Source: Mucilaginibacter segetis
GTDB taxonomy: Bacteria > Bacteroidota > Bacteroidia > Sphingobacteriales > Sphingobacteriaceae
DNA: 64,000 nt
Assembly (NCBI RefSeq): GCF_016522075.1
Contig: NZ_JAEHFW010000003.1
Location: 186,001-250,000, forward strand
Direction: 5' to 3'
In this document: one piece after another, positions 1-64,000 of the stretch
Layout of the letters: the number at the start of each line of letters is the position of its first letter
Position numbering within the stretch: the first letter of the stretch is position 1
The notes under the pieces: generated by a model
The model's input: only the letters and a program-made list of their open reading frames with translations
Told to the model about the DNA's origin: nothing
Database searches by the model: none
Program-made: the position numbers and the translations under genes

Positions 1-73
1 AATAACGCGCAAGTGTGAAAATGCGTATAGGTTAATGCGCTGAAAAAGTTTAAAGTGTAGTAATAAAAAGTGA

Positions 74-928
74 TTACCTCATCCAAACCCTGTCCAACAA
101 AAATAAGGCGGCAAACACCACGCTTGCTATGCCGTTGGTGGTCATAAACGCCCGGTTTACGCGGCTAAGATCATTAGGTTTTACCAACAGGTGTTGATAA
201 ATCAGCATGGCGCAAAAGAATACGATACCCGCGTAATACAGCAAGCCTACATGGGTGTAAAATACCGGCATTGCAATAAATATAGCAGACAATATATGTA
301 ACCCTGTTGATAGCCATAAAGCGTTCACCTTACCTAAATAGGCGGGTATAGAATGCAGGTGTTCGTCGCGATCAAAGTCCTCATCCTGCAATGCGTAAAT
401 AATATCGAAACCGCTTACCCAGCATAAAACCGAGAGCGAGAAAAATAATGGAGTTAAAGCGAATGCCCCGGTAACCACCAAATAAGCGCCTATCGGGGCT
501 AAAGATAAGCCCAGCCCCAATACCAAATGGCACAAAGCGGTGAAGCGTTTAGTGGCACTGTAGCCTAATACTACTAATAAAGCCACTGGTGAAAGGTAAA
601 AGCATAGGGGGTTAATGAACCAGGTAGTGAAAATAAACAGCAGGCAGTTAGTAATGGTAAAAGTTAAAGCTGCCGCCGGACTAATACGGCCAGCCGGTAT
701 GTCCCTAAGTTTAGTACGTGGGTTTTTAGCATCGATATCCCTGTCGAGGTAGCGGTTAAACGCCATGGCCGAGTTACGCGCAAATACCATACACAACAGC
801 ATCATAACCAGTTGCTGCCATTCAAAAACGTGGTGGGTGGTGGTTACTGCCAAAAAAAAGCCTATAAAGGCAAAAGGCATAGCAAATATGGTATGCGAAA
901 AAGTTACTAATGATAAATATTTTTTCAT
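74..928 (-). CDS. UbiA-family prenyltransferase (4-hydroxybenzoate polyprenyltransferase-like)
   Basis: An integral membrane enzyme that moves a polyprenyl chain onto an aromatic acid in quinone synthesis. The 284-residue protein has about eight hydrophobic segments and both Asp-rich motifs of the family: NRYLDRDIDAKNPRTKLRDI near residue 58 and ALQDEDFDRDEHLHSIP near residue 180, which bind Mg-diphosphate. The first motif with RDIPAG resembles the bacterial group that includes MqnP of the futalosine menaquinone route, rather than MenA. Which of these it is cannot be settled without the rest of the pathway, and no other quinone gene lies in the window. The ATG at 926-928 is a good start. It stands alone upstream of engB's 3' end, separated from it by a small palindromic repeat. 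Confidence 0.85.
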   Translation of the reverse strand: MKKYLSLVTFSHTIFAMPFAFIGFFLAVTTTHHVFEWQQLVMMLLCMVFARNSAMAFNRYLDRDIDAKNPRTKLRDIPAGRISPAAALTFTITNCLLFIFTTWFINPLCFYLSPVALLVVLGYSATKRFTALCHLVLGLGLSLAPIGAYLVVTGAFALTPLFFSLSVLCWVSGFDIIYALQDEDFDRDEHLHSIPAYLGKVNALWLSTGLHILSAIFIAMPVFYTHVGLLYYAGIVFFCAMLIYQHLLVKPNDLSRVNRAFMTTNGIASVVFAALFLLDRVWMR

Positions 929-965
929 CCTTATAATAAATGCCCCAAAGTGTATTCAATAATTC

Positions 966-989
966 CCCTCTTGAGAGGGGGTTAGGGGT
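966..989. repeat. Small palindromic intergenic repeat (CCCCTCT hairpin with GTTAGGGG tail)
   Basis: Arms CCCCTCT and AGAGGGG around a TG loop are followed by GTTAGGGGTG. The same layout, arms plus a GTTGGGGT tail, occurs inside leuS at 18511-18548, so this looks like one copy of a dispersed Bacteroidota element. It lies between the engB stop codon (996) and the prenyltransferase start. Confidence 0.5.
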
Positions 990-995
990 GTGTAT

Positions 996-1628
996 TTACT
1001 GTTTATAAAAATCCTCATTAAAAACCGGGGCATCAAAGTTTTTGTTTATGCCGTCAATAAAACCCAGTACTTCATCACGGCCGAGCAAAGTTTCGGCAGA
1101 GGTAACAAAATATTGCGGTGCTTCTTCAAATGTGGTAAGCAGCGCTTTCCGGAATTTTGCAATATTCTGATCGGTTTTAATGTTCGACTGCTTATCTGCC
1201 TTGGTAAATATCAATATAAATGGCAACCCTTTTTCGCCAAGCCAGTTACAAAATTCCAGGTCTATCTTTTGAGGCTCCAGCCTGCTATCTATCAATACCA
1301 TTACACATTGCAGGCTTTCGCGTTTATCAAGATAGGAGCGGATAAACTTATTCCAGTCCTCTTTTTTTGATTTGGATATCCGCGCGTATCCATACCCCGG
1401 TAAATCAACAATATACCAGTTCTCGTTTATCAGAAAATGATTGATCAGCTGGGTTTTACCTGGTGTTTGCGATGTTTTAGCTAACCCCTTTTTTTGAGCA
1501 AGCATATTTATCAGCGATGATTTACCCACATTAGAGCGGCCAATAAAAGCATACTCAGGTTTTATGGGAATGGGCAAACGTGATATTTGAGTATTGCTGC
1601 AAATAAAGTCGGCAGATTTGATGATCAT
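996..1628 (-). CDS. engB: Ribosome biogenesis GTPase YihA/EngB
   Basis: An essential GTPase that helps mature the large ribosomal subunit. It has 210 residues, the usual family length. All G motifs are visible: GRSNVGKSS (residues 30-38, P loop), TPGKT (G2), DLPGYGYA (G3), TKAD (G4) and TSAE (G5). The ATG at 1626-1628 matches the usual family N terminus MIIK. A perfect -7 promoter box sits only four bases upstream, so the transcript may be almost leaderless. It is divergent from the VOC gene, with a 28-bp palindrome between them. Confidence 0.95.
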   Translation of the reverse strand: MIIKSADFICSNTQISRLPIPIKPEYAFIGRSNVGKSSLINMLAQKKGLAKTSQTPGKTQLINHFLINENWYIVDLPGYGYARISKSKKEDWNKFIRSYLDKRESLQCVMVLIDSRLEPQKIDLEFCNWLGEKGLPFILIFTKADKQSNIKTDQNIAKFRKALLTTFEEAPQYFVTSAETLLGRDEVLGFIDGINKNFDAPVFNEDFYKQ

Positions 1629-1632
1629 TCTG

Positions 1633-1640
1633 CAAAGATA
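1633..1640 (-). promoter_or_regulatory. -7 promoter box of engB (TATCTTTG)
   Basis: On the minus strand this is an exact match to the Bacteroidota TAnnTTTG element. It ends four bases before the engB ATG, which would put the transcription start at or next to the start codon. Confidence 0.5.
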
Positions 1641-1696
1641 AGGTTTATTTTAATGTTGCACCTGCTATAGGAGCAACCTGCAAAGGTTTTCACGCT

Positions 1697-1724
1697 AAAA
1701 ATAAATGTTTAAACATTTATTTTT
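1697..1724. repeat. 28-bp perfect AT-rich palindrome
   Basis: Two 14-base arms (AAAAATAAATGTTT and its exact reverse complement) meet with no spacer between the divergent engB and VOC genes. It could be a dimeric-protein operator or a cruciform. It has no GC core, so it is not a good terminator. Confidence 0.6.
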
Positions 1725-1785
1725 ACTTTTAGGTCACAATTAATTTGTTAAGGCATGCTAACTTTACTAATAAATTTATAAATAA

Positions 1786-2274
1786 ATGAACGATTATAAG
1801 ATACCCGCCAACACGCGTATTGGCCATGTACATTTAAAAGTAAGCGATCTGCAACGGTCAATAGCGTTTTATTGCGACTTGCTTGGATTTGAGATAATGG
1901 CCACTTACGGCGATCAGGCGGCGTTTATTTCGGCAGGGGGGTATCACCACCACATCGGCTTAAATACCTGGCACAGCAAAGGCGCTTCACCCGCGCCGGA
2001 GTATGCACCGGGTTTATACCATACTGCAATATTATACCCGGAACGTAAAGATCTGGCGGCTATTTTAAAAAGATTGATTGACGCGAAGTATCCCTTAACA
2101 GGGGCATCAGATCACGGCGTATCAGAAGCTATTTATCTGGATGACCCGGATGGTAATGGCGTTGAGCTTTACCGGGACAGGCCGCGTGATAACTGGCCGC
2201 TTGATGAGCAGGGTAATTTAATGATGTACACCCGCCGCCTTGATGTAGAAGATTTACTGAGCGAATTAAATTAA
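1786..2274 (+). CDS. VOC-family protein (glyoxalase / extradiol dioxygenase fold)
   Basis: 162 residues. The N-terminal HVHLKVSDLQRSIAFYCDLL is the classic start of a vicinal-oxygen-chelate module, and AIYLDDPDGNGVELYRDRP the classic end. Candidate metal ligands are the early His and the late Glu. The length corresponds to one complete pair of beta-alpha-beta-beta-beta modules. It resembles CatE-like catechol 2,3-dioxygenase relatives, but substrate cannot be predicted. Its stop is one base from the stop of the convergent beta-lactamase-like gene. Confidence 0.85.
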   Translation: MNDYKIPANTRIGHVHLKVSDLQRSIAFYCDLLGFEIMATYGDQAAFISAGGYHHHIGLNTWHSKGASPAPEYAPGLYHTAILYPERKDLAAILKRLIDAKYPLTGASDHGVSEAIYLDDPDGNGVELYRDRPRDNWPLDEQGNLMMYTRRLDVEDLLSELN

Positions 2275-2275
2275 G

Positions 2276-3184
2276 CTATTCATTCAGCATATATTTAGCT
2301 ATGCCGGGTGCGGGTTTCCATTTGCTTTCCGGTTCAAAATAATGCCATAGCAGGGCCGATACCTTTTTGATAAGCACATCAGCCTCGTTTTCAGGTGTCC
2401 AGCTTTGATCGGTATTATGGTTGGTGATAATGGAAAATACATAATCACCGTGAGGCGCGTTTACCATTACCGTTTCTGACCGGGATTCATCAACCGCGCC
2501 CTGTTTGGATACTGCCTGCACGTACGGCGGAATCTGCGATAATGCAGTATCATCCCAATAAATACGGCTTAATATACGGTACATGCGTTGGCTGGCGGCC
2601 GGGCTTATTGCCTTACCCTCCCTTATCATGATGAACAGGCGGCACATTTCATAAGGGGTAGTTACGCCCCATCCATATTGGGCACGTATGCCTTCGCGTC
2701 CGTCAACCCGCGAATTAATCCGCATGGTTTTAAAGCCATTAGCTGCCAGCCAGCTGTTAATGTAAGCCCCATCAACCAATTTTTGCAGCCAAAGGCTGGC
2801 CGTATTATCGCTCATGGTGATCATCAGCAGGGCCACCTTGCTTAACTGTATGGTGTCGCCATCCTTAAATGAGCCTAATATATCCTCACCGGGGTATAAA
2901 AGCGAATCGCGGTAAACCAGTTTTTGGTTATACTGCAGTTCGCCTTTTTCTATTTTATCCATCAGGCCGCTTAATATGCTCACTTTTATCATGCTGGCTG
3001 TCGGGAAAGGCAGATCGGCGCTTATGGATGCAGTTTGCCCGGTTTTTAAATGGTGTACATAAATGCCTACCTGTCCGTTAAAGCCTTTTATGGCCTGATG
3101 CAGTTTGTCCATTAACTTACTATCAGTTTGGGCAGATGCGTTTATACTAAATAAAAAAGAAAGCAGCAGCAATAAATATTTCAT
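2276..3184 (-). CDS. Class A beta-lactamase-like serine hydrolase
   Basis: 302 residues with a Sec signal peptide (first ~19 residues, ending ASAQ), so it is exported. It keeps the active-site motifs S64-M-I-K67 (SxxK) and S125-D-N. Near the expected omega loop there is REGIRAQ, where classical enzymes have ExELN, and the KTG box appears as KQG. The fold is that of the class A beta-lactamase / transpeptidase group. Because of the omega-loop and KTG differences, an antibiotic-resistance role should not be assumed; a cell-wall or peptidase role is equally possible. Confidence 0.8.
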   Translation of the reverse strand: MKYLLLLLSFLFSINASAQTDSKLMDKLHQAIKGFNGQVGIYVHHLKTGQTASISADLPFPTASMIKVSILSGLMDKIEKGELQYNQKLVYRDSLLYPGEDILGSFKDGDTIQLSKVALLMITMSDNTASLWLQKLVDGAYINSWLAANGFKTMRINSRVDGREGIRAQYGWGVTTPYEMCRLFIMIREGKAISPAASQRMYRILSRIYWDDTALSQIPPYVQAVSKQGAVDESRSETVMVNAPHGDYVFSIITNHNTDQSWTPENEADVLIKKVSALLWHYFEPESKWKPAPGIAKYMLNE

Positions 3185-3254
3185 GACAGATTGTTTAACA
3201 CATTAATAAAGTTATAGATAAGCGCTTAAATTGCGAATTGCTTTTAATAAAAAC

Positions 3255-3262
3255 TATTTTTG
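3255..3262 (+). promoter_or_regulatory. -7 promoter box of lpxK (TATTTTTG)
   Basis: An exact TAnnTTTG match with a TTG at 3231-3233 twenty-one bases upstream as a candidate -33 element. It lies on top of the possible TTG start at 3260, which argues that translation starts at the ATG at 3272 with a leader of only a few bases. Confidence 0.5.
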
Positions 3263-3271
3263 TTGCCTTAT

Positions 3272-4309
3272 ATGAGATACCTGCGCTGGCTGCTGCTGCC
3301 ATTTTCTATCATATACGGATTGGTGATGCTTATCCGTAACTGGTTGTATGATACCCGGATATTTAAAATCCGTGAGTTCGATCTGCCGGTTATCTCTGTT
3401 GGTAACCTTGATGTAGGCGGGGCCGGTAAAAGTCCGATGACGGAGTATCTGATAAGAATTTTAAAAGCTGATAATGCTATAGCTATACTAAGCAGGGGTT
3501 ATGGACGCGATACCCGCGGCTTTATTTTAGCTGACACGAGTGCTACGGCAAAACAGATAGGCGATGAGCCGGCCCAATTCAAGCATAAATTCCCCGAGTT
3601 AACGGTTGCCGTTTGCGAGGATAGGGTAAGGGGTATTGAATTGCTTGAAGAAGATCATGAGGTGATTTTACTGGATGATGCCTTTCAGCACCGGGCGGTT
3701 AAGCCGGGCCTGAGTATTTTACTATTTGATTACAGCCGGATAGATCATATACATGTGCTGCTGCCGGCAGGAAACCTGCGCGAGCCGTTCAGCGGCAGAT
3801 GGCGGGCTGATATTATGGTAGTAACTAAATGCCCCCCAACTATTACCGATGAAGAAAAAACAAGAGCTTACTATCGTATTGATCCTTTGAACTGGCAGCC
3901 TGTATTTTTTACCGCTATTAAATATATGCCCCTGCAGGATTTGCACGGAAATATGGTAAACAAGGTTATTAACAATGAAGACACGGTTTTTTTACTTACC
4001 GGCATCGCCAATTCAAACCCTTTGGTGCAACATATTAAAGAACATACACCTGCGGTTATCCATCATAAATATCCGGATCATCATCAGTTTAGCTTAAAAA
4101 ATATCACTAAACTTGCCCGTGAGTTTAATGCCTGTAAAGCGCAAAATAAATTTATTGTTACAACAGAAAAGGATGCACAGCGTTTACTGATACACCGGAA
4201 GGCACTTAAGGGGCTTCCGGTATTTGTATTGCCCATAGGTGTTGAGGTATTAGGCGGCGCACAGCCTGAGTTTGACCAGTTAATATTAAATTATGTTAGA
4301 AAGAATTGA
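3272..4309 (+). CDS. lpxK: Tetraacyldisaccharide 4'-kinase
   Basis: Phosphorylates the 4' position of the lipid A disaccharide precursor at the inner membrane. 345 residues from the ATG at 3272; a TTG at 3260 lies inside the promoter and was rejected. The N terminus is a single hydrophobic anchor (WLLLPFSIIYGLVMLI) followed by VISVGNLDVGGAGKSPM, the P loop of the family. ILSRGYGR and LLDDAFQHR are also typical. The last 17 bases overlap the next gene, so the two are probably co-transcribed. Confidence 0.95.
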   Translation: MRYLRWLLLPFSIIYGLVMLIRNWLYDTRIFKIREFDLPVISVGNLDVGGAGKSPMTEYLIRILKADNAIAILSRGYGRDTRGFILADTSATAKQIGDEPAQFKHKFPELTVAVCEDRVRGIELLEEDHEVILLDDAFQHRAVKPGLSILLFDYSRIDHIHVLLPAGNLREPFSGRWRADIMVVTKCPPTITDEEKTRAYYRIDPLNWQPVFFTAIKYMPLQDLHGNMVNKVINNEDTVFLLTGIANSNPLVQHIKEHTPAVIHHKYPDHHQFSLKNITKLAREFNACKAQNKFIVTTEKDAQRLLIHRKALKGLPVFVLPIGVEVLGGAQPEFDQLILNYVRKN

Positions 4310-5108
4310 GTATACTGTTAATTATATAAAAGGCCGCATAGGCGATTTTGAACCCGAAGCAGGTATTATTTTAGGCACCGGATTAGGTGGTTTGGTTAAC
4401 GAAATTGAGGTTGAAAAATCGTTAATGTATTCTAACATTCCTGATTTTCCGATGTCAACCCTGGAGTTTCATTCCGGAAAGCTGATATTTGGTACGCTGT
4501 CCGGTAAAAAAGTGGTGGCCATGCAGGGGCGTTTACATTATTATGAAGGCTATACCATGCAGCAAATTACATTTCCGGTAAGGATATTAAAGATGCTGGG
4601 CATAAAAACGCTTTTTGTATCCAACGCCAGCGGATCATTAAACCCCGATTTTAAAAAGGGCGACCTGATGGTTATAGAAGACCATATTAACCTGCAGCCA
4701 TTAAACCCGTTAGTTGGACGTAATAATGCAGAATTGGGGCCGCGTTTTCCGGATATGAGCGAACCGTATAAACGCGACCTGATCAGCAAAGCACTTAAAA
4801 TAGCCGGTGCCAACAATATAAATTGCCATAAGGGAGTTTATGTAGCGGTTACCGGCCCTAACCTGGAAACACGTGCCGAGTACAGATACTTACGGATAAT
4901 AGGCGGAGATGCTGTTGGTATGAGTACCGCACCTGAGGTAATTGTAGCCAACCATATGGGTTTGCCGGTATTTGCCATATCTGTTTTAACAGATGAGGGT
5001 TTTCCTGAAGATTTGAAACCGGTATCGGTTGAGGATATACTGGCCGTTGCACACGAAGCGGAACCAAAGTTAACGTTGATACTAAAAGAACTAATAGCAG
5101 GGCTTTAA
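4293..5108 (+). CDS. Purine-nucleoside phosphorylase (trimeric, PNP I)
   Basis: Cleaves purine (deoxy)nucleosides with phosphate in the salvage pathway. 271 residues, the usual length of the trimeric class. Recognisable motifs are ILGTGLG (phosphate loop), GRLHYYEGY, FVSNASGSLN and TGPNLETRAEYR followed by GGDAVGMSTAPE. It overlaps lpxK by 17 bases and its stop overlaps the next start (TAATG), which points to translational coupling across three genes. Confidence 0.93.
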   Translation: MLERIEYTVNYIKGRIGDFEPEAGIILGTGLGGLVNEIEVEKSLMYSNIPDFPMSTLEFHSGKLIFGTLSGKKVVAMQGRLHYYEGYTMQQITFPVRILKMLGIKTLFVSNASGSLNPDFKKGDLMVIEDHINLQPLNPLVGRNNAELGPRFPDMSEPYKRDLISKALKIAGANNINCHKGVYVAVTGPNLETRAEYRYLRIIGGDAVGMSTAPEVIVANHMGLPVFAISVLTDEGFPEDLKPVSVEDILAVAHEAEPKLTLILKELIAGL

Positions 5109-7216
5109 TGGCTAATAAGCTTAAATACATACTTGTTTTATTGATATGTGCTGCCGTGCAATCAGTTTTTGGCCAAATATCAGGCAGGCCCACATTCCCG
5201 GGCCAGAAAAATACCGACCCGGTTTACAGCCGAGATACAAGCAGTAATGTGAGGCCCGGTGGCGGCGTGGTGAGCCTTGATTCACTGCGTAAACTTGAAG
5301 AGAACCGGAAGGATTCCATTGAATTTAATTCTAAATTTATAAGGGTAACCAATGAAAGTTTGCTTTCCGACAGCATACGGTTGTTTCCTCTGGATACTAC
5401 CCTTACTAATTTCGAAAACTACAGTGTGCTTGAACAGCCCCGAAGCCCTAAAATAAGCCTTGGGTATTTGGGTGTTGCACAACGCAGCCTATTGTTTGAC
5501 CCGCGTAAAACCATTGGGTTTGATGAAGGCCAGCATGCACTTGACGCCTACCTGGTTACCCCGCAGGATATTAATTATTATAACGCAAGGGTGCCTTACA
5601 CCTTATTATCATTATACACCACTTTGCTGGGCAGCGGCGACCAATACTTTAAAGCCTTGCACACTCAAAATGTAAAACCTAACTGGAACGTAGGCTTTCT
5701 GCTTAACTTTAACGGATCAAAAGGGTATTACAGCACTAATAATGTTTTAAAGCAAAATGTGAGCGATTTTAATGCAGGTGTGTTTACCTGGTATCACTCC
5801 GTAAATCAGCGGTATAATTTATTAGGTAATATTTTGTTTAATAACCTTAAAGCGCCGGAGACCGGAGGACTGCAAAAGGAGGATATTTTTAGCAATAGCC
5901 AAACGGTTTTTGATAAAACTACAGAGCGTGTAAAGTTGCCCAGCAGTTACGAAAACTGGAAAAATACCGGGCTTTACCTTAAGCAGTTTTATTACATAGG
6001 CCATATTGATAGCCTAAAGAACGGGAAAGAAGTAAACAGTGTTTTACCTACTCAAAAGGTTGCCTACACTTTTTATTTTAACCAGCGCAAATATAACTAC
6101 CTGCAAAATGATATGGATACCTACAATGTGTTTCCGGATTATTATTTCAGCGCAGGGCGGTCACGTGATTCGCTGAATGTGCTGCATTTGCAAAACGATT
6201 TTTCCTATAGCTTTTACCTGAGGGGTAAGTCTACATCTATCATAAAAAACGAACTGAAGCTTGACCTGGGTATTACACAGGATTATTATAAGATAAGCCA
6301 GTTTGTAAATGACACGCTGATAAATGTGTACGGCAGAAAGGAACTGGGACAAAGCAGGATGCAAAACCAATCGTTCCAGAATATTACCCTGAAAGCGAAA
6401 TTAGGTTACCGGTTTAGTGATAAGGTGAACCTGGAGGGCGATCTGCGCCAGATAGTGCAGGGCCATAGTTTTGGTGATCTGTTATATGATGCCAAACTGA
6501 CGCTTGCCGGCGGTAAAAAAGCTGGCAGAATTGTTTTAGGGGCGTATCTGCAAAGCAGTTCACCGGCAATGGTGTATACTAACTGGATATCTAACCATTA
6601 TTTTTTTAACAACAGCTTTGCCAACCAAAAAACAACCAATCTCTCTTTTAATTATATTAACGATCTGCTGGATGTTGACCTGAAAGCCGAATACTTTTTG
6701 CTGACCGATTACCTGTATTTTGCATCGCAGCCGGGTGGTATTGATGCCAGCCCCAAACAGGCTGCAAGCAATATTAATTTGCTGAAGATAAGTTTGGGTA
6801 AAAATATACAGTGGCGCAAACTGCATTTTGATAATTATGTGGTTTACCAAAAAACTGACCAGCATGATATTTTGCGTACGCCCGAGGTGTATACTTTCAG
6901 CAGTTTATATTTTGGCACCACCTTATTTAGTGTGCTGAAATCGCAAATGGGAGTAAATGTCCGTTTTAATACGGAATATTTGGCACCATCGTACGCGTTA
7001 AGCATAGGGCAGTTTTATAACGGGCCTGATGTTACTTTTTCCTCGTATCCCGTAGCGAGCATATTTTTTAAGGCTACTTTACAACGAACCAATATTTTTG
7101 TTAAGTATGATTATGTAAACCAGGGCCTTTTAAGCAACGGATTTTATACGGTGAACCGTTACCCGCAAATGGATCGGTCGCTTAAGTTTGGTGTAGCCTG
7201 GACGTTTTATAATTAA
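5108..7216 (+). CDS. Putative outer-membrane porin (Porin_10-like)
   Basis: 702 residues with a signal peptide (ending SVFGQ). An N-terminal spacer of about 60 residues contains DSLRKLEENRKDSIEF. The rest alternates aromatic and polar residues as in beta strands and ends with an aromatic C terminus (WTFYN), typical of outer-membrane barrels. It fits the Bacteroidota putative-porin family (PF14121). The ATG overlaps the stop codon of the phosphorylase. The grouping with lpxK fits outer-membrane biogenesis, but the transported substrate is unknown. Confidence 0.8.
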   Translation: MANKLKYILVLLICAAVQSVFGQISGRPTFPGQKNTDPVYSRDTSSNVRPGGGVVSLDSLRKLEENRKDSIEFNSKFIRVTNESLLSDSIRLFPLDTTLTNFENYSVLEQPRSPKISLGYLGVAQRSLLFDPRKTIGFDEGQHALDAYLVTPQDINYYNARVPYTLLSLYTTLLGSGDQYFKALHTQNVKPNWNVGFLLNFNGSKGYYSTNNVLKQNVSDFNAGVFTWYHSVNQRYNLLGNILFNNLKAPETGGLQKEDIFSNSQTVFDKTTERVKLPSSYENWKNTGLYLKQFYYIGHIDSLKNGKEVNSVLPTQKVAYTFYFNQRKYNYLQNDMDTYNVFPDYYFSAGRSRDSLNVLHLQNDFSYSFYLRGKSTSIIKNELKLDLGITQDYYKISQFVNDTLINVYGRKELGQSRMQNQSFQNITLKAKLGYRFSDKVNLEGDLRQIVQGHSFGDLLYDAKLTLAGGKKAGRIVLGAYLQSSSPAMVYTNWISNHYFFNNSFANQKTTNLSFNYINDLLDVDLKAEYFLLTDYLYFASQPGGIDASPKQAASNINLLKISLGKNIQWRKLHFDNYVVYQKTDQHDILRTPEVYTFSSLYFGTTLFSVLKSQMGVNVRFNTEYLAPSYALSIGQFYNGPDVTFSSYPVASIFFKATLQRTNIFVKYDYVNQGLLSNGFYTVNRYPQMDRSLKFGVAWTFYN

Positions 7217-7264
7217 CTCCTCTAAATCTATCCCGAAAAGGAAGACTTCAGTTTTTGTTTTCTG

Positions 7265-8566
7265 TCATGTTTTTTGTTTCTTTTTGTTGGCAGCGGGAAA
7301 GAGTACGTTGTTTAATATCAGCCTGTAGCCGGGTGAGTTTGGGTGCAATTTCAGATCGGTTGGCGGGTCGCCTACGGCATGGCGGTAATCCTCCGGGTCA
7401 TGGCCTCCATAAAATGTCCATTGGCCCTTGCCATATTCGCCATGTATGTACCTCGCCTCGTTAGCTGTTTTGGTTTCTCCCATAATTATTACGCCCGGCT
7501 TTAGCTTATCTTTATTAAAGGCGGTGGTAAGGCCCATAAATCCCTTTATTACTTTATCATGATTTTGCGTAAGCATACTGGGTACCACGTCCCATTTGGC
7601 AGAGAAATCAAACAAGGTGAAAAAATCACGGCTTTGGTCAATATCCCGGTAGGGCCCGGCATCAATATTACTAAACTGGTGCGAATCGGGATTCATATCC
7701 AGCGTAAAGTTCTGGAAAGCAAAGGTCTGCGTAAAATCAAGTTTCGACTGCGCATCAGGGTCTGCGGCATCACCATCAAACATTGGCCCGCAAATATCAG
7801 TGTTGGCGGCAGCTAAGGCAATGTCGAAAGTATCGGTACCGCTGCACATGGCAAACAGGAAACCACCACCCGCGCAAAAATCGCGGATATGCTGCGCCAC
7901 CGCCAGTTTCATTTTCGATACTTTTTGGAAACCGAGCTTTTTGGCCATAGCCTGCTGTGCCTTTACATCATCATTATACCATTGGGCGTATTTATAAACC
8001 GAATAGAATTTGCTGAATTGCCCCGTAAAATCCTCGTGGTGCAGGTGCAGCCAATCATATTTGGGCAGGTCGCCGTTTATTACTTCTTCATCATAAACCA
8101 CATCATAGGGTATCTCGGCATATTTTAAAACCATAGTTACGGCATCATCCCAGGGGAGTTTGCTTTTTGGGGAATAAACTGCCATTTTGGGTGCTTTTTG
8201 CAGTTTAACAATATCCATATTAACCGATGGATCGCTCACCTCGGTCAATATCTGGGTAACTTTGGCATCAGGTATAACCTCGTAGCTTACGCCGCGTATC
8301 TTGCACTCTTGCTCCACTTTTTGGTCGTACTTCATCATAAAGCTGCCGCCACGGTAATTCAGCAGCCAATCCACCTCCTCACCGTTCTTCAGCGTCCAAA
8401 AGGCAATGCCGTAAGATTTTAGGTGATCTTTTTGATCCTCATCCATAGGGATGAGGATAGAAGAAGCTTTTAAGCAGAAAGGCAAAAGCACAAAAGCTAA
8501 AAGCAAGAAACTTTTAGGAGAAAGGGAGATCGAGGAAATTGAGCGCCGTTTATATAAATTATTCAT
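7265..8566 (-). CDS. Exported protein of unknown function (often labelled 'asparagine synthetase B' in this phylum)
   Basis: 433 residues. An N-terminal tail rich in Ser and Arg is followed by a signal segment (FLLLAFVLLPFCLKAS). The mature part begins ILIPMDEDQKDHLKSYGIAFW. It includes FCAGGGFLFAMCSGTD, which looks like a nucleophile elbow of the class I glutamine-amidotransferase-like fold, and ends with HGEYGKGQWTFYGGHDPEDY, similar in style to ThuA-like domains. There is no AsnB synthetase domain, so that database name is unlikely to be right. It probably acts in the periplasm. An exact -7 box lies ten bases before the ATG. Confidence 0.6.
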   Translation of the reverse strand: MNNLYKRRSISSISLSPKSFLLLAFVLLPFCLKASSILIPMDEDQKDHLKSYGIAFWTLKNGEEVDWLLNYRGGSFMMKYDQKVEQECKIRGVSYEVIPDAKVTQILTEVSDPSVNMDIVKLQKAPKMAVYSPKSKLPWDDAVTMVLKYAEIPYDVVYDEEVINGDLPKYDWLHLHHEDFTGQFSKFYSVYKYAQWYNDDVKAQQAMAKKLGFQKVSKMKLAVAQHIRDFCAGGGFLFAMCSGTDTFDIALAAANTDICGPMFDGDAADPDAQSKLDFTQTFAFQNFTLDMNPDSHQFSNIDAGPYRDIDQSRDFFTLFDFSAKWDVVPSMLTQNHDKVIKGFMGLTTAFNKDKLKPGVIIMGETKTANEARYIHGEYGKGQWTFYGGHDPEDYRHAVGDPPTDLKLHPNSPGYRLILNNVLFPAANKKKQKT

Positions 8567-8576
8567 CTGCTGTTAC

Positions 8577-8584
8577 CAAATGTA
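8577..8584 (-). promoter_or_regulatory. -7 promoter box of the exported unknown gene (TACATTTG)
   Basis: An exact TAnnTTTG match on the minus strand, ten bases before the ATG at 8564-8566, so the leader would be very short. No clear -33 TTTG is seen. Confidence 0.4.
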
Positions 8585-8715
8585 ACGATTAATTAGAAAT
8601 GGTATTATATACAAGCTATAATAGTATAATGAAGAAAGATTGTGGCTAATATGGCTAATACACCGTCCATTATTTAACTTTTCAGTATACACTACTCACC
8701 ATTCTCCAATCGCTC

Positions 8716-8746
8716 TTTCACCTTTCCGCTCAAATACTTACCTTTG
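8716..8746 (+). promoter_or_regulatory. Promoter of the cyclophilin gene (TTTC-N19-TACCTTTG)
   Basis: The -7 box TACCTTTG at 8739-8746 is exact, and TTTC at 8716-8719 lies 19 bases upstream, close to the -33 consensus TTTG. The leader would be about 20 bases. Confidence 0.55.
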
Positions 8747-8769
8747 CCAACTGTTTAAAAATAAAACAA

Positions 8770-9207
8770 ATGAGCAAAGCAATAATTAAAACCGAAAAGG
8801 GCGACATGACCGTTCAGTTCTACGACAAGGATGCCCCTAACACTGTAGCTAACTTTTTAGATCTGGCTAAATCAGGTTTTTATAATAACGTTACCTTTCA
8901 CCGTGTTATCCCGAACTTTGTGATACAAGGCGGCGACCCAACAGGTACAGGCGCAGGCGGTTCAGGTAAACGCATCGACTGCGAATTAACCGGTGATAAC
9001 CAATACCACGATCGTGGTGTTTTATCAATGGCACACGCAGGCCGTAATACCGGCAGCTCACAATTTTTTATCTGCCACAGCCGCGATAATACGGCTCACC
9101 TTGACCGTAACCACACTTGCTTTGGTAAGGTGGTTGAAAACGTTGATGTGGTTGATGACATACGTGCAGGTGATAAAATTTTAGGAATAGATATAATTGA
9201 GGAATAA
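8770..9207 (+). CDS. Cyclophilin-type peptidyl-prolyl cis-trans isomerase
   Basis: Speeds prolyl bond isomerisation during protein folding. 145 residues with no signal peptide, so it is cytoplasmic. The single domain has FHRVIPNFVIQGGDPTGTG (active-site Arg and Gln), MAHAGRNTGSSQFFI and HLDRNHTCFGKV, the standard cyclophilin A signature blocks. It has a promoter directly upstream, and the DUF5606 gene follows 63 bases later, so the two may share a transcript that ends at the terminator at 9810. Confidence 0.93.
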   Translation: MSKAIIKTEKGDMTVQFYDKDAPNTVANFLDLAKSGFYNNVTFHRVIPNFVIQGGDPTGTGAGGSGKRIDCELTGDNQYHDRGVLSMAHAGRNTGSSQFFICHSRDNTAHLDRNHTCFGKVVENVDVVDDIRAGDKILGIDIIEE

Positions 9208-9270
9208 ATAGTAAGCAGCGGAGCAGCATTTTTTAGTGCTTCCCGATGAATTTACTCGCAACTAAATAAT

Positions 9271-9789
9271 ATGAATTTACACGGAATAGTAGCGGTATCA
9301 GGCAAACCCGGTTTGTGGAAAGCGCTGGCACAAAACAAAACGGGCTATGTGCTGGAGAGTTTGGACGCGCAAAAAATAAAACTGGTAGCAAACCTGTCGA
9401 CCGCTAAACTGGCGGCTTTAAATGAGATCACCATTTTTGGTTTGGAAGATGATATTAAACTATCGGATGTTTTTGAACGTATGAAAACTTCGGACAGTGT
9501 GCCTTCTGTTAAAGATGACGCGAAAAAAATGCGCGACTTTTTCCGCGAGGTTGCACCCGACCATGATGAGGAAAGGGTTTACGCCAGCGATATGAAGAAG
9601 ATCATTAACTGGTACCTGCTGTTAAAAGATCTGCCTTTGTTTAACGAGGCCGATCCCGCCGCCGCCCCGGTTGCTGAAGAAGCACCCGCTGCTGAAGAAC
9701 CTGTGAAAGAAGAAACATCTGCTGAGGAGCCCGCTGCTAAAGCCGCCCCTAAAGCAAAAGCAAAAAAGGCGCCGGCTAAAAAAGCTTAA
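9271..9789 (+). CDS. DUF5606-family protein with Ala/Lys-rich tail
   Basis: 172 residues. The N-terminal ~130 residues (MNLHGIVAVSGKPGLWKAL..., with FERM and VYASDMKKIINWY) match the DUF5606 family that is confined to Bacteroidota; its function is unknown. The last 40 residues are a low-complexity run of Ala, Glu, Pro and finally Lys (AKAKKAPAKKA), like the basic tails of histone-H1-like proteins, so binding to nucleic acid is possible (inference). A strong terminator follows 20 bases after the stop. Confidence 0.75.
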   Translation: MNLHGIVAVSGKPGLWKALAQNKTGYVLESLDAQKIKLVANLSTAKLAALNEITIFGLEDDIKLSDVFERMKTSDSVPSVKDDAKKMRDFFREVAPDHDEERVYASDMKKIINWYLLLKDLPLFNEADPAAAPVAEEAPAAEEPVKEETSAEEPAAKAAPKAKAKKAPAKKA

Positions 9790-9809
9790 GCAAATTTGAT
9801 AAATATAGG

Positions 9810-9843
9810 AAGCCCCGGTAGTTTATACTATCGGGGCTTTGTT
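9810..9843 (+). terminator. Intrinsic terminator after the DUF5606 gene
   Basis: A 12-bp stem (9810-9821 with 9828-9839, core AAGCCCCG/CGGGGCTT) has a six-base loop and is followed by a T-rich run (TTTGTTTT). Confidence 0.85.
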
Positions 9844-9857
9844 TTAAATGGGTGCTG

Positions 9858-10271
9858 TTACTCCGCGTCTACCGCATCATATACGATAACCTTTTCCCAA
9901 AGGTGGCTGCAGTTTTTTATAAATTCCTGATGTATGGGGTGGCTTTGGTAGCTTGCCTGCCCTTCCAGATCGCTGAAAAACATTAATTCGGATACGGCCC
10001 AGCTGTTATCAACTACGTCGCGTTTCTCGGTACTGGCTACTACGCCAATGCGCAGGTCTTTAATAACATCAATTTGTCGCAAGGTTTTTAGTCCGGCTAT
10101 GATCTTATCGCGATCCTCGGTTGAGCCGGGGTTTTTAAGCCAGAAGAATACGTGGTGTACTACGGGATATTTACTTTTTTCCATATGTATTATTGGTGAT
10201 GCAGCAGCAACGGCGGTGCCTGCGGCTACCGTAGCGGCTGTTGCTATAAAATTTCTTCGGGTGGTGCTCAT
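9858..10271 (-). CDS. Dabb-family protein with Tat signal peptide
   Basis: 137 residues. The N terminus, TTRRNFIATAATVAAGTAVA, carries a twin-arginine motif and a hydrophobic Ala-rich segment, so it is probably exported folded. The remainder (VVHHVFFWLKNPGSTEDRDK ... LMFFSDLEGQASYQSHPIHQ) is a stress-responsive alpha/beta-barrel (Dabb) domain, which usually dimerises. No enzymatic residue set is evident. It lies 33 bases downstream of the CDF exporter gene on the same strand and may be co-transcribed. Confidence 0.8.
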   Translation of the reverse strand: MSTTRRNFIATAATVAAGTAVAAASPIIHMEKSKYPVVHHVFFWLKNPGSTEDRDKIIAGLKTLRQIDVIKDLRIGVVASTEKRDVVDNSWAVSELMFFSDLEGQASYQSHPIHQEFIKNCSHLWEKVIVYDAVDAE

Positions 10272-10304
10272 ATTAGGTATATAAAAGTTTTGTTATATTG
10301 TTAT

Positions 10305-11219
10305 CTAACATTCCGGCTGCCCGCATTCTTCATCTGCAAATTCGGGTTCAAAGGTACTGTGACTTATGGACAGGTGCTCCAGCCGGTGACGCAGGTCTTG
10401 TTTTATGTCGTCAAAAATTTGCATATCCTCAGGGTCTACCACCAGGTGGGCGGTAAGCGCGTTCTCGGTAGTACTTAGCGCCCAAACGTGCATGTGGTGC
10501 ACATCAACTACGCCTTTAGCCTTCATTAGTTCGGCTTTTATTTTTTCAAGGTCGATGTCTTTTGGCACGCCGTCCATTTCCAGTCGCAGGCTATCGGTAA
10601 GCAGGCTCCATGTTCCGCTTAGTATCACTACAGCTATAATAATACTCACGGCGCTATCTACCCAAAACCAATGGGTAAAGTATATAATAATGCCCGATAT
10701 TACCACCCCTAATGATACTATGGCATCAACCGCCATGTGCAGATAAGCGCCTTTAACATTCAGGTCGGTATCTTTGTTTTTCACAAAAAGCCATGCTGTA
10801 AAGGCGTTTATGGCAATTCCTGCAAAGGCTACCCAGGCAACTGTGCTACCCGCTACGTTTGCTGGCTGCATAAACCGCATAACCGCCTCGTAAACGATGA
10901 AGCCCACAGCGGCAAACAAAATTACCGCGTTGAAAAACGACACCATAATGGTTGACCGTTTATACCCATAGGTGTACTTGCTGTTTGCGCTTGCTTTAGA
11001 TAGCTTAAAAGCCAGTAATGCCAGCGCCAGCGATGCCACATCGCTAAGATTATGACCGGCATCTGTTAACAACGATAACGAACCGCTGAGTATGCCCGCA
11101 ATTACCTCGATAAGCACAAAGGCCGAATTGAGCACTATACCTACAATAAAGGCCGTGTTCAGGTGGTCAAGCTTCGGGGTGTGGTCGTGATGGTGATGTC
11201 CGGAATGATCGTGAGCCAT
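10305..11219 (-). CDS. Cation diffusion facilitator (zinc/cobalt/cadmium exporter)
   Basis: 304 residues and six membrane helices. The His-rich N terminus (HDHSGHHHHDH) suggests metal binding. TM2 has TDAGHNLSD and TM5 has HMAVDAIVS, giving the His/Asp transport site of CzcD/ZitB-type exporters. A cytoplasmic C-terminal domain (HHMHVWALS) follows, as in the family. It exports divalent metals, probably zinc, by proton exchange. It is the second gene of a minus-strand group rlmH, this gene, Dabb. Confidence 0.92.
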   Translation of the reverse strand: MAHDHSGHHHHDHTPKLDHLNTAFIVGIVLNSAFVLIEVIAGILSGSLSLLTDAGHNLSDVASLALALLAFKLSKASANSKYTYGYKRSTIMVSFFNAVILFAAVGFIVYEAVMRFMQPANVAGSTVAWVAFAGIAINAFTAWLFVKNKDTDLNVKGAYLHMAVDAIVSLGVVISGIIIYFTHWFWVDSAVSIIIAVVILSGTWSLLTDSLRLEMDGVPKDIDLEKIKAELMKAKGVVDVHHMHVWALSTTENALTAHLVVDPEDMQIFDDIKQDLRHRLEHLSISHSTFEPEFADEECGQPEC

Positions 11220-11317
11220 ACGGTAAAGTTAATTAAAGATGTGCAAATTTCAGATGTGCAGATAAATTACCTTATTGAAAATGTGCAACCCATTTTCATG
11301 CCAGCATTTCCGCACGT

Positions 11318-11791
11318 TTATTGGTGATGATAGGGTTCGCCTTTAATGATGGTGAAAGCCCGGTAAAGCTGTTCCACAAAAAACAGGCGCACCATTTGGT
11401 GTGAAAAAGTCATGCGGCTTAGCGATAATTTATCATTTGCTCGCTGATATACCGATTCATCAAACCCGTAGGGGCCGCCTACTACAAATACCAAACTGCT
11501 TACTGAATTTACGGCCCGTTTATTTAGATAATTGGCAAATTGTACCGAGGTAAATTCCTGCCCGCCCTCGTCAAGTAATATCAAATTATCTTGCGGCGAT
11601 ACTTTTTTAAGTATCAGTTCGGCTTCTTTTGTTTTTTGCTGCTCTTCGGTTAAAGCCTTGGTGTTCTTTAGTTCGGCCAGTTCAATAATATCCAGTTTGG
11701 TATAATGCTTAATGCGTTTTACATATTTTTCAATGCCATCTTTAAGGTAAGCATCTTCGGTTTTGCCAACGGTTATAAAAGTGATCTTCAT
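11318..11791 (-). CDS. rlmH: 23S rRNA pseudouridine-1915 N3-methyltransferase
   Basis: A small SPOUT-class methyltransferase acting on helix 69 of 23S rRNA. 157 residues, the usual size. The C-terminal knot region is fully recognisable: FVVGGPYGFD, LSLSRMTFSHQMVR and YRAFTIIKGEPYHH, ending at the characteristic YHH-Q tail. The start ATG at 11789-11791 gives the standard MKITFITVGKTE N terminus. Confidence 0.95.
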   Translation of the reverse strand: MKITFITVGKTEDAYLKDGIEKYVKRIKHYTKLDIIELAELKNTKALTEEQQKTKEAELILKKVSPQDNLILLDEGGQEFTSVQFANYLNKRAVNSVSSLVFVVGGPYGFDESVYQRANDKLSLSRMTFSHQMVRLFFVEQLYRAFTIIKGEPYHHQ

Positions 11792-11873
11792 ATACAGGGC
11801 CGAAATGTTATGTATTTGTTGTAAAATTGAAAACTTGTAAAACTATCTAAAATAAAAACGATACCCCAAATAA

Positions 11874-13685
11874 ATGGAACAGGATATTTTAAACAACTAT
11901 AAACAGGCGGCGGAAGCGGCAGCTAATGAGGCTGAGAAATATAAAAAACTTGCCAATACCTATTCTTTGTTAAGGTTAGGGATTTTCGGCCTGATGATAT
12001 TCGCTATATACCTTACTATAACCCGGGATACTTTTACCATTATGGCTGTTGCATTTGTTGTTCTGCTATTTGGTTTTGCCTGGCTGGTTTCCCGTCAAAG
12101 CGGATACGAAAGCCAACGCGATTATTATCTTGATCTGCAAAAGATAAATGAGAACGAAATAGCCGGACTAACTAATGGAGGAAATCTGTATGATAATGGT
12201 CAGGACTATAGTAACGATAAGCACTTTTACACTTCAGATCTGGACGTTTTTGGTAACAACTCGCTGTTTCATTTAATAAACCGTGCAGCTACGTCTGCCG
12301 GGAATGACAAACTGGCGGCATGGCTAAATGCACCTGCTGACAAGGACACGATTTTGTTACGCCAGGAAGCCGTAGAAGAAATATCCGCTAAAAACGACTG
12401 GAAGGTAAATACGCAAACCAAGCTGCTATTTGCAAATAAGGAAGATACCGACCAAATGAAACGCCTGTTTATTTATTTAAGCATGCCGTTAAATTTACCC
12501 GGCGAAAAATGGTTAAGTATATATATTAAAATAGCGCCGTATTTGTTGTTCGGTGTATTGATCGTTAGTGCATTTTATCCTGTTTTTACATTAGTTGCTA
12601 CCGCGATAGCATTTTTCAACATGTTTATATTGGTATCAAAAGGCAGTTATATTTTAAAAGCGGGTGCAGTTGCCGATAAAATTGGGGCTGTGCTGGCAAA
12701 TTATGCTGTTGTATTTAAAGCGATTGAAAATAACGAATGGCAATCTAAACGGTGCCTGGAGCTGAACGGAAAACTTCAAAAAAACAAAACTTCAAAAAAT
12801 ATAGAAGAATTATCCAAATTCATTAACAAGCTTGGCTATAGCCTTATTATGATAGTTGGCTTTGTGCTGAATGTGTTTTTTTTATGGGCGTTAAAGCAAA
12901 TTATAAATATCGAGAACTGGAAACGTGATAACCACACTAACCTGGAAGAAGCCTTTGATGTGATCGCTGAATTTGAGGCGCTGATCAGTATCGCGGTACC
13001 TGCCATTAATTATCCGGAGTGGACATTTCCGCTGATCGCCGATACAGAGGGTTATACCTTAACGGCTAAAAATATCGCTCATCCGCTTATCCGCTCTGCA
13101 AACCGTGTAGCTAATAATTACGAGTTGGAGGATGCTTATCATATCGACATCATCACCGGGTCAAATATGGCGGGGAAAAGCACCTTCCTGCGTACCGTTG
13201 GGATTAATACCGTGCTTGCGCTGGCGGGTGCGCCTGTTTGCGCGTCGCACATGCAGGTGTCGGTTATTACTATTGTAAGCTATATGCGTATTAAAGATTC
13301 GCTTAAAGAGAGTACCTCAACCTTTAAAGCCGAACTCGACAGGCTGCAAATGCTGCTTGCTGCCGTAAGTAAGGATAGCCGTGTTTTCTTTTTGATTGAT
13401 GAGATGCTGCGGGGTACTAATTCCGTAGATAAATACCTTGGCTCCAAAGCGGTAATTGAGCAGCTGATAAGTAAAAGGGGAGTAGGCATGGTAGCCACAC
13501 ACGATCTGCAGATTGCCCGCTTAGAAGATAAGTACCCTGCTTATGTGCGTAACTTTTATTTTGATATACAGGTGCAAAACGGCGAAATGCTGTTCGATTA
13601 TAAAATTAAGCACGGAGAGTGTAAAACCTTTAACGCATCACTGTTGCTGAAACAGATAGGGATAAATGTAGAGGAGGAGGAGTAG
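11874..13685 (+). CDS. Membrane-anchored MutS-like ATPase
   Basis: 603 residues. Two hydrophobic helices lie at about residues 30-73, a further hydrophobic hairpin at about 217-260 and one at about 322-341. From residue ~425 comes a MutS-type ATPase: GSNMAGKSTFLRT (Walker A), FFLIDEMLRGTNS (Walker B) and MVATHDLQIARLE. The mismatch-recognition and connector domains of MutS1 are missing. The ATPase core keeps its catalytic motifs, so it is likely active, but a role in mismatch repair is doubtful for a membrane protein. Homologues are frequent in Bacteroidota, usually named 'MutS-related'. Confidence 0.8.
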   Translation: MEQDILNNYKQAAEAAANEAEKYKKLANTYSLLRLGIFGLMIFAIYLTITRDTFTIMAVAFVVLLFGFAWLVSRQSGYESQRDYYLDLQKINENEIAGLTNGGNLYDNGQDYSNDKHFYTSDLDVFGNNSLFHLINRAATSAGNDKLAAWLNAPADKDTILLRQEAVEEISAKNDWKVNTQTKLLFANKEDTDQMKRLFIYLSMPLNLPGEKWLSIYIKIAPYLLFGVLIVSAFYPVFTLVATAIAFFNMFILVSKGSYILKAGAVADKIGAVLANYAVVFKAIENNEWQSKRCLELNGKLQKNKTSKNIEELSKFINKLGYSLIMIVGFVLNVFFLWALKQIINIENWKRDNHTNLEEAFDVIAEFEALISIAVPAINYPEWTFPLIADTEGYTLTAKNIAHPLIRSANRVANNYELEDAYHIDIITGSNMAGKSTFLRTVGINTVLALAGAPVCASHMQVSVITIVSYMRIKDSLKESTSTFKAELDRLQMLLAAVSKDSRVFFLIDEMLRGTNSVDKYLGSKAVIEQLISKRGVGMVATHDLQIARLEDKYPAYVRNFYFDIQVQNGEMLFDYKIKHGECKTFNASLLLKQIGINVEEEE

Positions 13686-13722
13686 CAATTAAACTGTTTG
13701 AACTGATTATCCGGCAACACTC

Positions 13723-13757
13723 AAAAAAAAGCTCCTCACAATTATGAGGAGCTTTTT
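13723..13757. terminator. Bidirectional terminator between MutS-like gene and TonB-family gene
   Basis: The stem GCTCCTCA/TGAGGAGC (13731-13738 with 13745-13752, six-base loop) is flanked by A8 upstream and T5 downstream, so it can work for both convergent genes. Confidence 0.85.
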
Positions 13758-13784
13758 AGGTAGATGGATTATATATTATTTTGA

Positions 13785-16343
13785 TTATTTAGGGCGTGTT
13801 CCTGTTGGAGCGCCACCTGCCGGTGCGCCGCCAATGCCACCATTTTGATCGCCGCCTATCTGATCATCATTATTAATGTTCTTTTTAGGTTGTTGATTGA
13901 ATTTAATTTTACCAAAGCTGTAGCTGAATGTTATACCAAATGATTGGAACGGAAACTGCGTACGGCTGATCTGGCTGAAGCCGGGGCTTGATATGTTTTG
14001 GTTAAAGCTTTTGTTAACCGCAAATGGTTGTACGGTGTTAAAGCCAATGCTTGCTTTTTTATCGTCAAACTGTTTTTTGATACCAAACACATAAATGCCG
14101 AATGAAGGGCTTGAACCTTGTATGGTACGGCGTGGTGAGTTAACAAAACCAAACGCTTCGAAAATAATATCCTTAGGTAAATTTACCGATGCACTACCAA
14201 ACATGGTGTACTGTAGGCGTGTTTTAAGCGCATCAGCGTTAATTGAACCTACATAAGGTGCATATACGCTTGGATGATAGGTAAATGCGTTTACACTACC
14301 GCGAATGGTTAAAGGTTTAATAGGATTAACGGACCCGAAGAAACTTGCACCCCATGAGTTGTTTTCGGCTACGTTATTCTGAACTGTACGTGTACCAATA
14401 ACTGTTTCTCCGTTTACGGTCTCTGAAATTGGCACTGCAATACCTTCAATTAAATTACTGGTGTTTTTGTAATACACTGAAAAGTTTAATACTGATGATT
14501 TAATAAAGGTATTATAGTTTAACTCAACAGTTTGCGATACTTCAGGAGCCAGGTTAGGGTTACCTACCGATTGCGATTGTATGTTGGTTCTGTTAATGAA
14601 CGGGTTAAGCACCTGTAAAGACGGCCTTTGTATACGTTTGCTGTATGATAGCTTAAAAGTATTTGTGCCCATTACTTTTTGTATAGTTAAGCTGGGTACA
14701 TAGGTATTATAACTGGCGGTAAAAGGCGATAATTGCTGTTGGTTGGAGCCACTTGCATAAGGTGTTTTAGGGTCGCCTTTTATCTGTGTATTCTCATACC
14801 TAAAACCTGCCAATACCGAGTAATTTTTGGGCAATGTGATGGTAAACACGCTATAACCTGCGTATACGTTTTGGTTATAATCATACAGGTTGGAATTCTC
14901 GGTATCCAATATCGGGTTACTGCCGTCAGTATCTACCGAGAAAATGTTGTAATCGCTGTTTATGCGCCTTTGTATGGTTTTACCTCCTGCTTCAAATTTC
15001 AGCTTTTTATTAATAGGCAAACTATAATCTGTTTGTGCGGTATATTCATTGTTTTCACCGTTATTATTTCCCATTTGGCTGGGTTGCTTAGCGGTAAATA
15101 AATTGGTATAATCTGTTTTGATTATGCTATGGCTCCACTGGCCGGACACGGTAAGTTCATGCCCTTCCTTTTTAAACTTATGGGTATAATCTAAATTCCA
15201 GTCAAAACCGCTGAATTTATTGTGATTTGTACTCTTCCCAATATAATCAATGCTTTTTGCCGGGTCATTAAAATCCTGTATGCTGTAATCACCATTACCA
15301 TTTGTGTTAAAACCGCCATCACTTAAAGCAAGTGTACTGTTAATGCTATTAAAACCATTAAACTCATAACCGGCGGATAATGTGCCTCTTGCACCATGAC
15401 GTTTAGTTTCGTTACTGGTGTTATTTAAGTTATGCTGATTGATGCTGGCTGTTTGTATGGTTTGATCAAACACGGTGGTCATGGTTTGCGGCCAGGTAAG
15501 GTTACCACCTAAATTGGCAGAGAAATTGAAACGGTTTTTATTATAGTTTAAATTAATGTTACCGTTATTTTGGCGGGTACCCACACCACCACTTACTGAA
15601 CCGCTTATGCCTGATGCATTTTTGGTTTTTGTGATGATATTGATGATACCTGCAGAACCTTCGGCATCATATTTAGCTGAAGGTGAAGTAACCACTTCAA
15701 TGCTTTTGATCTGATCGGCAGGGATAGTTTTTAACACATCTGATAAACTTGCAGCTGTTGCGCCCGATGGTTTGCCGTTAATTAATACCCTAACATTGCC
15801 ATCGCCGCGGATAGCCACATTGCCATTCATATCTACAGATACCAATGGTACTTTCTGCAATACATCGGTAGCATTACCACCCTGTGCGGTAAGATCTTTT
15901 TCGGCGTTATAAACAATTTTATCTATCCGATTTTCAATAAGCGGGGCTTGCCCAACAACCGATACCTCTTTTAAAGCTTTGGCACTTGGTGCTATCAGTA
16001 ATTCGCCCATATCATTATCCGGTTTTGAGGCCGTAGTTTCAACCGGGTCATATGTTTTGGTTGGATAGCCTAAAAAGGATACGTTGATCTTGTATTTGCC
16101 TGCTTTAATGTTATCTAACTGGAAGTGCCCCTTGTCGTCGGTCAGCACGCCGTTCATCGGTGTTTTACTGCCACTGCGGAAAAGGCTGATGGTTGCGTAA
16201 TCAACAGGCTTTTTAGTGATAGAATCGATCACCGTACCTGATATTTTACCAACCACGCTTGAGCCGCCACCGCCTATGCCAAACTGGGCCTTAGCAGATA
16301 GGGAAACACAGAAGATTGCTATTAGTGTAAATATTCTTTTCAT
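13785..16343 (-). CDS. TonB-dependent receptor, outer-membrane beta-barrel family (OMP_b-brl_3 type)
   Basis: 852 residues with a signal peptide (ending SAKAQF). A carboxypeptidase-regulatory-like domain (KISGTVIDSITKKPVDYATI) comes first, then a plug domain (VLQKVPLVSVDMNGNVAIRG, VRVLINGKPSG, IEVVTSPSAKYDAEGSAGII), then a large barrel with IQRPSLQVLNPF. The C terminus is an odd Gly/Pro/Asn-rich tail after the barrel. The class is related to SusC-like receptors but lacks a SusD partner here. The substrate is unknown. A second, divergent member lies at 20669. Confidence 0.88.
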   Translation of the reverse strand: MKRIFTLIAIFCVSLSAKAQFGIGGGGSSVVGKISGTVIDSITKKPVDYATISLFRSGSKTPMNGVLTDDKGHFQLDNIKAGKYKINVSFLGYPTKTYDPVETTASKPDNDMGELLIAPSAKALKEVSVVGQAPLIENRIDKIVYNAEKDLTAQGGNATDVLQKVPLVSVDMNGNVAIRGDGNVRVLINGKPSGATAASLSDVLKTIPADQIKSIEVVTSPSAKYDAEGSAGIINIITKTKNASGISGSVSGGVGTRQNNGNINLNYNKNRFNFSANLGGNLTWPQTMTTVFDQTIQTASINQHNLNNTSNETKRHGARGTLSAGYEFNGFNSINSTLALSDGGFNTNGNGDYSIQDFNDPAKSIDYIGKSTNHNKFSGFDWNLDYTHKFKKEGHELTVSGQWSHSIIKTDYTNLFTAKQPSQMGNNNGENNEYTAQTDYSLPINKKLKFEAGGKTIQRRINSDYNIFSVDTDGSNPILDTENSNLYDYNQNVYAGYSVFTITLPKNYSVLAGFRYENTQIKGDPKTPYASGSNQQQLSPFTASYNTYVPSLTIQKVMGTNTFKLSYSKRIQRPSLQVLNPFINRTNIQSQSVGNPNLAPEVSQTVELNYNTFIKSSVLNFSVYYKNTSNLIEGIAVPISETVNGETVIGTRTVQNNVAENNSWGASFFGSVNPIKPLTIRGSVNAFTYHPSVYAPYVGSINADALKTRLQYTMFGSASVNLPKDIIFEAFGFVNSPRRTIQGSSPSFGIYVFGIKKQFDDKKASIGFNTVQPFAVNKSFNQNISSPGFSQISRTQFPFQSFGITFSYSFGKIKFNQQPKKNINNDDQIGGDQNGGIGGAPAGGAPTGTRPK

Positions 16344-16460
16344 TTCAGTTCATTTTCGTAATTGGAGGCGAAAATGGCTAAAATGTTACAGGCAAAAATC
16401 TTATTTATGTAAAATAGTGCTAACTGTAATGTATATGTTACACTAAGTCAGTTTTTTAAA

Positions 16461-19424
16461 CTACACTACAAGGTTTACTATTCTACCTTTTACCACTATT
16501 ACTTTTTTAGGTGTTTTGCCATCAAGGTATTTTTGCACGTCGGCATTAGTTAATATCATTTCCTCAATCTCTTTTGTATCTAAGCTCAAAGAAAGATTAA
16601 CGTTAGTTTTCATTTTACCGTTAATAGAAACAGGATAGCTGAATTCATCTTCCACCAAATAATCCGGATTAAATTTAGGATACGGCGCATAGGACAGCGT
16701 ACCCGCAGTATTACCCAGCAATACCCAAAGCTCCTCGCAGATGTGTGGCGCGTATGGGGAAAGAATGATCACCATATCCTGCAAAACAGCGCGTTTGTCG
16801 CATTTAAGATCCGTAAGTTCATTAACGGCTATCATAAAGCTGGAAACCGAGGTGTTGAACGAGAAACGCTCGATATCTTCTTCCACCTTGCGGATGATCT
16901 TATGCAGCGATTTTAATTCCGCTTTTGTTGGTTCGGCATCGCTAACGTTAAAATTCCAGTCGGCATCATGGAATAATCGCCAGAATTTGCGCAGGAATTT
17001 AAACACGCCCTCGATACCGTTAGTGTTCCAGGGTTTACTTTGCTCCAACGGACCTAAGAACATCTCGTACATACGCAAGGTGTCGGCACCGTAACGTTCT
17101 ATCAGATCATCCGGATTAACCACGTTGAATTTAGATTTCGACATCTTTTCGACCTCTGAACTACAAGTAAACTTATTATCTTCCATAATAAATTCAGTAT
17201 TATAGTCTTTACTTTTGGGAAAGTTTTCAAGAAACTTGGCGATATCTAAAATATCATTATTTACAATATTTACATCTACATGCCAAGCTGTTACAGTTGC
17301 ATTCACAAGGGATATCTGTAGACCTCTTCCATCAAGATCTTCTTTATATTTAAGATTTAGATCATCTTCTAATTTTTTAACTCTTATTTTGTCATTCAAA
17401 AACTGTTTTTCAAGGTCATATGAAAGATAAACAATAACGATATCATCACCGCCTAACTTTGTATTAATACCGTCCGGATTACTTGTTTTTTGTACTACTT
17501 GATAATTAATCTTATGTATAAAATTACTACGCCCCTGTATCATCCCCTGGTTGATCAGTTTTTTAAAAGGCTCTTCCTCCACAACCAGGTTCATATCTTT
17601 TAAAAACTTATTCCAGAAACGGCTGTACAGCAGGTGGCCTGTAGCGTGTTCACTACCGCCAATGTAAAGGTCTACCGCTTTCCAATATTCAATAGCCTCT
17701 TTACCGGCAAATTCCCGGTTGTTTTGAGCATCCATGTAGCGGTACCAATACCAGCTGCTGCCTGCCCAACCGGGCATGGTGCTTAATTCGTATTCCCCTT
17801 CGGGATGCTTCCAGTCCGTTGCTCTCCCTAATGGCGGCTCGCCGCTTTCGGTGGGTAGGTATTTATCAATTTCGGGCAATACCAATGGCAGTTCCTTTTC
17901 ATCTATAAGGTAAGGTAAGCCATCTTTAAAATACACGGGTACCGGTTCGCCCCAGTAACGCTGGCGGCCAAATATGGCATCGCGCATCCTGAAGTTCACT
18001 TTAGCCTTACCGGCGCCCAGTTCTTCCAGTTTGGTAATTACCGCGGCTGTGGCCTCTTTGTAAGCCATGCCGTTTATGAAACCGGAGTTAATGTATTTAC
18101 CGTCTTTGGTTGGGTCGGCCTCGGTCTCGATGTTTTGAATATCAATGATAGGCACTATCGGTAAATTAAAATGTTTGGCAAAAAGATAATCGCGCTGATC
18201 GCCTGATGGCACCGCCATAACCGCGCCTGTACCATATCCTGCCAAAACGTAGTCGGCTATCCAAACGGGTATCTGTTCGCCGTTAAGCGGATTGGTTACA
18301 TAACTGCCCGTAAAAGCACCGGATACGGTTTTGGTATCTGCCATACGGTCAAGCTCGCTTTTCTTTTTGGTTTGGGTGATGTAAGCCTCAATCTCTGCCT
18401 GTTGTTCTGGCGTGGTTAATGCCTGTACCAATTCATGTTCGGGTGCAATCACTAAAAAGGTAACACCAAAAATGGTATCAACCCGGGTGGTAAAAACCTC
18501 AATGTAGTTAGCCCCACCTAAGTCCTCTCCAAAGGAGAGAGTTGGGGTAATGCTAAATTTTACACTTGCTCCCACGCTTTTGCCTATCCAGTTGCGCTGC
18601 ATTTCTTTAAGCGGTTCGGGCCAGTCAATGGTATCCAGCCCTTGCAATAAGCGTTCCGCATAGGCGGTAATGCGCATGCTCCATTGCATCATTTTTTTCT
18701 GCTCCACAGGGTAACCGCCGCGTTCGCTAAAGCCATCCTTTACCTCATCGTTCGCTAATACGGTGCCTAAGGCCGGGCACCAGTTAACGGTACTTTCGCG
18801 CAGATAGGTAAGGCGGTATTTTAGTAATTCTGCTTGTTGCTGGTATTCGGTAAAGGCGCTCCATTCATCGGCACTAAAGGTTAATATCTCCTCATCGCAC
18901 ACTGCATTGATACCTGCTGAGCCATTTTTTTCGAAATGCGCTATCAAATTATCAATACTTTCGGCCTTGTCAGCATCTTTATTATACCAGCTGTTAAACA
19001 ACTGCATAAATATCCACTGTGTCCACTTATAGTACCCTGGCGAACTGGTACGTACCTCGCGGCTCCAATCAAAAGAGAAACCTATCTGATCCAACTGGCG
19101 GCGATAGGTGGCAATATTAGCCTCGGTAGTTACAGAAGGGTGCTGGCCGGTTTGTATGGCGTATTGCTCCGCAGGCAGGCCAAAACTATCGTACCCCATT
19201 GGGTGCAGTACGTTAAAACCTTTTAAACGTTTGTATCTCGAAAAAATATCGGAAGCGATATAACCCAGCGGGTGCCCTACATGCAAACCCGCGCCGGATG
19301 GGTACGGAAACATATCCAGCACATAATATTTGGGTTTGTTGCTGTTGTTTTCGGCTTTAAAGGTGTTATTATCCGCCCAAAACTGCTGCCACTTTTTCTC
19401 TATATCCTTAAATTGATAGTCCAT
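16461..19424 (-). CDS. leuS: Leucyl-tRNA synthetase with two unusual in-frame segments
   Basis: Charges tRNA-Leu. 987 residues, longer than the usual ~920-940 in this phylum. [16 protein letters not shown] (HIGH class) is at residue ~40, the CP1 editing domain is in the middle ([12 protein letters not shown]), and [11 protein letters not shown] (KMSKS) is at about residue 770. Extra length comes from two places: residues ~293-305 ([13 protein letters not shown]), encoded by a palindromic repeat, and an AT-rich stretch at about residues 640-713 between NFIHKIN and WHVDVNIV. Both keep the frame, so the enzyme is probably functional. Confidence 0.95.
18511..18548. repeat. Palindromic repeat inserted in frame within leuS
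   Basis: CCTCTCC-AAA-GGAGAG arms sit inside outer CCCCAC and TTGGGG arms. The layout matches the intergenic repeat at 966-989. On the coding strand it reads as the peptide [12 protein letters not shown], in a place where I recall the family having a variable loop. Confidence 0.55.
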
Positions 19425-19536
19425 GTGTATATTTTCGCCTGTGAGGTTGCGAAATTAATAAAAATGGATTAGTGATAGCGTGATAATGTTGATTTAATAG
19501 GTAGTATTTGTATGCCAGTACTATTATTGATTATTG

Positions 19537-19567
19537 TTGTATGCTTGTTTTTTAACCTGTAGTTTTG
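19537..19567 (+). promoter_or_regulatory. Promoter of the DUF1634 gene (TTG-N20-TAGTTTTG)
   Basis: An exact -7 box at 19560-19567 with TTG at 19537-19539, twenty bases upstream. The leader would be about 20 bases. Confidence 0.5.
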
Positions 19568-19592
19568 ACGATGCGCATTAAATTGTTCAGTT

Positions 19593-19973
19593 ATGAGTGA
19601 ATTTAAGGAAAAGGATATGCAAACCATTATTGGATGGATATTACGTGCAGGCGTCCTGATATCTATTGCAATAGTGTTTTTTGGCGGCGTAGTGTATCTT
19701 TACCGCCACGGCAGCGCAACGGCCAATTATAGGGATTTTAATGGCGTTCCCGATTTTGTACACAGTATACCCGGTATAATAAACGGTATTTTCATGTTCA
19801 GGGGGAGGGCTATTATTCAGGCCGGCATTATACTGCTCATTGCTACCCCGGTTATAAGGGTTATATTTTCGGCAATTGGCTTTATACTGGAAAAAGATCA
19901 CCTTTATACAGTTATTACCATAGTAGTGCTGCTCATTATCTTTAGCAGCATGTTAAGCGGCCACGCCGGTTAA
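19593..19973 (+). CDS. DUF1634-family small membrane protein
   Basis: 126 residues with three hydrophobic helices: WILRAGVLISIAIVFFGGVV, AIIQAGIILLIATPVIRVIF and YTVITIVVLLIIFSSMLSG. The arrangement and the RAG/LIATPV motifs match DUF1634, whose genes often sit beside TSUP/DUF81 permeases. No such partner is present here, so this is a solitary copy. A promoter is upstream, and the KTSC gene starts 39 bases after the stop. Confidence 0.8.
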   Translation: MSEFKEKDMQTIIGWILRAGVLISIAIVFFGGVVYLYRHGSATANYRDFNGVPDFVHSIPGIINGIFMFRGRAIIQAGIILLIATPVIRVIFSAIGFILEKDHLYTVITIVVLLIIFSSMLSGHAG

Positions 19974-20012
19974 TTTTTTGAAACTTTTTTTGTGCATATA
20001 TCGTTATATATA

Positions 20013-20228
20013 ATGCATCGTAAAACAGTGGAATCAACTGCCTTAAAGAGCATCGGTTATGATGCTGAAAAGCATGTGCTGGAGTTGGAATTCAGGGAAA
20101 GCGGAGATGTATGGCAATACTTAAATGTAAAGCCCGCCGTTTATAAAAAGATGATGGAAAGTGAATCATTAGGCAGCTTTTTTGTCAATAAAGTAAAAGG
20201 TGTATTTGATGAAAATAAAATAAAGTAA
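20013..20228 (+). CDS. KTSC-domain protein
   Basis: 71 residues from the ATG at 20013 (an upstream GTG at 19992 would add seven residues and is less likely). MHRKTVESTALKSIGYD and SLGSFFVNKVKG match the KTSC domain, named for a related motif, which is found alone or attached to phage and lysyl-tRNA-synthetase-like proteins. Its function is unknown. It probably belongs to the DUF1634 transcript. Confidence 0.75.
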   Translation: MHRKTVESTALKSIGYDAEKHVLELEFRESGDVWQYLNVKPAVYKKMMESESLGSFFVNKVKGVFDENKIK

Positions 20229-20285
20229 AGGTTAATAATTTATTATTAATTTACTCAATTATAAGTAGTTTAACAAAAAAATGTA

Positions 20286-20315
20286 TTTCTTTTTACTTAA
20301 AAAGGTGTATCTTTG
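20286..20315 (+). promoter_or_regulatory. Promoter of the double-glycine peptide gene (TTTC-N18-TATCTTTG)
   Basis: The exact -7 box TATCTTTG at 20308-20315 has a -33-like TTTC at 20286-20289. It gives a leader of about 30 bases before the ATG at 20352. Confidence 0.6.
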
Positions 20316-20351
20316 TAAACGAAAAATCTACAACTATTAATATAAACTAAA

Positions 20352-20564
20352 ATGAAAAAATTCGAAAAAAATCAATTGACCCGTAATGAAATGAAATCTG
20401 TTTTGGGAGGGTTAGTGGAAAACAGCCGTCATTGTTCTTCAAACATTACTTGCAAAGCTGATGAATATTGCGCTGATATTTCTGAAGAAACCATGTTCGG
20501 TACCTGCAAAAAGAAAGAAAAAGATCCTTTAACTTTAACAGCAAAAACAACTAAAATAGGTTAA
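20352..20564 (+). CDS. Double-glycine leader, Cys-rich peptide (RiPP/bacteriocin-like precursor)
   Basis: 70 residues. The charged N-terminal leader (KKFEKNQLTRNEMKSVLGG, Gly-Gly at 19-20) matches the double-glycine leaders of Bacteroidota natural-product precursors. The predicted core of about 50 residues has four cysteines (28, 34, 40, 52) and many Thr/Lys residues. I see no modifying enzyme, protease-ABC transporter or immunity gene nearby, so it appears to be an orphan precursor that uses exporters encoded elsewhere. The gene has its own promoter and terminator. Antimicrobial or signalling activity is inference. Confidence 0.65.
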   Translation: MKKFEKNQLTRNEMKSVLGGLVENSRHCSSNITCKADEYCADISEETMFGTCKKKEKDPLTLTAKTTKIG

Positions 20565-20590
20565 TATATTAATTTTTATATTACGCTCCA

Positions 20591-20651
20591 TTCCCTATAA
20601 GAGAATCTTTTCGTTGTAATGAAAAAAGGTTTTTTTATAGGGAATTTTTTT
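20591..20651 (+). terminator. Terminator of the double-glycine peptide gene
   Basis: Ten-base arms TTCCCTATAA (20591-20600) and TTATAGGGAA (20635-20644) enclose a partly paired inner region (AATCTTTTC with GAAAAAAGGTT) and are followed by T7. It lies between the stop codon and the convergent receptor gene. Confidence 0.6.
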
Positions 20652-20668
20652 GAATTTGCTAAGAGAAA

Positions 20669-23107
20669 TTAATTACTGCTTGCATTCATTCTGCTTTGTT
20701 CTACCTCATTTCCTGTTGAGTGCCTGCTTGCACCTTTTACAGATGTTTTTCCGAACCGGTAGCTGAAATTTAAGGTTATAATTCTGGTTTCCTTTTTATC
20801 CTTAATATGCTGATCCAGATTCAGATAAGTGGTATATGCCCTGTCCCGTCGGGTGTTAAATACATCATTTAGTATCAAACTTAGTTTACCTGCTTTTTTA
20901 AATAACTGTGTACTGACACCTGTATTGATACCATATGCAGGTTTAAAGTGGTTAATGCCGTAAAAGGTAGCAGTTTCATAATCTCCGGAGATATTTGCTG
21001 ATAGCTTTGGTAATAACTTAAATGTTTGTGATGTTGATAAAATAAGGTCACCTGTTCCTTTATTTAAATTTCCGTTTTGAGGGTAGGCTTTATAATGCTG
21101 ATATGAAAGATCGGCATCAAAATAACCGTTCCACCAGGCGAAGAAATCAAACGAACCGTTAAAATTTACACCATAATTGCCCACTTTGCCTAAATTACGG
21201 CTGGTTGCCACATTTACTTTTGTGCTATCATTTTGTTCATAAAAGGGGAACATCGCATTATTATAAAGTGTAACATACAGGTCGGTGGTGAATATCTGAT
21301 CATAGGTATGCGACAAATGAATATTGTTACTGTATGAGGGTTTAAGATAAGGATTGCCCGAATTATATCTGTACAGATCTATATAATATAAAAATGGATT
21401 AAGACTTTCATAAGCCGGCCTTTCAATACCACGGCTAAATGTTAGCGAAAATTCGTTCTTATCATTTTTTCTGTAAGTAGTAATAAAACTGGGAAAAAGA
21501 TTAGTGTAATTATCAGCAGTAATTGAATTTAATGATAATGAGTTCCCGGTAGATTGGGTGTGTTCTGCACGTAGGCCGGCCTCTATATCAAATTTTCCTA
21601 ATGTTAAGCTGTAATTGATATAAGCTGCGCTTATTTTTTGTTTATAAATAAAGCGGTTGGTAAAATTAGGATCAGATATATATTTCCCATTAACAAGCGG
21701 GCCGAATATTTGGTCGTTATCACTTTCTGTTGCGCTGTATTTTAAACCCGCTTCAATTTTTGAATTACCTGGTAGTGGGTTCGAATATTGCAGCAGGGCA
21801 GTCCAGTTGTGCCTGTCAGACGGTGAAAGGTTTTGTAATAATAACGGATTGCGGTAGGTATGGCCCGCGGCGTTTAAAAAGGTATTATTAATATACTCAG
21901 CAGATATACGTTTATTTGGGGAATAAGTTAAGTTAAAAGCTAAAGTTTTACCACTCGTATCTAATTTCCCGGAATAATTAATGTTGTAATTAACGTAATT
22001 GAAATCGCGGTTAATGGTTGAAGTCGCCAGTACCGATGAATCCAATATGCCGTTATTGGTAATGGTTAATTTATTGTCCTTAGAAAAATCATTATCGTTA
22101 ACCAAACCGTTAATAATAAAGCCAATAGTATTATTTTTATCCAGCGTAAAATCGGCTCCTAAACCAAAGTTATGACTAATGCTTTTTTGTATACTTGTGT
22201 ACATTGAATTATACTCGGCATTACTGCCAGCATAGGTAATTATGCGGTCGTTATCCAGATCGTGGTAATTTTTCCTATTATCAATATTATAGTTACCAAA
22301 AATATTTATGTTTTTAGTGCGGTTATTAAAGGTAATGCCACTGCCCAGTTTATAATAACGACCATAACCCGTGGTGGTATTAAATGTGCCATTGGTGCCA
22401 ATATTTTTTCCTTTTTTTAATACGATGTTTATAATACCACCGGCTGCTGCATCGTATTTTGCTGTTGCGCTTTTAATTACCTCAATGCGCTCAATATTAT
22501 TGCCGGGCATGCTTTTTAGCAACGATGCCAGATCGGGTCCGCTAAGGTTGGTGGTTTTGCCATCTACTAAAATAAGGGCATTTTGGCGTGCGCTGATGCT
22601 TATATTATCGTTATTATCAACCCGCACACCTGGCGATTGGCTTAAAATATCCAAAGCTGATTTACCATCAGCAATAATACTCGCCCCCGGGTTAATAATA
22701 AGTTTACCCGGGCGAACCTCAATAAAAGGTTTGCGGGCAACAATAGCCACTTCTTTAAGCTGGGTTTTATCGGCAGTTAGTAATATAGCCGGTATAGTAA
22801 CAGTTTGATTATTGCCAATACTAAAAACAGTGGAATAGGTTTTTTGATATCCCAACCGTGTTGCAAGCAATAAATAACTGCCGGCTTTAACTTCCGGAAA
22901 TTCATATGATCCCTGTTCGTTGACCAGGGCGGAGAGCACAATGGAAGAGTCGGGCGCATTCAGTAAAATAACAGTGGCGGCATCTGCCGGCTGGTTATTT
23001 TGCATTAACACATTCCCTCTTATAACTGAAGATTGATTTTGGGCGTAACTAAAATTAAATATACCTGAAACCAATACTATAAATAAGCACCCGATACTAA
23101 CCTTCAT
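20669..23107 (-). CDS. TonB-dependent receptor, outer-membrane beta-barrel family
   Basis: 812 residues from the first ATG, at 23105-23107. In-frame TTG codons upstream up to 23197 could extend it by 30 residues, but MKVSIGCLFIVLVSGIFNFS gives a normal signal peptide. The order is carboxypeptidase-regulatory-like domain (VIRGNVLMQNNQPADAATVI), plug (ALDILSQSPGVRVDNNDNIS, ALILVDGKTTNL, IKSATAKYDAAAGGIINI) and barrel (FSRGIERPAYESLNPFLYY). It is related to the receptor at 13785 but clearly diverged. It is divergent from the alpha/beta hydrolase, with an AT-rich spacer. Confidence 0.87.
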   Translation of the reverse strand: MKVSIGCLFIVLVSGIFNFSYAQNQSSVIRGNVLMQNNQPADAATVILLNAPDSSIVLSALVNEQGSYEFPEVKAGSYLLLATRLGYQKTYSTVFSIGNNQTVTIPAILLTADKTQLKEVAIVARKPFIEVRPGKLIINPGASIIADGKSALDILSQSPGVRVDNNDNISISARQNALILVDGKTTNLSGPDLASLLKSMPGNNIERIEVIKSATAKYDAAAGGIINIVLKKGKNIGTNGTFNTTTGYGRYYKLGSGITFNNRTKNINIFGNYNIDNRKNYHDLDNDRIITYAGSNAEYNSMYTSIQKSISHNFGLGADFTLDKNNTIGFIINGLVNDNDFSKDNKLTITNNGILDSSVLATSTINRDFNYVNYNINYSGKLDTSGKTLAFNLTYSPNKRISAEYINNTFLNAAGHTYRNPLLLQNLSPSDRHNWTALLQYSNPLPGNSKIEAGLKYSATESDNDQIFGPLVNGKYISDPNFTNRFIYKQKISAAYINYSLTLGKFDIEAGLRAEHTQSTGNSLSLNSITADNYTNLFPSFITTYRKNDKNEFSLTFSRGIERPAYESLNPFLYYIDLYRYNSGNPYLKPSYSNNIHLSHTYDQIFTTDLYVTLYNNAMFPFYEQNDSTKVNVATSRNLGKVGNYGVNFNGSFDFFAWWNGYFDADLSYQHYKAYPQNGNLNKGTGDLILSTSQTFKLLPKLSANISGDYETATFYGINHFKPAYGINTGVSTQLFKKAGKLSLILNDVFNTRRDRAYTTYLNLDQHIKDKKETRIITLNFSYRFGKTSVKGASRHSTGNEVEQSRMNASSN

Positions 23108-23314
23108 TAATAAAACAAGTAGATTTTTTTTCGATAAATTTCTTTTTAAGGAAGTGTTAAATATAACAAGATTATTACATACAGGAATATTTAACAAGTA
23201 TTTTTTACGAAATTTAGTGATAAATGTTACCGCAACTTTATGATTTATTAAAGTAATATACTTTGTTATTTTATTAATTTAGCCAATTGTATATTTATAT
23301 TATTCTGTATAAAC

Positions 23315-24598
23315 ATGAAGAAATCAGCATTATCATTATTACTGTTTTGTTTAAGCTTTACCTCTTTTGCCCAAATACAACCACCTGCCTATTTTACTGC
23401 GGTAAACAAATTCAGGCAATTTTATAATGCCGATAAGCCAGACAGCATTTTTAACATGTTTAGTGCCGAAATGAAAAAAGCACTTCCGCTTGATAAATTT
23501 ACACTTACTACAACCCAGTTGAAGGCACAGCTCGGGAACTTATCTGAAACCGATTTTTTGAAATTCAATAAGCCGCTTGCCGTATACAAGGCTACGTTTG
23601 AAAAGGCGGTTTTCCTGCTTAACTTATCACTAAACGATGATAACCAATTAACCGGATTGCTTTTAAGCCCCTACAAAGAGGAAGCCGCAACTGTGCCTTT
23701 GGATGCATCTGTAGTTGAAACACCTGTTTTATTAAAAACCTTTACCGGTAGCATATCCGGCAGTTTAACCATGCCTAAAAATCCAACCGGAAAGGTGCCT
23801 GTGGTATTAATAATTGCGGGCTCGGGGCCAACCGACAGGGATGGTAACAGCCCTAAACTGGGCCTTAACGGTAATACCTATAAAATGCTGGCTAATGCAT
23901 TAGGCAAAAATAACATAGCGGTATTACGGTATGATAAACGCATGATCGGTCTCAGCGCCAGCTCAACCAAGGAGAACGAATTGCGTTTTGAGGATTATGT
24001 TGATGATGCCGTGGGCCTGATAAACATGTTGAATAATGATGAGCGTTTTTCAGGAATAATTGTGCTGGGGCATAGCGAAGGATCGCTGGTTGGTATGTTG
24101 GCCTCACGTGATCAGCCGGTTAAGGGCTTTATATCTGTTGCAGGTGCCGGCCGGCCCGCTGATAAAATTGTTACCGAGCAAATAAAATCACAACCAAAAT
24201 TTTTGGTGGATAATTTTAATAAGATGCTGGATAGTTTAAAAAGAGGGAAAATTACCGATGATATAGACCCGGCACTTTACCCTATAGCACGGCCCAGCAT
24301 ACAACCTTATTTAATGTCATGGTTCAGGTATGATCCTACCCGTGTAATAAAAAAGCTGAAGATGCCGATACTTATTATTCAGGGAACCAGTGATATACAG
24401 GTTCCTGTGGAAGACGCCGAAAAACTGAAGAAAGCAAAATCAGACGCTACATTAGCTATAATAAAAGGGATGAACCATATACTAAAGGAGGCTCCCCAGA
24501 ACCGCGAAGAAAATATAGCCACCTATAGCAAGCCCGAACTACCATTGGCGCCCGAATTAGTAGATGATATTGTAAATTTTATTAAGGGTATAAAATAA
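23315..24598 (+). CDS. Exported alpha/beta hydrolase with N-terminal DUF3887 domain
   Basis: 427 residues with a signal peptide (ending TSFAQ). Residues ~25-125 resemble DUF3887, a small dimerising domain often fused to hydrolases. The rest is an alpha/beta hydrolase: oxyanion region IIAGSGPTDRDGNS, nucleophile elbow GHSEGS, acid region IIQGTSDIQVP and a late His in GMNHILKEAP, so the triad Ser-Asp-His is complete. It is likely an esterase or peptidase of the periplasm; the substrate is unknown. Confidence 0.85.
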   Translation: MKKSALSLLLFCLSFTSFAQIQPPAYFTAVNKFRQFYNADKPDSIFNMFSAEMKKALPLDKFTLTTTQLKAQLGNLSETDFLKFNKPLAVYKATFEKAVFLLNLSLNDDNQLTGLLLSPYKEEAATVPLDASVVETPVLLKTFTGSISGSLTMPKNPTGKVPVVLIIAGSGPTDRDGNSPKLGLNGNTYKMLANALGKNNIAVLRYDKRMIGLSASSTKENELRFEDYVDDAVGLINMLNNDERFSGIIVLGHSEGSLVGMLASRDQPVKGFISVAGAGRPADKIVTEQIKSQPKFLVDNFNKMLDSLKRGKITDDIDPALYPIARPSIQPYLMSWFRYDPTRVIKKLKMPILIIQGTSDIQVPVEDAEKLKKAKSDATLAIIKGMNHILKEAPQNREENIATYSKPELPLAPELVDDIVNFIKGIK

Positions 24599-24605
24599 GT
24601 TCAGT

Positions 24606-25079
24606 TTAATGCCAGGCATTGAGCAATCGGCGTATCACAATGATTTCCGCAGTGTGGTAGGCGGTATGGTCGGCTATTTGCAGCGCTTCGCGTAAAATAT
24701 TCTGACCACTGCCGTGGTTAATACTTTTGTAGATATCGCCGCTTTTTAATAACCGTATAAACTCATTACGGTCGCGTTTTATTTGTTCAAGGGTTTTATT
24801 CCATACTTCCTCATTATCAGGGTCGCTGTGTTTTGGCCAGTAATCATCAGGCCAGTTAGGCGATACGTGACCACTGTCGCGACAGAATTCCAGCATATCC
24901 CATTGTGCAATGCGGATATGTTCGGCAAGCTGCCAAATGCTGTAAGGCAAATCGTTAGGCTTAGCTCCCCTTAAATTTGCCGGTAAGCCGTTTAGTGCAT
25001 CATCCAAACTTGCATGTGCACCGCCGCCTTCCAGTAGTTTTACCAGTTCGTTTATTAAAATTTTGTGTTCATCGTTCAT
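24606..25079 (-). CDS. DinB-family (DfsB-like) metal-dependent protein
   Basis: 157 residues. The four-helix DinB fold is recognised by LPYSIWQLAEHIRIAQWDML (first metal His) and LQIADHTAYHTAEIIVIRRL (later His residues), which together form the three-His metal site. Members of this superfamily are thiol-dependent transferases or have unknown roles. It is convergent with the hydrolase (seven bases between stops) and divergent from the DUF885 gene. Confidence 0.82.
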   Translation of the reverse strand: MNDEHKILINELVKLLEGGGAHASLDDALNGLPANLRGAKPNDLPYSIWQLAEHIRIAQWDMLEFCRDSGHVSPNWPDDYWPKHSDPDNEEVWNKTLEQIKRDRNEFIRLLKSGDIYKSINHGSGQNILREALQIADHTAYHTAEIIVIRRLLNAWH

Positions 25080-25173
25080 AAAAAGCAGGTTTTTATAGTT
25101 AACAAAATAACTTCGGGTTTGATTTATATTTCAAATGTTTTAAGTTTATGCACCAAAGCAAACACTCTCCATC

Positions 25174-26943
25174 GTGATAAAAAAAATATTATTACTTGCC
25201 CTGTATGTTACCGCGTTTTCTGCCTGCAAAAAGGAAGGACAGTCGGGCCCGATATCTGCTAAAGACGATGCCGCCTTTACTGCCTACGAGGCGAATTTTT
25301 TGGATGACCTGTGGAAGCTGAACCCGGGATGGGCCACAAGTGTGGGGTATCATAAGTATGATAGCCTGCTGGTAGTACCTGATGATAAAAGCCGCAAAAA
25401 GATGATCAGCTTTACTAAGGTGCAAATGGACTCATTGAGCCGGTTTGATGTGAACAGCCTGTCGGATGCTAATAAGATAGATTACCACCTGATGCAAAAT
25501 CAAATGGAAGCTACCCAATGGGAAATAGAGCAGCTAAAGGCTTACCAGTGGAATCCCGCATCGTACAATGTAGTTGGTACTTTCGCTTATATTTTAAACG
25601 AAAGTTATGAACCGTTGGATAAGCGCCTGCGCAGTTTTTATCAGCGTATGGAGTTTATACCCGACTATTATAAAGAGGCCGAAAAGCAGATTAAAAATCC
25701 GGTAACGGAGCTTACCAACCTTGCTGTTGAGCAAAACCTGGGAGGGGTGAGTGTAATAGAAAAGGACTTTGCCGATTCGCTGAAAAAATCACGCATACCC
25801 GCTGCAGAACAAAAGGAAATGTTGCAGCGTGCGCAATTATCGGCACAGGCCATAAAGGATTACGCGGCCTGGTTAAAAGCGTTACCTAACCCTAAGCCAC
25901 GAAGTTTTAGATTGGGAAAGGAGTTATATGAGGCGAAGTTTAAGTATGACATACAAGCCGATGGCACCGCGCAACAAACCTATAACGCAGCGGTGGAGCG
26001 TAAAAAATATGTACATGCGCAAATGACTAAATTAAGCAAACAGCTTTGGCCAAAATATTTTGGCGGTAAAACTATGCCTGCCGATTCGCTGGAGTTGATC
26101 AGCATGATGATTGACACGTTATCAGCAAGCCATGTGGCTCCGGGTGATTTTCAAACAGCTATTGAGCAGGAGATACCTAAGCTTACCGCATTCGTTAAAG
26201 CAAAAAATTTGCTTACGCTTGATCCGTCGAAACCACTGGTAGTGCGCAAAGAACCGGGTTATATGGCAGGCGTAGCAGGTGCATCGGTAAGCTCTCCCGG
26301 CCCTTATGACAAGCAGGGTAATACTTATTTTAATGTGGGGAGCCTTGCGGGCTGGCCGGCTGCACGTGCGGAAAGTTACCTGCGCGAATACAATCAGTAT
26401 ATTTTACAGATATTGTGCATACACGAAGCCATACCCGGCCATTACACCCAATTGGTATATGCTAACCAATCGCCGAGTATTATTAAATCGATATTGGGCA
26501 ACGGGGCGATGGTAGAGGGCTGGGCTGTTTACAGCGAAGAAATGATGCTTGACGCGGGTTTTGGCGGCGACTCTCCCGAGATGCGCCTGATGTGGTATAA
26601 ATGGCACCTGCGGTCGGTATGCAATACTATATTGGATTACAGCGTACATGCCGGTAGCATGACTAAAGAGCAGGCTATTAAACTGCTCACCCGGGAGGCC
26701 TTTCAGCAAAAAGCCGAAGCCGATAATAAATGGACAAGGGTAAGCGTAAGCAGTGTGCAGCTTACAAGCTATTACACTGGCTATAAAGAGATAATGGAAC
26801 TGCGCACAGCCTGGAAAAAGAAACAGGGCGACAAATACAAATTGAAAGAATTTAACGAGAAGTTTTTAAGCTATGGCAGCGCCCCGGTGAAGTATATAAA
26901 AGAAGCTATGCTGAAAACCGAGCAGATAGATACAAAAAATTAG
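25174..26943 (+). CDS. DUF885-family lipoprotein (zinc peptidase-like)
   Basis: 589 residues, beginning with GTG at 25174; no in-frame ATG fits the signal. The N terminus ends with a lipobox (TAFSACKKE), so this is probably an outer-membrane or periplasmic lipoprotein. The defining DUF885 motif HEAIPGHYTQL appears at about residue 415, with EGWAVYSEEM about 35 residues later as the candidate third zinc ligand. Family members are distantly related to gluzincin peptidases. Its substrate is unknown. Confidence 0.85.
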   Translation: MIKKILLLALYVTAFSACKKEGQSGPISAKDDAAFTAYEANFLDDLWKLNPGWATSVGYHKYDSLLVVPDDKSRKKMISFTKVQMDSLSRFDVNSLSDANKIDYHLMQNQMEATQWEIEQLKAYQWNPASYNVVGTFAYILNESYEPLDKRLRSFYQRMEFIPDYYKEAEKQIKNPVTELTNLAVEQNLGGVSVIEKDFADSLKKSRIPAAEQKEMLQRAQLSAQAIKDYAAWLKALPNPKPRSFRLGKELYEAKFKYDIQADGTAQQTYNAAVERKKYVHAQMTKLSKQLWPKYFGGKTMPADSLELISMMIDTLSASHVAPGDFQTAIEQEIPKLTAFVKAKNLLTLDPSKPLVVRKEPGYMAGVAGASVSSPGPYDKQGNTYFNVGSLAGWPAARAESYLREYNQYILQILCIHEAIPGHYTQLVYANQSPSIIKSILGNGAMVEGWAVYSEEMMLDAGFGGDSPEMRLMWYKWHLRSVCNTILDYSVHAGSMTKEQAIKLLTREAFQQKAEADNKWTRVSVSSVQLTSYYTGYKEIMELRTAWKKKQGDKYKLKEFNEKFLSYGSAPVKYIKEAMLKTEQIDTKN

Positions 26944-26990
26944 GCTGATAATAAAAATATCATATATGCTTAAGCGTTAGTTATTTTACC

Positions 26991-27188
26991 ATGGAACCGA
27001 CAGATAGAAGCGATCCTCGATACTGGAAACTGGGATTTATTTATTACAATCCTGATGACCCTGCATTTTTAGTAGGTAAACGCTTTGGATTAGGTTATAC
27101 GTTTAACTTTGCCCATAAAGCGGTATGGCTGTTTTTTGTGGCAATATTGATTATACCCTGGGTAGTAAGGGTGATTTATAAAAAATGA
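26991..27188 (+). CDS. DUF5808-family small membrane protein
   Basis: 65 residues. DPRYWKLGFIYYNPDDPAFL and RFGLGYTFNFAH match the DUF5808 motif, followed by one membrane helix (VWLFFVAILIIPWVV). The family often forms the C-terminal part of larger membrane proteins; here it is alone. It follows the DUF885 gene by 47 bases on the same strand. Confidence 0.75.
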   Translation: MEPTDRSDPRYWKLGFIYYNPDDPAFLVGKRFGLGYTFNFAHKAVWLFFVAILIIPWVVRVIYKK

Positions 27189-27206
27189 GAATAAGATAAG
27201 TAATGC

Positions 27207-27503
27207 TTATTCGTCCTTTTTGTGAACGATAACAAACACATCTTCGTTATCTTTTTTCATGAGGTATTTTTCGCGGGCAAATTTTTCGAGTTTAGCTTTG
27301 TCAGATGATAACTCATCCAATTCCTCGTTTACTTTAGCCGTTTGGGTTTGGTAAAAATCGCGCTTTTGCTCTAACTCCGTAAGTTGCTGGTGGTATTCGT
27401 ATTGCGAGATAAGATCGTTGCGGTCAAAAAATATCATCCATATTAAAAAAGCCAGCGTTGCCAGAAAAAATTTGTTCTTGAAGAGGTTGATAAGGCGTGC
27501 CAT
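27207..27503 (-). CDS. FtsB/DivIC-like septum formation initiator
   Basis: 98 residues: a short cytoplasmic start, one membrane helix (FFLATLAFLIWMIFF), then a coiled coil of about 50 residues (ELEQKRDFYQTQTAKVNEEL) and the conserved FAREKYLMKKDNEDVFVIV end. This is the DivIC/FtsB layout. It is expected to join FtsL and FtsQ in the divisome. In many Bacteroidota the gene sits near eno; here eno is 3 kb away on the same strand. Confidence 0.88.
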   Translation of the reverse strand: MARLINLFKNKFFLATLAFLIWMIFFDRNDLISQYEYHQQLTELEQKRDFYQTQTAKVNEELDELSSDKAKLEKFAREKYLMKKDNEDVFVIVHKKDE

Positions 27504-27617
27504 TTTTATGGAGTAGATTTTCAGTATAAAACTATCTATTTATTTTGAGTAGTGCAAATTTATTTATCCGCAGTTAAATAACAGTATCAATATGGCATTT
27601 TTTATTTTTTTAGCATA

Positions 27618-27651
27618 AAAAAGGCCGTTAATATTAAATACTAACGGCCTT
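27618..27651 (-). terminator. Terminator of the helicase gene
   Basis: AAGGCCGTTA (27621-27630) pairs with TAACGGCCTT (27642-27651). On the minus strand the stem is followed by T6. It separates the helicase gene from the FtsB-like gene downstream. Confidence 0.8.
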
Positions 27652-27666
27652 AAAATGTTTTAAAGG

Positions 27667-28977
27667 TTATCCTCGGCGTGCGCCGCTAAAACCGCTTTTG
27701 CCGCCTGTGCGGTTATCATCCGGCCTGCTGTTACTGCCAAATCTTTTTTTACCATTGCGGTGACCGGCATTGGGGCGTTTGTTACCGCCACCCTGTTTTT
27801 TTAATAACTCCTGATGTTTTTCGGCCATGCTTTTTTGTTTCATGGGGTAAGGATGCCCTTCTTCCACCGGGATTTCCTTGGCTATTAGTTTATGTATATC
27901 TTTCAGGTATTGTGGCTCGTCCTCGCTGTCGCAAAAAGATAATGCAATACCGCTTGCGCCTGCCCGCCCGGTACGGCCAATACGGTGTACATAGGTTTCG
28001 GGAATGTTAGGCAATTCGTAATTAATTACGTGGGTAAGTTCGTCAATATCAATACCACGGGCGGCAATATCAGTTGCTATTAACACGCGGGTGGTACGGT
28101 TTTTAAAGTTGGTTAAAGCACGTTGCCTGGCATTTTGCGATTTGTTACCATGTATGGCTTCGGCAGTGATGCCTGCGCGGGTAAGATCTTTAACTACCTT
28201 ATCAGCACCATGCTTGGTACGCGTAAATACCAACGCGGTTTTAATATTTTTATCTTTTAAAACATGTTGTAATAAAGCCCTTTTATCCGCCTTATCAACA
28301 TGGAAAACAGATTGCTGGATGGTATCAGCAGTAGATGATACCGGCGCAACTTCTACCTTTGCAGGATTATTTAATATGCTATCGGCCAGGTGCTGTATCT
28401 CTTTTGGCATTGTGGCCGAAAAGAAAAGCGTTTGCCGTTTTGCTGGCACTTTGGCAATAATTTTTTTAACGTCGTGTACAAAGCCCATATCCAGCATACG
28501 GTCGGCCTCGTCAAGTACCAGCATTTTTATATGGTCCAGATGCACAAAGCGCTGGTTCATCAGGTCAAGCAAACGGCCGGGTGTAGCTATTAAAATATCA
28601 ACCCCGCGGCGCAAAGCATCTGTTTGCGGGTTTTGCGATACCCCGCCAAATATTACCAGGTTTTTTAAGCCAGTGTGCCTGCCGTAAGCATTAAAGCTTT
28701 CGGCAATTTGTATGGCCAGTTCACGTGTAGGGGTTAATATAAGGGCCTTAATGGTTTTCTGCTCCTTATGCTGTATCCTGTCCTGGTGTAAAAGTTGCAG
28801 AATAGGAATAGCAAAAGCTGCCGTTTTGCCAGTGCCTGTTTGGGCGCAGCCCAACAGGTCGCGCCGTTGTAATATATGGGGTATAGCTTGTGCTTGTATG
28901 GGTGTTGGGTTGGTATATCCCTCAGTTTTTAAAGCCCTGAGTATAGGCTCAATTAAATTTAAATTTTCGAATGACAT
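27667..28977 (-). CDS. DEAD-box RNA helicase (RhlE-like)
   Basis: 436 residues. All core motifs are present: [12 protein letters not shown] (Q motif), AQTGTGKT (I), PTRELA (Ia), TPGRLLD (Ib), [13 protein letters not shown] (II), SAT (III) and [10 protein letters not shown] (VI). The C terminus is a basic Gly/Asn/Arg-rich tail, as in RhlE proteins, for non-specific RNA binding. A leader of roughly 95 bases lies between the -7 box and the ATG, as is common for cold-responsive helicases, so post-transcriptional control is possible (inference). Confidence 0.92.
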
Positions 28978-29079
28978 GTATTGGATTGTAATGTATGTGT
29001 GCTAACGCGAATGCATAAGCGGATCTGAAGAGTCGTCTGATAAATCAAAACCGTAAGCGAACGGGCAATTATTTTTTTA

Positions 29080-29087
29080 CAAAGATA
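29080..29087 (-). promoter_or_regulatory. -7 promoter box of the helicase gene (TATCTTTG)
   Basis: An exact TAnnTTTG match on the minus strand, about 100 bases before the ATG. The -33 element is weak. Confidence 0.4.
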
Positions 29088-29166
29088 CGGAATTTATTAC
29101 GAAGTAAGTTAACAGGTGTTTTAGGGCAGTTAATATGATGGTATGGTGACGTCCCCTTAATTAAAC

Positions 29167-29697
29167 TTATTCCGGTTCGGTGGTAAACTCCTGCTGCGGA
29201 TGTACATCGTTTTTGGAACGTAAAAAGGTATCCAGAATGATGAGGCCCATACCAACCATAATAGAAACATCGGCCACATTGAATATTCCCGTTTGTAACG
29301 AACCGAACTGTATGTGCATAAAATCGGTTACGGAACCGTGTACTACCCTGTCGTAAATATTGCCTATACCACCGCCTATCACACAAATAATACCTGCCAG
29401 CCTTGTTTTAGAGAAGTTGTTTTTAACAAGGATGTATACCACAGCACCCAGCAGGGCCAATACCGGTATAAGCGTGAGCAAAATAAAGCGATAAGGGTTT
29501 ACCAGTTTATCGCCCAGGCTAAGGAACGCTCCGGGGTTCTCTACCTTCATGAGGTTAAAATGATGATCCAGGAAGCTGTAATGATCATAAACATCAAGCC
29601 GGGCGCGTACAATTTTTTTGGAAACCTGATCGCAGCCCACATTAACTGCCAGTATAAACAGGATAATTACAGCCCGGTAAATGCCTTTTACTTTCAT
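29167..29697 (-). CDS. lspA: Lipoprotein signal peptidase (signal peptidase II)
   Basis: Cleaves prolipoprotein signal peptides in the inner membrane. 176 residues from the ATG at 29695-29697. A longer reading frame to 29778 exists, but its first 27 codons run through a palindromic repeat and do not match the family. Four membrane helices and both catalytic Asp blocks are present: GNIYDRVVHGSVTDFMHI and FNVADVSIMVG. The C-terminal tail is hydrophilic. Confidence 0.95.
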   Translation of the reverse strand: MKVKGIYRAVIILFILAVNVGCDQVSKKIVRARLDVYDHYSFLDHHFNLMKVENPGAFLSLGDKLVNPYRFILLTLIPVLALLGAVVYILVKNNFSKTRLAGIICVIGGGIGNIYDRVVHGSVTDFMHIQFGSLQTGIFNVADVSIMVGMGLIILDTFLRSKNDVHPQQEFTTEPE

Positions 29698-29733
29698 CGA
29701 TGCTAAGGTAGTAAAATTGAGATATTCTTTATG

Positions 29734-29768
29734 AATCACCCTCTCTCCGCAGGCGGAAAGAGGTGATT
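29734..29768. repeat. Imperfect 16-bp hairpin repeat upstream of lspA
   Basis: AATCACC...GGTGATT outer arms with TCTCTCCGC/GCGGAAAGA inner arms (one mismatch, one bulged C) and an AG loop. It sits between two minus-strand genes. No U-run follows, so it is a repeat or processing hairpin rather than a terminator. Confidence 0.5.
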
Positions 29769-29778
29769 GAATACACAA

Positions 29779-30225
29779 CTATTCCTTCTGCTTTGCTTTT
29801 TCAGGGTCAAAGCCATACATGAACGTATTTAAGAGGCCATCTGAACTTTGGAGACCTACAATATCCATTAATTCTTCAAAGTAAAAGCAAATTCGCTCCC
29901 GGTCTTCGGTGTCAAGATTAATATCGCTGAATCTCTCCAGTCCTGTCTTTATTTTTTGCTGAAAATCTTTTGCAGTTGTTTTATCTTTTTTCGTTACTTT
30001 CTCAAAGTCGTCAGCTGCTGCATTTATCTTTTGCGTTAATATTGGTCGTAATTTTGGGTCTCCAATTCCCGGATAGAAAATGGTAGAGTCTTCAACAAAT
30101 TTCTCTTTTAATTTAAATTTCTTTAGATTATTTGTTGCGTTAGGTGGTATATCCATAGTTTGTTGTGCACAGGAAGTCGAAGTCATTAATATAAGCCCGA
30201 GTATTGTACCTATAGTTTGTTTCAC
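29779..30225 (-). CDS. Probable lipoprotein, DUF4844-like
   Basis: 148 residues starting with GTG at 30225. The signal segment ends in TSTSCAQQ, a plausible lipobox. The mature part has KFVEDSTIFYPGIGD, an amphipathic middle, DTEDRERICFYFEELMDIVG and a YGFDPE end. I believe this pattern belongs to DUF4844, but a profile search would be needed to be sure. Function unknown. No clear operon partner: lspA follows after a hairpin repeat. Confidence 0.6.
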   Translation of the reverse strand: MKQTIGTILGLILMTSTSCAQQTMDIPPNATNNLKKFKLKEKFVEDSTIFYPGIGDPKLRPILTQKINAAADDFEKVTKKDKTTAKDFQQKIKTGLERFSDINLDTEDRERICFYFEELMDIVGLQSSDGLLNTFMYGFDPEKAKQKE

Positions 30226-30325
30226 TGATTTTGTTTAAAGCGACATCTAAATATATAAATAGAATTCCAGATGGAGATTTTAAATATTTACCTTGTTTCC
30301 CAAGCAGAAGGGGCAACCCACAAAA

Positions 30326-30349
30326 AAAGCCGGTTGGTTAACCGGCTTT
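30326..30349 (-). terminator. Terminator of eno
   Basis: AAAGCCGGTT/AACCGGCTTT arms with a four-base loop. On the minus strand the stem is followed by T7. It lies 35 bases after the eno stop. Confidence 0.85.
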
Positions 30350-30384
30350 GCTCTCATAAAATCGGCACCCGCAGGTGCAATTTT

Positions 30385-31695
<1,311 letters not shown>

Positions 31696-31783
31696 TTATG
31701 AAATGTTACTTTTCTGATTTGGGTGGCTAAGTTAAGCGCAAAAACAGGAAATCGCAATTACAATTTTGTATTTATAGCGATTA

Positions 31784-32506
31784 TTAATCAGTAGTGGTAG
31801 GTAAATGCTCACGCGGACTGGCATTTTTATGATGAAAGCGATACATCAGCATTAACAGGATGTTATTTTTATCGTTGGTTTGGGCGGTAGTATAATTATA
31901 CTGGTTTACCCAGCCGGCCTGTACTATCCATGCTTTATCAAACTGATAGCCCAACGCAGCCGATACACGGTTGCGCTCAAAGTTCGGAGTTTTGTTATTC
32001 AGGAAGATCTCGTCAAAAACTGATAGGAAATATGTTTTGGCTACAATTTTATTATGATTGAACGGAATGAACATATTTAACCTGTACCTGAAACGATTGC
32101 GGTAATCACCATTTACCCAGCGTTGCTCTGCCCGGTAACGATGTTCGAATTTAAGTCTTGATAAGTATTGATTGATCACCATTTGCTCCCAAAAGCGTGT
32201 TTCATTAGTAATGGGGCCTTTGCTCAAGTCGGTGTAATCATAAGTATGGTAGGTGCCCGTACCCAACAGGGCTATAAAATTTTTATCGATATCGTAGCTT
32301 ACGCCAATTTTTGCCTCGTAATATTGAAACTGGCTGAAGGCACCGTTGCTGCGCCCCTGAAACTCAGTATAACCACCCCATTTATGCGTGCTGTCGCCGG
32401 GTAAAACAAGTGTTACAATTCCCCAAGTACCTAATTTGGAGTTTTGCGCATTAGCTGCAGTGCTAAACAGCACTAAAATTAGTGCGGCAAACAAATATTT
32501 GTGCAT
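31784..32506 (-). CDS. DUF2490-family outer-membrane-type protein
   Basis: 240 residues from the ATG at 32504-32506 (a TTG at 32533 is the only alternative). The signal peptide ends AANAQNS. The mature region (WGGYTEFQGRSNGAFSQFQY, LKFEHRYRAEQRW, NRFRYRLNMFIPF) alternates as in beta strands and matches DUF2490, a probable small barrel. Function unknown. It follows the ABC exporter genes by 92 bases on the same strand, which may or may not mean co-transcription. Confidence 0.8.
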   Translation of the reverse strand: MHKYLFAALILVLFSTAANAQNSKLGTWGIVTLVLPGDSTHKWGGYTEFQGRSNGAFSQFQYYEAKIGVSYDIDKNFIALLGTGTYHTYDYTDLSKGPITNETRFWEQMVINQYLSRLKFEHRYRAEQRWVNGDYRNRFRYRLNMFIPFNHNKIVAKTYFLSVFDEIFLNNKTPNFERNRVSAALGYQFDKAWIVQAGWVNQYNYTTAQTNDKNNILLMLMYRFHHKNASPREHLPTTTD

Positions 32507-32598
32507 TGTTAATTTATTGTTAACTAATGCCAAATATATGTTTTGGTAATATTAATTTAATATGCGTTTTAAAATATATTTTTTAGTGATATGTAAGA

Positions 32599-33726
32599 TT
32601 ATTCCCACTTAAATGTTTTAACCGCAACGGCGTAAACACCTATACCCCATACCAATAATATAAATAGCTGATGGCTCACATCACCCAACCCCGCGCCTTC
32701 AAAGGCTACTTTACGCATAGCATCGTTAAGGTGGGTAAGCGGTAATACATTACTGATGTGCTGCAGCCATTTAGGAAAAGCCGTTACCGAAAAGAAAGTG
32801 CCCGATAGCAGAAACTGCGGTAAGGTAATAATATTGGATAATGGTGGTACGGTACTCTCGTTTTTAGCTATGCCCGATACCGTAAACCCGAAACCCATAA
32901 ATATGATAAGCCCGATAGCCGATAATACCAGCATGTTAAGCACCGTGACGACTCCATGAATCAGCGTAAAGCCGAAAGCGTAATGACCTATCAGTATAAT
33001 GAACAAGGCACCCAGTAACGAGAAAACGATACGTGCCAAAGCCTCGCCCAGTACAATGCTGTAGCGTTTTACCGGGGTAGCAAAAAAACGTTTAATAACC
33101 AAAGTTAGCCGCAGGCTGATAAATACGAACGCCGTACCGAAAACCCCGCTGCTTAACAGCGAAAAGCCTAATTGCCCCGGCAGTATAAAGTCGATGTATT
33201 TGTACGCCCGGCCGCTTATAGTGGTTTCTTTCAGATCGACCGCAGGGGGTATTTTAATGCCGGAATAAGACTGTATCTTTTTTAACTGCTCGGATTGCAT
33301 ATTATAGAACACATTATTGAGCACCGATTTAAGAATACCGCTCTTATCGGCAGATGCTTCACTATATTGCACGTCCACGCTAAGCGGCGTCATCGGCACA
33401 AAGGGTTTTACATCTATAATAGCATCAATACTGCCCTTTGCCAGGTTTTTGTTCATGGCCTCGGCAGACTGGTCTGTCACTAAATTTACAATGCCTGTTT
33501 TTTTAAGTGCTCTATAAACAGGGTTAATGGTATCACAACCCTTAGCCACACCTACATCTACCTTTACGCCGCCCCCGCCAATATTAGCAAACACAATAAT
33601 AAATATCATGGGGAAGGCTAAACTGAATACCACCGCCGAGGGACTGCGGATGATAGAACGAAAACTTGCTTTGGCAATGGCCAGTGTTGCACCAATATTA
33701 CTGTAAGGTTTATTATCTTTTGTCAT
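32599..33726 (-). CDS. ABC-2-type transporter permease
   Basis: 375 residues: one N-terminal helix (AVVFSLAFPMIFIIVFANIG), an extracytoplasmic region of about 130 residues, and five C-terminal helices. That is the layout of the ABC-2 permeases of the drug, antibiotic or lipid exporter type. It lies downstream of the ATPase gene on the same strand, 111 bases apart. Substrate unknown. Confidence 0.88.
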   Translation of the reverse strand: MTKDNKPYSNIGATLAIAKASFRSIIRSPSAVVFSLAFPMIFIIVFANIGGGGVKVDVGVAKGCDTINPVYRALKKTGIVNLVTDQSAEAMNKNLAKGSIDAIIDVKPFVPMTPLSVDVQYSEASADKSGILKSVLNNVFYNMQSEQLKKIQSYSGIKIPPAVDLKETTISGRAYKYIDFILPGQLGFSLLSSGVFGTAFVFISLRLTLVIKRFFATPVKRYSIVLGEALARIVFSLLGALFIILIGHYAFGFTLIHGVVTVLNMLVLSAIGLIIFMGFGFTVSGIAKNESTVPPLSNIITLPQFLLSGTFFSVTAFPKWLQHISNVLPLTHLNDAMRKVAFEGAGLGDVSHQLFILLVWGIGVYAVAVKTFKWE

Positions 33727-33837
33727 TATTTAAATGTCATTAAATCAATTAGGGTTCATCAAGTCATTTTAACCATAAACTCTTTTAAAAAGCGGGCATC
33801 AGTTTAATCCTCCTCTTTTTAAGGATCAGAGCAGGGG

Positions 33838-34602
33838 TTACCCCTCGCGCCATTCCTTACCGGTAAGGTTAATAAAAACATCTTCCAGGTTAGCGCTCTT
33901 TACCTGTTTTTTGCGCTCAAAACCCGATGATACCAGTTCGTCAATAAAATGGTCGGGTGTATCAATGCCAATAATGTGTCCGCCATCTACAAAGGCCACA
34001 CGGTCGCACAGTACTTCGGCCTCATCCATATAATGAGTGGTAATAACAATGGTGGTTCCGCTGTCGCGTATCTCGCGTATCAGGTCCCAAAGGTTACGCC
34101 GCGCCTGCGGATCGAGCCCGGTAGTAGGTTCATCCAAAAATATGATACGCGGATTGTTTATTAATGTAGTAGCAATTGAGAATCGTTGTTTTTGCCCGCC
34201 TGAAAGTTCCTTGTATTTAGATTTCGCCTTATCGGTAAGGGCTACTTTCTCCAGCATTTCCATAGGGGATTTGTTAATGCCGTATAAGCCGCAAAATAAG
34301 CTGATGAGTTCGGCAAGGTTAAGGTTAGGGTAGTAGCCCGCAGCCTGTAATTGTACGCCTATGCGTTTTTTAATATCGTCGGCATCGCGGTCTATCGAAA
34401 AGCCATCAACGGTAACTTCGCCCGATGTTTTATCCCGCAAGGTTTCTATGATCTCCAGCGTGGTAGTTTTGCCGGCGCCGTTGGGGCCGAGCAGACCAAA
34501 TATTTCGCCCTCATAAACTTCAAAACTTACACCCTTTACGGCAGCAAAATCGCCGTAGTTTTTTACCAGATCTTTTACTGTAATAATAGGTTGTTTCGCC
34601 AT
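33838..34602 (-). CDS. ABC transporter ATP-binding protein
   Basis: 254 residues. Walker A LLGPNGAGKTTT, signature LSGGQKQRFSIA, Walker B IIFLDEPTTGLD and the switch His (ITTHYMDEAE) are intact. The C-terminal tail ends with LEDVFINLTGKEW, as in CcmA/NatA/DrrA-type exporter ATPases. It energises the permease at 32599. The substrate could be a drug, a lipid or a peptide. Confidence 0.93.
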   Translation of the reverse strand: MAKQPIITVKDLVKNYGDFAAVKGVSFEVYEGEIFGLLGPNGAGKTTTLEIIETLRDKTSGEVTVDGFSIDRDADDIKKRIGVQLQAAGYYPNLNLAELISLFCGLYGINKSPMEMLEKVALTDKAKSKYKELSGGQKQRFSIATTLINNPRIIFLDEPTTGLDPQARRNLWDLIREIRDSGTTIVITTHYMDEAEVLCDRVAFVDGGHIIGIDTPDHFIDELVSSGFERKKQVKSANLEDVFINLTGKEWREG

Positions 34603-34672
34603 AATGTAAATATGGGATGTATTTATTAAAAATCAATAGGTATGTCGGTAAGTAGCGTAAAATTTACGGTAA

Positions 34673-34811
34673 ATGAATTTTAACTCTGCTTTTACTTACG
34701 TCTTTAAAAAAAGCATCATCCTCAAAATTTGATGCCAAAGCTCATGCTCATGTTGATGCTTATCCTGCTGCTGATGTTGAGGTAGATAAAAAAAGAAAAA
34801 TTAAAATTTAA
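34673..34811 (+). pseudogene. Possible frame-split small ORF (45 residues if one A is removed)
   Basis: From the ATG at 34673 the frame reads MNFNSAFTYVFKK and then meets stop after an A7 run (34706-34712). Reading with one A fewer continues ASSSKFDAKAHAHVDAYP and on to a stop at 34811, with coding-like GAT/GCT/CAT codons. It lies alone between the ABC ATPase gene and the DUF2945 gene. It could be a decayed gene, a slippage site or chance. Confidence 0.3.
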
Positions 34812-34876
34812 TAGAAGAAGTATAATTAAAAAAAATATGGATTTTTTATAATTAATGTAGTGACACTGTTTTGGTA

Positions 34877-35080
34877 TTATTTTTTTATTTCGCTGGCGGA
34901 TTTAAGCACCTTGCCGCCGTCTTTGGTTTTGATCTCGTAGGCGGGCTCATCTGCCGAAGCATTGCGTTTTACGGTAGCGCCTTTAATGGTTTTTTCAACA
35001 GGCTTAGTATATTTTTTTTCAATCTTTCCTTCGGCCTCGCCTTTGCCCCAGTTCCAGTGTACAGTATCTCCTTTTTTCAT
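34877..35080 (-). CDS. DUF2945-family (hypervirulence-associated TUDOR-like) protein
   Basis: 67 residues. MKKGDTVHWNWGKGEAEGKI, a Lys-rich middle, NASADEPAYEIKTKDGG and LKSASEIKK match DUF2945, a small beta-barrel (TUDOR-like) domain. Function in bacteria is not established. It has no apparent operon partner. Confidence 0.82.
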   Translation of the reverse strand: MKKGDTVHWNWGKGEAEGKIEKKYTKPVEKTIKGATVKRNASADEPAYEIKTKDGGKVLKSASEIKK

Positions 35081-35125
35081 AGTGTTTTTATAGCAATATG
35101 CCTGCCATAAATTAGCTTATGCGCC

Positions 35126-35224
35126 TTAGCAAACCAGTTTACCTAACAGGCGAACCAGGATAATTGCGTTTACCAGTAAAATAACAATAGTTGTAATTGC
35201 GGGTAGTGTAAGTAATGCTGTCAT
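35126..35224 (-). CDS. Candidate 32-residue single-helix membrane protein
   Basis: Read directly: ATG at 35222-35224, TAA at 35126-35128. The peptide MTALLTLPAITTIVILLVNA continues IILVRLLGKLVC, one hydrophobic helix with a short basic end. Such tiny membrane proteins are common but easily missed. The only support is the intact frame and its composition. It lies between the DUF2945 gene and the exported protein gene. Confidence 0.35.
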   Translation of the reverse strand: MTALLTLPAITTIVILLVNAIILVRLLGKLVC

Positions 35225-35365
35225 GATGTTTTTGATTTGTTTTACACTACAAAAATGTGAAGCAGCACTCATGTGGAACAGGGTTTTTAGGCGAACGGAT
35301 AAAAAATGTCGGTGAATGGAATTTTAGGCGGAATGAAAGGAATGAAGTGATATTTCACCGATGAA

Positions 35366-35402
35366 TAAAAAACCCCCGCTACGCATTTTGCGAAGCAGGG
35401 GT
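35366..35402 (-). terminator. Terminator downstream of the 35459-36298 gene
   Basis: On the minus strand CCCCTGCTTCGCA pairs with TGCGTAGCGGGGG (one mismatch, one G-T) and is followed by T6. Confidence 0.8.
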
Positions 35403-35458
35403 GTGTCTGTGTGGTTTAGGTTGACAGACATCCGGAAGGTAGAAGGAGGGTACTGATC

Positions 35459-36298
35459 TTATAATTGCGTGTCTGATGTGCTCTTTGATTTGAATATAGA
35501 ATAGCCCAGTCCAATACCAAACCAGGGCTTGTTACGATAATCCCAGTTACGGCCAACGTTACCTGCCAGGTAATCAATACCTGTAAATGCACCGATCTGG
35601 AAGTTATCTATCTGGAACAGGTAACCCGCGTGCCATGTAATTGCCGCGAGGTTGGTTTCGGCTGTTACGGTATTGTTAGTATTGTCAGGCGTAACCCCTA
35701 CAGATGTAAGGGAAATACCCGTTAAAAAGTTATGTGAATACTTTTTACTCGGCGAGTATTTATATCCTATGGATAGGCCTATGCTTACGTCACTTGTAAA
35801 GGTAAAATCGCGCTTATGGTTGGGTGTTTGGCTATCGCCGCCAAAACGTAATTTAATGGGAAGCACTAATGCCCCAAGTGTAAAGCTATGGTGGGTTAAT
35901 CGCTTTTCGCTGCCATTTACAAATTCCTTTAAAGGAAGCTTAAAGAATAAGTCTCTTGCACCGGGTTTACCGGTTTTTAAATCAGTAGTGGTGCTTACAA
36001 ATTTTTTATTTAACTGGGCTTTGGCTGTTATATCTGCATCGCTATCATTATTAGGTTCCCACACCAAAAACTGGATCACAAAATTGCCATCTTCCAGTAT
36101 TTTGGTTACTTTAAAATCCACGTGGGCAGGTATATCGGTTAATGTACCAGCCTTATCAACACCCGAGCCACTGCATTGTAGTAAGCTTTGTGAGGTTAAA
36201 AAGCTGTACCTGTTATCGTAGATAGTTTTATCTACTGTTTGGGCGTAGCTGCAAATACTGAAGAAGAGCAGCAAAAAGGTTATTAGTTTAAGTTTCAT
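35459..36298 (-). CDS. Exported protein of unknown function, beta-rich C terminus
   Basis: 279 residues with a signal peptide (ending CSYAQT). The middle has VTKILEDGNFVIQFLVWEP, the C terminus SIGLSIGYKYSPSKKYSHNF, HAGYLFQIDNFQIGAFTGID and GIGLGYSIF, which look like beta strands of a small outer-membrane barrel. I do not recognise a named family. It is divergent from the Crp-family gene and has its own terminator. Confidence 0.65.
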   Translation of the reverse strand: MKLKLITFLLLFFSICSYAQTVDKTIYDNRYSFLTSQSLLQCSGSGVDKAGTLTDIPAHVDFKVTKILEDGNFVIQFLVWEPNNDSDADITAKAQLNKKFVSTTTDLKTGKPGARDLFFKLPLKEFVNGSEKRLTHHSFTLGALVLPIKLRFGGDSQTPNHKRDFTFTSDVSIGLSIGYKYSPSKKYSHNFLTGISLTSVGVTPDNTNNTVTAETNLAAITWHAGYLFQIDNFQIGAFTGIDYLAGNVGRNWDYRNKPWFGIGLGYSIFKSKSTSDTQL

Positions 36299-36443
36299 GA
36301 TACAGGGGTTTAGTTTAATGAATTAAAGTTACCTGCTTGCTGTATAATTCAACAGGTTCAAAACACCTAAATGCAACCCGTTAAAACACGGTATCTTTTT
36401 ATTAAGTGCCTTATTTTAACTTTTATGCGACATTTGTTAAATC

Positions 36444-37028
36444 ATGATATTTCATTTCAGAGATAAATTTCCTCAATTACAGGCCTTTTGGGATAAATAC
36501 CTTCCGTTTCAGCAAAGGCTGCAAGTGCCTGCAAAAACTATTTTACTGAACGAGGGTGCCGTATCTAAAAATTATATCTTTATTGAGAAGGGTTGTGTAA
36601 GGGCATTTTTTAACAATAATGGCGATGATAAAACCGTGCAGTTTTTTTTCGAGAACGAGGGCCTTACTTCGTTTGATAGTTTTGTAAATAATGTCCCGAG
36701 CATGCTCACTGTTGAAACATTGGAGCCATCGGTTGTATACCTGCTGCCCAAACCCTATGTACTACAACTAACGGAGGAGTTGAGCCGGGAGCCGGAATTT
36801 GTGCAAATGATGCTGAGGATGTTTGCGCAGCGGCAAACACATTATATGGAAGAATTTTTTTCTTTTATCCGCGATACTCCTGAACGGCGTTATCAAAACC
36901 TGTTAGATAAAAGACCCCATATAGTTCAACGGGTGCCGCAACACTATATCGCTTCGTACCTTGGCGTAAGTACCGTGCATCTTAGCCGGATAAAAAGTAA
37001 GCTGACTAAAGGTAGCCCCCATTTTTAA
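36444..37028 (+). CDS. Crp/Fnr-family transcription regulator
   Basis: 194 residues. The N-terminal cyclic-nucleotide-binding-like beta roll (LNEGAVSKNYIFIEKGCVRA) lacks the clear cAMP-binding set, and the C-terminal helix-turn-helix is YIASYLGVSTVHLSRIKSKL. Bacteroidota Crp relatives of this type often respond to unknown ligands. It precedes the dehydrogenase-like gene by 72 bases and may regulate it (inference). Confidence 0.85.
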   Translation: MIFHFRDKFPQLQAFWDKYLPFQQRLQVPAKTILLNEGAVSKNYIFIEKGCVRAFFNNNGDDKTVQFFFENEGLTSFDSFVNNVPSMLTVETLEPSVVYLLPKPYVLQLTEELSREPEFVQMMLRMFAQRQTHYMEEFFSFIRDTPERRYQNLLDKRPHIVQRVPQHYIASYLGVSTVHLSRIKSKLTKGSPHF

Positions 37029-37070
37029 ACTTAATAACATATGTTATCGTCACAGGGCTGCCTGTACCTC

Positions 37071-37078
37071 TAATTTTG
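37071..37078 (+). promoter_or_regulatory. -7 promoter box of the quinone-oxidoreductase-like gene (TAATTTTG)
   Basis: An exact TAnnTTTG match, 22 bases before the ATG at 37101. It means the gene can be transcribed separately from the regulator upstream. The -33 element is weak. Confidence 0.45.
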
Positions 37079-37100
37079 TCTGAAAGAAAAATAAAGAGAA

Positions 37101-38072
37101 ATGAAAGCAGCAGTAATGTATCAAAAAGGAGGTTTGCCCCGGTATGTGGATTTCGCGGAACCTGCAGTTAAAGGCGACGACCAAGTTTTAGTTACCGTAA
37201 AGGCAGTAGCCATAAAGCATTTGGATAAGGGAAGGGCGGCCGGAAACCACTACTCGAGCGAGGCACAGCCAATTGATGGAAAAGTAATTGGCGGTGATGC
37301 GGTTTGCCTGCTTAATAACGGCACCAGGGTATATGGCATTGGCATAAGCGGCACACTTGCCGAAAAAGCAACGATCTACAAAAGCCGCATAGTGAAAATC
37401 CCCGATGGACTTGATGATGCCACCGCCGCGGCTTTGCCAAATGCGGTAACAGGTGCTGCTATGGCACTTAAATTTAAAGCGGAAATAAAGCCAGACGATG
37501 TAGTGCTCATAAATGGCGCTACGGGTTTTACCGGCCGTGTGGCAGTACAACTTGCTAAATATTATGGCGCAAAAAAAGTGGTTGTAACAGGCAGAAATCC
37601 GCGATCCTTAAATTACCTTTTATCGATTGGTGCCGATGAGGTGGTTTCAATTTTACAGGATGATGAAAGTTTTAAGTCACAGCTTTCCGCAATTAACGCC
37701 GCAACACCTATTGATGTTGTTATAGATTACCTATGGGGACATACAGCCGAAATGATACTGGCCTGTTTAAAAGGCAACGGATCATTTACCAACAGGGTGA
37801 GATATGTATCTGTTGGTAGTATGGCTGGGGATATTATACAGCTATCTGCAGCTAACCTCAGGAGTGTTGATCTGCAAATTACAGGTTCGGGCCTGGGTGC
37901 ATGGTCAAAACAACAGGTAGGCCAATTGTTCAGTAATATATTGCCTGAAGCATTTGAACTTGCCGTTAAAGGTAAACTTAAGGTGAAAGTTGTTGAGGTT
38001 AAGCTGGCTGATATTGCCGAACTCTGGAACCTTGACGTGCCGGATGGAAAGCGACTGGTAGTAACTATCTGA
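37101..38072 (+). CDS. Quinone oxidoreductase-like MDR-family dehydrogenase
   Basis: 323 residues. GroES-like N terminus, then a Rossmann domain with VLINGATGFTGRVAVQLAKY (in place of the usual AxxGGVG) and VVVTGRNPRSLNYLLSIGAD. No catalytic zinc Cys set is present, so this is the zinc-independent class related to quinone reductases. It likely uses NADPH to reduce an activated double bond or quinone. It lies just after a Crp-type regulator. Confidence 0.85.
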   Translation: MKAAVMYQKGGLPRYVDFAEPAVKGDDQVLVTVKAVAIKHLDKGRAAGNHYSSEAQPIDGKVIGGDAVCLLNNGTRVYGIGISGTLAEKATIYKSRIVKIPDGLDDATAAALPNAVTGAAMALKFKAEIKPDDVVLINGATGFTGRVAVQLAKYYGAKKVVVTGRNPRSLNYLLSIGADEVVSILQDDESFKSQLSAINAATPIDVVIDYLWGHTAEMILACLKGNGSFTNRVRYVSVGSMAGDIIQLSAANLRSVDLQITGSGLGAWSKQQVGQLFSNILPEAFELAVKGKLKVKVVEVKLADIAELWNLDVPDGKRLVVTI

Positions 38073-38093
38073 AGTAAAAACATTATATCAGAA

Positions 38094-38128
38094 AAAAACC
38101 TTTCAGTTATTAATGCTGAAAGGTTTTT
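38094..38128. terminator. Bidirectional terminator between the oxidoreductase gene and carA
   Basis: AAAAACCTTTCAG (38094-38106) pairs with CTGAAAGGTTTTT (38116-38128). The A and T runs work in both directions for the convergent genes. Confidence 0.85.
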
Positions 38129-38148
38129 ATTAACAGGGTATGAATTTA

Positions 38149-39249
38149 TTATTTCATCAGCCCGATAAAATCATCAAACAGATAGCGGCTGTCATGCGGG
38201 CCGGGAGATGATTCCGGGTGATATTGTACCGAAAATGCTTTCTTGTTTTTTACACGGATACCCTCAATCGATTGATCGTTTAGGTTAACATGTGTTATCT
38301 CCACCTTATCGCTCGCCCTCACGGCATCCTGTACTACACCAAAACCGTGGTTTTGCGAGGTTACCTCGCAATGGTCAATTATAATATTTTTTACCGGGTG
38401 GTTTAATCCGCGGTGGCCGTTGAACATTTTACGGGTAGGGATATCGTTAGCTAGTGCCAGTAACTGATGGCCAAGGCAAATACCGAACAGAGGTTTATCG
38501 GCGTTCAATATCTCTTTAACGGTATCAATAGCATAAGGCATAGCAGCCGGGTCACCGGGGCCGTTTGATATAAAATATCCCGTAGGGGCAAAATCCTTCT
38601 CCATTTCAGCATAGGATGTTTTTGCCGGAAAAACCTTAGCGTAAACGTCGCGGTTATCAAAATTACGAAGAATGTTCTTTTTAACACCCAGATCAAGCAC
38701 AGCTACGCGGTATTTGGCGTCTTTACTGCCAAAGGTATAGGTTTCTTTAGTAGATACCTGTGACGAAAGCTCAAGTCCGTCCATTGAGGGTACTTCCTTA
38801 AGTTTTTCTTTCAGTTGTTCAATATCCAGTATCTCTGAAGATATGATGGCGTTCATGGCGCCTTTGTCGCGTATATGGCGTACCAGCTGGCGGGTATCAA
38901 CATCAGATATCCCCACAATATTTTGCTGCTGAAAATAATCCTGGATAGACTCATTAGCCTGTTTGCGGCTATATAGTATATTGTAGTTCTTACAAACCAG
39001 CCCGGCAATTTGTATGTTTCCGGATTCCACTTCATCGGTATTGATACCATAATTACCTATATGAGCATTGGTTGCTACCATAATTTGCCCGAAGTAGGAT
39101 GGGTCGGTAAAAATTTCCTGGTAACCGGTCATGCCGGTGTTAAAGCAAATTTCGCCTGTAGTAGTGCCAATTTTACCTGCGGCCTTACCATAAAAAACGG
39201 TGCCGTCGGCTAATAACAATACTGCGGGTAACTTGGTGAAATGATTCAT
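38149..39249 (-). CDS. carA: Carbamoyl-phosphate synthase small subunit
   Basis: The glutaminase subunit feeding ammonia to CarB for arginine and pyrimidine synthesis. 366 residues. N-terminal domain VLLLADGTVFYGKAAGK and TGMTGYQEIFTDPSYFGQI; glutaminase core FGICLGHQLLALAND with the catalytic Cys, and QYHPESSPGPHDSRYLF with the His-Glu pair. carB is not in the window. A leader of about 95 bases with pairing potential precedes it. Confidence 0.96.
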   Translation of the reverse strand: MNHFTKLPAVLLLADGTVFYGKAAGKIGTTTGEICFNTGMTGYQEIFTDPSYFGQIMVATNAHIGNYGINTDEVESGNIQIAGLVCKNYNILYSRKQANESIQDYFQQQNIVGISDVDTRQLVRHIRDKGAMNAIISSEILDIEQLKEKLKEVPSMDGLELSSQVSTKETYTFGSKDAKYRVAVLDLGVKKNILRNFDNRDVYAKVFPAKTSYAEMEKDFAPTGYFISNGPGDPAAMPYAIDTVKEILNADKPLFGICLGHQLLALANDIPTRKMFNGHRGLNHPVKNIIIDHCEVTSQNHGFGVVQDAVRASDKVEITHVNLNDQSIEGIRVKNKKAFSVQYHPESSPGPHDSRYLFDDFIGLMK

Positions 39250-39351
39250 TTAGCAAAAAAATTGAAAGGGTTATTGATTCGGATTTTCTGGCTCGAAGCT
39301 CCGTGAAAACAAACCGGAAGGCTGAAGTAAGATACCTCTTTATTCACGCCG

Positions 39352-39359
39352 CAAAAGTA
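39352..39359 (-). promoter_or_regulatory. -7 promoter box of carA (TACTTTTG)
   Basis: An exact TAnnTTTG match on the minus strand, 102 bases before the ATG. It defines a leader that contains a CGG-TTTTC / GAAAA-CCG stem and a downstream T7 run. Confidence 0.45.
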
Positions 39360-39470
39360 CAGTTTTATTTATAAAACAGGAATACCACAGTAGTATAATT
39401 TTTTATTTATTTTAACCTGAATGTAATATCTGGATACTGCAGTATGGCTGATTAATGTTTCTACTCAATT

Positions 39471-39903
39471 TTATTCTTCAGTTTTTGGCCATTGCCAGGC
39501 ATATACGGTAATTAATGAAGTGATAATAACTTCGGCAGCGCCTAAATAAATATAAAATATCATCCACCTGTCAATAGAAGCAGCTATTACCAATAGCATT
39601 ACAAGTGTGAAAAATAAGCCCATTATAATGTTAAGTATGCGGTTTAATCTGGCTTCCAACAAAACCGATAGGAAGGTCATAAATGCAGGAAGAGAAAGCA
39701 ATAGGGCATACATTAACAATGTTACCGGGGGTTGTATCGCCCGCACCCGAGTGCCCTTCCATCAGCCCTTTAATACGACCGGGTACAAACAGTGTAAAAA
39801 AGTCACCATAGATGTAGCAAAACATCAGCGCGGCCCATAAAGCAGCAAGTTTAATTTTGATGTTCACTTTTATATCCAGCAGGTTTGTGGAGTTAGTTTT
39901 CAT
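39471..39903 (-). pseudogene. Frameshifted DUF6326-family membrane protein gene
   Basis: Two overlapping frames encode the two halves of one protein. The first, from the ATG at 39901-39903, has KLAALWAALMFCYIYGDFFT and VPGRIKGLMEGHSG; the second has TLLMYALLLSLPAFMTFLSV and ARLNRILNIIMGLFFTLVML. Together these match DUF6326. The frame breaks in the C5/G5 run at 39727-39731; one base fewer there would restore D-T-T-P-V-T-L-L. A one-base insertion, a sequencing error or programmed frameshifting are all possible. It follows the DUF4386 gene by one base, so the two form an operon. Confidence 0.75.
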
Positions 39904-39904
39904 T

Positions 39905-40615
39905 TTATACTGACGGATTGGTAGCTGATATATATTTACTTTTTACACCAAAAATTAGCAGCCATAAGCACGTGCATATTTCGCCCGCACTGGCAGGCAA
40001 CGAAATATAGGATGATATAGCCAATTGATTATAGTGCGGATAAAATAACCATCCGGTAAAAGCAATTAAATAGCCAAAGCATCCTGCCATTATTAATACG
40101 CCTAAAATTTTGGGCACAAAGCCTGACCGGTACATTAAGTAGCCAAATGGGAATAGCCAAAGTCCCCAAAATACCGAAGCGATCTGGTTGCCATCGTTAT
40201 AAAAGTGCAGATATAATAAAGTTTGTGCCTGTAGTTTTTCTGTATCAAAAACGTTTAGATAATTAGCCCCGCCGGTAAACGACAGCACTGCGAATTTATT
40301 AAGGATATTAACGAATGATATGGGAATACTAACAGCTGCTAAAATAACCATAAGCAAGGCCATAGTTTTATTTACCTGCTTTAGTAACCGGTATAAAACT
40401 AAGGGAAGTATTAAAAATGCTGTATAACAAATAACGTCGCCTAAGATGCTTAATCTGTAAAGTATTTGGTGGGTAACAATGTTATTGTAAGTAACGGATG
40501 GGCTTTTCCAGTTTATTAATTTATCGGGCACGTACCCCAAAATAAAGATCCCGCTAACTATTATAACTAAATAAACTGCGCCTGCTAGTCTTGCTGTTTT
40601 TTTTTCAGGTATCAT
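39905..40615 (-). CDS. DUF4386-family membrane protein
   Basis: 236 residues and about six hydrophobic helices. The N terminus KKTARLAGAVYLVIIVSGIF followed by VPDKLI and the later LGDVICYTAFLILPLVLYRL match DUF4386. Function unknown. Its stop is adjacent to the start of the frameshifted DUF6326 gene, a pairing that suggests a shared job. Confidence 0.85.
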   Translation of the reverse strand: MIPEKKTARLAGAVYLVIIVSGIFILGYVPDKLINWKSPSVTYNNIVTHQILYRLSILGDVICYTAFLILPLVLYRLLKQVNKTMALLMVILAAVSIPISFVNILNKFAVLSFTGGANYLNVFDTEKLQAQTLLYLHFYNDGNQIASVFWGLWLFPFGYLMYRSGFVPKILGVLIMAGCFGYLIAFTGWLFYPHYNQLAISSYISLPASAGEICTCLWLLIFGVKSKYISATNPSV

Positions 40616-40720
40616 AATCCGTCTTTATTGTAACTTTTCCCGTAGTGTTGGTTTGATTGTTATTACCACCGAATTGTTACATCGGTAATTATATGCCAGC
40701 AAGCAGTTGTATGAAACTGT

Positions 40721-40897
40721 TTATTTTTTCTTGCTACTTTTCCCCCAAACCTGTGTGGTACGCAGGCAATGGGTACACCAGTAGGGCCTTAATGGTAAAA
40801 AGAAAAATAATTTACGCTGGTAAAATCCACGGGATACCCTGTCGGTATAATTAAGAGGTTTGTTGCAGTAGTAGCAGTGGTGTATTTCTTGGTCCAT
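40721..40897 (-). CDS. Candidate 58-residue zinc-ribbon-like protein
   Basis: Read directly: ATG at 40895-40897, TAA at 40721-40723. The N terminus MDQEIHHCYYCNKPLNY and the later RPYWCTHCLRTTQVW give two C-x2-C pairs (Cys 8, 11, 41, 44) about 30 residues apart, which is a zinc-knuckle pattern. The tail is Lys-rich. The intact frame with paired cysteines argues for a real gene. It explains most of the 426-base gap between the DUF4386 gene and panB. Confidence 0.5.
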   Translation of the reverse strand: MDQEIHHCYYCNKPLNYTDRVSRGFYQRKLFFFLPLRPYWCTHCLRTTQVWGKSSKKK

Positions 40898-41011
40898 AAA
40901 ATTAATTCAGGGTCAGGTTATATTTGGCGTGTTAAAAATATTAATAAAAATTTTAAATACTCACAACTGGCAAGCACAGTTTTTGCAGATGTGAAATACC
41001 GGATGAGTTTC

Positions 41012-41019
41012 TAACTTTG
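41012..41019 (+). promoter_or_regulatory. -7 promoter box of panB (TAACTTTG)
   Basis: An exact TAnnTTTG match, 22 bases before the panB ATG. No -33 at ideal spacing. Confidence 0.45.
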
Positions 41020-41041
41020 CGTTAAACAAAAGCAATGTACC

Positions 41042-41857
41042 ATGTCGGTAAATAAAGAAGTAAAACGTATTACTACGCACATTTTGCAGGAGATGAAAAA
41101 TCGTGGTGAAAAAATAGCCATGCTTACCGCCTATGATTTTTCAATGGCTGCCATTGTAGATAATGCCGGTATGGATATTATACTGGTAGGCGATTCGGCA
41201 TCCAATGTAATGGCCGGACATGAAACCACCCTGCCCATCACACTCGATCAGATGATCTATCACGCTTCGTCAGTTGTGCGGGCGGCTAAACGCTCGCTTG
41301 TGGTTGTCGATCTTCCTTTCGGTTCGTATCAGGGCAATTCTAAGGAGGCGTTGTCATCTGCTATACGTATTATGAAAGAGGCGGGGGCACACGCGGTGAA
41401 AATGGAAGGTGGCGTAGAGATAGCCGAATCCATAAGCCGCATACTTACCGCAGGCATACCCGTAATGGGGCACCTGGGTTTAACACCGCAATCTATATAT
41501 AAATTCGGCACCTATACCGTAAGGGCCAAAGAGGAGGCAGAAGCCGATAAACTGCGCGAGGATGCATTGAAATTACAGGAACTGGGCTGTTTTAGTATAG
41601 TTTTGGAGAAGATACCCTCAAAACTGGCCAAAGAAGTGAGCGAAAGCCTGAGTATACCTACCATAGGCATAGGAGCAGGGCAGCATTGCGACGGGCAGGT
41701 TTTAGTGATACATGATATGCTGGGCATAAACAAAGAATTTAAACCCCGCTTTTTACGCCAGTATGCCAGCCTGTACGATGTTATGAATGAGGCGGTAACG
41801 CATTACGTTGATGACGTGAAAGCCAAAAACTTCCCTAACAATAAGGAAGAATATTAA
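41042..41857 (+). CDS. panB: 3-methyl-2-oxobutanoate hydroxymethyltransferase
   Basis: First committed step of pantothenate (CoA) synthesis: transfers a hydroxymethyl group to ketoisovalerate. 271 residues, the normal length. Conserved blocks are [34 protein letters not shown] (metal site), [27 protein letters not shown] and [20 protein letters not shown]. The pseudouridine synthase gene follows after 52 bases and may be co-transcribed. Confidence 0.96.
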
Positions 41858-41909
41858 TGAGGTTCGCAAATACGCAGATGATTATACTATTAAAGGATTG
41901 AATTAAATT

Positions 41910-42632
41910 ATGGCGCGCCCCGAACATATATACACCAGTTACGATATTACTGATAAAGATGTGCTTTACGAGGATAATCACCTCATAGCGGTTAATAAGC
42001 GCGCAGGCGACATTGTGCAGGTGGATGATACAGGTGATGAGCCGCTTGACGAAAAGGTGAAAAAATACATCGCCAAAAAATATAACAAACCCAATGGCGC
42101 TTTTTTAGGTGTTGTACACCGGCTGGACAGACCCGTAAGTGGTGTAATACTATTTGCTAAAACCAGCAAGGCGTTAGATAGGATAAACAAAATGTTTAAG
42201 AGCCGCGATATGCATAAAACCTATTATGCGGTTGTGCGTAATCGCCCGCAGCCCGAAACGGGTAACCTGGTGCACTGGCTGGTTAAAAATCCGCAAAAAA
42301 ATGTAACTAAAGCGCACAATCATGAAGTGAATGGCAGTCTGCGCTCTGAATTGAATTATAAACTGGTTGCCGAACTGAACGGGTATTATTTAATTGAAGT
42401 TGACCCGATAACAGGTCGCCCGCACCAGATAAGGGTGCAATTGTCAACGCTGGGCTGCCCCATTGTGGGGGATAATAAGTACGGCTATCCGCGAGGCAGT
42501 TTACGCAAAAGTATTTGCCTGCATGCCCGGCGTCTGCAGTTTTTACATCCGGTAAAAAATGAACCGATTGTTATAGTGGCCCCATTACCGAAGGATGGCT
42601 TTTGGGAAAAGTTTGAGGGGCTGGTAAAGTAA
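41910..42632 (+). CDS. RluA-family pseudouridine synthase
   Basis: 240 residues. YEDNHLIAVNKRAGDIVQ, the catalytic block VVHRLDRPVSGVILFAK (Asp after HRL) and TGRPHQIRVQLSTLGCPIVG define the family. There is no S4 domain, so it resembles RluC/D relatives without that domain, or TruC-like proteins. The target RNA site cannot be told from sequence. Confidence 0.92.
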   Translation: MARPEHIYTSYDITDKDVLYEDNHLIAVNKRAGDIVQVDDTGDEPLDEKVKKYIAKKYNKPNGAFLGVVHRLDRPVSGVILFAKTSKALDRINKMFKSRDMHKTYYAVVRNRPQPETGNLVHWLVKNPQKNVTKAHNHEVNGSLRSELNYKLVAELNGYYLIEVDPITGRPHQIRVQLSTLGCPIVGDNKYGYPRGSLRKSICLHARRLQFLHPVKNEPIVIVAPLPKDGFWEKFEGLVK

Positions 42633-42644
42633 CAGGTAGCTTAA

Positions 42645-42812
42645 CTAAGCTATATTGATAAAAACCAGATAAATTATTGCCCAAACCCCTATAAAAGCGA
42701 AACCATAAAAAGCTTCTGTTTTATATTTTTTAAGGTCTTTAGCTAAAAGTGCATGGTATAAAACCCATCCTATAAACAAAACAGCCAGTATAGGGGCTAC
42801 AAAAATTGCCAT
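42645..42812 (-). CDS. Candidate 55-residue two-helix membrane protein
   Basis: Read directly: ATG at 42810-42812, TAG at 42645-42647. MAIFVAPILAVLFIGWVLYH is followed by a charged loop AKDLKKYKTEA and a second hydrophobic stretch FYGFAFIGVWAIIYLVFINI. It occupies a 225-base gap between two convergent genes. Composition is strongly protein-like, but no family is recognised. Confidence 0.5.
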   Translation of the reverse strand: MAIFVAPILAVLFIGWVLYHALLAKDLKKYKTEAFYGFAFIGVWAIIYLVFINIA

Positions 42813-42857
42813 GATAATTAAATTTTGTTGATCAAATATAATTAATAATTGGTTGTG

Positions 42858-43844
42858 TTACATCCATAATACAGTTTTCCATATCTCATCATCTACCCAA
42901 ACACCTTCGGCTAAACTACGCTCGCGGTTACGTAAAGTGTTCTCGCCCGGATAAAGTATTTCTGAACCGTGCTCTGTAGCACCGGTTTTGGTATAGCTGA
43001 TGATCTCTTCTATAAGACTGTCATTATTATTATGATCAGCCTTAATGCAAATAAACACCTGAGATACCTTTGTTTCCCTTTTGTCTGCCTGGGTAATTGC
43101 GGCGGTAGAATTACCGCCGCTAAGAACTGTGGCAAGCATATCCAACAGCATAGCCAGGCCCGATCCTTTCCAGAATCCGGCGGGCAGTAATCTTTTTGAT
43201 TCCAGTATCATAGCAGCATCAGTGCTCAGGTTGCCATCCTTATCATATCCTCCGGCCTGGGGTAAAGGCTCGTTATTTTGTTCATGCTGTTTAAGTTTGC
43301 CAATAGCATATTGCGACATGGCCATATCCAGCACCACGTGCCCGCCCTTGCGCGGTACCGCAATAACCAGCGGATTGTTGCCTATACCGGGTTGTGTACT
43401 GCCCCAGGGGGGCATATTGGCAATGGTATTGGTAAAACAAATGACAATGCAGCCTGCATCGGCAGCTTGCCAGCCATAAGTTCCGCCGCGCATCCAATGG
43501 TTAGTGTTTTTTATAGCAATACAACCAATGCCGTTTTGCTTAGCAAGTTCAATTGCCCTTGCCATGCTCTTACGGGCATTCAGCATGCCGGGTGCCTGGT
43601 TGCCATCCCATTGCTCCAAAGCCCCCATTGCATTAACCATTGATGGTTCGGCATCCGGATAAACCAATCCCATTTTTATATGGTCAACAAATTCAGTAAA
43701 GCGGTTTAAACCATGACTGTGAACACCGTCGCGGCTGTTGTCGGCAAATATTCCGGCACATTCATCAGCGCTGCTTTCCGTAAATTTATGCGAAAGCAAA
43801 ACCCGTTTAAATTCAGCTTTAAGTTGATGGTAAGGAACTCGCAT
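42858..43844 (-). CDS. 3-dehydro-L-gulonate 2-dehydrogenase-like (YiaK family)
   Basis: 328 residues of the malate/lactate/ureidoglycolate dehydrogenase superfamily (a non-Rossmann NAD enzyme). SRDGVHSHGLNRF, NTNHWMRGGTYGWQAADAGC and GNNPLVIAVPRK with VVLDMAMSQYA are the diagnostic blocks, closest to YiaK. In enteric bacteria YiaK reduces diketogulonate; here the usual sugar-catabolism neighbours are absent, so the substrate is uncertain. Confidence 0.85.
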   Translation of the reverse strand: MRVPYHQLKAEFKRVLLSHKFTESSADECAGIFADNSRDGVHSHGLNRFTEFVDHIKMGLVYPDAEPSMVNAMGALEQWDGNQAPGMLNARKSMARAIELAKQNGIGCIAIKNTNHWMRGGTYGWQAADAGCIVICFTNTIANMPPWGSTQPGIGNNPLVIAVPRKGGHVVLDMAMSQYAIGKLKQHEQNNEPLPQAGGYDKDGNLSTDAAMILESKRLLPAGFWKGSGLAMLLDMLATVLSGGNSTAAITQADKRETKVSQVFICIKADHNNNDSLIEEIISYTKTGATEHGSEILYPGENTLRNRERSLAEGVWVDDEIWKTVLWM

Positions 43845-43856
43845 CAGTGATTTAAT

Positions 43857-43917
43857 AAAAAAAGTCTTAAAACAAGGTCGTAAAAAATAACTTACAAACC
43901 CTTGCTTTAAGACTTTT
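43857..43917 (-). terminator. Terminator of the zinc alcohol dehydrogenase gene
   Basis: 18-base arms (43860-43877 with 43900-43917, 17 of 18 paired, core GTCTTAAA/TTTAAGAC) with a 22-base loop. On the minus strand a T7 run ends the structure. Confidence 0.75.
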
Positions 43918-43940
43918 CTGTCTGTTTTTTAAAAGGAATA

Positions 43941-44981
43941 TTATAAACTGCCCATATCAATCACAAAACGGTAACGTACGTCGCCTTTTATCATGCGCTC
44001 GTAAGCCTCATTAATGTAATCAATATTGATCACTTCTACATCCGAGGTAATGTTATGTGCCGAGCAGTAATCAAGCATCTGCTGGGTTTCCAGTATACCG
44101 CCAATTAATGATCCGGCAATTCTTCTGCGACGTCCTATCAGGTTAAAAGCGGCCAGCTGCGGCGCTTCCGGTGGTACACCTAATAATATCATGGTGCCAT
44201 CAAGTGCCAGCATTTGCAGGTAAAAATTATACTCGTGCTGTGCAGATATGGTGTTGATAATAAAATCAAAAGTGTTGGCAACAGCCTTAACCTGTTCTTC
44301 ATCCTTAGTAACCACAAAATGGTGAGCGCCTAATTTTTCGGCATCGGCTTTTTTGTTTGGTGAGGTGCTTAATACAGTAACCTCGGCACCTAATGATGCT
44401 GCCAGTTTAACCGCCATGTGGCCTAAGCCACCTAAGCCCAATACGGCAACTTTATGACCCTTACCTATTTTCCACTGCATCAGCGGCGAGTAGGTAGTGA
44501 TGCCCGCGCAAAGTAAGGGGGCAACACCTTCTAAAGGTAAATTTTCGGGGATGTGCAGGGTGTAATCCTCATTTACTACAATTTGGTTAGAGTACCCGCC
44601 ATAGGTGGGGCTGCCATCCTTTTCGCGACCGTTATAAGTGGCTATCATACCAACATCGCAATATTGTTCTAAGCCTTCCTTGCAACTGGGGCAATGGCCG
44701 CATGAGTCTACAAAACAACCTACACCTGCCATTTCGCCTACTTTAAATTTGGTAACCGAGCTACCAACTTTAGTGATTTTGCCTACAATCTCGTGTCCTG
44801 GAACCATCGGGAAAATAGATCCACCCCATTCATCACGTGCCTGGTGAATATCTGAGTGGCAAACACCGCAGTATAATATTTCAATCTGTATGTCATTTGG
44901 GCCAACTTCGCGGCGTTCGAATTTAAAGGGTTCTAATTTTACGTTTGCCTTTGGGGCAGCATATCCTTTAGCTGGAATCAT
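43941..44981 (-). CDS. NAD(P)-dependent zinc alcohol dehydrogenase (YahK/cinnamyl-alcohol type)
   Basis: 346 residues. Catalytic zinc: GVCHSD and PGHEIVGKI. Structural zinc: the four-Cys loop CGHCPSCKEGLEQYC. Rossmann motif VAVLGLGGLGHMAVKLAAS. The order and GYAAPKANVKLEPF start match the YahK/CAD subgroup, which reduces many aldehydes with NADPH. It is on the same strand as the YiaK-like gene but separated from it by the strong hairpin, so they are probably separate units. Confidence 0.92.
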   Translation of the reverse strand: MIPAKGYAAPKANVKLEPFKFERREVGPNDIQIEILYCGVCHSDIHQARDEWGGSIFPMVPGHEIVGKITKVGSSVTKFKVGEMAGVGCFVDSCGHCPSCKEGLEQYCDVGMIATYNGREKDGSPTYGGYSNQIVVNEDYTLHIPENLPLEGVAPLLCAGITTYSPLMQWKIGKGHKVAVLGLGGLGHMAVKLAASLGAEVTVLSTSPNKKADAEKLGAHHFVVTKDEEQVKAVANTFDFIINTISAQHEYNFYLQMLALDGTMILLGVPPEAPQLAAFNLIGRRRRIAGSLIGGILETQQMLDYCSAHNITSDVEVINIDYINEAYERMIKGDVRYRFVIDMGSL

Positions 44982-45119
44982 AAATGTTTATAGTTTAATG
45001 TTGAACAAATATATAGTTATAGAAAAATGCAATTGTAAGGTAAAAACCATTTTTTAAGATAACCATTAGCTACGCGTTAAAATAATAAGCGGCTAAACCA
45101 GTTATATCAGCAGCTTCTG

Positions 45120-45149
45120 TAGCTTTGCTATGCAGAATTTATATTTTTG
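45120..45149 (+). promoter_or_regulatory. Two candidate -7 boxes upstream of the 45163 lipoprotein gene
   Basis: TAGCTTTG at 45120-45127 and TATTTTTG at 45142-45149 both match TAnnTTTG. Which is used is unknown. Confidence 0.35.
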
Positions 45150-45162
45150 CTTAACTGATGCC

Positions 45163-45669
45163 ATGAAAAAATATATTAGATCATTTTTACTTTTTGCTTT
45201 ACTCGGCGTATGCATGTTAACAAACTCCTGTAAAAAGGATAAACAGAGCACCATACAGCATTTGCTTACTACCGGCGTTTGGCAACTGGCTACCTTACAG
45301 GTTAACCATTATAAAGGCGATTCCAAAATATCTACCGATACGCTTAATACCGCCTGCGATACCACACAGATATTTACCTTTAATGATGACAACACCTGCA
45401 CTTATACTAACTTTGATTGTTTGCCGCAGCCTACTGCGCACGGTACGTGGCAATTGTCATCAACTAAACTTTATCTGAACTCAGATATAGTTTGCCAGGA
45501 TACCACAGCGGCAGGCAGTTCAACGCCGTTTGCCAACGCGCAGATAGTAAACCTGGGCGATTTTTCTTTAGTGCTGCAAACCGGAGATATCGAAAATTAT
45601 TATTCATCAACACAGCCCAGAACCATAACCCGCTATGGGTTTATACGGCAAAAAACAGTTAATAACTAA
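45163..45669 (+). CDS. Lipocalin-like lipoprotein of unknown function
   Basis: 168 residues from the ATG at 45163; an in-frame ATG at 45130 is rejected because candidate promoter boxes surround it. The signal ends with lipobox LTNSC-KK. The mature part (LLTTGVWQLATLQVNHYKGD ... HGTWQLSSTKLYLNSD) has the W-x-L start and beta-strand rhythm of the small lipocalin-like proteins of Bacteroidota. purN follows 48 bases later. A similar lipoprotein is encoded at 46342, so purN is flanked by two. Confidence 0.65.
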   Translation: MKKYIRSFLLFALLGVCMLTNSCKKDKQSTIQHLLTTGVWQLATLQVNHYKGDSKISTDTLNTACDTTQIFTFNDDNTCTYTNFDCLPQPTAHGTWQLSSTKLYLNSDIVCQDTTAAGSSTPFANAQIVNLGDFSLVLQTGDIENYYSSTQPRTITRYGFIRQKTVNN

Positions 45670-45717
45670 TAGTTTAGATATTTTTTATATTTTGCAATAC
45701 AAAAGTTACCAGCCATT

Positions 45718-46296
45718 TTGAAAAAGAGAATAGCCATTTTTGCTTCAGGATCCGGATCAAATGCCCAGAAAATTATGGAGCATTTTAAACGCCATGCCGA
45801 TGCCGAAGTAGTTCTGATCCTTACTAACAATCCGCAGGCCTACGTTTTACAACGAGCCGATAACTTTGAGGTCCCCTCGCATATTTTTGACCGCTACGAG
45901 TTTTACGAAACAGATGATGTGATTAACCTGCTGAAAAACCTGCAGGTTGATCTGATTGTACTTGCCGGTTTTTTATGGCTGGTACCCGAAAGATTGCTGA
46001 ATGCTTTTCCTAATAAGATCATTAACCTGCACCCGGCATTATTACCAAAATACGGTGGTAAGGGAATGTATGGCGACAGGGTGCACCATGCCATACTGGA
46101 GGCCGGCGAAGAAGAATCGGGTATCACAATTCATTTTGTAAATAAGGAGTTTGATGAGGGTGAGATCATTCACCAATCACGCTTTAAGATTGAACCCGGG
46201 GATAATCTGGAAATGGTAAAATTTAAAGGTCAGCAGCTGGAGCATAACAACTTCCCGAAAGTAATTGAGAGCCTGTTGAAAAAAATGAAAGGTTAG
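45718..46296 (+). CDS. purN: Phosphoribosylglycinamide formyltransferase
   Basis: Third step of purine synthesis, using formyl-tetrahydrofolate. 192 residues. The start is a TTG at 45718: no ATG precedes the conserved KKRIAIFASGSGSNAQKI start. The catalytic Asn-His-Asp set is in INLHPALLPKYGGKGMYGD and the later EESGITIHFVNKEFDEGEI. purH, acting later in the pathway, is 650 bases away on the same strand, so the purine genes are clustered but not contiguous. Confidence 0.95.
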   Translation: MKKRIAIFASGSGSNAQKIMEHFKRHADAEVVLILTNNPQAYVLQRADNFEVPSHIFDRYEFYETDDVINLLKNLQVDLIVLAGFLWLVPERLLNAFPNKIINLHPALLPKYGGKGMYGDRVHHAILEAGEEESGITIHFVNKEFDEGEIIHQSRFKIEPGDNLEMVKFKGQQLEHNNFPKVIESLLKKMKG

Positions 46297-46341
46297 CTGA
46301 AGGAGGGTTATTATCTACTGGTTTTATTCAGGCAATAGTAA

Positions 46342-46758
46342 CTATTTCACCTTAACAAATTGTATTGAGCATCCTTCGATACAAATAACCGGACCTGCCG
46401 CCCCTAAAGATAGTGTGTCACCTTTTATTTTATAAATGTAATTCTCATACTTGGTATTGGCTGCGTTCGTCATTGTAAGGGTTGTACTGTCCTTTAGCAT
46501 ATACATCGTATAATCGGGAGTGCTCGTCCAGGTCATAGCACCGTTTTCCATAAGTTGCAGGAATTCATTATTATTTGTTGCAGGCACCCAATACATCGGG
46601 CCTCCTGAACTTATCATCTGCCCGGTAACGCGCCACCTACCTGTTAATGATGTATTATTTACAGATACGCCGGTGGTTTTAAGCTTATCTTTTTGGCAGG
46701 ATGTCATAACAGCAATAGTTATCAGCATCGCGGTAAAAATTCTGGTTAGTGGTTTCAT
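46342..46758 (-). CDS. Lipocalin-like lipoprotein of unknown function
   Basis: 138 residues. Signal and lipobox AVMTSC-QKDK. TGRWRVTGQMISSGGPMYWV, MENGAMTWTSTPDYTMYML and YIYKIKGDTLSLG give the usual pattern of a small beta-barrel lipoprotein. It is convergent with purN and divergent from purH. Confidence 0.65.
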   Translation of the reverse strand: MKPLTRIFTAMLITIAVMTSCQKDKLKTTGVSVNNTSLTGRWRVTGQMISSGGPMYWVPATNNNEFLQLMENGAMTWTSTPDYTMYMLKDSTTLTMTNAANTKYENYIYKIKGDTLSLGAAGPVICIEGCSIQFVKVK

Positions 46759-46919
46759 GCTCTTGCGCTTTTAATCATTACGCAGGTTAATATAGATAAG
46801 TTACAGTATTGGCGATTTTTTTAACATACGCTGCTATGTGCTTAATTAATAATATTTAACACATGTTAAAAATCTGAAAAAAACTCCTGCTTAATCCAAT
46901 ATCTCTAAACTGTAATCAC

Positions 46920-46927
46920 TACCTTTG
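46920..46927 (+). promoter_or_regulatory. -7 promoter box of purH (TACCTTTG)
   Basis: An exact TAnnTTTG match, 22 bases before the ATG. Confidence 0.5.
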
Positions 46928-46949
46928 CGGCTCAAAATTCCGTGTACAA

Positions 46950-48476
46950 ATGAGCCATCCTGTTCAAATAAAAAATGCCCTTATTTCTGTTTATTACAAA
47001 GATAATCTTGAGCCTATAATTCATGAACTTAACCGCCTCGGTGTAAAAATTTACTCAACCGGTGGCACAGAAACTTTTATCCGCGACCTTGGTGTTGATG
47101 TAATTGCTGTTGAGGACCTTACCTCTTATCCGTCTATATTGGGCGGTCGTGTAAAAACATTGCATCCCAAAGTATTCGGAGGCATTTTAGCCCGCAGAAG
47201 TTTTGACAGTGATGAGCAGCAACTGGCACAATACCAAATACCCGAAATAGATCTGGTAATTGTTGATCTGTACCCCTTTGAGGAAACGGTTAACTCCGGC
47301 GCAAGTCAGGAAGATATCATAGAAAAAATTGATATAGGCGGTATCTCACTAATACGTGCCGCCGCTAAAAACTTTAAAGATGTGGTGATCATCGCATCAA
47401 AAGATGATTACAGCGATATGGAAAATATCCTGAGAACTCAAAACGGCGAAACCACTATTGATCAGCGTCGCCGTTTCGCCCAAAAAGCATTTAATATTTC
47501 ATCCAATTACGATACCGCCATATTCCAGTACTTTGATCATGCCGAACCGATGCCTGTTTTTAAACAAAGCATACAAACAAGTCAGGTATTACGTTACGGC
47601 GAAAATCCGCACCAGAAAGGTACTTTCTATGGTAATTTTGATGCCATGTTCACCAAGCTGAACGGTAAGGAACTATCATACAACAACCTGGTAGACGTAG
47701 ATGCGGCAGTAGCGCTGATAGATGAGTTTACCGAGCCTACCATTGCCATATTAAAACATACCAATGCCTGCGGTGTGGCTACCCGTAACTTTATTAAGGA
47801 GGCATGGGTTGATGCTTTGGCCTGCGATCCGGTATCTGCCTTTGGTGGCGTTATTATAGCCAATGATGAAATTAATGCCGAAACCGCTACCGAAATTGAT
47901 AAGATATTTTATGAAGTGCTGATAGCACCAGCTTATACCGATGAGGCACTGCAAGTTTTACAGGCAAAAAAGAACCGTATTGTGCTGATACGCCAGCCGG
48001 TAGAATTGCCGCTTAAGCAATTTAAAACTTTGCTGAACGGTGTAATAGAGCAGGATAAGGATCTGGTAGTTGAAGGTACAGATCAAATGACCGCTGTTAC
48101 CAGTAAAAAACCAGGCACCGAAGAATTAAAGGACCTGTTTTTTGCTAATAAAATAGTTAAGCATACCAAATCAAATACTATTGTGTTTGCCAAAAACAAC
48201 CAGTTAATGGCCAGCGGCGTCGGGCAAACCTCCAGGGTTGATGCTTTAAAGCAGGCAATAGTAAAAGCAGAAAGCTTTGGTTTTGATCTGAACGGGGCAG
48301 TTATGGCGTCTGACGCGTTCTTCCCGTTCCCGGATTGTGTGGAAATTGCTGCGGATGCAGGCATTACTGCGGTATTACAACCCGGCGGGTCAATTAAAGA
48401 TAAGGATTCCATTGCCATGTGCGATCAAAAGAATATAGCCATGGTTACAACCGGTGTGCGTCACTTTAAACATTAA
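46950..48476 (+). CDS. purH: Bifunctional AICAR formyltransferase / IMP cyclohydrolase
   Basis: Catalyses the last two steps of IMP synthesis. 508 residues. The N-terminal methylglyoxal-synthase-like cyclohydrolase has IYSTGGTETFIRDLGVDVIA, GGRVKTLHPKVFGGIL and FEETVNSGASQEDIIEKIDI. The transformylase has RYGENPHQKGTFYGN, LKHTNACGVATR, SAFGGVI and the FFPFPDCVEIAADAGITAVL end. A promoter and terminator flank it. Confidence 0.97.
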   Translation: MSHPVQIKNALISVYYKDNLEPIIHELNRLGVKIYSTGGTETFIRDLGVDVIAVEDLTSYPSILGGRVKTLHPKVFGGILARRSFDSDEQQLAQYQIPEIDLVIVDLYPFEETVNSGASQEDIIEKIDIGGISLIRAAAKNFKDVVIIASKDDYSDMENILRTQNGETTIDQRRRFAQKAFNISSNYDTAIFQYFDHAEPMPVFKQSIQTSQVLRYGENPHQKGTFYGNFDAMFTKLNGKELSYNNLVDVDAAVALIDEFTEPTIAILKHTNACGVATRNFIKEAWVDALACDPVSAFGGVIIANDEINAETATEIDKIFYEVLIAPAYTDEALQVLQAKKNRIVLIRQPVELPLKQFKTLLNGVIEQDKDLVVEGTDQMTAVTSKKPGTEELKDLFFANKIVKHTKSNTIVFAKNNQLMASGVGQTSRVDALKQAIVKAESFGFDLNGAVMASDAFFPFPDCVEIAADAGITAVLQPGGSIKDKDSIAMCDQKNIAMVTTGVRHFKH

Positions 48477-48521
48477 TTTTAATGTTTATAATAAACACAA
48501 TATTTTAACGCTTTAAATAAC

Positions 48522-48550
48522 AATTGCTTAGTGTTATTAAGCAATTTTTT
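48522..48550 (+). terminator. Terminator of purH
   Basis: AATTGCTTA (48522-48530) pairs with TAAGCAATT (48538-48546), with a seven-base loop and a T run. Confidence 0.75.
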
Positions 48551-48584
48551 ACAAACTTTGCAGATTATTTGAAATATACGCCAC

Positions 48585-49607
48585 ATGGGTTTATTTAATT
48601 TTTTTACACAGGAAATAGCTATCGATTTGGGTACCGCAAATACCCTTATTATACATAATGATAAAGTTGTAGTTGACGAACCCTCGATAGTGGCGTTTGA
48701 CCGTGCAACCAACAAGGTGATTGCCATTGGGCGCCAGGCCATGCAAATGGAAGGTAAAACCCATGATAATATACGTACCGTAAGGCCGCTAAAGGATGGT
48801 GTAATTGCCGACTTTAACGCCGCCGAGTTAATGATACGCGGTATGATAAAAATGATCAATCAGGGTAAGGGATGGTTCTTTCCGTCGTTACGTATGGTTA
48901 TTTGTATACCATCAGGTATTACTGAGGTAGAGAAGCGTGCCGTACGCGACAGCGCCGAAATTGCGGGCGCTAAAGAGGTTTACCTGATATACGAACCAAT
49001 GGCCGCTGCCGTTGGTATTGGTATTGATGTGGAAGAGCCAATGGGTAACATGATCATTGATATTGGTGGTGGTACTACCGAAATTGCAGTTATTGCCCTC
49101 TCAGGTATCGTATGCGACCAATCCATAAGGGTTGCGGGTGATAATTTCGACTCGGATATTGTACAGTACATACGCCGCCAGCATAATATTATGATTGGCG
49201 ACCGTACAGCCGAAAAAATAAAGATTGAGGTAGGTGCAGCCTTGCCTGAGCTTTCAGAACCGCCTGCGGATTTTGCCGTACAGGGCCGCGATCTGATGAC
49301 CGGCGTACCTAAACAGATTACCGTATCATACACCGAAATAGCCCATTGTTTAGATAAATCAATTTCCAAAATAGAAGAGGCGATTTTAAAGGCGCTTGAA
49401 ATTACACCGCCGGAGCTTTCAGCGGATATTTATCAGACCGGTATATACCTTACAGGTGGCGGCGCGTTATTACGCGGATTAGATAAACGCGTGGCTGCAA
49501 AAACCAAACTGCCGGTACACGTGGCCGAAGATCCGCTGCGAGCCGTGGTAAGGGGAACAGGTATTGCCCTTAAAAATATTGGAAACTTTAAATTTTTAAT
49601 GCAATAA
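48585..49607 (+). CDS. mreB: Rod shape-determining protein MreB
   Basis: The bacterial actin that guides lateral wall synthesis. 340 residues. EIAIDLGTANTLI (phosphate 1), VCIPSGITEVEKRAV, MIIDIGGGTTEIAVIALSG (phosphate 2), GDNFDSDIVQYIRR and TGGGALLRGLDKR (adenosine) are present. First gene of the mre/rod operon; a 74-base gap with an inverted repeat separates it from mreC. Confidence 0.97.
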   Translation: MGLFNFFTQEIAIDLGTANTLIIHNDKVVVDEPSIVAFDRATNKVIAIGRQAMQMEGKTHDNIRTVRPLKDGVIADFNAAELMIRGMIKMINQGKGWFFPSLRMVICIPSGITEVEKRAVRDSAEIAGAKEVYLIYEPMAAAVGIGIDVEEPMGNMIIDIGGGTTEIAVIALSGIVCDQSIRVAGDNFDSDIVQYIRRQHNIMIGDRTAEKIKIEVGAALPELSEPPADFAVQGRDLMTGVPKQITVSYTEIAHCLDKSISKIEEAILKALEITPPELSADIYQTGIYLTGGGALLRGLDKRVAAKTKLPVHVAEDPLRAVVRGTGIALKNIGNFKFLMQ

Positions 49608-49617
49608 TTGGAGGGAG

Positions 49618-49661
49618 CGGTGAGTAGTTAAACCTGCAGGGGCGCCATTCACCACTCACCT
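49618..49661. repeat. Inverted repeat between mreB and mreC
   Basis: GGTGAGTAGT (49619-49628) and ACCACTCACC (49652-49661) pair in nine of ten positions around a GC-rich loop. A related ACTACTCACC string occurs before the cyclophilin gene (near 8690). It could be a dispersed repeat or an mRNA-processing hairpin that lowers mreC-rodA relative to mreB. Confidence 0.4.
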
Positions 49662-49681
49662 TATCAACCATTTATAAGCCA

Positions 49682-50515
49682 ATGCGTAACCTACTGATAT
49701 TCATCACCAAGTACAACGCATTCTTCCTGTTTCTTATTTTCGAGATTAGCTCACTCATCATCTACGTTAAATATAACTCTTTTCAAAAAGCAAGTTTTAT
49801 TAACAGCACCAATGAGGTAACCGGGAATTTATATGCCCGTGCCGATGAACTTAAAAGCTACCTAACCTTAAAAGAAGTTAATGATAGCCTTGCGCAAGCC
49901 AATGCAAGGTTGCGCAATCAGCTCCGCTCATCGCAGTATGCTGATACTGTTACAAAAAAACAGGTTACGGATACTGTTTACAAACAGCAGTATGAATATA
50001 TTGTAGCCAAGGTTATTAATAATTCGGTAAACAAGCGTAATAATTATTTGACCATAAGCCGGGGCAGCGATAACGGCATAGCCAAAGGTATGGGTGTAAT
50101 AAGCGATAAAGGTATAGTTGGTAAAGTGGTTTTTGTAGGTAAGCACATGGCTATTATACAATCCCTGCTGCATAAAGATTCCCGCTTTAGTGCCATGCTG
50201 GCCGATAATAAGGAGATAGGTTACCTGGAATGGGGCGATAGCATGGATCCGGATAAAGCTTTGCTGGTTGATGTTTCTAATAACGCGCAACCCAAACTGG
50301 GCGAACTGGTGGTATCGTCAGATCTTTCATTGTTCCCGGCGGGTATACCGTTGGGCAGGGTAAGTAATCTTAAACCTAAGGTTGGTGGCTTTTTTCTGAA
50401 TCTGGAGGTAAAGCTTGCAGTTGATTTTAGTAAGCTGCAATACGTTTATGTAATTGATAATCGCTTTGCGCAGGAGCAGGCGGCTTTAGAGGCAAAGGAG
50501 GAAAAAGATGAGTAG
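49682..50515 (+). CDS. mreC: Rod shape-determining protein MreC
   Basis: 277 residues: one N-terminal membrane helix (FLFLIFEISSLIIYVKYNS), a coiled coil (TLKEVNDSLAQANARLRNQL) and the beta-rich periplasmic domain (RNNYLTISRGSDNGIAKGMG, GIVGKVVFVGKHMAIIQSLL). It links MreB to PBP2. Its last eight bases overlap mreD. Confidence 0.93.
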   Translation: MRNLLIFITKYNAFFLFLIFEISSLIIYVKYNSFQKASFINSTNEVTGNLYARADELKSYLTLKEVNDSLAQANARLRNQLRSSQYADTVTKKQVTDTVYKQQYEYIVAKVINNSVNKRNNYLTISRGSDNGIAKGMGVISDKGIVGKVVFVGKHMAIIQSLLHKDSRFSAMLADNKEIGYLEWGDSMDPDKALLVDVSNNAQPKLGELVVSSDLSLFPAGIPLGRVSNLKPKVGGFFLNLEVKLAVDFSKLQYVYVIDNRFAQEQAALEAKEEKDE

Positions 50516-51026
50516 GGTATTGATAATTAATTTTATACGGTTTATCATTCTGGTTTTTTTGCAGGTTTTTTTGCTTAAAAATATATCTCTTTATAACGTA
50601 TCTACGCCGTTTCTTTACATCTTATTTATATTATTGCTCCCATTTGAAACGCCTAATCTGTTGCTGTTTGCGCTGGCATTTATACTGGGCCTCACCATTG
50701 ATGCATTTTATGATACGCCCGGCCTGCATGCAGCGGCTTGTGTGTTGCTCGCTTTTGTACGCGTACTGTTTATTAGTATAACCGTACAAAAAGAAGGATT
50801 TGATAACGAACCCGAACCAACATTAAGCATTATGGGATTCCGTTGGTTTTTTACCTATGCTTTTACACTTACCTTATTTCATCACTTTTTTTTATTCAAT
50901 CTTGAAGTTTTCCGATTTTCTGAAATACAATACACACTAAGCCGCTTTTTATTCAGTTCAATATTTACAGTATTTTTGATTATACTATCGGGCTTGTTAT
51001 TTTTCAGGAAGAAAGAGCGTAAATGA
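50508..51026 (+). CDS. mreD: Rod shape-determining protein MreD
   Basis: 172 residues, nearly all hydrophobic helices (FIRFIILVFLQVFLLKNISL start; DAFYDTPGLHAAACVLLAF). Sequence conservation of MreD is low, so the assignment rests on size, topology and position between mreC and the PBP2 gene. It overlaps mreC by eight bases and mrdA by four (ATGA), pointing to translational coupling. Confidence 0.9.
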   Translation: MSRVLIINFIRFIILVFLQVFLLKNISLYNVSTPFLYILFILLLPFETPNLLLFALAFILGLTIDAFYDTPGLHAAACVLLAFVRVLFISITVQKEGFDNEPEPTLSIMGFRWFFTYAFTLTLFHHFFLFNLEVFRFSEIQYTLSRFLFSSIFTVFLIILSGLLFFRKKERK

Positions 51027-53014
51027 ATAATTTTTTTGAGAGGCGATATGTTATAGCCGGCATCTTCATCACTATCATTCTTATACTGCTGGGCAGGCTG
51101 TATTATATACAGGTGGTTGACGGGCGCTATCTGTTATATGCTAACAATAACGTTATCCGTAAGGTAATACAATACCCCGCACGCGGCCCGATACTTGATC
51201 GTAATGGCGAAATTATGGTTCAAAACGAACCGGTATACGATATTATGGTAATACCCAAACAGGTAAAACCTTTTGATACTGTGGAGTTTTGCAAATTACT
51301 GGGTATTGATAAAGAAGGCTTTGATAAACGATTTGCCAAGGCAAAAAGATATTCGCCTTACCGCGCATCCGTTTTTGAGAAACAGCTTTCCGCACAATTA
51401 TATGCATCGTTTCAGGAAAGGCTATCTGAGTTTCAGGGGTTTTATCCGCAGCAAAGACCCATACGTACCTATCCCGATTCTTCAGCAGCACAATTCCTGG
51501 GGTATATAGGTGAGGTATCCGACCGTGCCATTGAGCGCTCCAACGGTTATTATAGTCCGGGCGACTACATTGGTATAACCGGGGTAGAGAAAGCGTATGA
51601 AAAGGAATTACGCGGCCAGCGGGGTGTAAAAAACTTTATGGTAAATTCGCGCAATGTAAGGCAGGGTTTGTATGCCGATGGTGAATATGACACAGTAGCA
51701 GTGGCCGGCGAACGTTTGGTATCATCGCTGGATATGCGCATTCAAAAGCTGGGCGAAAAACTGATGCAGAACAAGGTGGGCAGTATTGTAGCCATTGAAC
51801 CATCAACCGGGGAAATACTCTGCTTTGTAAGCAGCCCTACCTATGATCCTAATATGCTGGTGGGCCGCGAGCGCAGCGCCAATTATAACCGGCTATATAA
51901 AGATCCTTATAAGCCTTTTTTTATACGTCCGCTGCAGGCTTATTATCCCCCCGGCTCATCTTTTAAACCGCTTAGCGCACTGGTGGCCTTGCAGGAGGGA
52001 GTTATTACACCGCAAACTACTTATTACTGTCCGGGGTATTATGTATCCGGTAACCGCCGTATTGCCTGTTTCCACGGGGAGCAGCATGGCTTGGTTGATC
52101 TGAGTAAGGCCGTGGCAGAATCATGTAACGGTTACTTTTTTATGGTATTTGATAAGCTGATGAATGCGCACGGGGCCAAAAACACCGCGCCATCCTTTAC
52201 CGACTGGCGCCAAAAAGTACAGCAATTCGGCTTAGGTGAACGCCTTGATATTGATATGCCTGCCGAAGCAAGCGGCAATTTACCTACGGCTAAATATTAC
52301 GACAAAAAATATCATAAGGGAGGCTGGCGCTCAAGCACCATCATATCTGTAGCTATAGGGCAGGGCGAACTGGATGCCACCCCGTTACAATTGGCTAATA
52401 TTGAAGCTACCATTGCTAACCGCGGCTTTTATTACAAACCGCACCTGATAAAAGCCATCGGCGAAAAAAAGATAATTAAGGATGAATATAAGGTGCGCAA
52501 TTACGTAGGGGTAGATTCACAATATTTTAAACCGGTTATTGATGGTATGCAAAGCGTAGTTGATTACGGCACAGCCTCCGGTTCAAAAATACCGGGTATT
52601 ATTATGTGTGGTAAAACAGGTACAGCACAAACCGCACATGGCGAGGATAACTCGGTGTTTGTTGCCTTTGCTCCGCGCGACCACCCAAAAATAGCCATTG
52701 CTGTGGTGGTTGAACATGCAGGCCAGGGTGCGCGTTGGGCGGCCCCTATTGCCAGCTTTATGATAGAGAAATATCTGCGCGATAGTATTACCAAACGCCC
52801 TTCGGGAATATTCCCCCAATATTATATGGATGCCAATTTGCTGCCGCCGCTAAAAGTAAAAACACCTGCCAAACCGGCGGCTGTTATATTAAAAAAGGCG
52901 GATGCCGATTCCGTAAAGAGGTCAAATTTAAAAAGCGCGTCAACGCATCCGGATAAAAAGAAAAGAGTTGAAAAGTTGACGGCAATGTTGCCAATTATAA
53001 AAGAAGATGAATAA
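51023..53014 (+). CDS. mrdA: Penicillin-binding protein 2
   Basis: The transpeptidase of the elongasome. 663 residues: an N-terminal anchor (AGIFITIILILLGRLYYIQV), dimerisation domain with PARGPILDRNGEIMVQNEP, then the transpeptidase with YYPPGSSFKPL (SxxK), AESCNGYFF (SxN) and CGKTGTAQT (KTG). A long Lys-rich tail follows the catalytic domain. Overlaps mreD and rodA. Confidence 0.96.
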   Translation: MNNFFERRYVIAGIFITIILILLGRLYYIQVVDGRYLLYANNNVIRKVIQYPARGPILDRNGEIMVQNEPVYDIMVIPKQVKPFDTVEFCKLLGIDKEGFDKRFAKAKRYSPYRASVFEKQLSAQLYASFQERLSEFQGFYPQQRPIRTYPDSSAAQFLGYIGEVSDRAIERSNGYYSPGDYIGITGVEKAYEKELRGQRGVKNFMVNSRNVRQGLYADGEYDTVAVAGERLVSSLDMRIQKLGEKLMQNKVGSIVAIEPSTGEILCFVSSPTYDPNMLVGRERSANYNRLYKDPYKPFFIRPLQAYYPPGSSFKPLSALVALQEGVITPQTTYYCPGYYVSGNRRIACFHGEQHGLVDLSKAVAESCNGYFFMVFDKLMNAHGAKNTAPSFTDWRQKVQQFGLGERLDIDMPAEASGNLPTAKYYDKKYHKGGWRSSTIISVAIGQGELDATPLQLANIEATIANRGFYYKPHLIKAIGEKKIIKDEYKVRNYVGVDSQYFKPVIDGMQSVVDYGTASGSKIPGIIMCGKTGTAQTAHGEDNSVFVAFAPRDHPKIAIAVVVEHAGQGARWAAPIASFMIEKYLRDSITKRPSGIFPQYYMDANLLPPLKVKTPAKPAAVILKKADADSVKRSNLKSASTHPDKKKRVEKLTAMLPIIKEDE

Positions 53015-54275
53015 CCAGCGCAGCTTTTTTTCGAATGTTGATTGGATAACCGTACTTATCTACCTTTCCCTGTGCATAATTGGGTGGTTCAATATACATG
53101 CCGCTGTTTTTGATGAGGATCATGCAAGTATTGTAGATCTTTCAACCGAATATGGTAAACAGTTTATGTTTATTATTATATCGTTAATGGTAGCAACGGT
53201 AATACTGTTGCTCGAGAGTCGTTTCCTGTCGGCCCTAGCTCCCGCATTTTATGGGGTAACCATTTTACTGCTTATTGTGGTACTTGTTGTGGGCCGTAAT
53301 GTAGGGGGTAATCAGGCATGGATATCGCTGGGCGGGGGGTTCAGGCTGCAGCCGTCTGAATTTGCTAAGTTTGCCACGTGTTTGTTACTCGCCCGTTATC
53401 TTAGCTCTACAAACGTTAAAATAACCGATCTGAAATCATTTTTGGTGGCAGGGGCCATTATATTATTGCCCATGATGCTGATCAAACTACAGCCGGATGA
53501 CGGATCGACCCTGGTTTTCTGTTCACTGATATTTGTACTTTACCGCGAGGGTCTTTCGCCATATTTTCTTATCATTATTGGTTTGTTAATAACCCTTTTT
53601 ATTTCGGCACTGGTATTTAACATTACTTATATAATTTTAGCTATGGTTGCGGTAACAGCCATTTTGCTGTTGCTCACACGCCGCAAAAGGGGATTCGCGT
53701 TAAAATTGGTGATCGCTTTTGCCGTATCGGTAGGTTTTGTATTTGCCGTAAAGCCATTATATACCCATGCTTTAAAACCACATCAAAGGGTACGTATTGA
53801 TGAAATGCTGGGCCTGAGGAGCGATCCGCGTGGTGCAGGGTATAACGTTAACCAATCAAAAATTGCTATAGGAAGCGGGCAAATGTGGGGGAAGGGTTAT
53901 TTGCAGGGGACACAAACCAAATATTCATTTGTACCGGCACAAAGCACTGACTTTATTTTTTGTACAATAGGCGAGGAGTGGGGTTTTGCAGGTTCAGTGG
54001 TTGTATTAGGGTTATTCCTGTTTTTACTTCTGCGGATAATAAGGATAGCAGAAAGACAGCGTGCACCGTTCTCGCGCATTTACGCCTATGGTGTAGCATC
54101 TATTTTGTTTTTCCACGTAGCTATTAACATAGCCATGACCATAGGACTTATGCCGGTAATAGGTATCCCATTGCCGTTTATAAGCTATGGGGGGTCATCC
54201 CTTATCAGTTTTACTACTTTGCTGTTTATCCTGCTTAAGCTCGACTCGAACCGTATGGGGGTTATTTACGCGTAA
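53007..54275 (+). CDS. rodA: Rod shape-determining protein RodA (SEDS glycosyltransferase)
   Basis: The peptidoglycan polymerase partner of PBP2. 422 residues with about ten helices. GNQAWISLGGGFRLQPSEFA, LQPDDGSTLVF, YNVNQSKIAIGSGQMWGKGY, FVPAQSTDFIFCTIGEEWGF and PLPFISYGGSSLI are the classic SEDS blocks. It overlaps the PBP2 gene by eight bases, and its 3' end overlaps the convergent gene by ten. Confidence 0.96.
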   Translation: MNNQRSFFSNVDWITVLIYLSLCIIGWFNIHAAVFDEDHASIVDLSTEYGKQFMFIIISLMVATVILLLESRFLSALAPAFYGVTILLLIVVLVVGRNVGGNQAWISLGGGFRLQPSEFAKFATCLLLARYLSSTNVKITDLKSFLVAGAIILLPMMLIKLQPDDGSTLVFCSLIFVLYREGLSPYFLIIIGLLITLFISALVFNITYIILAMVAVTAILLLLTRRKRGFALKLVIAFAVSVGFVFAVKPLYTHALKPHQRVRIDEMLGLRSDPRGAGYNVNQSKIAIGSGQMWGKGYLQGTQTKYSFVPAQSTDFIFCTIGEEWGFAGSVVVLGLFLFLLLRIIRIAERQRAPFSRIYAYGVASILFFHVAINIAMTIGLMPVIGIPLPFISYGGSSLISFTTLLFILLKLDSNRMGVIYA

Positions 54276-55357
54276 CGGCGTTTAAGTAGCGCGTAAAATT
54301 TATCGGCTGTGGCTTTTTTGCTTTCCCAATTATTTTTTTCTACATAATTGGTTTTCAGGAAACGGTCTGCTTCTTCAAAGCTGCCAAAGCGGTTAACAAT
54401 TTCAATAGCCTCGCTGTAAGCCAAAGAATAACCATTAAACAGGTCCTTCACAAAAAGCATTTTATCATTTAAATTTATCGCCTCTTTAATATTAGCTATA
54501 GGCGGCGCGCTTTGCTCAGGTTTTGTAACTTTCTGTTCACTTAATTGAGCTGATATCTTTTGATTCAGTGTTAACGGCGTTCCTTGTTTCACAGGTTCTG
54601 AAGAGGCTGGCGTAGTGCGGGTAACAGGTGTTTCCACTTTAGGGGGCTCCGGCACTTCATCCGATTCCGCTTCTTTTACAGCTTCGGGTTCTCTTGCAAG
54701 TTCAGGGGTTTTTACAGGTGCCGCATACACGTCATCATCATCATCCAGTTCTTTCAAAAGCTCCTCATCCTGTATCGGTTCATCGTCATCATCATCCCAG
54801 GTATCTGCCTCGTCCAAAACTAACTCATGCCTTATGGTATCGGGTTGTTCCCTAATATAGCCGTAACCATCATCCTGCCGGTCTTCTCCTGATATATCTA
54901 TACCACGGCGTGTGTTATCATCGTTCGTATTATCAATTCTCTTATCAGCAAGCTGCTCCTGCAGTGTGAGCCGCTCTTCGGCCGGGGGCTGCGGCTCTGT
55001 TTCAAATTTTACATGTTCTTTATCTTGTGGCTCCGGTGTTTTAAAGGGCGCACGGCTTTCAACAGGTTTGGCCTGCTGTACTAATGGTTCAAAATATTTA
55101 GGTTCAGTTTCCGCCGGTTTTTCCGCTTCTATTGGTTTTTCTTCGGTATGTTTCGGCAAAGCCAGCGGCGTTTCGCTTTTTTGCAAATTTAATTTTCTTA
55201 AAATTTCAGCGTGATCTTTTAAAAAATGTGTGTTGGCAACAAATAATTCCAGTTCCAGATCGTTAAGGTTTTCAACTGTAGATTGCAGATACTCATATTG
55301 TTCGTTAAGTTCTTGTATTATTCCGCCTATCTTTTTAAATACTTCCGGCTGCTTCAT
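54266..55357 (-). CDS. Acidic, proline-rich protein of unknown function
   Basis: 363 residues in three parts: an N-terminal helical region (KIGGIIQELNEQYEYLQSTV, ELELFVANTHFLKDHAEIL), a long low-complexity middle rich in Glu, Asp, Pro and Thr (including DTWDDDDDEPIQDEELL), and a conserved-looking C-terminal helical domain (INLNDKMLFVKDLFNGYSLA, IVNRFGSFEEADRFLKTNY). No signal or membrane helix. I do not know its function. The ten-base tail-to-tail overlap with rodA and the divergence from tdk mark its position. Confidence 0.7.
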   Translation of the reverse strand: MKQPEVFKKIGGIIQELNEQYEYLQSTVENLNDLELELFVANTHFLKDHAEILRKLNLQKSETPLALPKHTEEKPIEAEKPAETEPKYFEPLVQQAKPVESRAPFKTPEPQDKEHVKFETEPQPPAEERLTLQEQLADKRIDNTNDDNTRRGIDISGEDRQDDGYGYIREQPDTIRHELVLDEADTWDDDDDEPIQDEELLKELDDDDDVYAAPVKTPELAREPEAVKEAESDEVPEPPKVETPVTRTTPASSEPVKQGTPLTLNQKISAQLSEQKVTKPEQSAPPIANIKEAINLNDKMLFVKDLFNGYSLAYSEAIEIVNRFGSFEEADRFLKTNYVEKNNWESKKATADKFYALLKRRYA

Positions 55358-55436
55358 GGCTTATAGATGTTAGAAAAATTGCTTATCAAAAATAGCATAA
55401 AATTCTGATATTAGCCGTTCACAAAAGTTTGAGATA

Positions 55437-56006
55437 TTGTATAACGAGGAAGTTTTTAAAAGAAAAAGTGAGATTGGCGGAAGTATTGAGGTGATTTGCG
55501 GATCGATGTTTTCGGGTAAGACCGAAGAACTGATACGCCGGATAAACCGTGCGCGTATAGCCAAATTACATGTAGAGATATTTAGTCCCGTGGCCGATAC
55601 ACGTTATGATAAAAGCGCCCTGGTATCGCATAATCTTAATTCTATCCCCTCTAAAGCTGTTGATAACGCCGCATCTATACTGCCCCTGGCTGATGATATA
55701 CAGGTTGTAGGTATTGACGAGGCTCAGTTTTTTGATGATGAATTACCGGCAGTTTGTACCGCTCTTGCCAATAATGGCGTGCGTGTTATAGTAGCCGGGC
55801 TTGATATGGACTTTAAAGGTCGTCCGTTTGGCTCTATGCCACAGATTATGTCTATAGCCGAGTCGGTTACCAAGTTACATGCCGTATGTGTTAAATGCGG
55901 AAGTGCAGCCATGTACTCCTACCGTTTAGTACCCGATGAAAGTAAAATATTACTGGGCGAAAAGGAAAGCTACGAGCCGCGCTGCAGAAACTGTTTTAAA
56001 AGCTGA
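55437..56006 (+). CDS. tdk: Thymidine kinase
   Basis: Salvages thymidine. 189 residues. It starts at TTG (55437); there is no in-frame ATG between the upstream stop and the P loop, and the residues after the TTG fit the family. [15 protein letters not shown] (P loop), GIDEAQFF (catalytic Glu region), [12 protein letters not shown] and the zinc site CVKCGS ... CRNC are intact. It is divergent from the acidic protein gene. Confidence 0.94.
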
Positions 56007-56078
56007 ATAATAACAGTAATTTTACAAAAGGTGTTAAACAATCATCAGTTATTAGTAGTTAACTGATAAAATAATATC

Positions 56079-56369
56079 ATGAGTGTTTGCCTGCTTGCCT
56101 CCCTCTGCTGTAAAAAGGATGCGGAAGGAGCGTTTGATACCGAATTGAAAAAACTGGTGGAAGCCTCTGTAAAGGAACCGGGGTGTGTGGCGTACGAGCT
56201 TTACCAGTATAAGGATGATCCTGTAAACTATGTGATAAAAGAGGAGTGGAACAATGAGGACTCCCTTAGTGCTCATATGGAAACCCCGCATTATAAATAT
56301 TTTGTGCATATATCGCCGGTGTTATTAGATAAACCTGCAAAGGTTAAAATACTCACCAGATTGGTATAA
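56079..56369 (+). CDS. Antibiotic biosynthesis monooxygenase (ABM)-domain protein
   Basis: 96 residues. ELKKLVEASVKEPGCVAYEL, YVIKEEWNNEDSLSAHMETP and the following HYKYFV match putative quinol monooxygenases such as YgiN. The N terminus (MSVCLLASLCCKKDAEGAF) has three cysteines where relatives usually have one or none. These proteins are dimeric, cofactor-free oxygenases or oxidative-stress proteins; the true substrate is unknown. Confidence 0.82.
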   Translation: MSVCLLASLCCKKDAEGAFDTELKKLVEASVKEPGCVAYELYQYKDDPVNYVIKEEWNNEDSLSAHMETPHYKYFVHISPVLLDKPAKVKILTRLV

Positions 56370-56486
56370 GGTTAAAATTTTAACAGTCATCAGTTAAACA
56401 ATTATTTAGCATTGGCTGTTATATTATTATAGTCATTCCGTCAGCATATTTATGTATGCGGATGGTAATTATCAGGGTATGATGTT

Positions 56487-56855
56487 ATGGGCAAAAAAAT
56501 TTTAGTTATTGAAGATGATAAGGATATCCGGGACACCATGACCTATGCCCTGGAGCAGGAGGGATATGAAGTAATATCTTCTGAAAATTCCAGGATATTA
56601 AAGGCGCTTGATAAGCACAATCCGGATCTGATATTGCTTGATAACTGGCTGACAGACTGGGCCAGCGATGCCAGCGGGCAGCAATTGAGCCGCGAACTTA
56701 AATCAAATGCAGAAACAAAACATATTCCCATTATTATTATTTCGGCAGTAAGCAATGTTAAAGAAATAGCCGAGGCAGGTCTTGCGGATGCATACCTTAA
56801 AAAGCCGTTTGATCTTTCGGATCTTGTGGCTATTGTAAAAAGGCATATCAAATAA
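56487..56855 (+). CDS. Stand-alone receiver (CheY-like) response regulator
   Basis: 122 residues and no output domain. Acidic pair E9-D10-D11, phospho-acceptor D52 (LILLDNWL), Ser in IIISAV and Lys in LKKPFD are in place. Its cognate kinase is unknown, but three signalling genes follow within 8 kb. It may act in a phosphorelay. Confidence 0.9.
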   Translation: MGKKILVIEDDKDIRDTMTYALEQEGYEVISSENSRILKALDKHNPDLILLDNWLTDWASDASGQQLSRELKSNAETKHIPIIIISAVSNVKEIAEAGLADAYLKKPFDLSDLVAIVKRHIK

Positions 56856-56877
56856 TTATTCTGAATACCCTTTTCTG

Positions 56878-56885
56878 TAAATTTG
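56878..56885 (+). promoter_or_regulatory. -7 promoter box of the small His/Cys/Met protein gene (TAAATTTG)
   Basis: An exact TAnnTTTG match 14 bases before the ATG at 56900. Confidence 0.4.
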
Positions 56886-56899
56886 GCACAGGTAAATAA

Positions 56900-57283
56900 A
56901 TGAAGAAACTCGGAGCTTTAAGCATGGCAGCATTTTACCTTGTACTTAGTACAGGTATGTTTGTGTGCCTTGTTCATTGCGCAGCCTGGGGATTTTCTAA
57001 ACAACCGGCAATGCATATGGCACATGCTATGGGCATGCATGCTGGAAAGCAAACCAAACCCGACTGCTGCAAAACTCATGGCAGTTTCCAGATCAAACAA
57101 AATATAAAAACGGGTTTCCAGTTCGATGCTTTAAATATAGTTGCCGACCTGCCCGTTATAATCCCCTCTTTTTTAGACAGACATGTAATACGCTTATCAT
57201 ATTCGGTTCTTAAAAGCGATAAAGCACCTCCGGGCAAAGCCGGTAAGCTCATTGCCCTTCAGTCGCATTCGTTATTGATATAA
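56900..57283 (+). CDS. Small membrane/exported His-, Met- and Cys-containing protein, probable copper-related
   Basis: 127 residues. A signal or membrane segment (ALSMAAFYLVLSTGMFVCLV) is followed by HC, a His/Met-rich run (AMHMAHAMGMHAGKQT), DCCK and, near the C terminus, a proline pair (KAPPGK). The pattern HC...CC...PP resembles the HYC_CC_PP proteins found beside copper genes in Bacteroidota (moderate confidence). The multicopper oxidase gene follows on the same strand 111 bases downstream. Binding copper is inference. Confidence 0.55.
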   Translation: MKKLGALSMAAFYLVLSTGMFVCLVHCAAWGFSKQPAMHMAHAMGMHAGKQTKPDCCKTHGSFQIKQNIKTGFQFDALNIVADLPVIIPSFLDRHVIRLSYSVLKSDKAPPGKAGKLIALQSHSLLI

Positions 57284-57394
57284 ATTTTAGTAGTAAGGTT
57301 GTCAATTAAGGCAACAACATTTATTATGCTATCCGCATGCTTTTGGCTTGTGTATAGCTATTTGTATACGCTAACTATTTATATCTCTCCCTCA

Positions 57395-59755
57395 ATGAAA
57401 AAGATACTCTCCATTGTAATTTTAACATGCGCTTTTGCGGGTTTGCGCGCGCAAAACGGCGTTATTAAAAGCAGCACCTCTACCTTAAACGATCATGAAA
57501 TAAAGCCCGGCAAACGGGTGGTATATGACCTGTACATTACCGATACAACAGTAAATTATGCGGGGAAGCCTGCGCATGCTATGGCTATAAACGGCCAAAT
57601 TCCCGGACCGGTATTACGCTTTACCGAAGGCGATACCGCTTACATTACCGTACATAACCGCATGAAGGTTGATGCTTCCTTACACTGGCACGGTATAATA
57701 ATCCCTAATAAATATGATGGGGTGCCATATTTAACTACCGCGCCTATAAAAGCCAATACCGACCATGTTTTTATATTTCCGCTACGGCAAACGGGTACTT
57801 ACTGGTATCACAGCCATTCGGGTTTAGAAGAACAATCCGGGCTTTATGGCCCTATCGTTATTCAGCCGCAAACTAAAGCAACGGATTACCCGGAGCAGGT
57901 GATGCTTTTTTCTGATTGGACAAATACTAAACCGCATGAGGTACTGCGCATGCTTAAACGCGAAACCGACTGGTTCGCTATACAAAAAGGCTCGGTGCAA
58001 AGTTATGGCGAGGCGGCATCCAAAGGTTACTTTTCGGATAAGCTGAAACAGGAATGGATGCGTATGCCCGCTATGGATATTTCTGATGTAAAATACGACC
58101 GCTTTTTGGTGAACGGTACAACGGGTGTCGATCTGTCTAAATTTAAACCCGGGCAAACTGTTAAGCTGAGGCTGATAGACGGCTCATCATCCACCTATTT
58201 TTGGATGCAGTTTGCCGGCGGGAAAATGACCGTGGTGGCGGCCGACGGACTGGCGGTGAAACCTGTGGTAGTTGATAAACTACTTATCGGCATTGCCGAA
58301 ACCTATGATGTGCTTATCACTATTCCTGAAACCGGCCGCTACGAATTCAGGGCTACCGCACAGGATGTATCGGGGAAGGTGTCGGCGTATGTTGGATCCG
58401 GGCAAACCTTTAATGCGTCTGATATTCCGAAAGTGCCCTATTTTAAAATGATGCATACCATGAACAAACAAATGAGCATGATGAGCGGGATGATGATGGG
58501 TGCCGTATCATCCGATAAGGTAAAGAACGACGGATTGCAATTAGGGGCACCCTCAAAAATGGAAGGTATGGATATGGGTGGAATGAATATGGGCGATATG
58601 AAAATGAAAGCGGATACCTCTGCCATGAAACATGATATGCATAAAATGGATAACATGAAAATGGATATTGCCAAAGATGATATGGATGGCATGGACATGC
58701 AGGATATGAAAATGCCGGATGACGGTAAGGGGGTAAAAATAGGGCATGGCGGCTCCATGATGCTGAGCATGGGTGGCGAAGGTAAAATACTTACTTATGA
58801 TATGCTGAAGGCAAACAAGGCTACCGTTATTGATGATACCCATCCGGTGCGTACCTACCAGCTTTACCTTACCGGTAATATGCTGCGGTACGTTTGGTCT
58901 ATAAATAATCAGGTACTGTCCGAAGCGGACCGTTTACTGGTGAAAAAAGGTGACAGGGTTAGGTTTGTTATACACAATACCACTATGATGGAACATCCTA
59001 TGCACCTTCACGGTCATTTTTTCAGGGTGTTGAATGCACAGGGCGATTATTCGCCATTAAAACATACCGTTAGCGTGGAGCCCATGAAAACGCAGGTGAT
59101 AGAATTTGAAGCCGATGCCGCGCATGATTGGTTTTTCCATTGCCATGTGCTTTACCACATGATGGGCGGTATGGCACGCGTAGTACGTTACGCTGATACG
59201 CCAAGTAATGAGGAGGTAGCGCAATATCAGCCGTCAAATCCTTTGATAAACGATGACCGGCATTGGTTTTTATGGGGCGAGGCTGCTTTGCAGTCGCAGG
59301 TAATAACCGGCGATTGGTTCTATTCCAACACCCGCTACGAGTCCAATATCGATTTCCGCGTAAGCTATGACGGACGGTATGAGTTTGAGCCACGTTTTCA
59401 ACGCTATCTGGATCATCGCCAATATTTAGCGGCCTATGTGGGTGGCGATTTTAGTGACGATGTAAAAGGGAATCCTACAGGTAAGGATGGTGAACAGATA
59501 GGGGTTGTAGGGCTGCGTTATTTACTGCCATTGTTTTTACAGACCGATCTGCGGATAAGCCATAAAGGCCGGGTGCGCTTTATGATAGGTCGGCAGGATA
59601 TCCCGGTCACCTCAAGGGTAAGACTGGGGCTTTCCTACAATACCGACAACGAATATCAGTTCGGTACATCTTACATACTGGCTAAAAACTTTGCGCTGTC
59701 TGCCAGTTATGATAACCAGTATGGTTTTGGCGGAGGGCTTTCTTTAATTTATTAA
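57395..59755 (+). CDS. Multicopper oxidase fused to a CopB-like outer-membrane barrel
   Basis: 786 residues from the ATG at 57395 (signal peptide ending LRAQN). Three cupredoxin domains carry the copper ligands: LHWHG near residue 96, YWYHSHSG near residue 133, HPMHLHGHFF near residue 533 and HCHVLYHMMGGM near residue 582. A linker at residues ~353-460 holds 28 Met with many Asp and His, like the Met-rich repeats of CopA/PcoA. After the last ligand, ~180 residues (WFYSNTRYESNIDFRVSYDG ... YGFGGGLSLIY) look like a CopB/PcoB-type barrel with an aromatic end. Likely copper tolerance by Cu(I) oxidation. The fusion would tether the oxidase to the outer membrane. Confidence 0.88.
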   Translation: MKKILSIVILTCAFAGLRAQNGVIKSSTSTLNDHEIKPGKRVVYDLYITDTTVNYAGKPAHAMAINGQIPGPVLRFTEGDTAYITVHNRMKVDASLHWHGIIIPNKYDGVPYLTTAPIKANTDHVFIFPLRQTGTYWYHSHSGLEEQSGLYGPIVIQPQTKATDYPEQVMLFSDWTNTKPHEVLRMLKRETDWFAIQKGSVQSYGEAASKGYFSDKLKQEWMRMPAMDISDVKYDRFLVNGTTGVDLSKFKPGQTVKLRLIDGSSSTYFWMQFAGGKMTVVAADGLAVKPVVVDKLLIGIAETYDVLITIPETGRYEFRATAQDVSGKVSAYVGSGQTFNASDIPKVPYFKMMHTMNKQMSMMSGMMMGAVSSDKVKNDGLQLGAPSKMEGMDMGGMNMGDMKMKADTSAMKHDMHKMDNMKMDIAKDDMDGMDMQDMKMPDDGKGVKIGHGGSMMLSMGGEGKILTYDMLKANKATVIDDTHPVRTYQLYLTGNMLRYVWSINNQVLSEADRLLVKKGDRVRFVIHNTTMMEHPMHLHGHFFRVLNAQGDYSPLKHTVSVEPMKTQVIEFEADAAHDWFFHCHVLYHMMGGMARVVRYADTPSNEEVAQYQPSNPLINDDRHWFLWGEAALQSQVITGDWFYSNTRYESNIDFRVSYDGRYEFEPRFQRYLDHRQYLAAYVGGDFSDDVKGNPTGKDGEQIGVVGLRYLLPLFLQTDLRISHKGRVRFMIGRQDIPVTSRVRLGLSYNTDNEYQFGTSYILAKNFALSASYDNQYGFGGGLSLIY

Positions 59756-59773
59756 TTCCCGGTTTAAAAAAGT

Positions 59774-59806
59774 AAAAAGCCTGTACTATTATAGTTCAGG
59801 CTTTTT
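59774..59806. terminator. Bidirectional terminator between the oxidase and flavoprotein genes
   Basis: AAAAAGCCTG (59774-59783) pairs with CAGGCTTTTT (59797-59806), with a further ACTA/TAGT stem inside. A and T runs serve both convergent genes. Confidence 0.85.
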
Positions 59807-59843
59807 AAATTAAGTGTTATTTGATTTATTAGCTAATGCTATG

Positions 59844-61502
59844 CTAAACCTCGTTCAGGTATTTATGTACAAAGCTAATGGCCATTGAACCCTCGCCCAC
59901 TGCTGATGCTACCCTGTTCATGGCGCCTGCGCGTACATCACCCGCTGCAAAAATACCGGGGCAACTGGTTTCCAGTAAATACGGATCGCGATTGGTTTTC
60001 CATATCCTGGTAAAATCCTCGCAGGTATTTAAATCCCTGCCGGTTTCTACAAAACCTTTATTGTTTTTAATAATTTCTTTCCCCAGCCATTCGGTATAGG
60101 GTTTGGCGCCTATAAAAATATACAGGGCATCGGCGTTAACAATACGTGTTTCTCCGCTTTTCAGATCCATGATCTTTAATTGCTCCAGTGAGGTTTCGCC
60201 AGTGGCTTCGGTTATTTCGCTGCATGGCATAAGGGTTATATTGCTGACACCGCCTATCTGGTCAATAAGGTAGGACGACATGGTTTCCGCAAGATTAGGC
60301 TTCCTAATCAATATAAAAATCTCCTTAGCGAATTTGGAAAGGTACATAGCTGCCTGCCCTGCGGAGTTACCCCCGCCTACAATATAAACCGTACGGTCTT
60401 TACAGGAGGCGGCTTCCGTCATTGCGGCTCCGTAATAAATACCTGCGCCCGTAAATTTCTCAACGCCGGGAATAGTAAGCTGCCGGTAATCAACCCCCGT
60501 AGTAATTACTATAGCCCGGGTAACTATCTCGGTATCATTATCCAATACCACTATTTTATAGCTGTCTTTAAGCTTGATCTGCTTTACCGATTGCGGTGAT
60601 AGAAATTCGGTGCCAAACCGGGTGGACTGGGTAATAGCGCGCCGCGTAAGATCCGCACCGCTCAACCCGGCCGGGAACCCAAGGTAGTTCTCTATCCTTG
60701 AACTGGTTCCTGCCTGCCCTCCGGGGGCCTTTCTTTCTATCAGCAGGGTTTTTAATCCTTCGGATGAGCCGTATACCGAAGCGGCAAGGCCAGCCGGGCC
60801 TGCGCCTATAATAACCACGTCGTACAGTTCGTTTTTTACCGATGGGTTAAGGCCTATCCTTCCGGCAATATCAATAACTGCCGGGGTTTTAAGCAGGGTT
60901 CCGTCGTCGAAGATAATAACCGGCAGATCCTTTACTTCCACGTTATTTAGCTGAATCACTTTTTTGGCTTCATCGGTATTGGCATCCATCCATAAATAGG
61001 GCACCAGGTTACCCGACAAGAATTCCTTAATGTAATGCGATTTTGGAGAAAACTGATACCCAATTACTTTTATCCCCTTAAAATCCGGCCGGTAGTTACC
61101 CTGCCAGTCTTCCAGCAGATCGGTAATAACCGGGAATAGTTTTTCTTCGGGCGGGTCCCAGGGTTTGGTTAAATAATAATCCAGCTTAACATCATTAATG
61201 GCCTTTATAGCAGCATCGGTATCGGCGTAAGCGGTAAGTAATACGCGCTTGGCATTCGGGAAATACTGAGTGGTTTTACACAGAAAATCTACGCCTTCCA
61301 TTTCGGGCATACGCTGGTCCGATATAAATAGCGCCACCGTTTCGCCTTTATTTTTTAATTCTAACAAACTGCTTAAAGCTTCCTGTACAGATGAGGTGCT
61401 TAATACACGGTAATGCTGCCGGTAATGTGTTTTCAGGTCCCGACTTATCGCCCTAAGTACCTGCAGGTCATCATCAATGGCAAATATGATAGGTAGATTC
61501 AT
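59844..61502 (-). CDS. Receiver / thioredoxin-like / thioredoxin-reductase-like flavoprotein fusion
   Basis: 552 residues in three domains. Residues 1-125 are a receiver (AIDDD at 8-12, phospho-acceptor D62 in ISDQRMP, KPWDPP). Residues ~140-220 have a glutaredoxin-like fold (VIGYQFSPKSHYIKEFL, VKDLPVIIF), where the usual CPYC is SPKS. Residues ~228-552 are an FAD/NAD(P) reductase (IIGAGPAGLAASVYG, GGQAGTSSRIENYLGFPAG, YIVGGGNSAGQAAMYLS, IFAAGDVR), but the active CxxC is missing. It is 29 bases from the kinase gene, so the two form an operon. Likely a signalling flavoprotein rather than a disulfide reductase (inference). Confidence 0.85.
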   Translation of the reverse strand: MNLPIIFAIDDDLQVLRAISRDLKTHYRQHYRVLSTSSVQEALSSLLELKNKGETVALFISDQRMPEMEGVDFLCKTTQYFPNAKRVLLTAYADTDAAIKAINDVKLDYYLTKPWDPPEEKLFPVITDLLEDWQGNYRPDFKGIKVIGYQFSPKSHYIKEFLSGNLVPYLWMDANTDEAKKVIQLNNVEVKDLPVIIFDDGTLLKTPAVIDIAGRIGLNPSVKNELYDVVIIGAGPAGLAASVYGSSEGLKTLLIERKAPGGQAGTSSRIENYLGFPAGLSGADLTRRAITQSTRFGTEFLSPQSVKQIKLKDSYKIVVLDNDTEIVTRAIVITTGVDYRQLTIPGVEKFTGAGIYYGAAMTEAASCKDRTVYIVGGGNSAGQAAMYLSKFAKEIFILIRKPNLAETMSSYLIDQIGGVSNITLMPCSEITEATGETSLEQLKIMDLKSGETRIVNADALYIFIGAKPYTEWLGKEIIKNNKGFVETGRDLNTCEDFTRIWKTNRDPYLLETSCPGIFAAGDVRAGAMNRVASAVGEGSMAISFVHKYLNEV

Positions 61503-61531
61503 TATCTTTTTGTAAATGATAAATTTGTATA

Positions 61532-62932
61532 TTAATTATCCGTTAGCGGGAAACACACCGTAAATACCGTATTCCCCGGTTCTGACGTTACCCTAACCGT
61601 TCCGTTATGCTGGCGTATTATCCTGGTAACAACATCAAGCCCCAGTCCTGTTCCTTTGCCCATATCCTTTGTGGTAAAAAACGGATCAAATATTTTTGAT
61701 TGTATATCCGCAGGGATACCCGGGCCGTTATCTTTAATGTAAACACAAACAAATTCACCATCCAGCCGGGTAGTAATTTCCAAGATGCCCTTACCATTTG
61801 TTTCCATGGCATCCATGGCATTATCAATAATATTGGTCCATACCTGGTTCATTTCACCCGCCAATGCCTTTACTTCAGGCAGGGTAAGGTCAAACTCCTC
61901 TTTTATAGTAATGCTGTTCTTTTTTAACTTATAATTGAGCATAGTAAGGCTGTTGCGTATACCGGCATGTATATCCAGTAATTGTTTATCTGTAGCCTTA
62001 TCCATATGGGTAAAGGTTTTAACAGAGCTTACCAGTTCCGATATCTGATGCGACGATTGGGTAATATCTGCTACCAATTTTTCGGCAAGCAGATAATTGT
62101 TCATCCATTTAAGTACCACGTTTAACTGTGGGGCGGGCGTGCAACTGCTTAAATGCTCCATATCCGCGGGGGTAAAGCCGAAACCCGCAAAATTCTCAGC
62201 CATATCCAACTCGCTGATATCGTGGTCAAGCAGCCAGTCGGTAAGTTCGTCTTCCCGGTCGGCCATTTGCAGCATACTTAAAACCGGCTGATTAGTATCA
62301 GTAAGTTTATGTTGCAAAATATGGTGTATCCTGTCAATTTTTTCGGGAAGAATGTTAAGCCCGGCTGTGGCTTTAAACATATCGGGCATACGTTGTATCC
62401 TGTCTTTTAAAGCCGAGGCGCCCCGGTTAATGGCCGCCGCAGGGTTATTCAGTTCATGTGCCAGCCCGGCAGATAGCTTACCCAGGGCAAACATTTTTTC
62501 GTTTTGTTGTTGCAGGGAGGTAAAATCGCGTACGCGGCTGGTCATAATATGCACTAATGCTTCCGTAAGCTCATAATGTAATTTTATTCCGGCGTTTACT
62601 TTATCGGCAGCGCACTTAAATATCCTTGCTTTTTTTACACATTCGCCATAGCCAATAGCCTTGTTGGCCCTTGAAAAAGGAAGATAGCCGGATATGCCAT
62701 CCTTATCCACAACGGTTATCTCGCGCAATTTGCCGTTTTGTACAGCGCACATGCGTATTCGTCCTTCCAAAATAATAAAGGTATTATTAATCGGGTCGCC
62801 GGTGTTAAAAAGCCTTTCGCCTTCTTCCAGTTCAATTACAACACCTTCATTAATAAACCATTGTAACTGATCAATAGGTACATCTTTCAGAGCAGGTATG
62901 GCCTTTAGTTGTTGGGGCGTTAGGTTATTCAT
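61532..62932 (-). CDS. cNMP-binding-domain histidine kinase
   Basis: 466 residues from the ATG at 62930-62932; the frame could extend to 63019, but this would include the promoter. A cyclic-nucleotide-binding-like roll occupies residues ~10-125 (ELEEGERLFNTGDPINNTFI). A helical region leads to an H-box LAHELNNPAAAINRGA (His near residue 160), and then an ATPase with EMNQVWTNIIDNAMDAM, IKDNGPGIPADI and TTKDMGKGTGLGLDVV. There are no membrane helices, so it is cytoplasmic. The receiver fusion follows directly, the likely phosphate acceptor. Confidence 0.9.
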   Translation of the reverse strand: MNNLTPQQLKAIPALKDVPIDQLQWFINEGVVIELEEGERLFNTGDPINNTFIILEGRIRMCAVQNGKLREITVVDKDGISGYLPFSRANKAIGYGECVKKARIFKCAADKVNAGIKLHYELTEALVHIMTSRVRDFTSLQQQNEKMFALGKLSAGLAHELNNPAAAINRGASALKDRIQRMPDMFKATAGLNILPEKIDRIHHILQHKLTDTNQPVLSMLQMADREDELTDWLLDHDISELDMAENFAGFGFTPADMEHLSSCTPAPQLNVVLKWMNNYLLAEKLVADITQSSHQISELVSSVKTFTHMDKATDKQLLDIHAGIRNSLTMLNYKLKKNSITIKEEFDLTLPEVKALAGEMNQVWTNIIDNAMDAMETNGKGILEITTRLDGEFVCVYIKDNGPGIPADIQSKIFDPFFTTKDMGKGTGLGLDVVTRIIRQHNGTVRVTSEPGNTVFTVCFPLTDN

Positions 62933-62974
62933 TTTTAAGGCAAATAAGCAGGCGCATCCATTGGGCCGCCGTAT

Positions 62975-63006
62975 CAAATATAGAGTATTGTTAAAGCTAT
63001 AACAAA
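62975..63006 (-). promoter_or_regulatory. Promoter of the cNMP kinase operon (TTTG-N20-TATATTTG)
   Basis: On the minus strand TTTG (63003-63006) and TATATTTG (62975-62982) are exact -33 and -7 matches with a 20-base spacer. The leader of about 35 bases supports the ATG at 62932. The divergent LOV kinase gene starts at 63026, so its own promoter overlaps this region. Confidence 0.7.
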
Positions 63007-63025
63007 GTGAACAAAACAATTTGGC

Positions 63026-64000
63026 ATGAAAATTATTTTATATCTTAAAAAAAATTTTAGTACAACATTGGACAATTTTAATAAAGGCGAATTCTCATTT
63101 TCGGAAGGGACTATAGAACAAGACCTTAATCTTTTAGTTAGGGCGCTAAACGCCTCAATTTCAGGCATTATTTTAACTGATAACCGCCAGCCGGACAATC
63201 CTATTATTTACTGTAACAGTGCATTTGAAAAAATATCGGGCTACAAACGCCGTGATATTATAGGACATAATTGTCGGTTTTTGCAGAAAGATGACCGTAA
63301 CCAAAGGCAACGTTTGCAACTAAGGGAAGCCATTGAAAAGGGAATTTCTTGTGTGGTGGAGATACGTAATTATAAAAAGGACGGTACGCTTTTCTGGAAT
63401 GAATTGTATATGTCGCCCATAAAGGATGAAAAAGGCAATGTCAACTATTTTATTGGTGTACAGAACGATATTACACGCAGAAAAAAAGCTGAACTGGAGC
63501 TGCGCAGTAATAACGAATTAATGGAAAGGCGTATAGAAGAACGTACGCAAAGCCTTAAAGAGAGTGAAGACTACCTGGCCAGTATTGTGCAAACTGTTCG
63601 CGAAAGCCTTATTGTACTGGATAAAGATTTTAGAGTATTAAGTGTAAATGAACATTTTTTAAAGGTTTTTAAAGTTAATAAGGAAGAAACCGAAGGTAAA
63701 ATGCTTTACGACCTGGGTAACCGCCAATGGGATATTCCTTTATTAAGGGAACTGCTCGAAAATATATTGCCTACCAATAATCCGGTTGAGGAGTTTGAGG
63801 TTGAGCATGATTTCCCACATATAGGCAAAAAATTAATGTTGCTGAATGCCCATCGGATAGAGCTTGAAGGGCAGTTTAAAGACCGTATATTGTTAGCTAT
63901 TGAAGATATTACCGACAGGCGCGAAATAGAAAGACGTAAGGATGATTTTCTGTCGATTGCCAGTCACGAACTGAAAACACCGCTTACTACCATAAAAGGG
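63026..64000 (+). CDS. LOV-PAS sensor histidine kinase (cut by the window end)
   Basis: 325 residues visible. Residues ~35-145 are a LOV domain: the FMN-adduct motif GHNCRFLQ with Cys83, then KDGTLFWNELYMSP and FIGVQNDIT (the conserved Asn and Gln). A coiled coil follows (ELELRSNNELMERRIEERTQ), then a second PAS (LASIVQTVRESLIVLDKDFR ... LGNRQWDIPLLRELLENILP), then the dimerisation H-box SHELKTPLT near residue 320. The ATPase lies beyond the window. The set predicts a blue-light-sensing kinase. It is divergent from the cNMP kinase operon. Confidence 0.9.
   Translation, partial: MKIILYLKKNFSTTLDNFNKGEFSFSEGTIEQDLNLLVRALNASISGIILTDNRQPDNPIIYCNSAFEKISGYKRRDIIGHNCRFLQKDDRNQRQRLQLREAIEKGISCVVEIRNYKKDGTLFWNELYMSPIKDEKGNVNYFIGVQNDITRRKKAELELRSNNELMERRIEERTQSLKESEDYLASIVQTVRESLIVLDKDFRVLSVNEHFLKVFKVNKEETEGKMLYDLGNRQWDIPLLRELLENILPTNNPVEEFEVEHDFPHIGKKLMLLNAHRIELEGQFKDRILLAIEDITDRREIERRKDDFLSIASHELKTPLTTIKG

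Follow-up and report, generated by a model that had tools for sequence, protein, structure and literature searches.

Bacteroidetocins (class IIf) combine a double-glycine leader of 15–16 residues with a C39-ABC exporter and a thiol oxidoreductase, and the genes for a TM protein, the C39-ABC exporter and usually the thiol oxidoreductase lie in proximity, as described in the portion of the published account available to us (PMC6671954). According to the same portion, bacteroidetocins A and B contain four cysteines and bacteroidetocin C an uneven number, no immunity gene was found, and deletion of the thiol oxidoreductase weakens activity. In pneumococci, double-glycine peptides encoded at other loci share the C39-ABC exporters ComAB/BlpAB, BriC leaving through ComAB and BIP through either ComAB or BlpAB, as stated in the accessible part of a second account (PMC7595303). 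Here we analyse an orphan gene in a 64,000-nt stretch of DNA (the window, whose first letter is position 1), which is part of contig 3 of a 4.09-Mb genome of the genus Mucilaginibacter. The gene encodes a double-glycine, four-cysteine precursor, and we consider it probable that its product is a trans-processed, fully disulfide-bonded secreted peptide, likely bacteriocin-like.

Architecture of the precursor gene

The features of the locus are collected in Table 1. In the ORF translation, the two glycines are residues 19–20 and the cysteines are residues 28, 34, 40 and 52. The core carries a net charge of 0 (K, R, D and E counted) and is hydrophilic, 13 of its 50 residues being hydrophobic. The window precursor scores 16.9 bits with NF047798 leader_Chryseo (cut-off 23.5), 17.9 bits with TIGR04149 (cut-off 25) and 13.8 bits with PF14406 (cut-off 25), in each case below the cut-off. 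Its AlphaFold model has a mean pLDDT of 61.5, with core blocks at 76–78, and a Foldseek search of the PDB with this model returned no significant match (best E 2.6); defensins and knottins among the listed matches are likewise non-significant and were given no weight.

Table 1 Features of the precursor locus and its flanks, in window coordinates
Feature	Position	Strand	Basis or remark
KTSC-domain gene	19992..20228	+	Left edge of insertion site; outside the system
TATCTTTG, presumed -7 box (exact)	20308..20315	+	Consensus match; box also before G062 homologue
Precursor gene, 70 aa	20352..20564	+	ORF, syntenic homologue
Double-glycine leader, 20 aa	20352..20411	+	Leader-model scores, homologue over cut-off
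Core, 50 aa, C-x5-C-x5-C-x11-C	20412..20561	+	Spacing same in G062 and one G030 precursor
Terminator hairpin and T run	20590..20652	+	Folding energy versus shuffles
TonB-type receptor gene (OMP_b-brl_3, Plug)	20669..23197	-	Right edge of insertion site; outside the system

The consensus of the Bacteroidetes -7 box is TAnnTTTG, and we take TATCTTTG at 20308–20315 to be such a box. It lies 36 nt before the precursor ATG and recurs 38 nt before the ATG of a homologue in a second genome, G062; taken alone the motif is unremarkable in frequency, with 5 occurrences in the window versus 2.9 expected and 17 of 100 shuffles reaching 5, and the window copy has, by eye, a weak -33 element. Downstream of the gene, the hairpin at 20590–20645, followed by T7, folds with -25.3 kcal/mol (z -5.5), which none of 200 shuffles equals. 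A simple terminator scan of 19900–20900 returned no site, and Rfam gave no match within 19400–21000.

Upstream of the precursor lie genes for LeuRS, DUF1634 and KTSC proteins, and downstream the convergent TonB-type receptor gene is followed by hydrolase, DinB and DUF885 genes. The LeuRS (987 aa, 16461–19424) has, by eye, apparent extra sequence before its KMSKS motif. The Pfam scan covered 17 window proteins, namely the ORFs of at least 150 aa at 9.3–33.7 kb minus one antisense ORF and, of the shorter ORFs, the DUF1634 and KTSC proteins alone. Among these 17 we found no C39 peptidase, PCAT, radical SAM, Lan or grasp enzyme, and no thiol oxidoreductase, sensor or regulator; an ABC-2 permease (32602–33726) and a signal peptidase II (29170–29778) in the window are both of other kinds. 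No immunity gene was found near the precursor. The preliminary description of this DNA, which reported a double-glycine, four-cysteine peptide with an exact -7 box and a hairpin terminator, is borne out in each of these respects, and its statement that no modification, export or immunity gene is close by holds among the 17 scanned neighbours.

Homologue and insertion site

G062, from another Mucilaginibacter species, holds a syntenic homologue of 48% identity which retains the double glycine and four cysteines at identical spacing, and which scores 27.8 bits with NF047798, over the cut-off of 23.5. Homologues without leader and cysteines were among what the preliminary description had named as evidence against itself, and the G062 protein has both. 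Some match to the precursor is present in 7 of 149 genus genomes (E<=0.01) and in 10 of 399 genomes of a family sample (E<=0.001), with full-length sequences in both searches confined to G062 and the window genome itself; no relative was found in the genome-contig scan or among plasmids, phages, PDB sequences or PADLOC. Between the two genes, codon positions 1, 2 and 3 are 67, 66 and 46% identical, the third diverging most, with a dN of 0.44 and a dS of 1.85, the latter near saturation. The G062 hairpin is unrelated to that of the window but strong (z -8.4). In the 5' region past the -7 box, 87 of 109 aligned bases are identical versus 75% in shuffles, so that conservation beyond the box is not established there.

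In both carriers the peptide unit is a self-contained insert between the KTSC and TonB-type receptor genes. KTSC matches occur in 75 of the 149 genomes, and the 30 best loci all have a TonB-type gene downstream, 28 of them with no peptide. In 25 of these 28 loci the two genes lie -8 to 19 nt apart, and the other three have gaps of 45, 112 and 1140 nt; the gap measures 440 nt in the window and 379 nt in G062. The 1140-nt gap, in G048 (L103, to 2975), holds a different insert with a 191-aa ORF (2296–2871) for which Pfam gave no match at 1e-5, suggesting that the junction may tolerate inserts. In a tree of the flanking proteins the carriers are not sisters and two changes are needed, a one-change history appearing in 0 of 200 bootstrap trees, with the place of the window genome within its group unfixed. 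This pattern fits one old insertion followed by losses, or transfer through shared flanks. A search of the unit edges for direct repeats or other marks of mobile elements gave nothing convincing.

Candidate machinery elsewhere in the genomes

The window genome contains only two C39 matches, and these lie on contig 1, not on the window's contig. The first, a C39-ABC exporter followed by HlyD, carries DCG and NHF motifs, which we take to be catalytic. The second is a fusion protein of 531 aa that joins C39-like, VKOR and thioredoxin domains and has two CxxC motifs; in an alignment to the exporter its C39-like domain has a gap at the catalytic cysteine and no histidine at the other site, and the domain is apparently dead. 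Between exporter and fusion lie three double-glycine precursors together with thioredoxin-fold proteins, of which four were scanned and two carry DUF4369. Eight precursors were found in this genome, five of them, including that of the window, outside the exporter cluster. Two of these five (the L006 and L026 paralogues) adjoin TlpA-like genes, unlike the window precursor. The search for similar leaders and peptidase-containing ABC transporters that the preliminary description had proposed fits both of its suggestions: a distant exporter, and a family of scattered precursors to which the window peptide belongs.

In G062 the corresponding machinery lies in one region, with an exporter 86% (ABC part), an HlyD 70% and a VKOR fusion 59% identical to those of the window genome, and no leader-type precursor was seen in the 32 kb around it. 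By eye, the G062 interval between exporter and oxidase (L097 12548–17957, L102 1–640) holds large, carboxypeptidase-regulatory-like proteins in place of precursors and TlpA-like genes. NF047798 at E<=5 finds in G062 only the homologue and one 962-aa frame; the model missed one of the eight precursors of the window genome (L003 16128), so that the lack of further precursors in G062 holds only as far as this model can detect them.

Across the genus, NF047798 leader matches (E<=0.05) occur in 52 and C39 matches in 107 of the 149 genomes. C39 is present in 51 of the 52 leader-bearing genomes versus 56 of the 97 others (Fisher p 2e-8, kinship and completeness ignored), the exception being G079, which is 81% complete. 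Of 29 leader loci from other genomes, 14 have all or part of the VKOR fusion within about 1.5 kb, four of these 14 having only a piece of 30–82 aa. The remaining 15 comprise two with a distant ABC match only, one with TlpA only and 12 with none of these queries. In addition, in three genomes orphan six-cysteine double-glycine precursors stand between MFS-like and LOG-type genes by eye (L009, L010 and L012, around 1501), an interval that in the window genome holds a thioredoxin-fold protein instead (L022 5627–7576). G068, 61% complete and with the most leader matches (17) in the genus search, carries three near-identical six-cysteine precursors in tandem (L173, G068:C88:11500-12900).

Even number of cysteines in the cores

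We assembled 158 cores, 147 from listed leader matches and 11 others, three of which (that of the window, L003 9405 and L010) are also among the listed matches. Genus-wide, among the leader matches listed, 157 of the 158 cores have an even number of cysteines (2 in 2 cores, 4 in 16, 6 in 116, 8 in 22 and 10 in 1), and no leader contains any. The one odd core, G039:C6:252940, has three; another member, G146:C1:4982320, has no double glycine and is probably not a precursor. The rule was written down after 36 cores, all even, and the remaining listed matches were fetched afterwards; of the 115 cores fetched after it was set, 114 are even. The cores are hypervariable and fall into 65 groups by similarity, one of which has an odd member, giving P values over groups of 2e-18 when odd and even counts are taken as equally likely, 6e-9 when the expected share of even counts is 0.71 and 4e-5 when it is 0.82.

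A first set of control ORFs, less clean in that unlisted precursors were still inside, is even in 171 of 241 cases with at least two cysteines, 51 of 71 with at least four and 18 of 22 with at least six. For a cleaner control, 186 known cores and 32 leader-like ORFs were removed, and the 642 kept are even in 179 of 264, 44 of 65 and 8 of 12 cases at the same thresholds. Counts in the cleaner control fall smoothly (36 ORFs with four cysteines, 17 with five, 8 with six and 3 with seven), and 5 and 7 cysteines thus occur among control ORFs, whereas none of the 158 cores has 5, 7 or 9. For other residues, the share of cores with an even count is 46 to 73%. The natural reading of an even count is full pairing into disulfides by the VKOR-thioredoxin enzyme.

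The spacing of the window core is found exactly in the G062 core and in an unrelated G030 core, and its relaxed form, C-x5-C-x5-C-x(4-12)-C, occurs in 8 of the 158 cores versus a shuffle mean of 0.9, none of 500 shuffles reaching 8. A genome-contig scan with the oxidase returned three loci only, so the even-cysteine rule is tested inside the genus. Two of these are from Mucilaginibacter, one with two precursors (8 and 6 cysteines) and one in which the pattern search found no precursor and later reading gives one with 8 cysteines; the third, from a Bacteroidetes MAG, has an oxidase of 34% identity and no precursor by pattern search.

Discussion

From these observations we infer the following route. 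The precursor made from the standalone transcription unit would be recognised in trans through its leader, and a single C39-ABC and HlyD pair elsewhere in the genome would cut after Gly20 and export the 50-aa core from the cytoplasm. The membrane C39like-VKOR-Trx enzyme, which lacks the C39 catalytic residues, would dock on the leader and oxidise the four cysteines to two disulfides. Once released, the peptide would most likely target bacterial competitors in the manner of an unmodified (class II type) bacteriocin. Target and activity form the least certain step, and the neutral, hydrophilic core, unlike membrane-active bacteriocins, speaks against it; the route as a whole has to accommodate a leader below the NCBIfam cut-offs in the window copy, the failure to find an immunity gene nearby (which bacteroidetocins share), the lack of a TlpA-like neighbour, one odd core among the 158, and the restriction of the full-length peptide to the window genome and one further genome among the 149.

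The same processing could instead deliver a peptide whose role lies in signalling or within the community and not in killing. A neutral, soluble core with its own promoter box would suit such a role, and pneumococcal double-glycine peptides include signals, according to the accessible part of PMC7595303; we nevertheless hold it unlikely, since hypervariable cores and a rare, patchy occurrence fit competition better and no sensor or regulator stands among the scanned neighbours. The resemblance of the leader to TIGR04149, at a score below the cut-off, would suit a modified RiPP precursor, of the radical-SAM, the lanthipeptide or another type. However, SPASM (PF13186) has no match in either carrier genome (G000 and G062), with 8 of 14 control genomes positive, and the same is true of the LanC-type cyclase (PF05147, LANC_like), with 1 of 14 positive. 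These nulls favour an unmodified disulfide peptide, as does the cysteine parity, which fits pairwise disulfides, and we regard a modified product as quite improbable.

Weak leader scoring in the window copy, one of only two carriers found, might point to a decaying relic whose export has been lost. Against this stand an open frame, a promoter box, a strong terminator, the retention of all cysteines and the codon-position pattern of a constrained protein, which make decay very improbable. We also considered the peptide as a ligand or cargo of the adjacent TonB-type receptor, whose gene is adjacent and convergent in both carriers; all 28 other fetched loci, which lack the peptide, nevertheless have a TonB-type gene (34–56% identical) in that position, and this partnership, scarcely credible where peptide-free sites keep the receptor gene, was rejected.

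Beyond the trans-processed disulfide peptide of the window, the data may reflect a genus-wide regime, a proposal for and against which we see the balance as even. In it, a common cysteine-free leader would precede scattered, hypervariable cores with almost always an even number of cysteines, all served by one exporter and one leader-docking oxidase; precursor genes would be gained and lost at fixed gene junctions, and the C39-like domain would read the leader and bring the oxidase to any core that carries it. If so, in these Bacteroidetes the leader would suffice to mark a peptide for export and disulfide formation, which would explain the orphan look of such precursors. The cores would then form a natural library of 4- to 10-cysteine scaffolds and offer a simple route to disulfide-rich peptides, and the role of C39-like-VKOR-thioredoxin fusions would be directly testable.

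Among the literature matches listed, mostly open-access and available in part, we found no description of the even-cysteine rule or of C39-like-VKOR fusions serving scattered precursors. The leader type is that of NF047798 leader_Chryseo ('bacteriocin-like protein'), whose cut-off the homologue passes and the window copy does not; the model comprises 18 leader residues only and does not cover core, export or disulfides. The leader also resembles the Bacteroidetes RiPP leaders TIGR04149 and PF14406, in carrier genomes without a SPASM match. Sharing of an exporter is alike in the pneumococcal double-glycine peptides, which are Gram-positive and for which the available part of PMC7595303 names no disulfide enzyme. 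By comparison with the bacteroidetocins, as far as the portion of PMC6671954 available to us describes them, the system shares the double-glycine leader, four cysteines (A and B), a C39-ABC exporter, a thiol oxidoreductase and the lack of a found immunity gene. It differs in its 20-residue rather than 15–16-residue leader, in an orphan gene with no C39-ABC exporter or oxidoreductase among the 17 scanned neighbours, in the fusion of VKOR and thioredoxin to a C39-like domain, and in the even cysteine count of 157 of 158 cores among the matches listed. A double-glycine leader and a C39-ABC exporter in one genome correspond to the PCAT type; judged from its sequence, the precursor is thus a putative variant of PCAT-exported disulfide peptides, distinct from bacteroidetocins by leader length and gene proximity.
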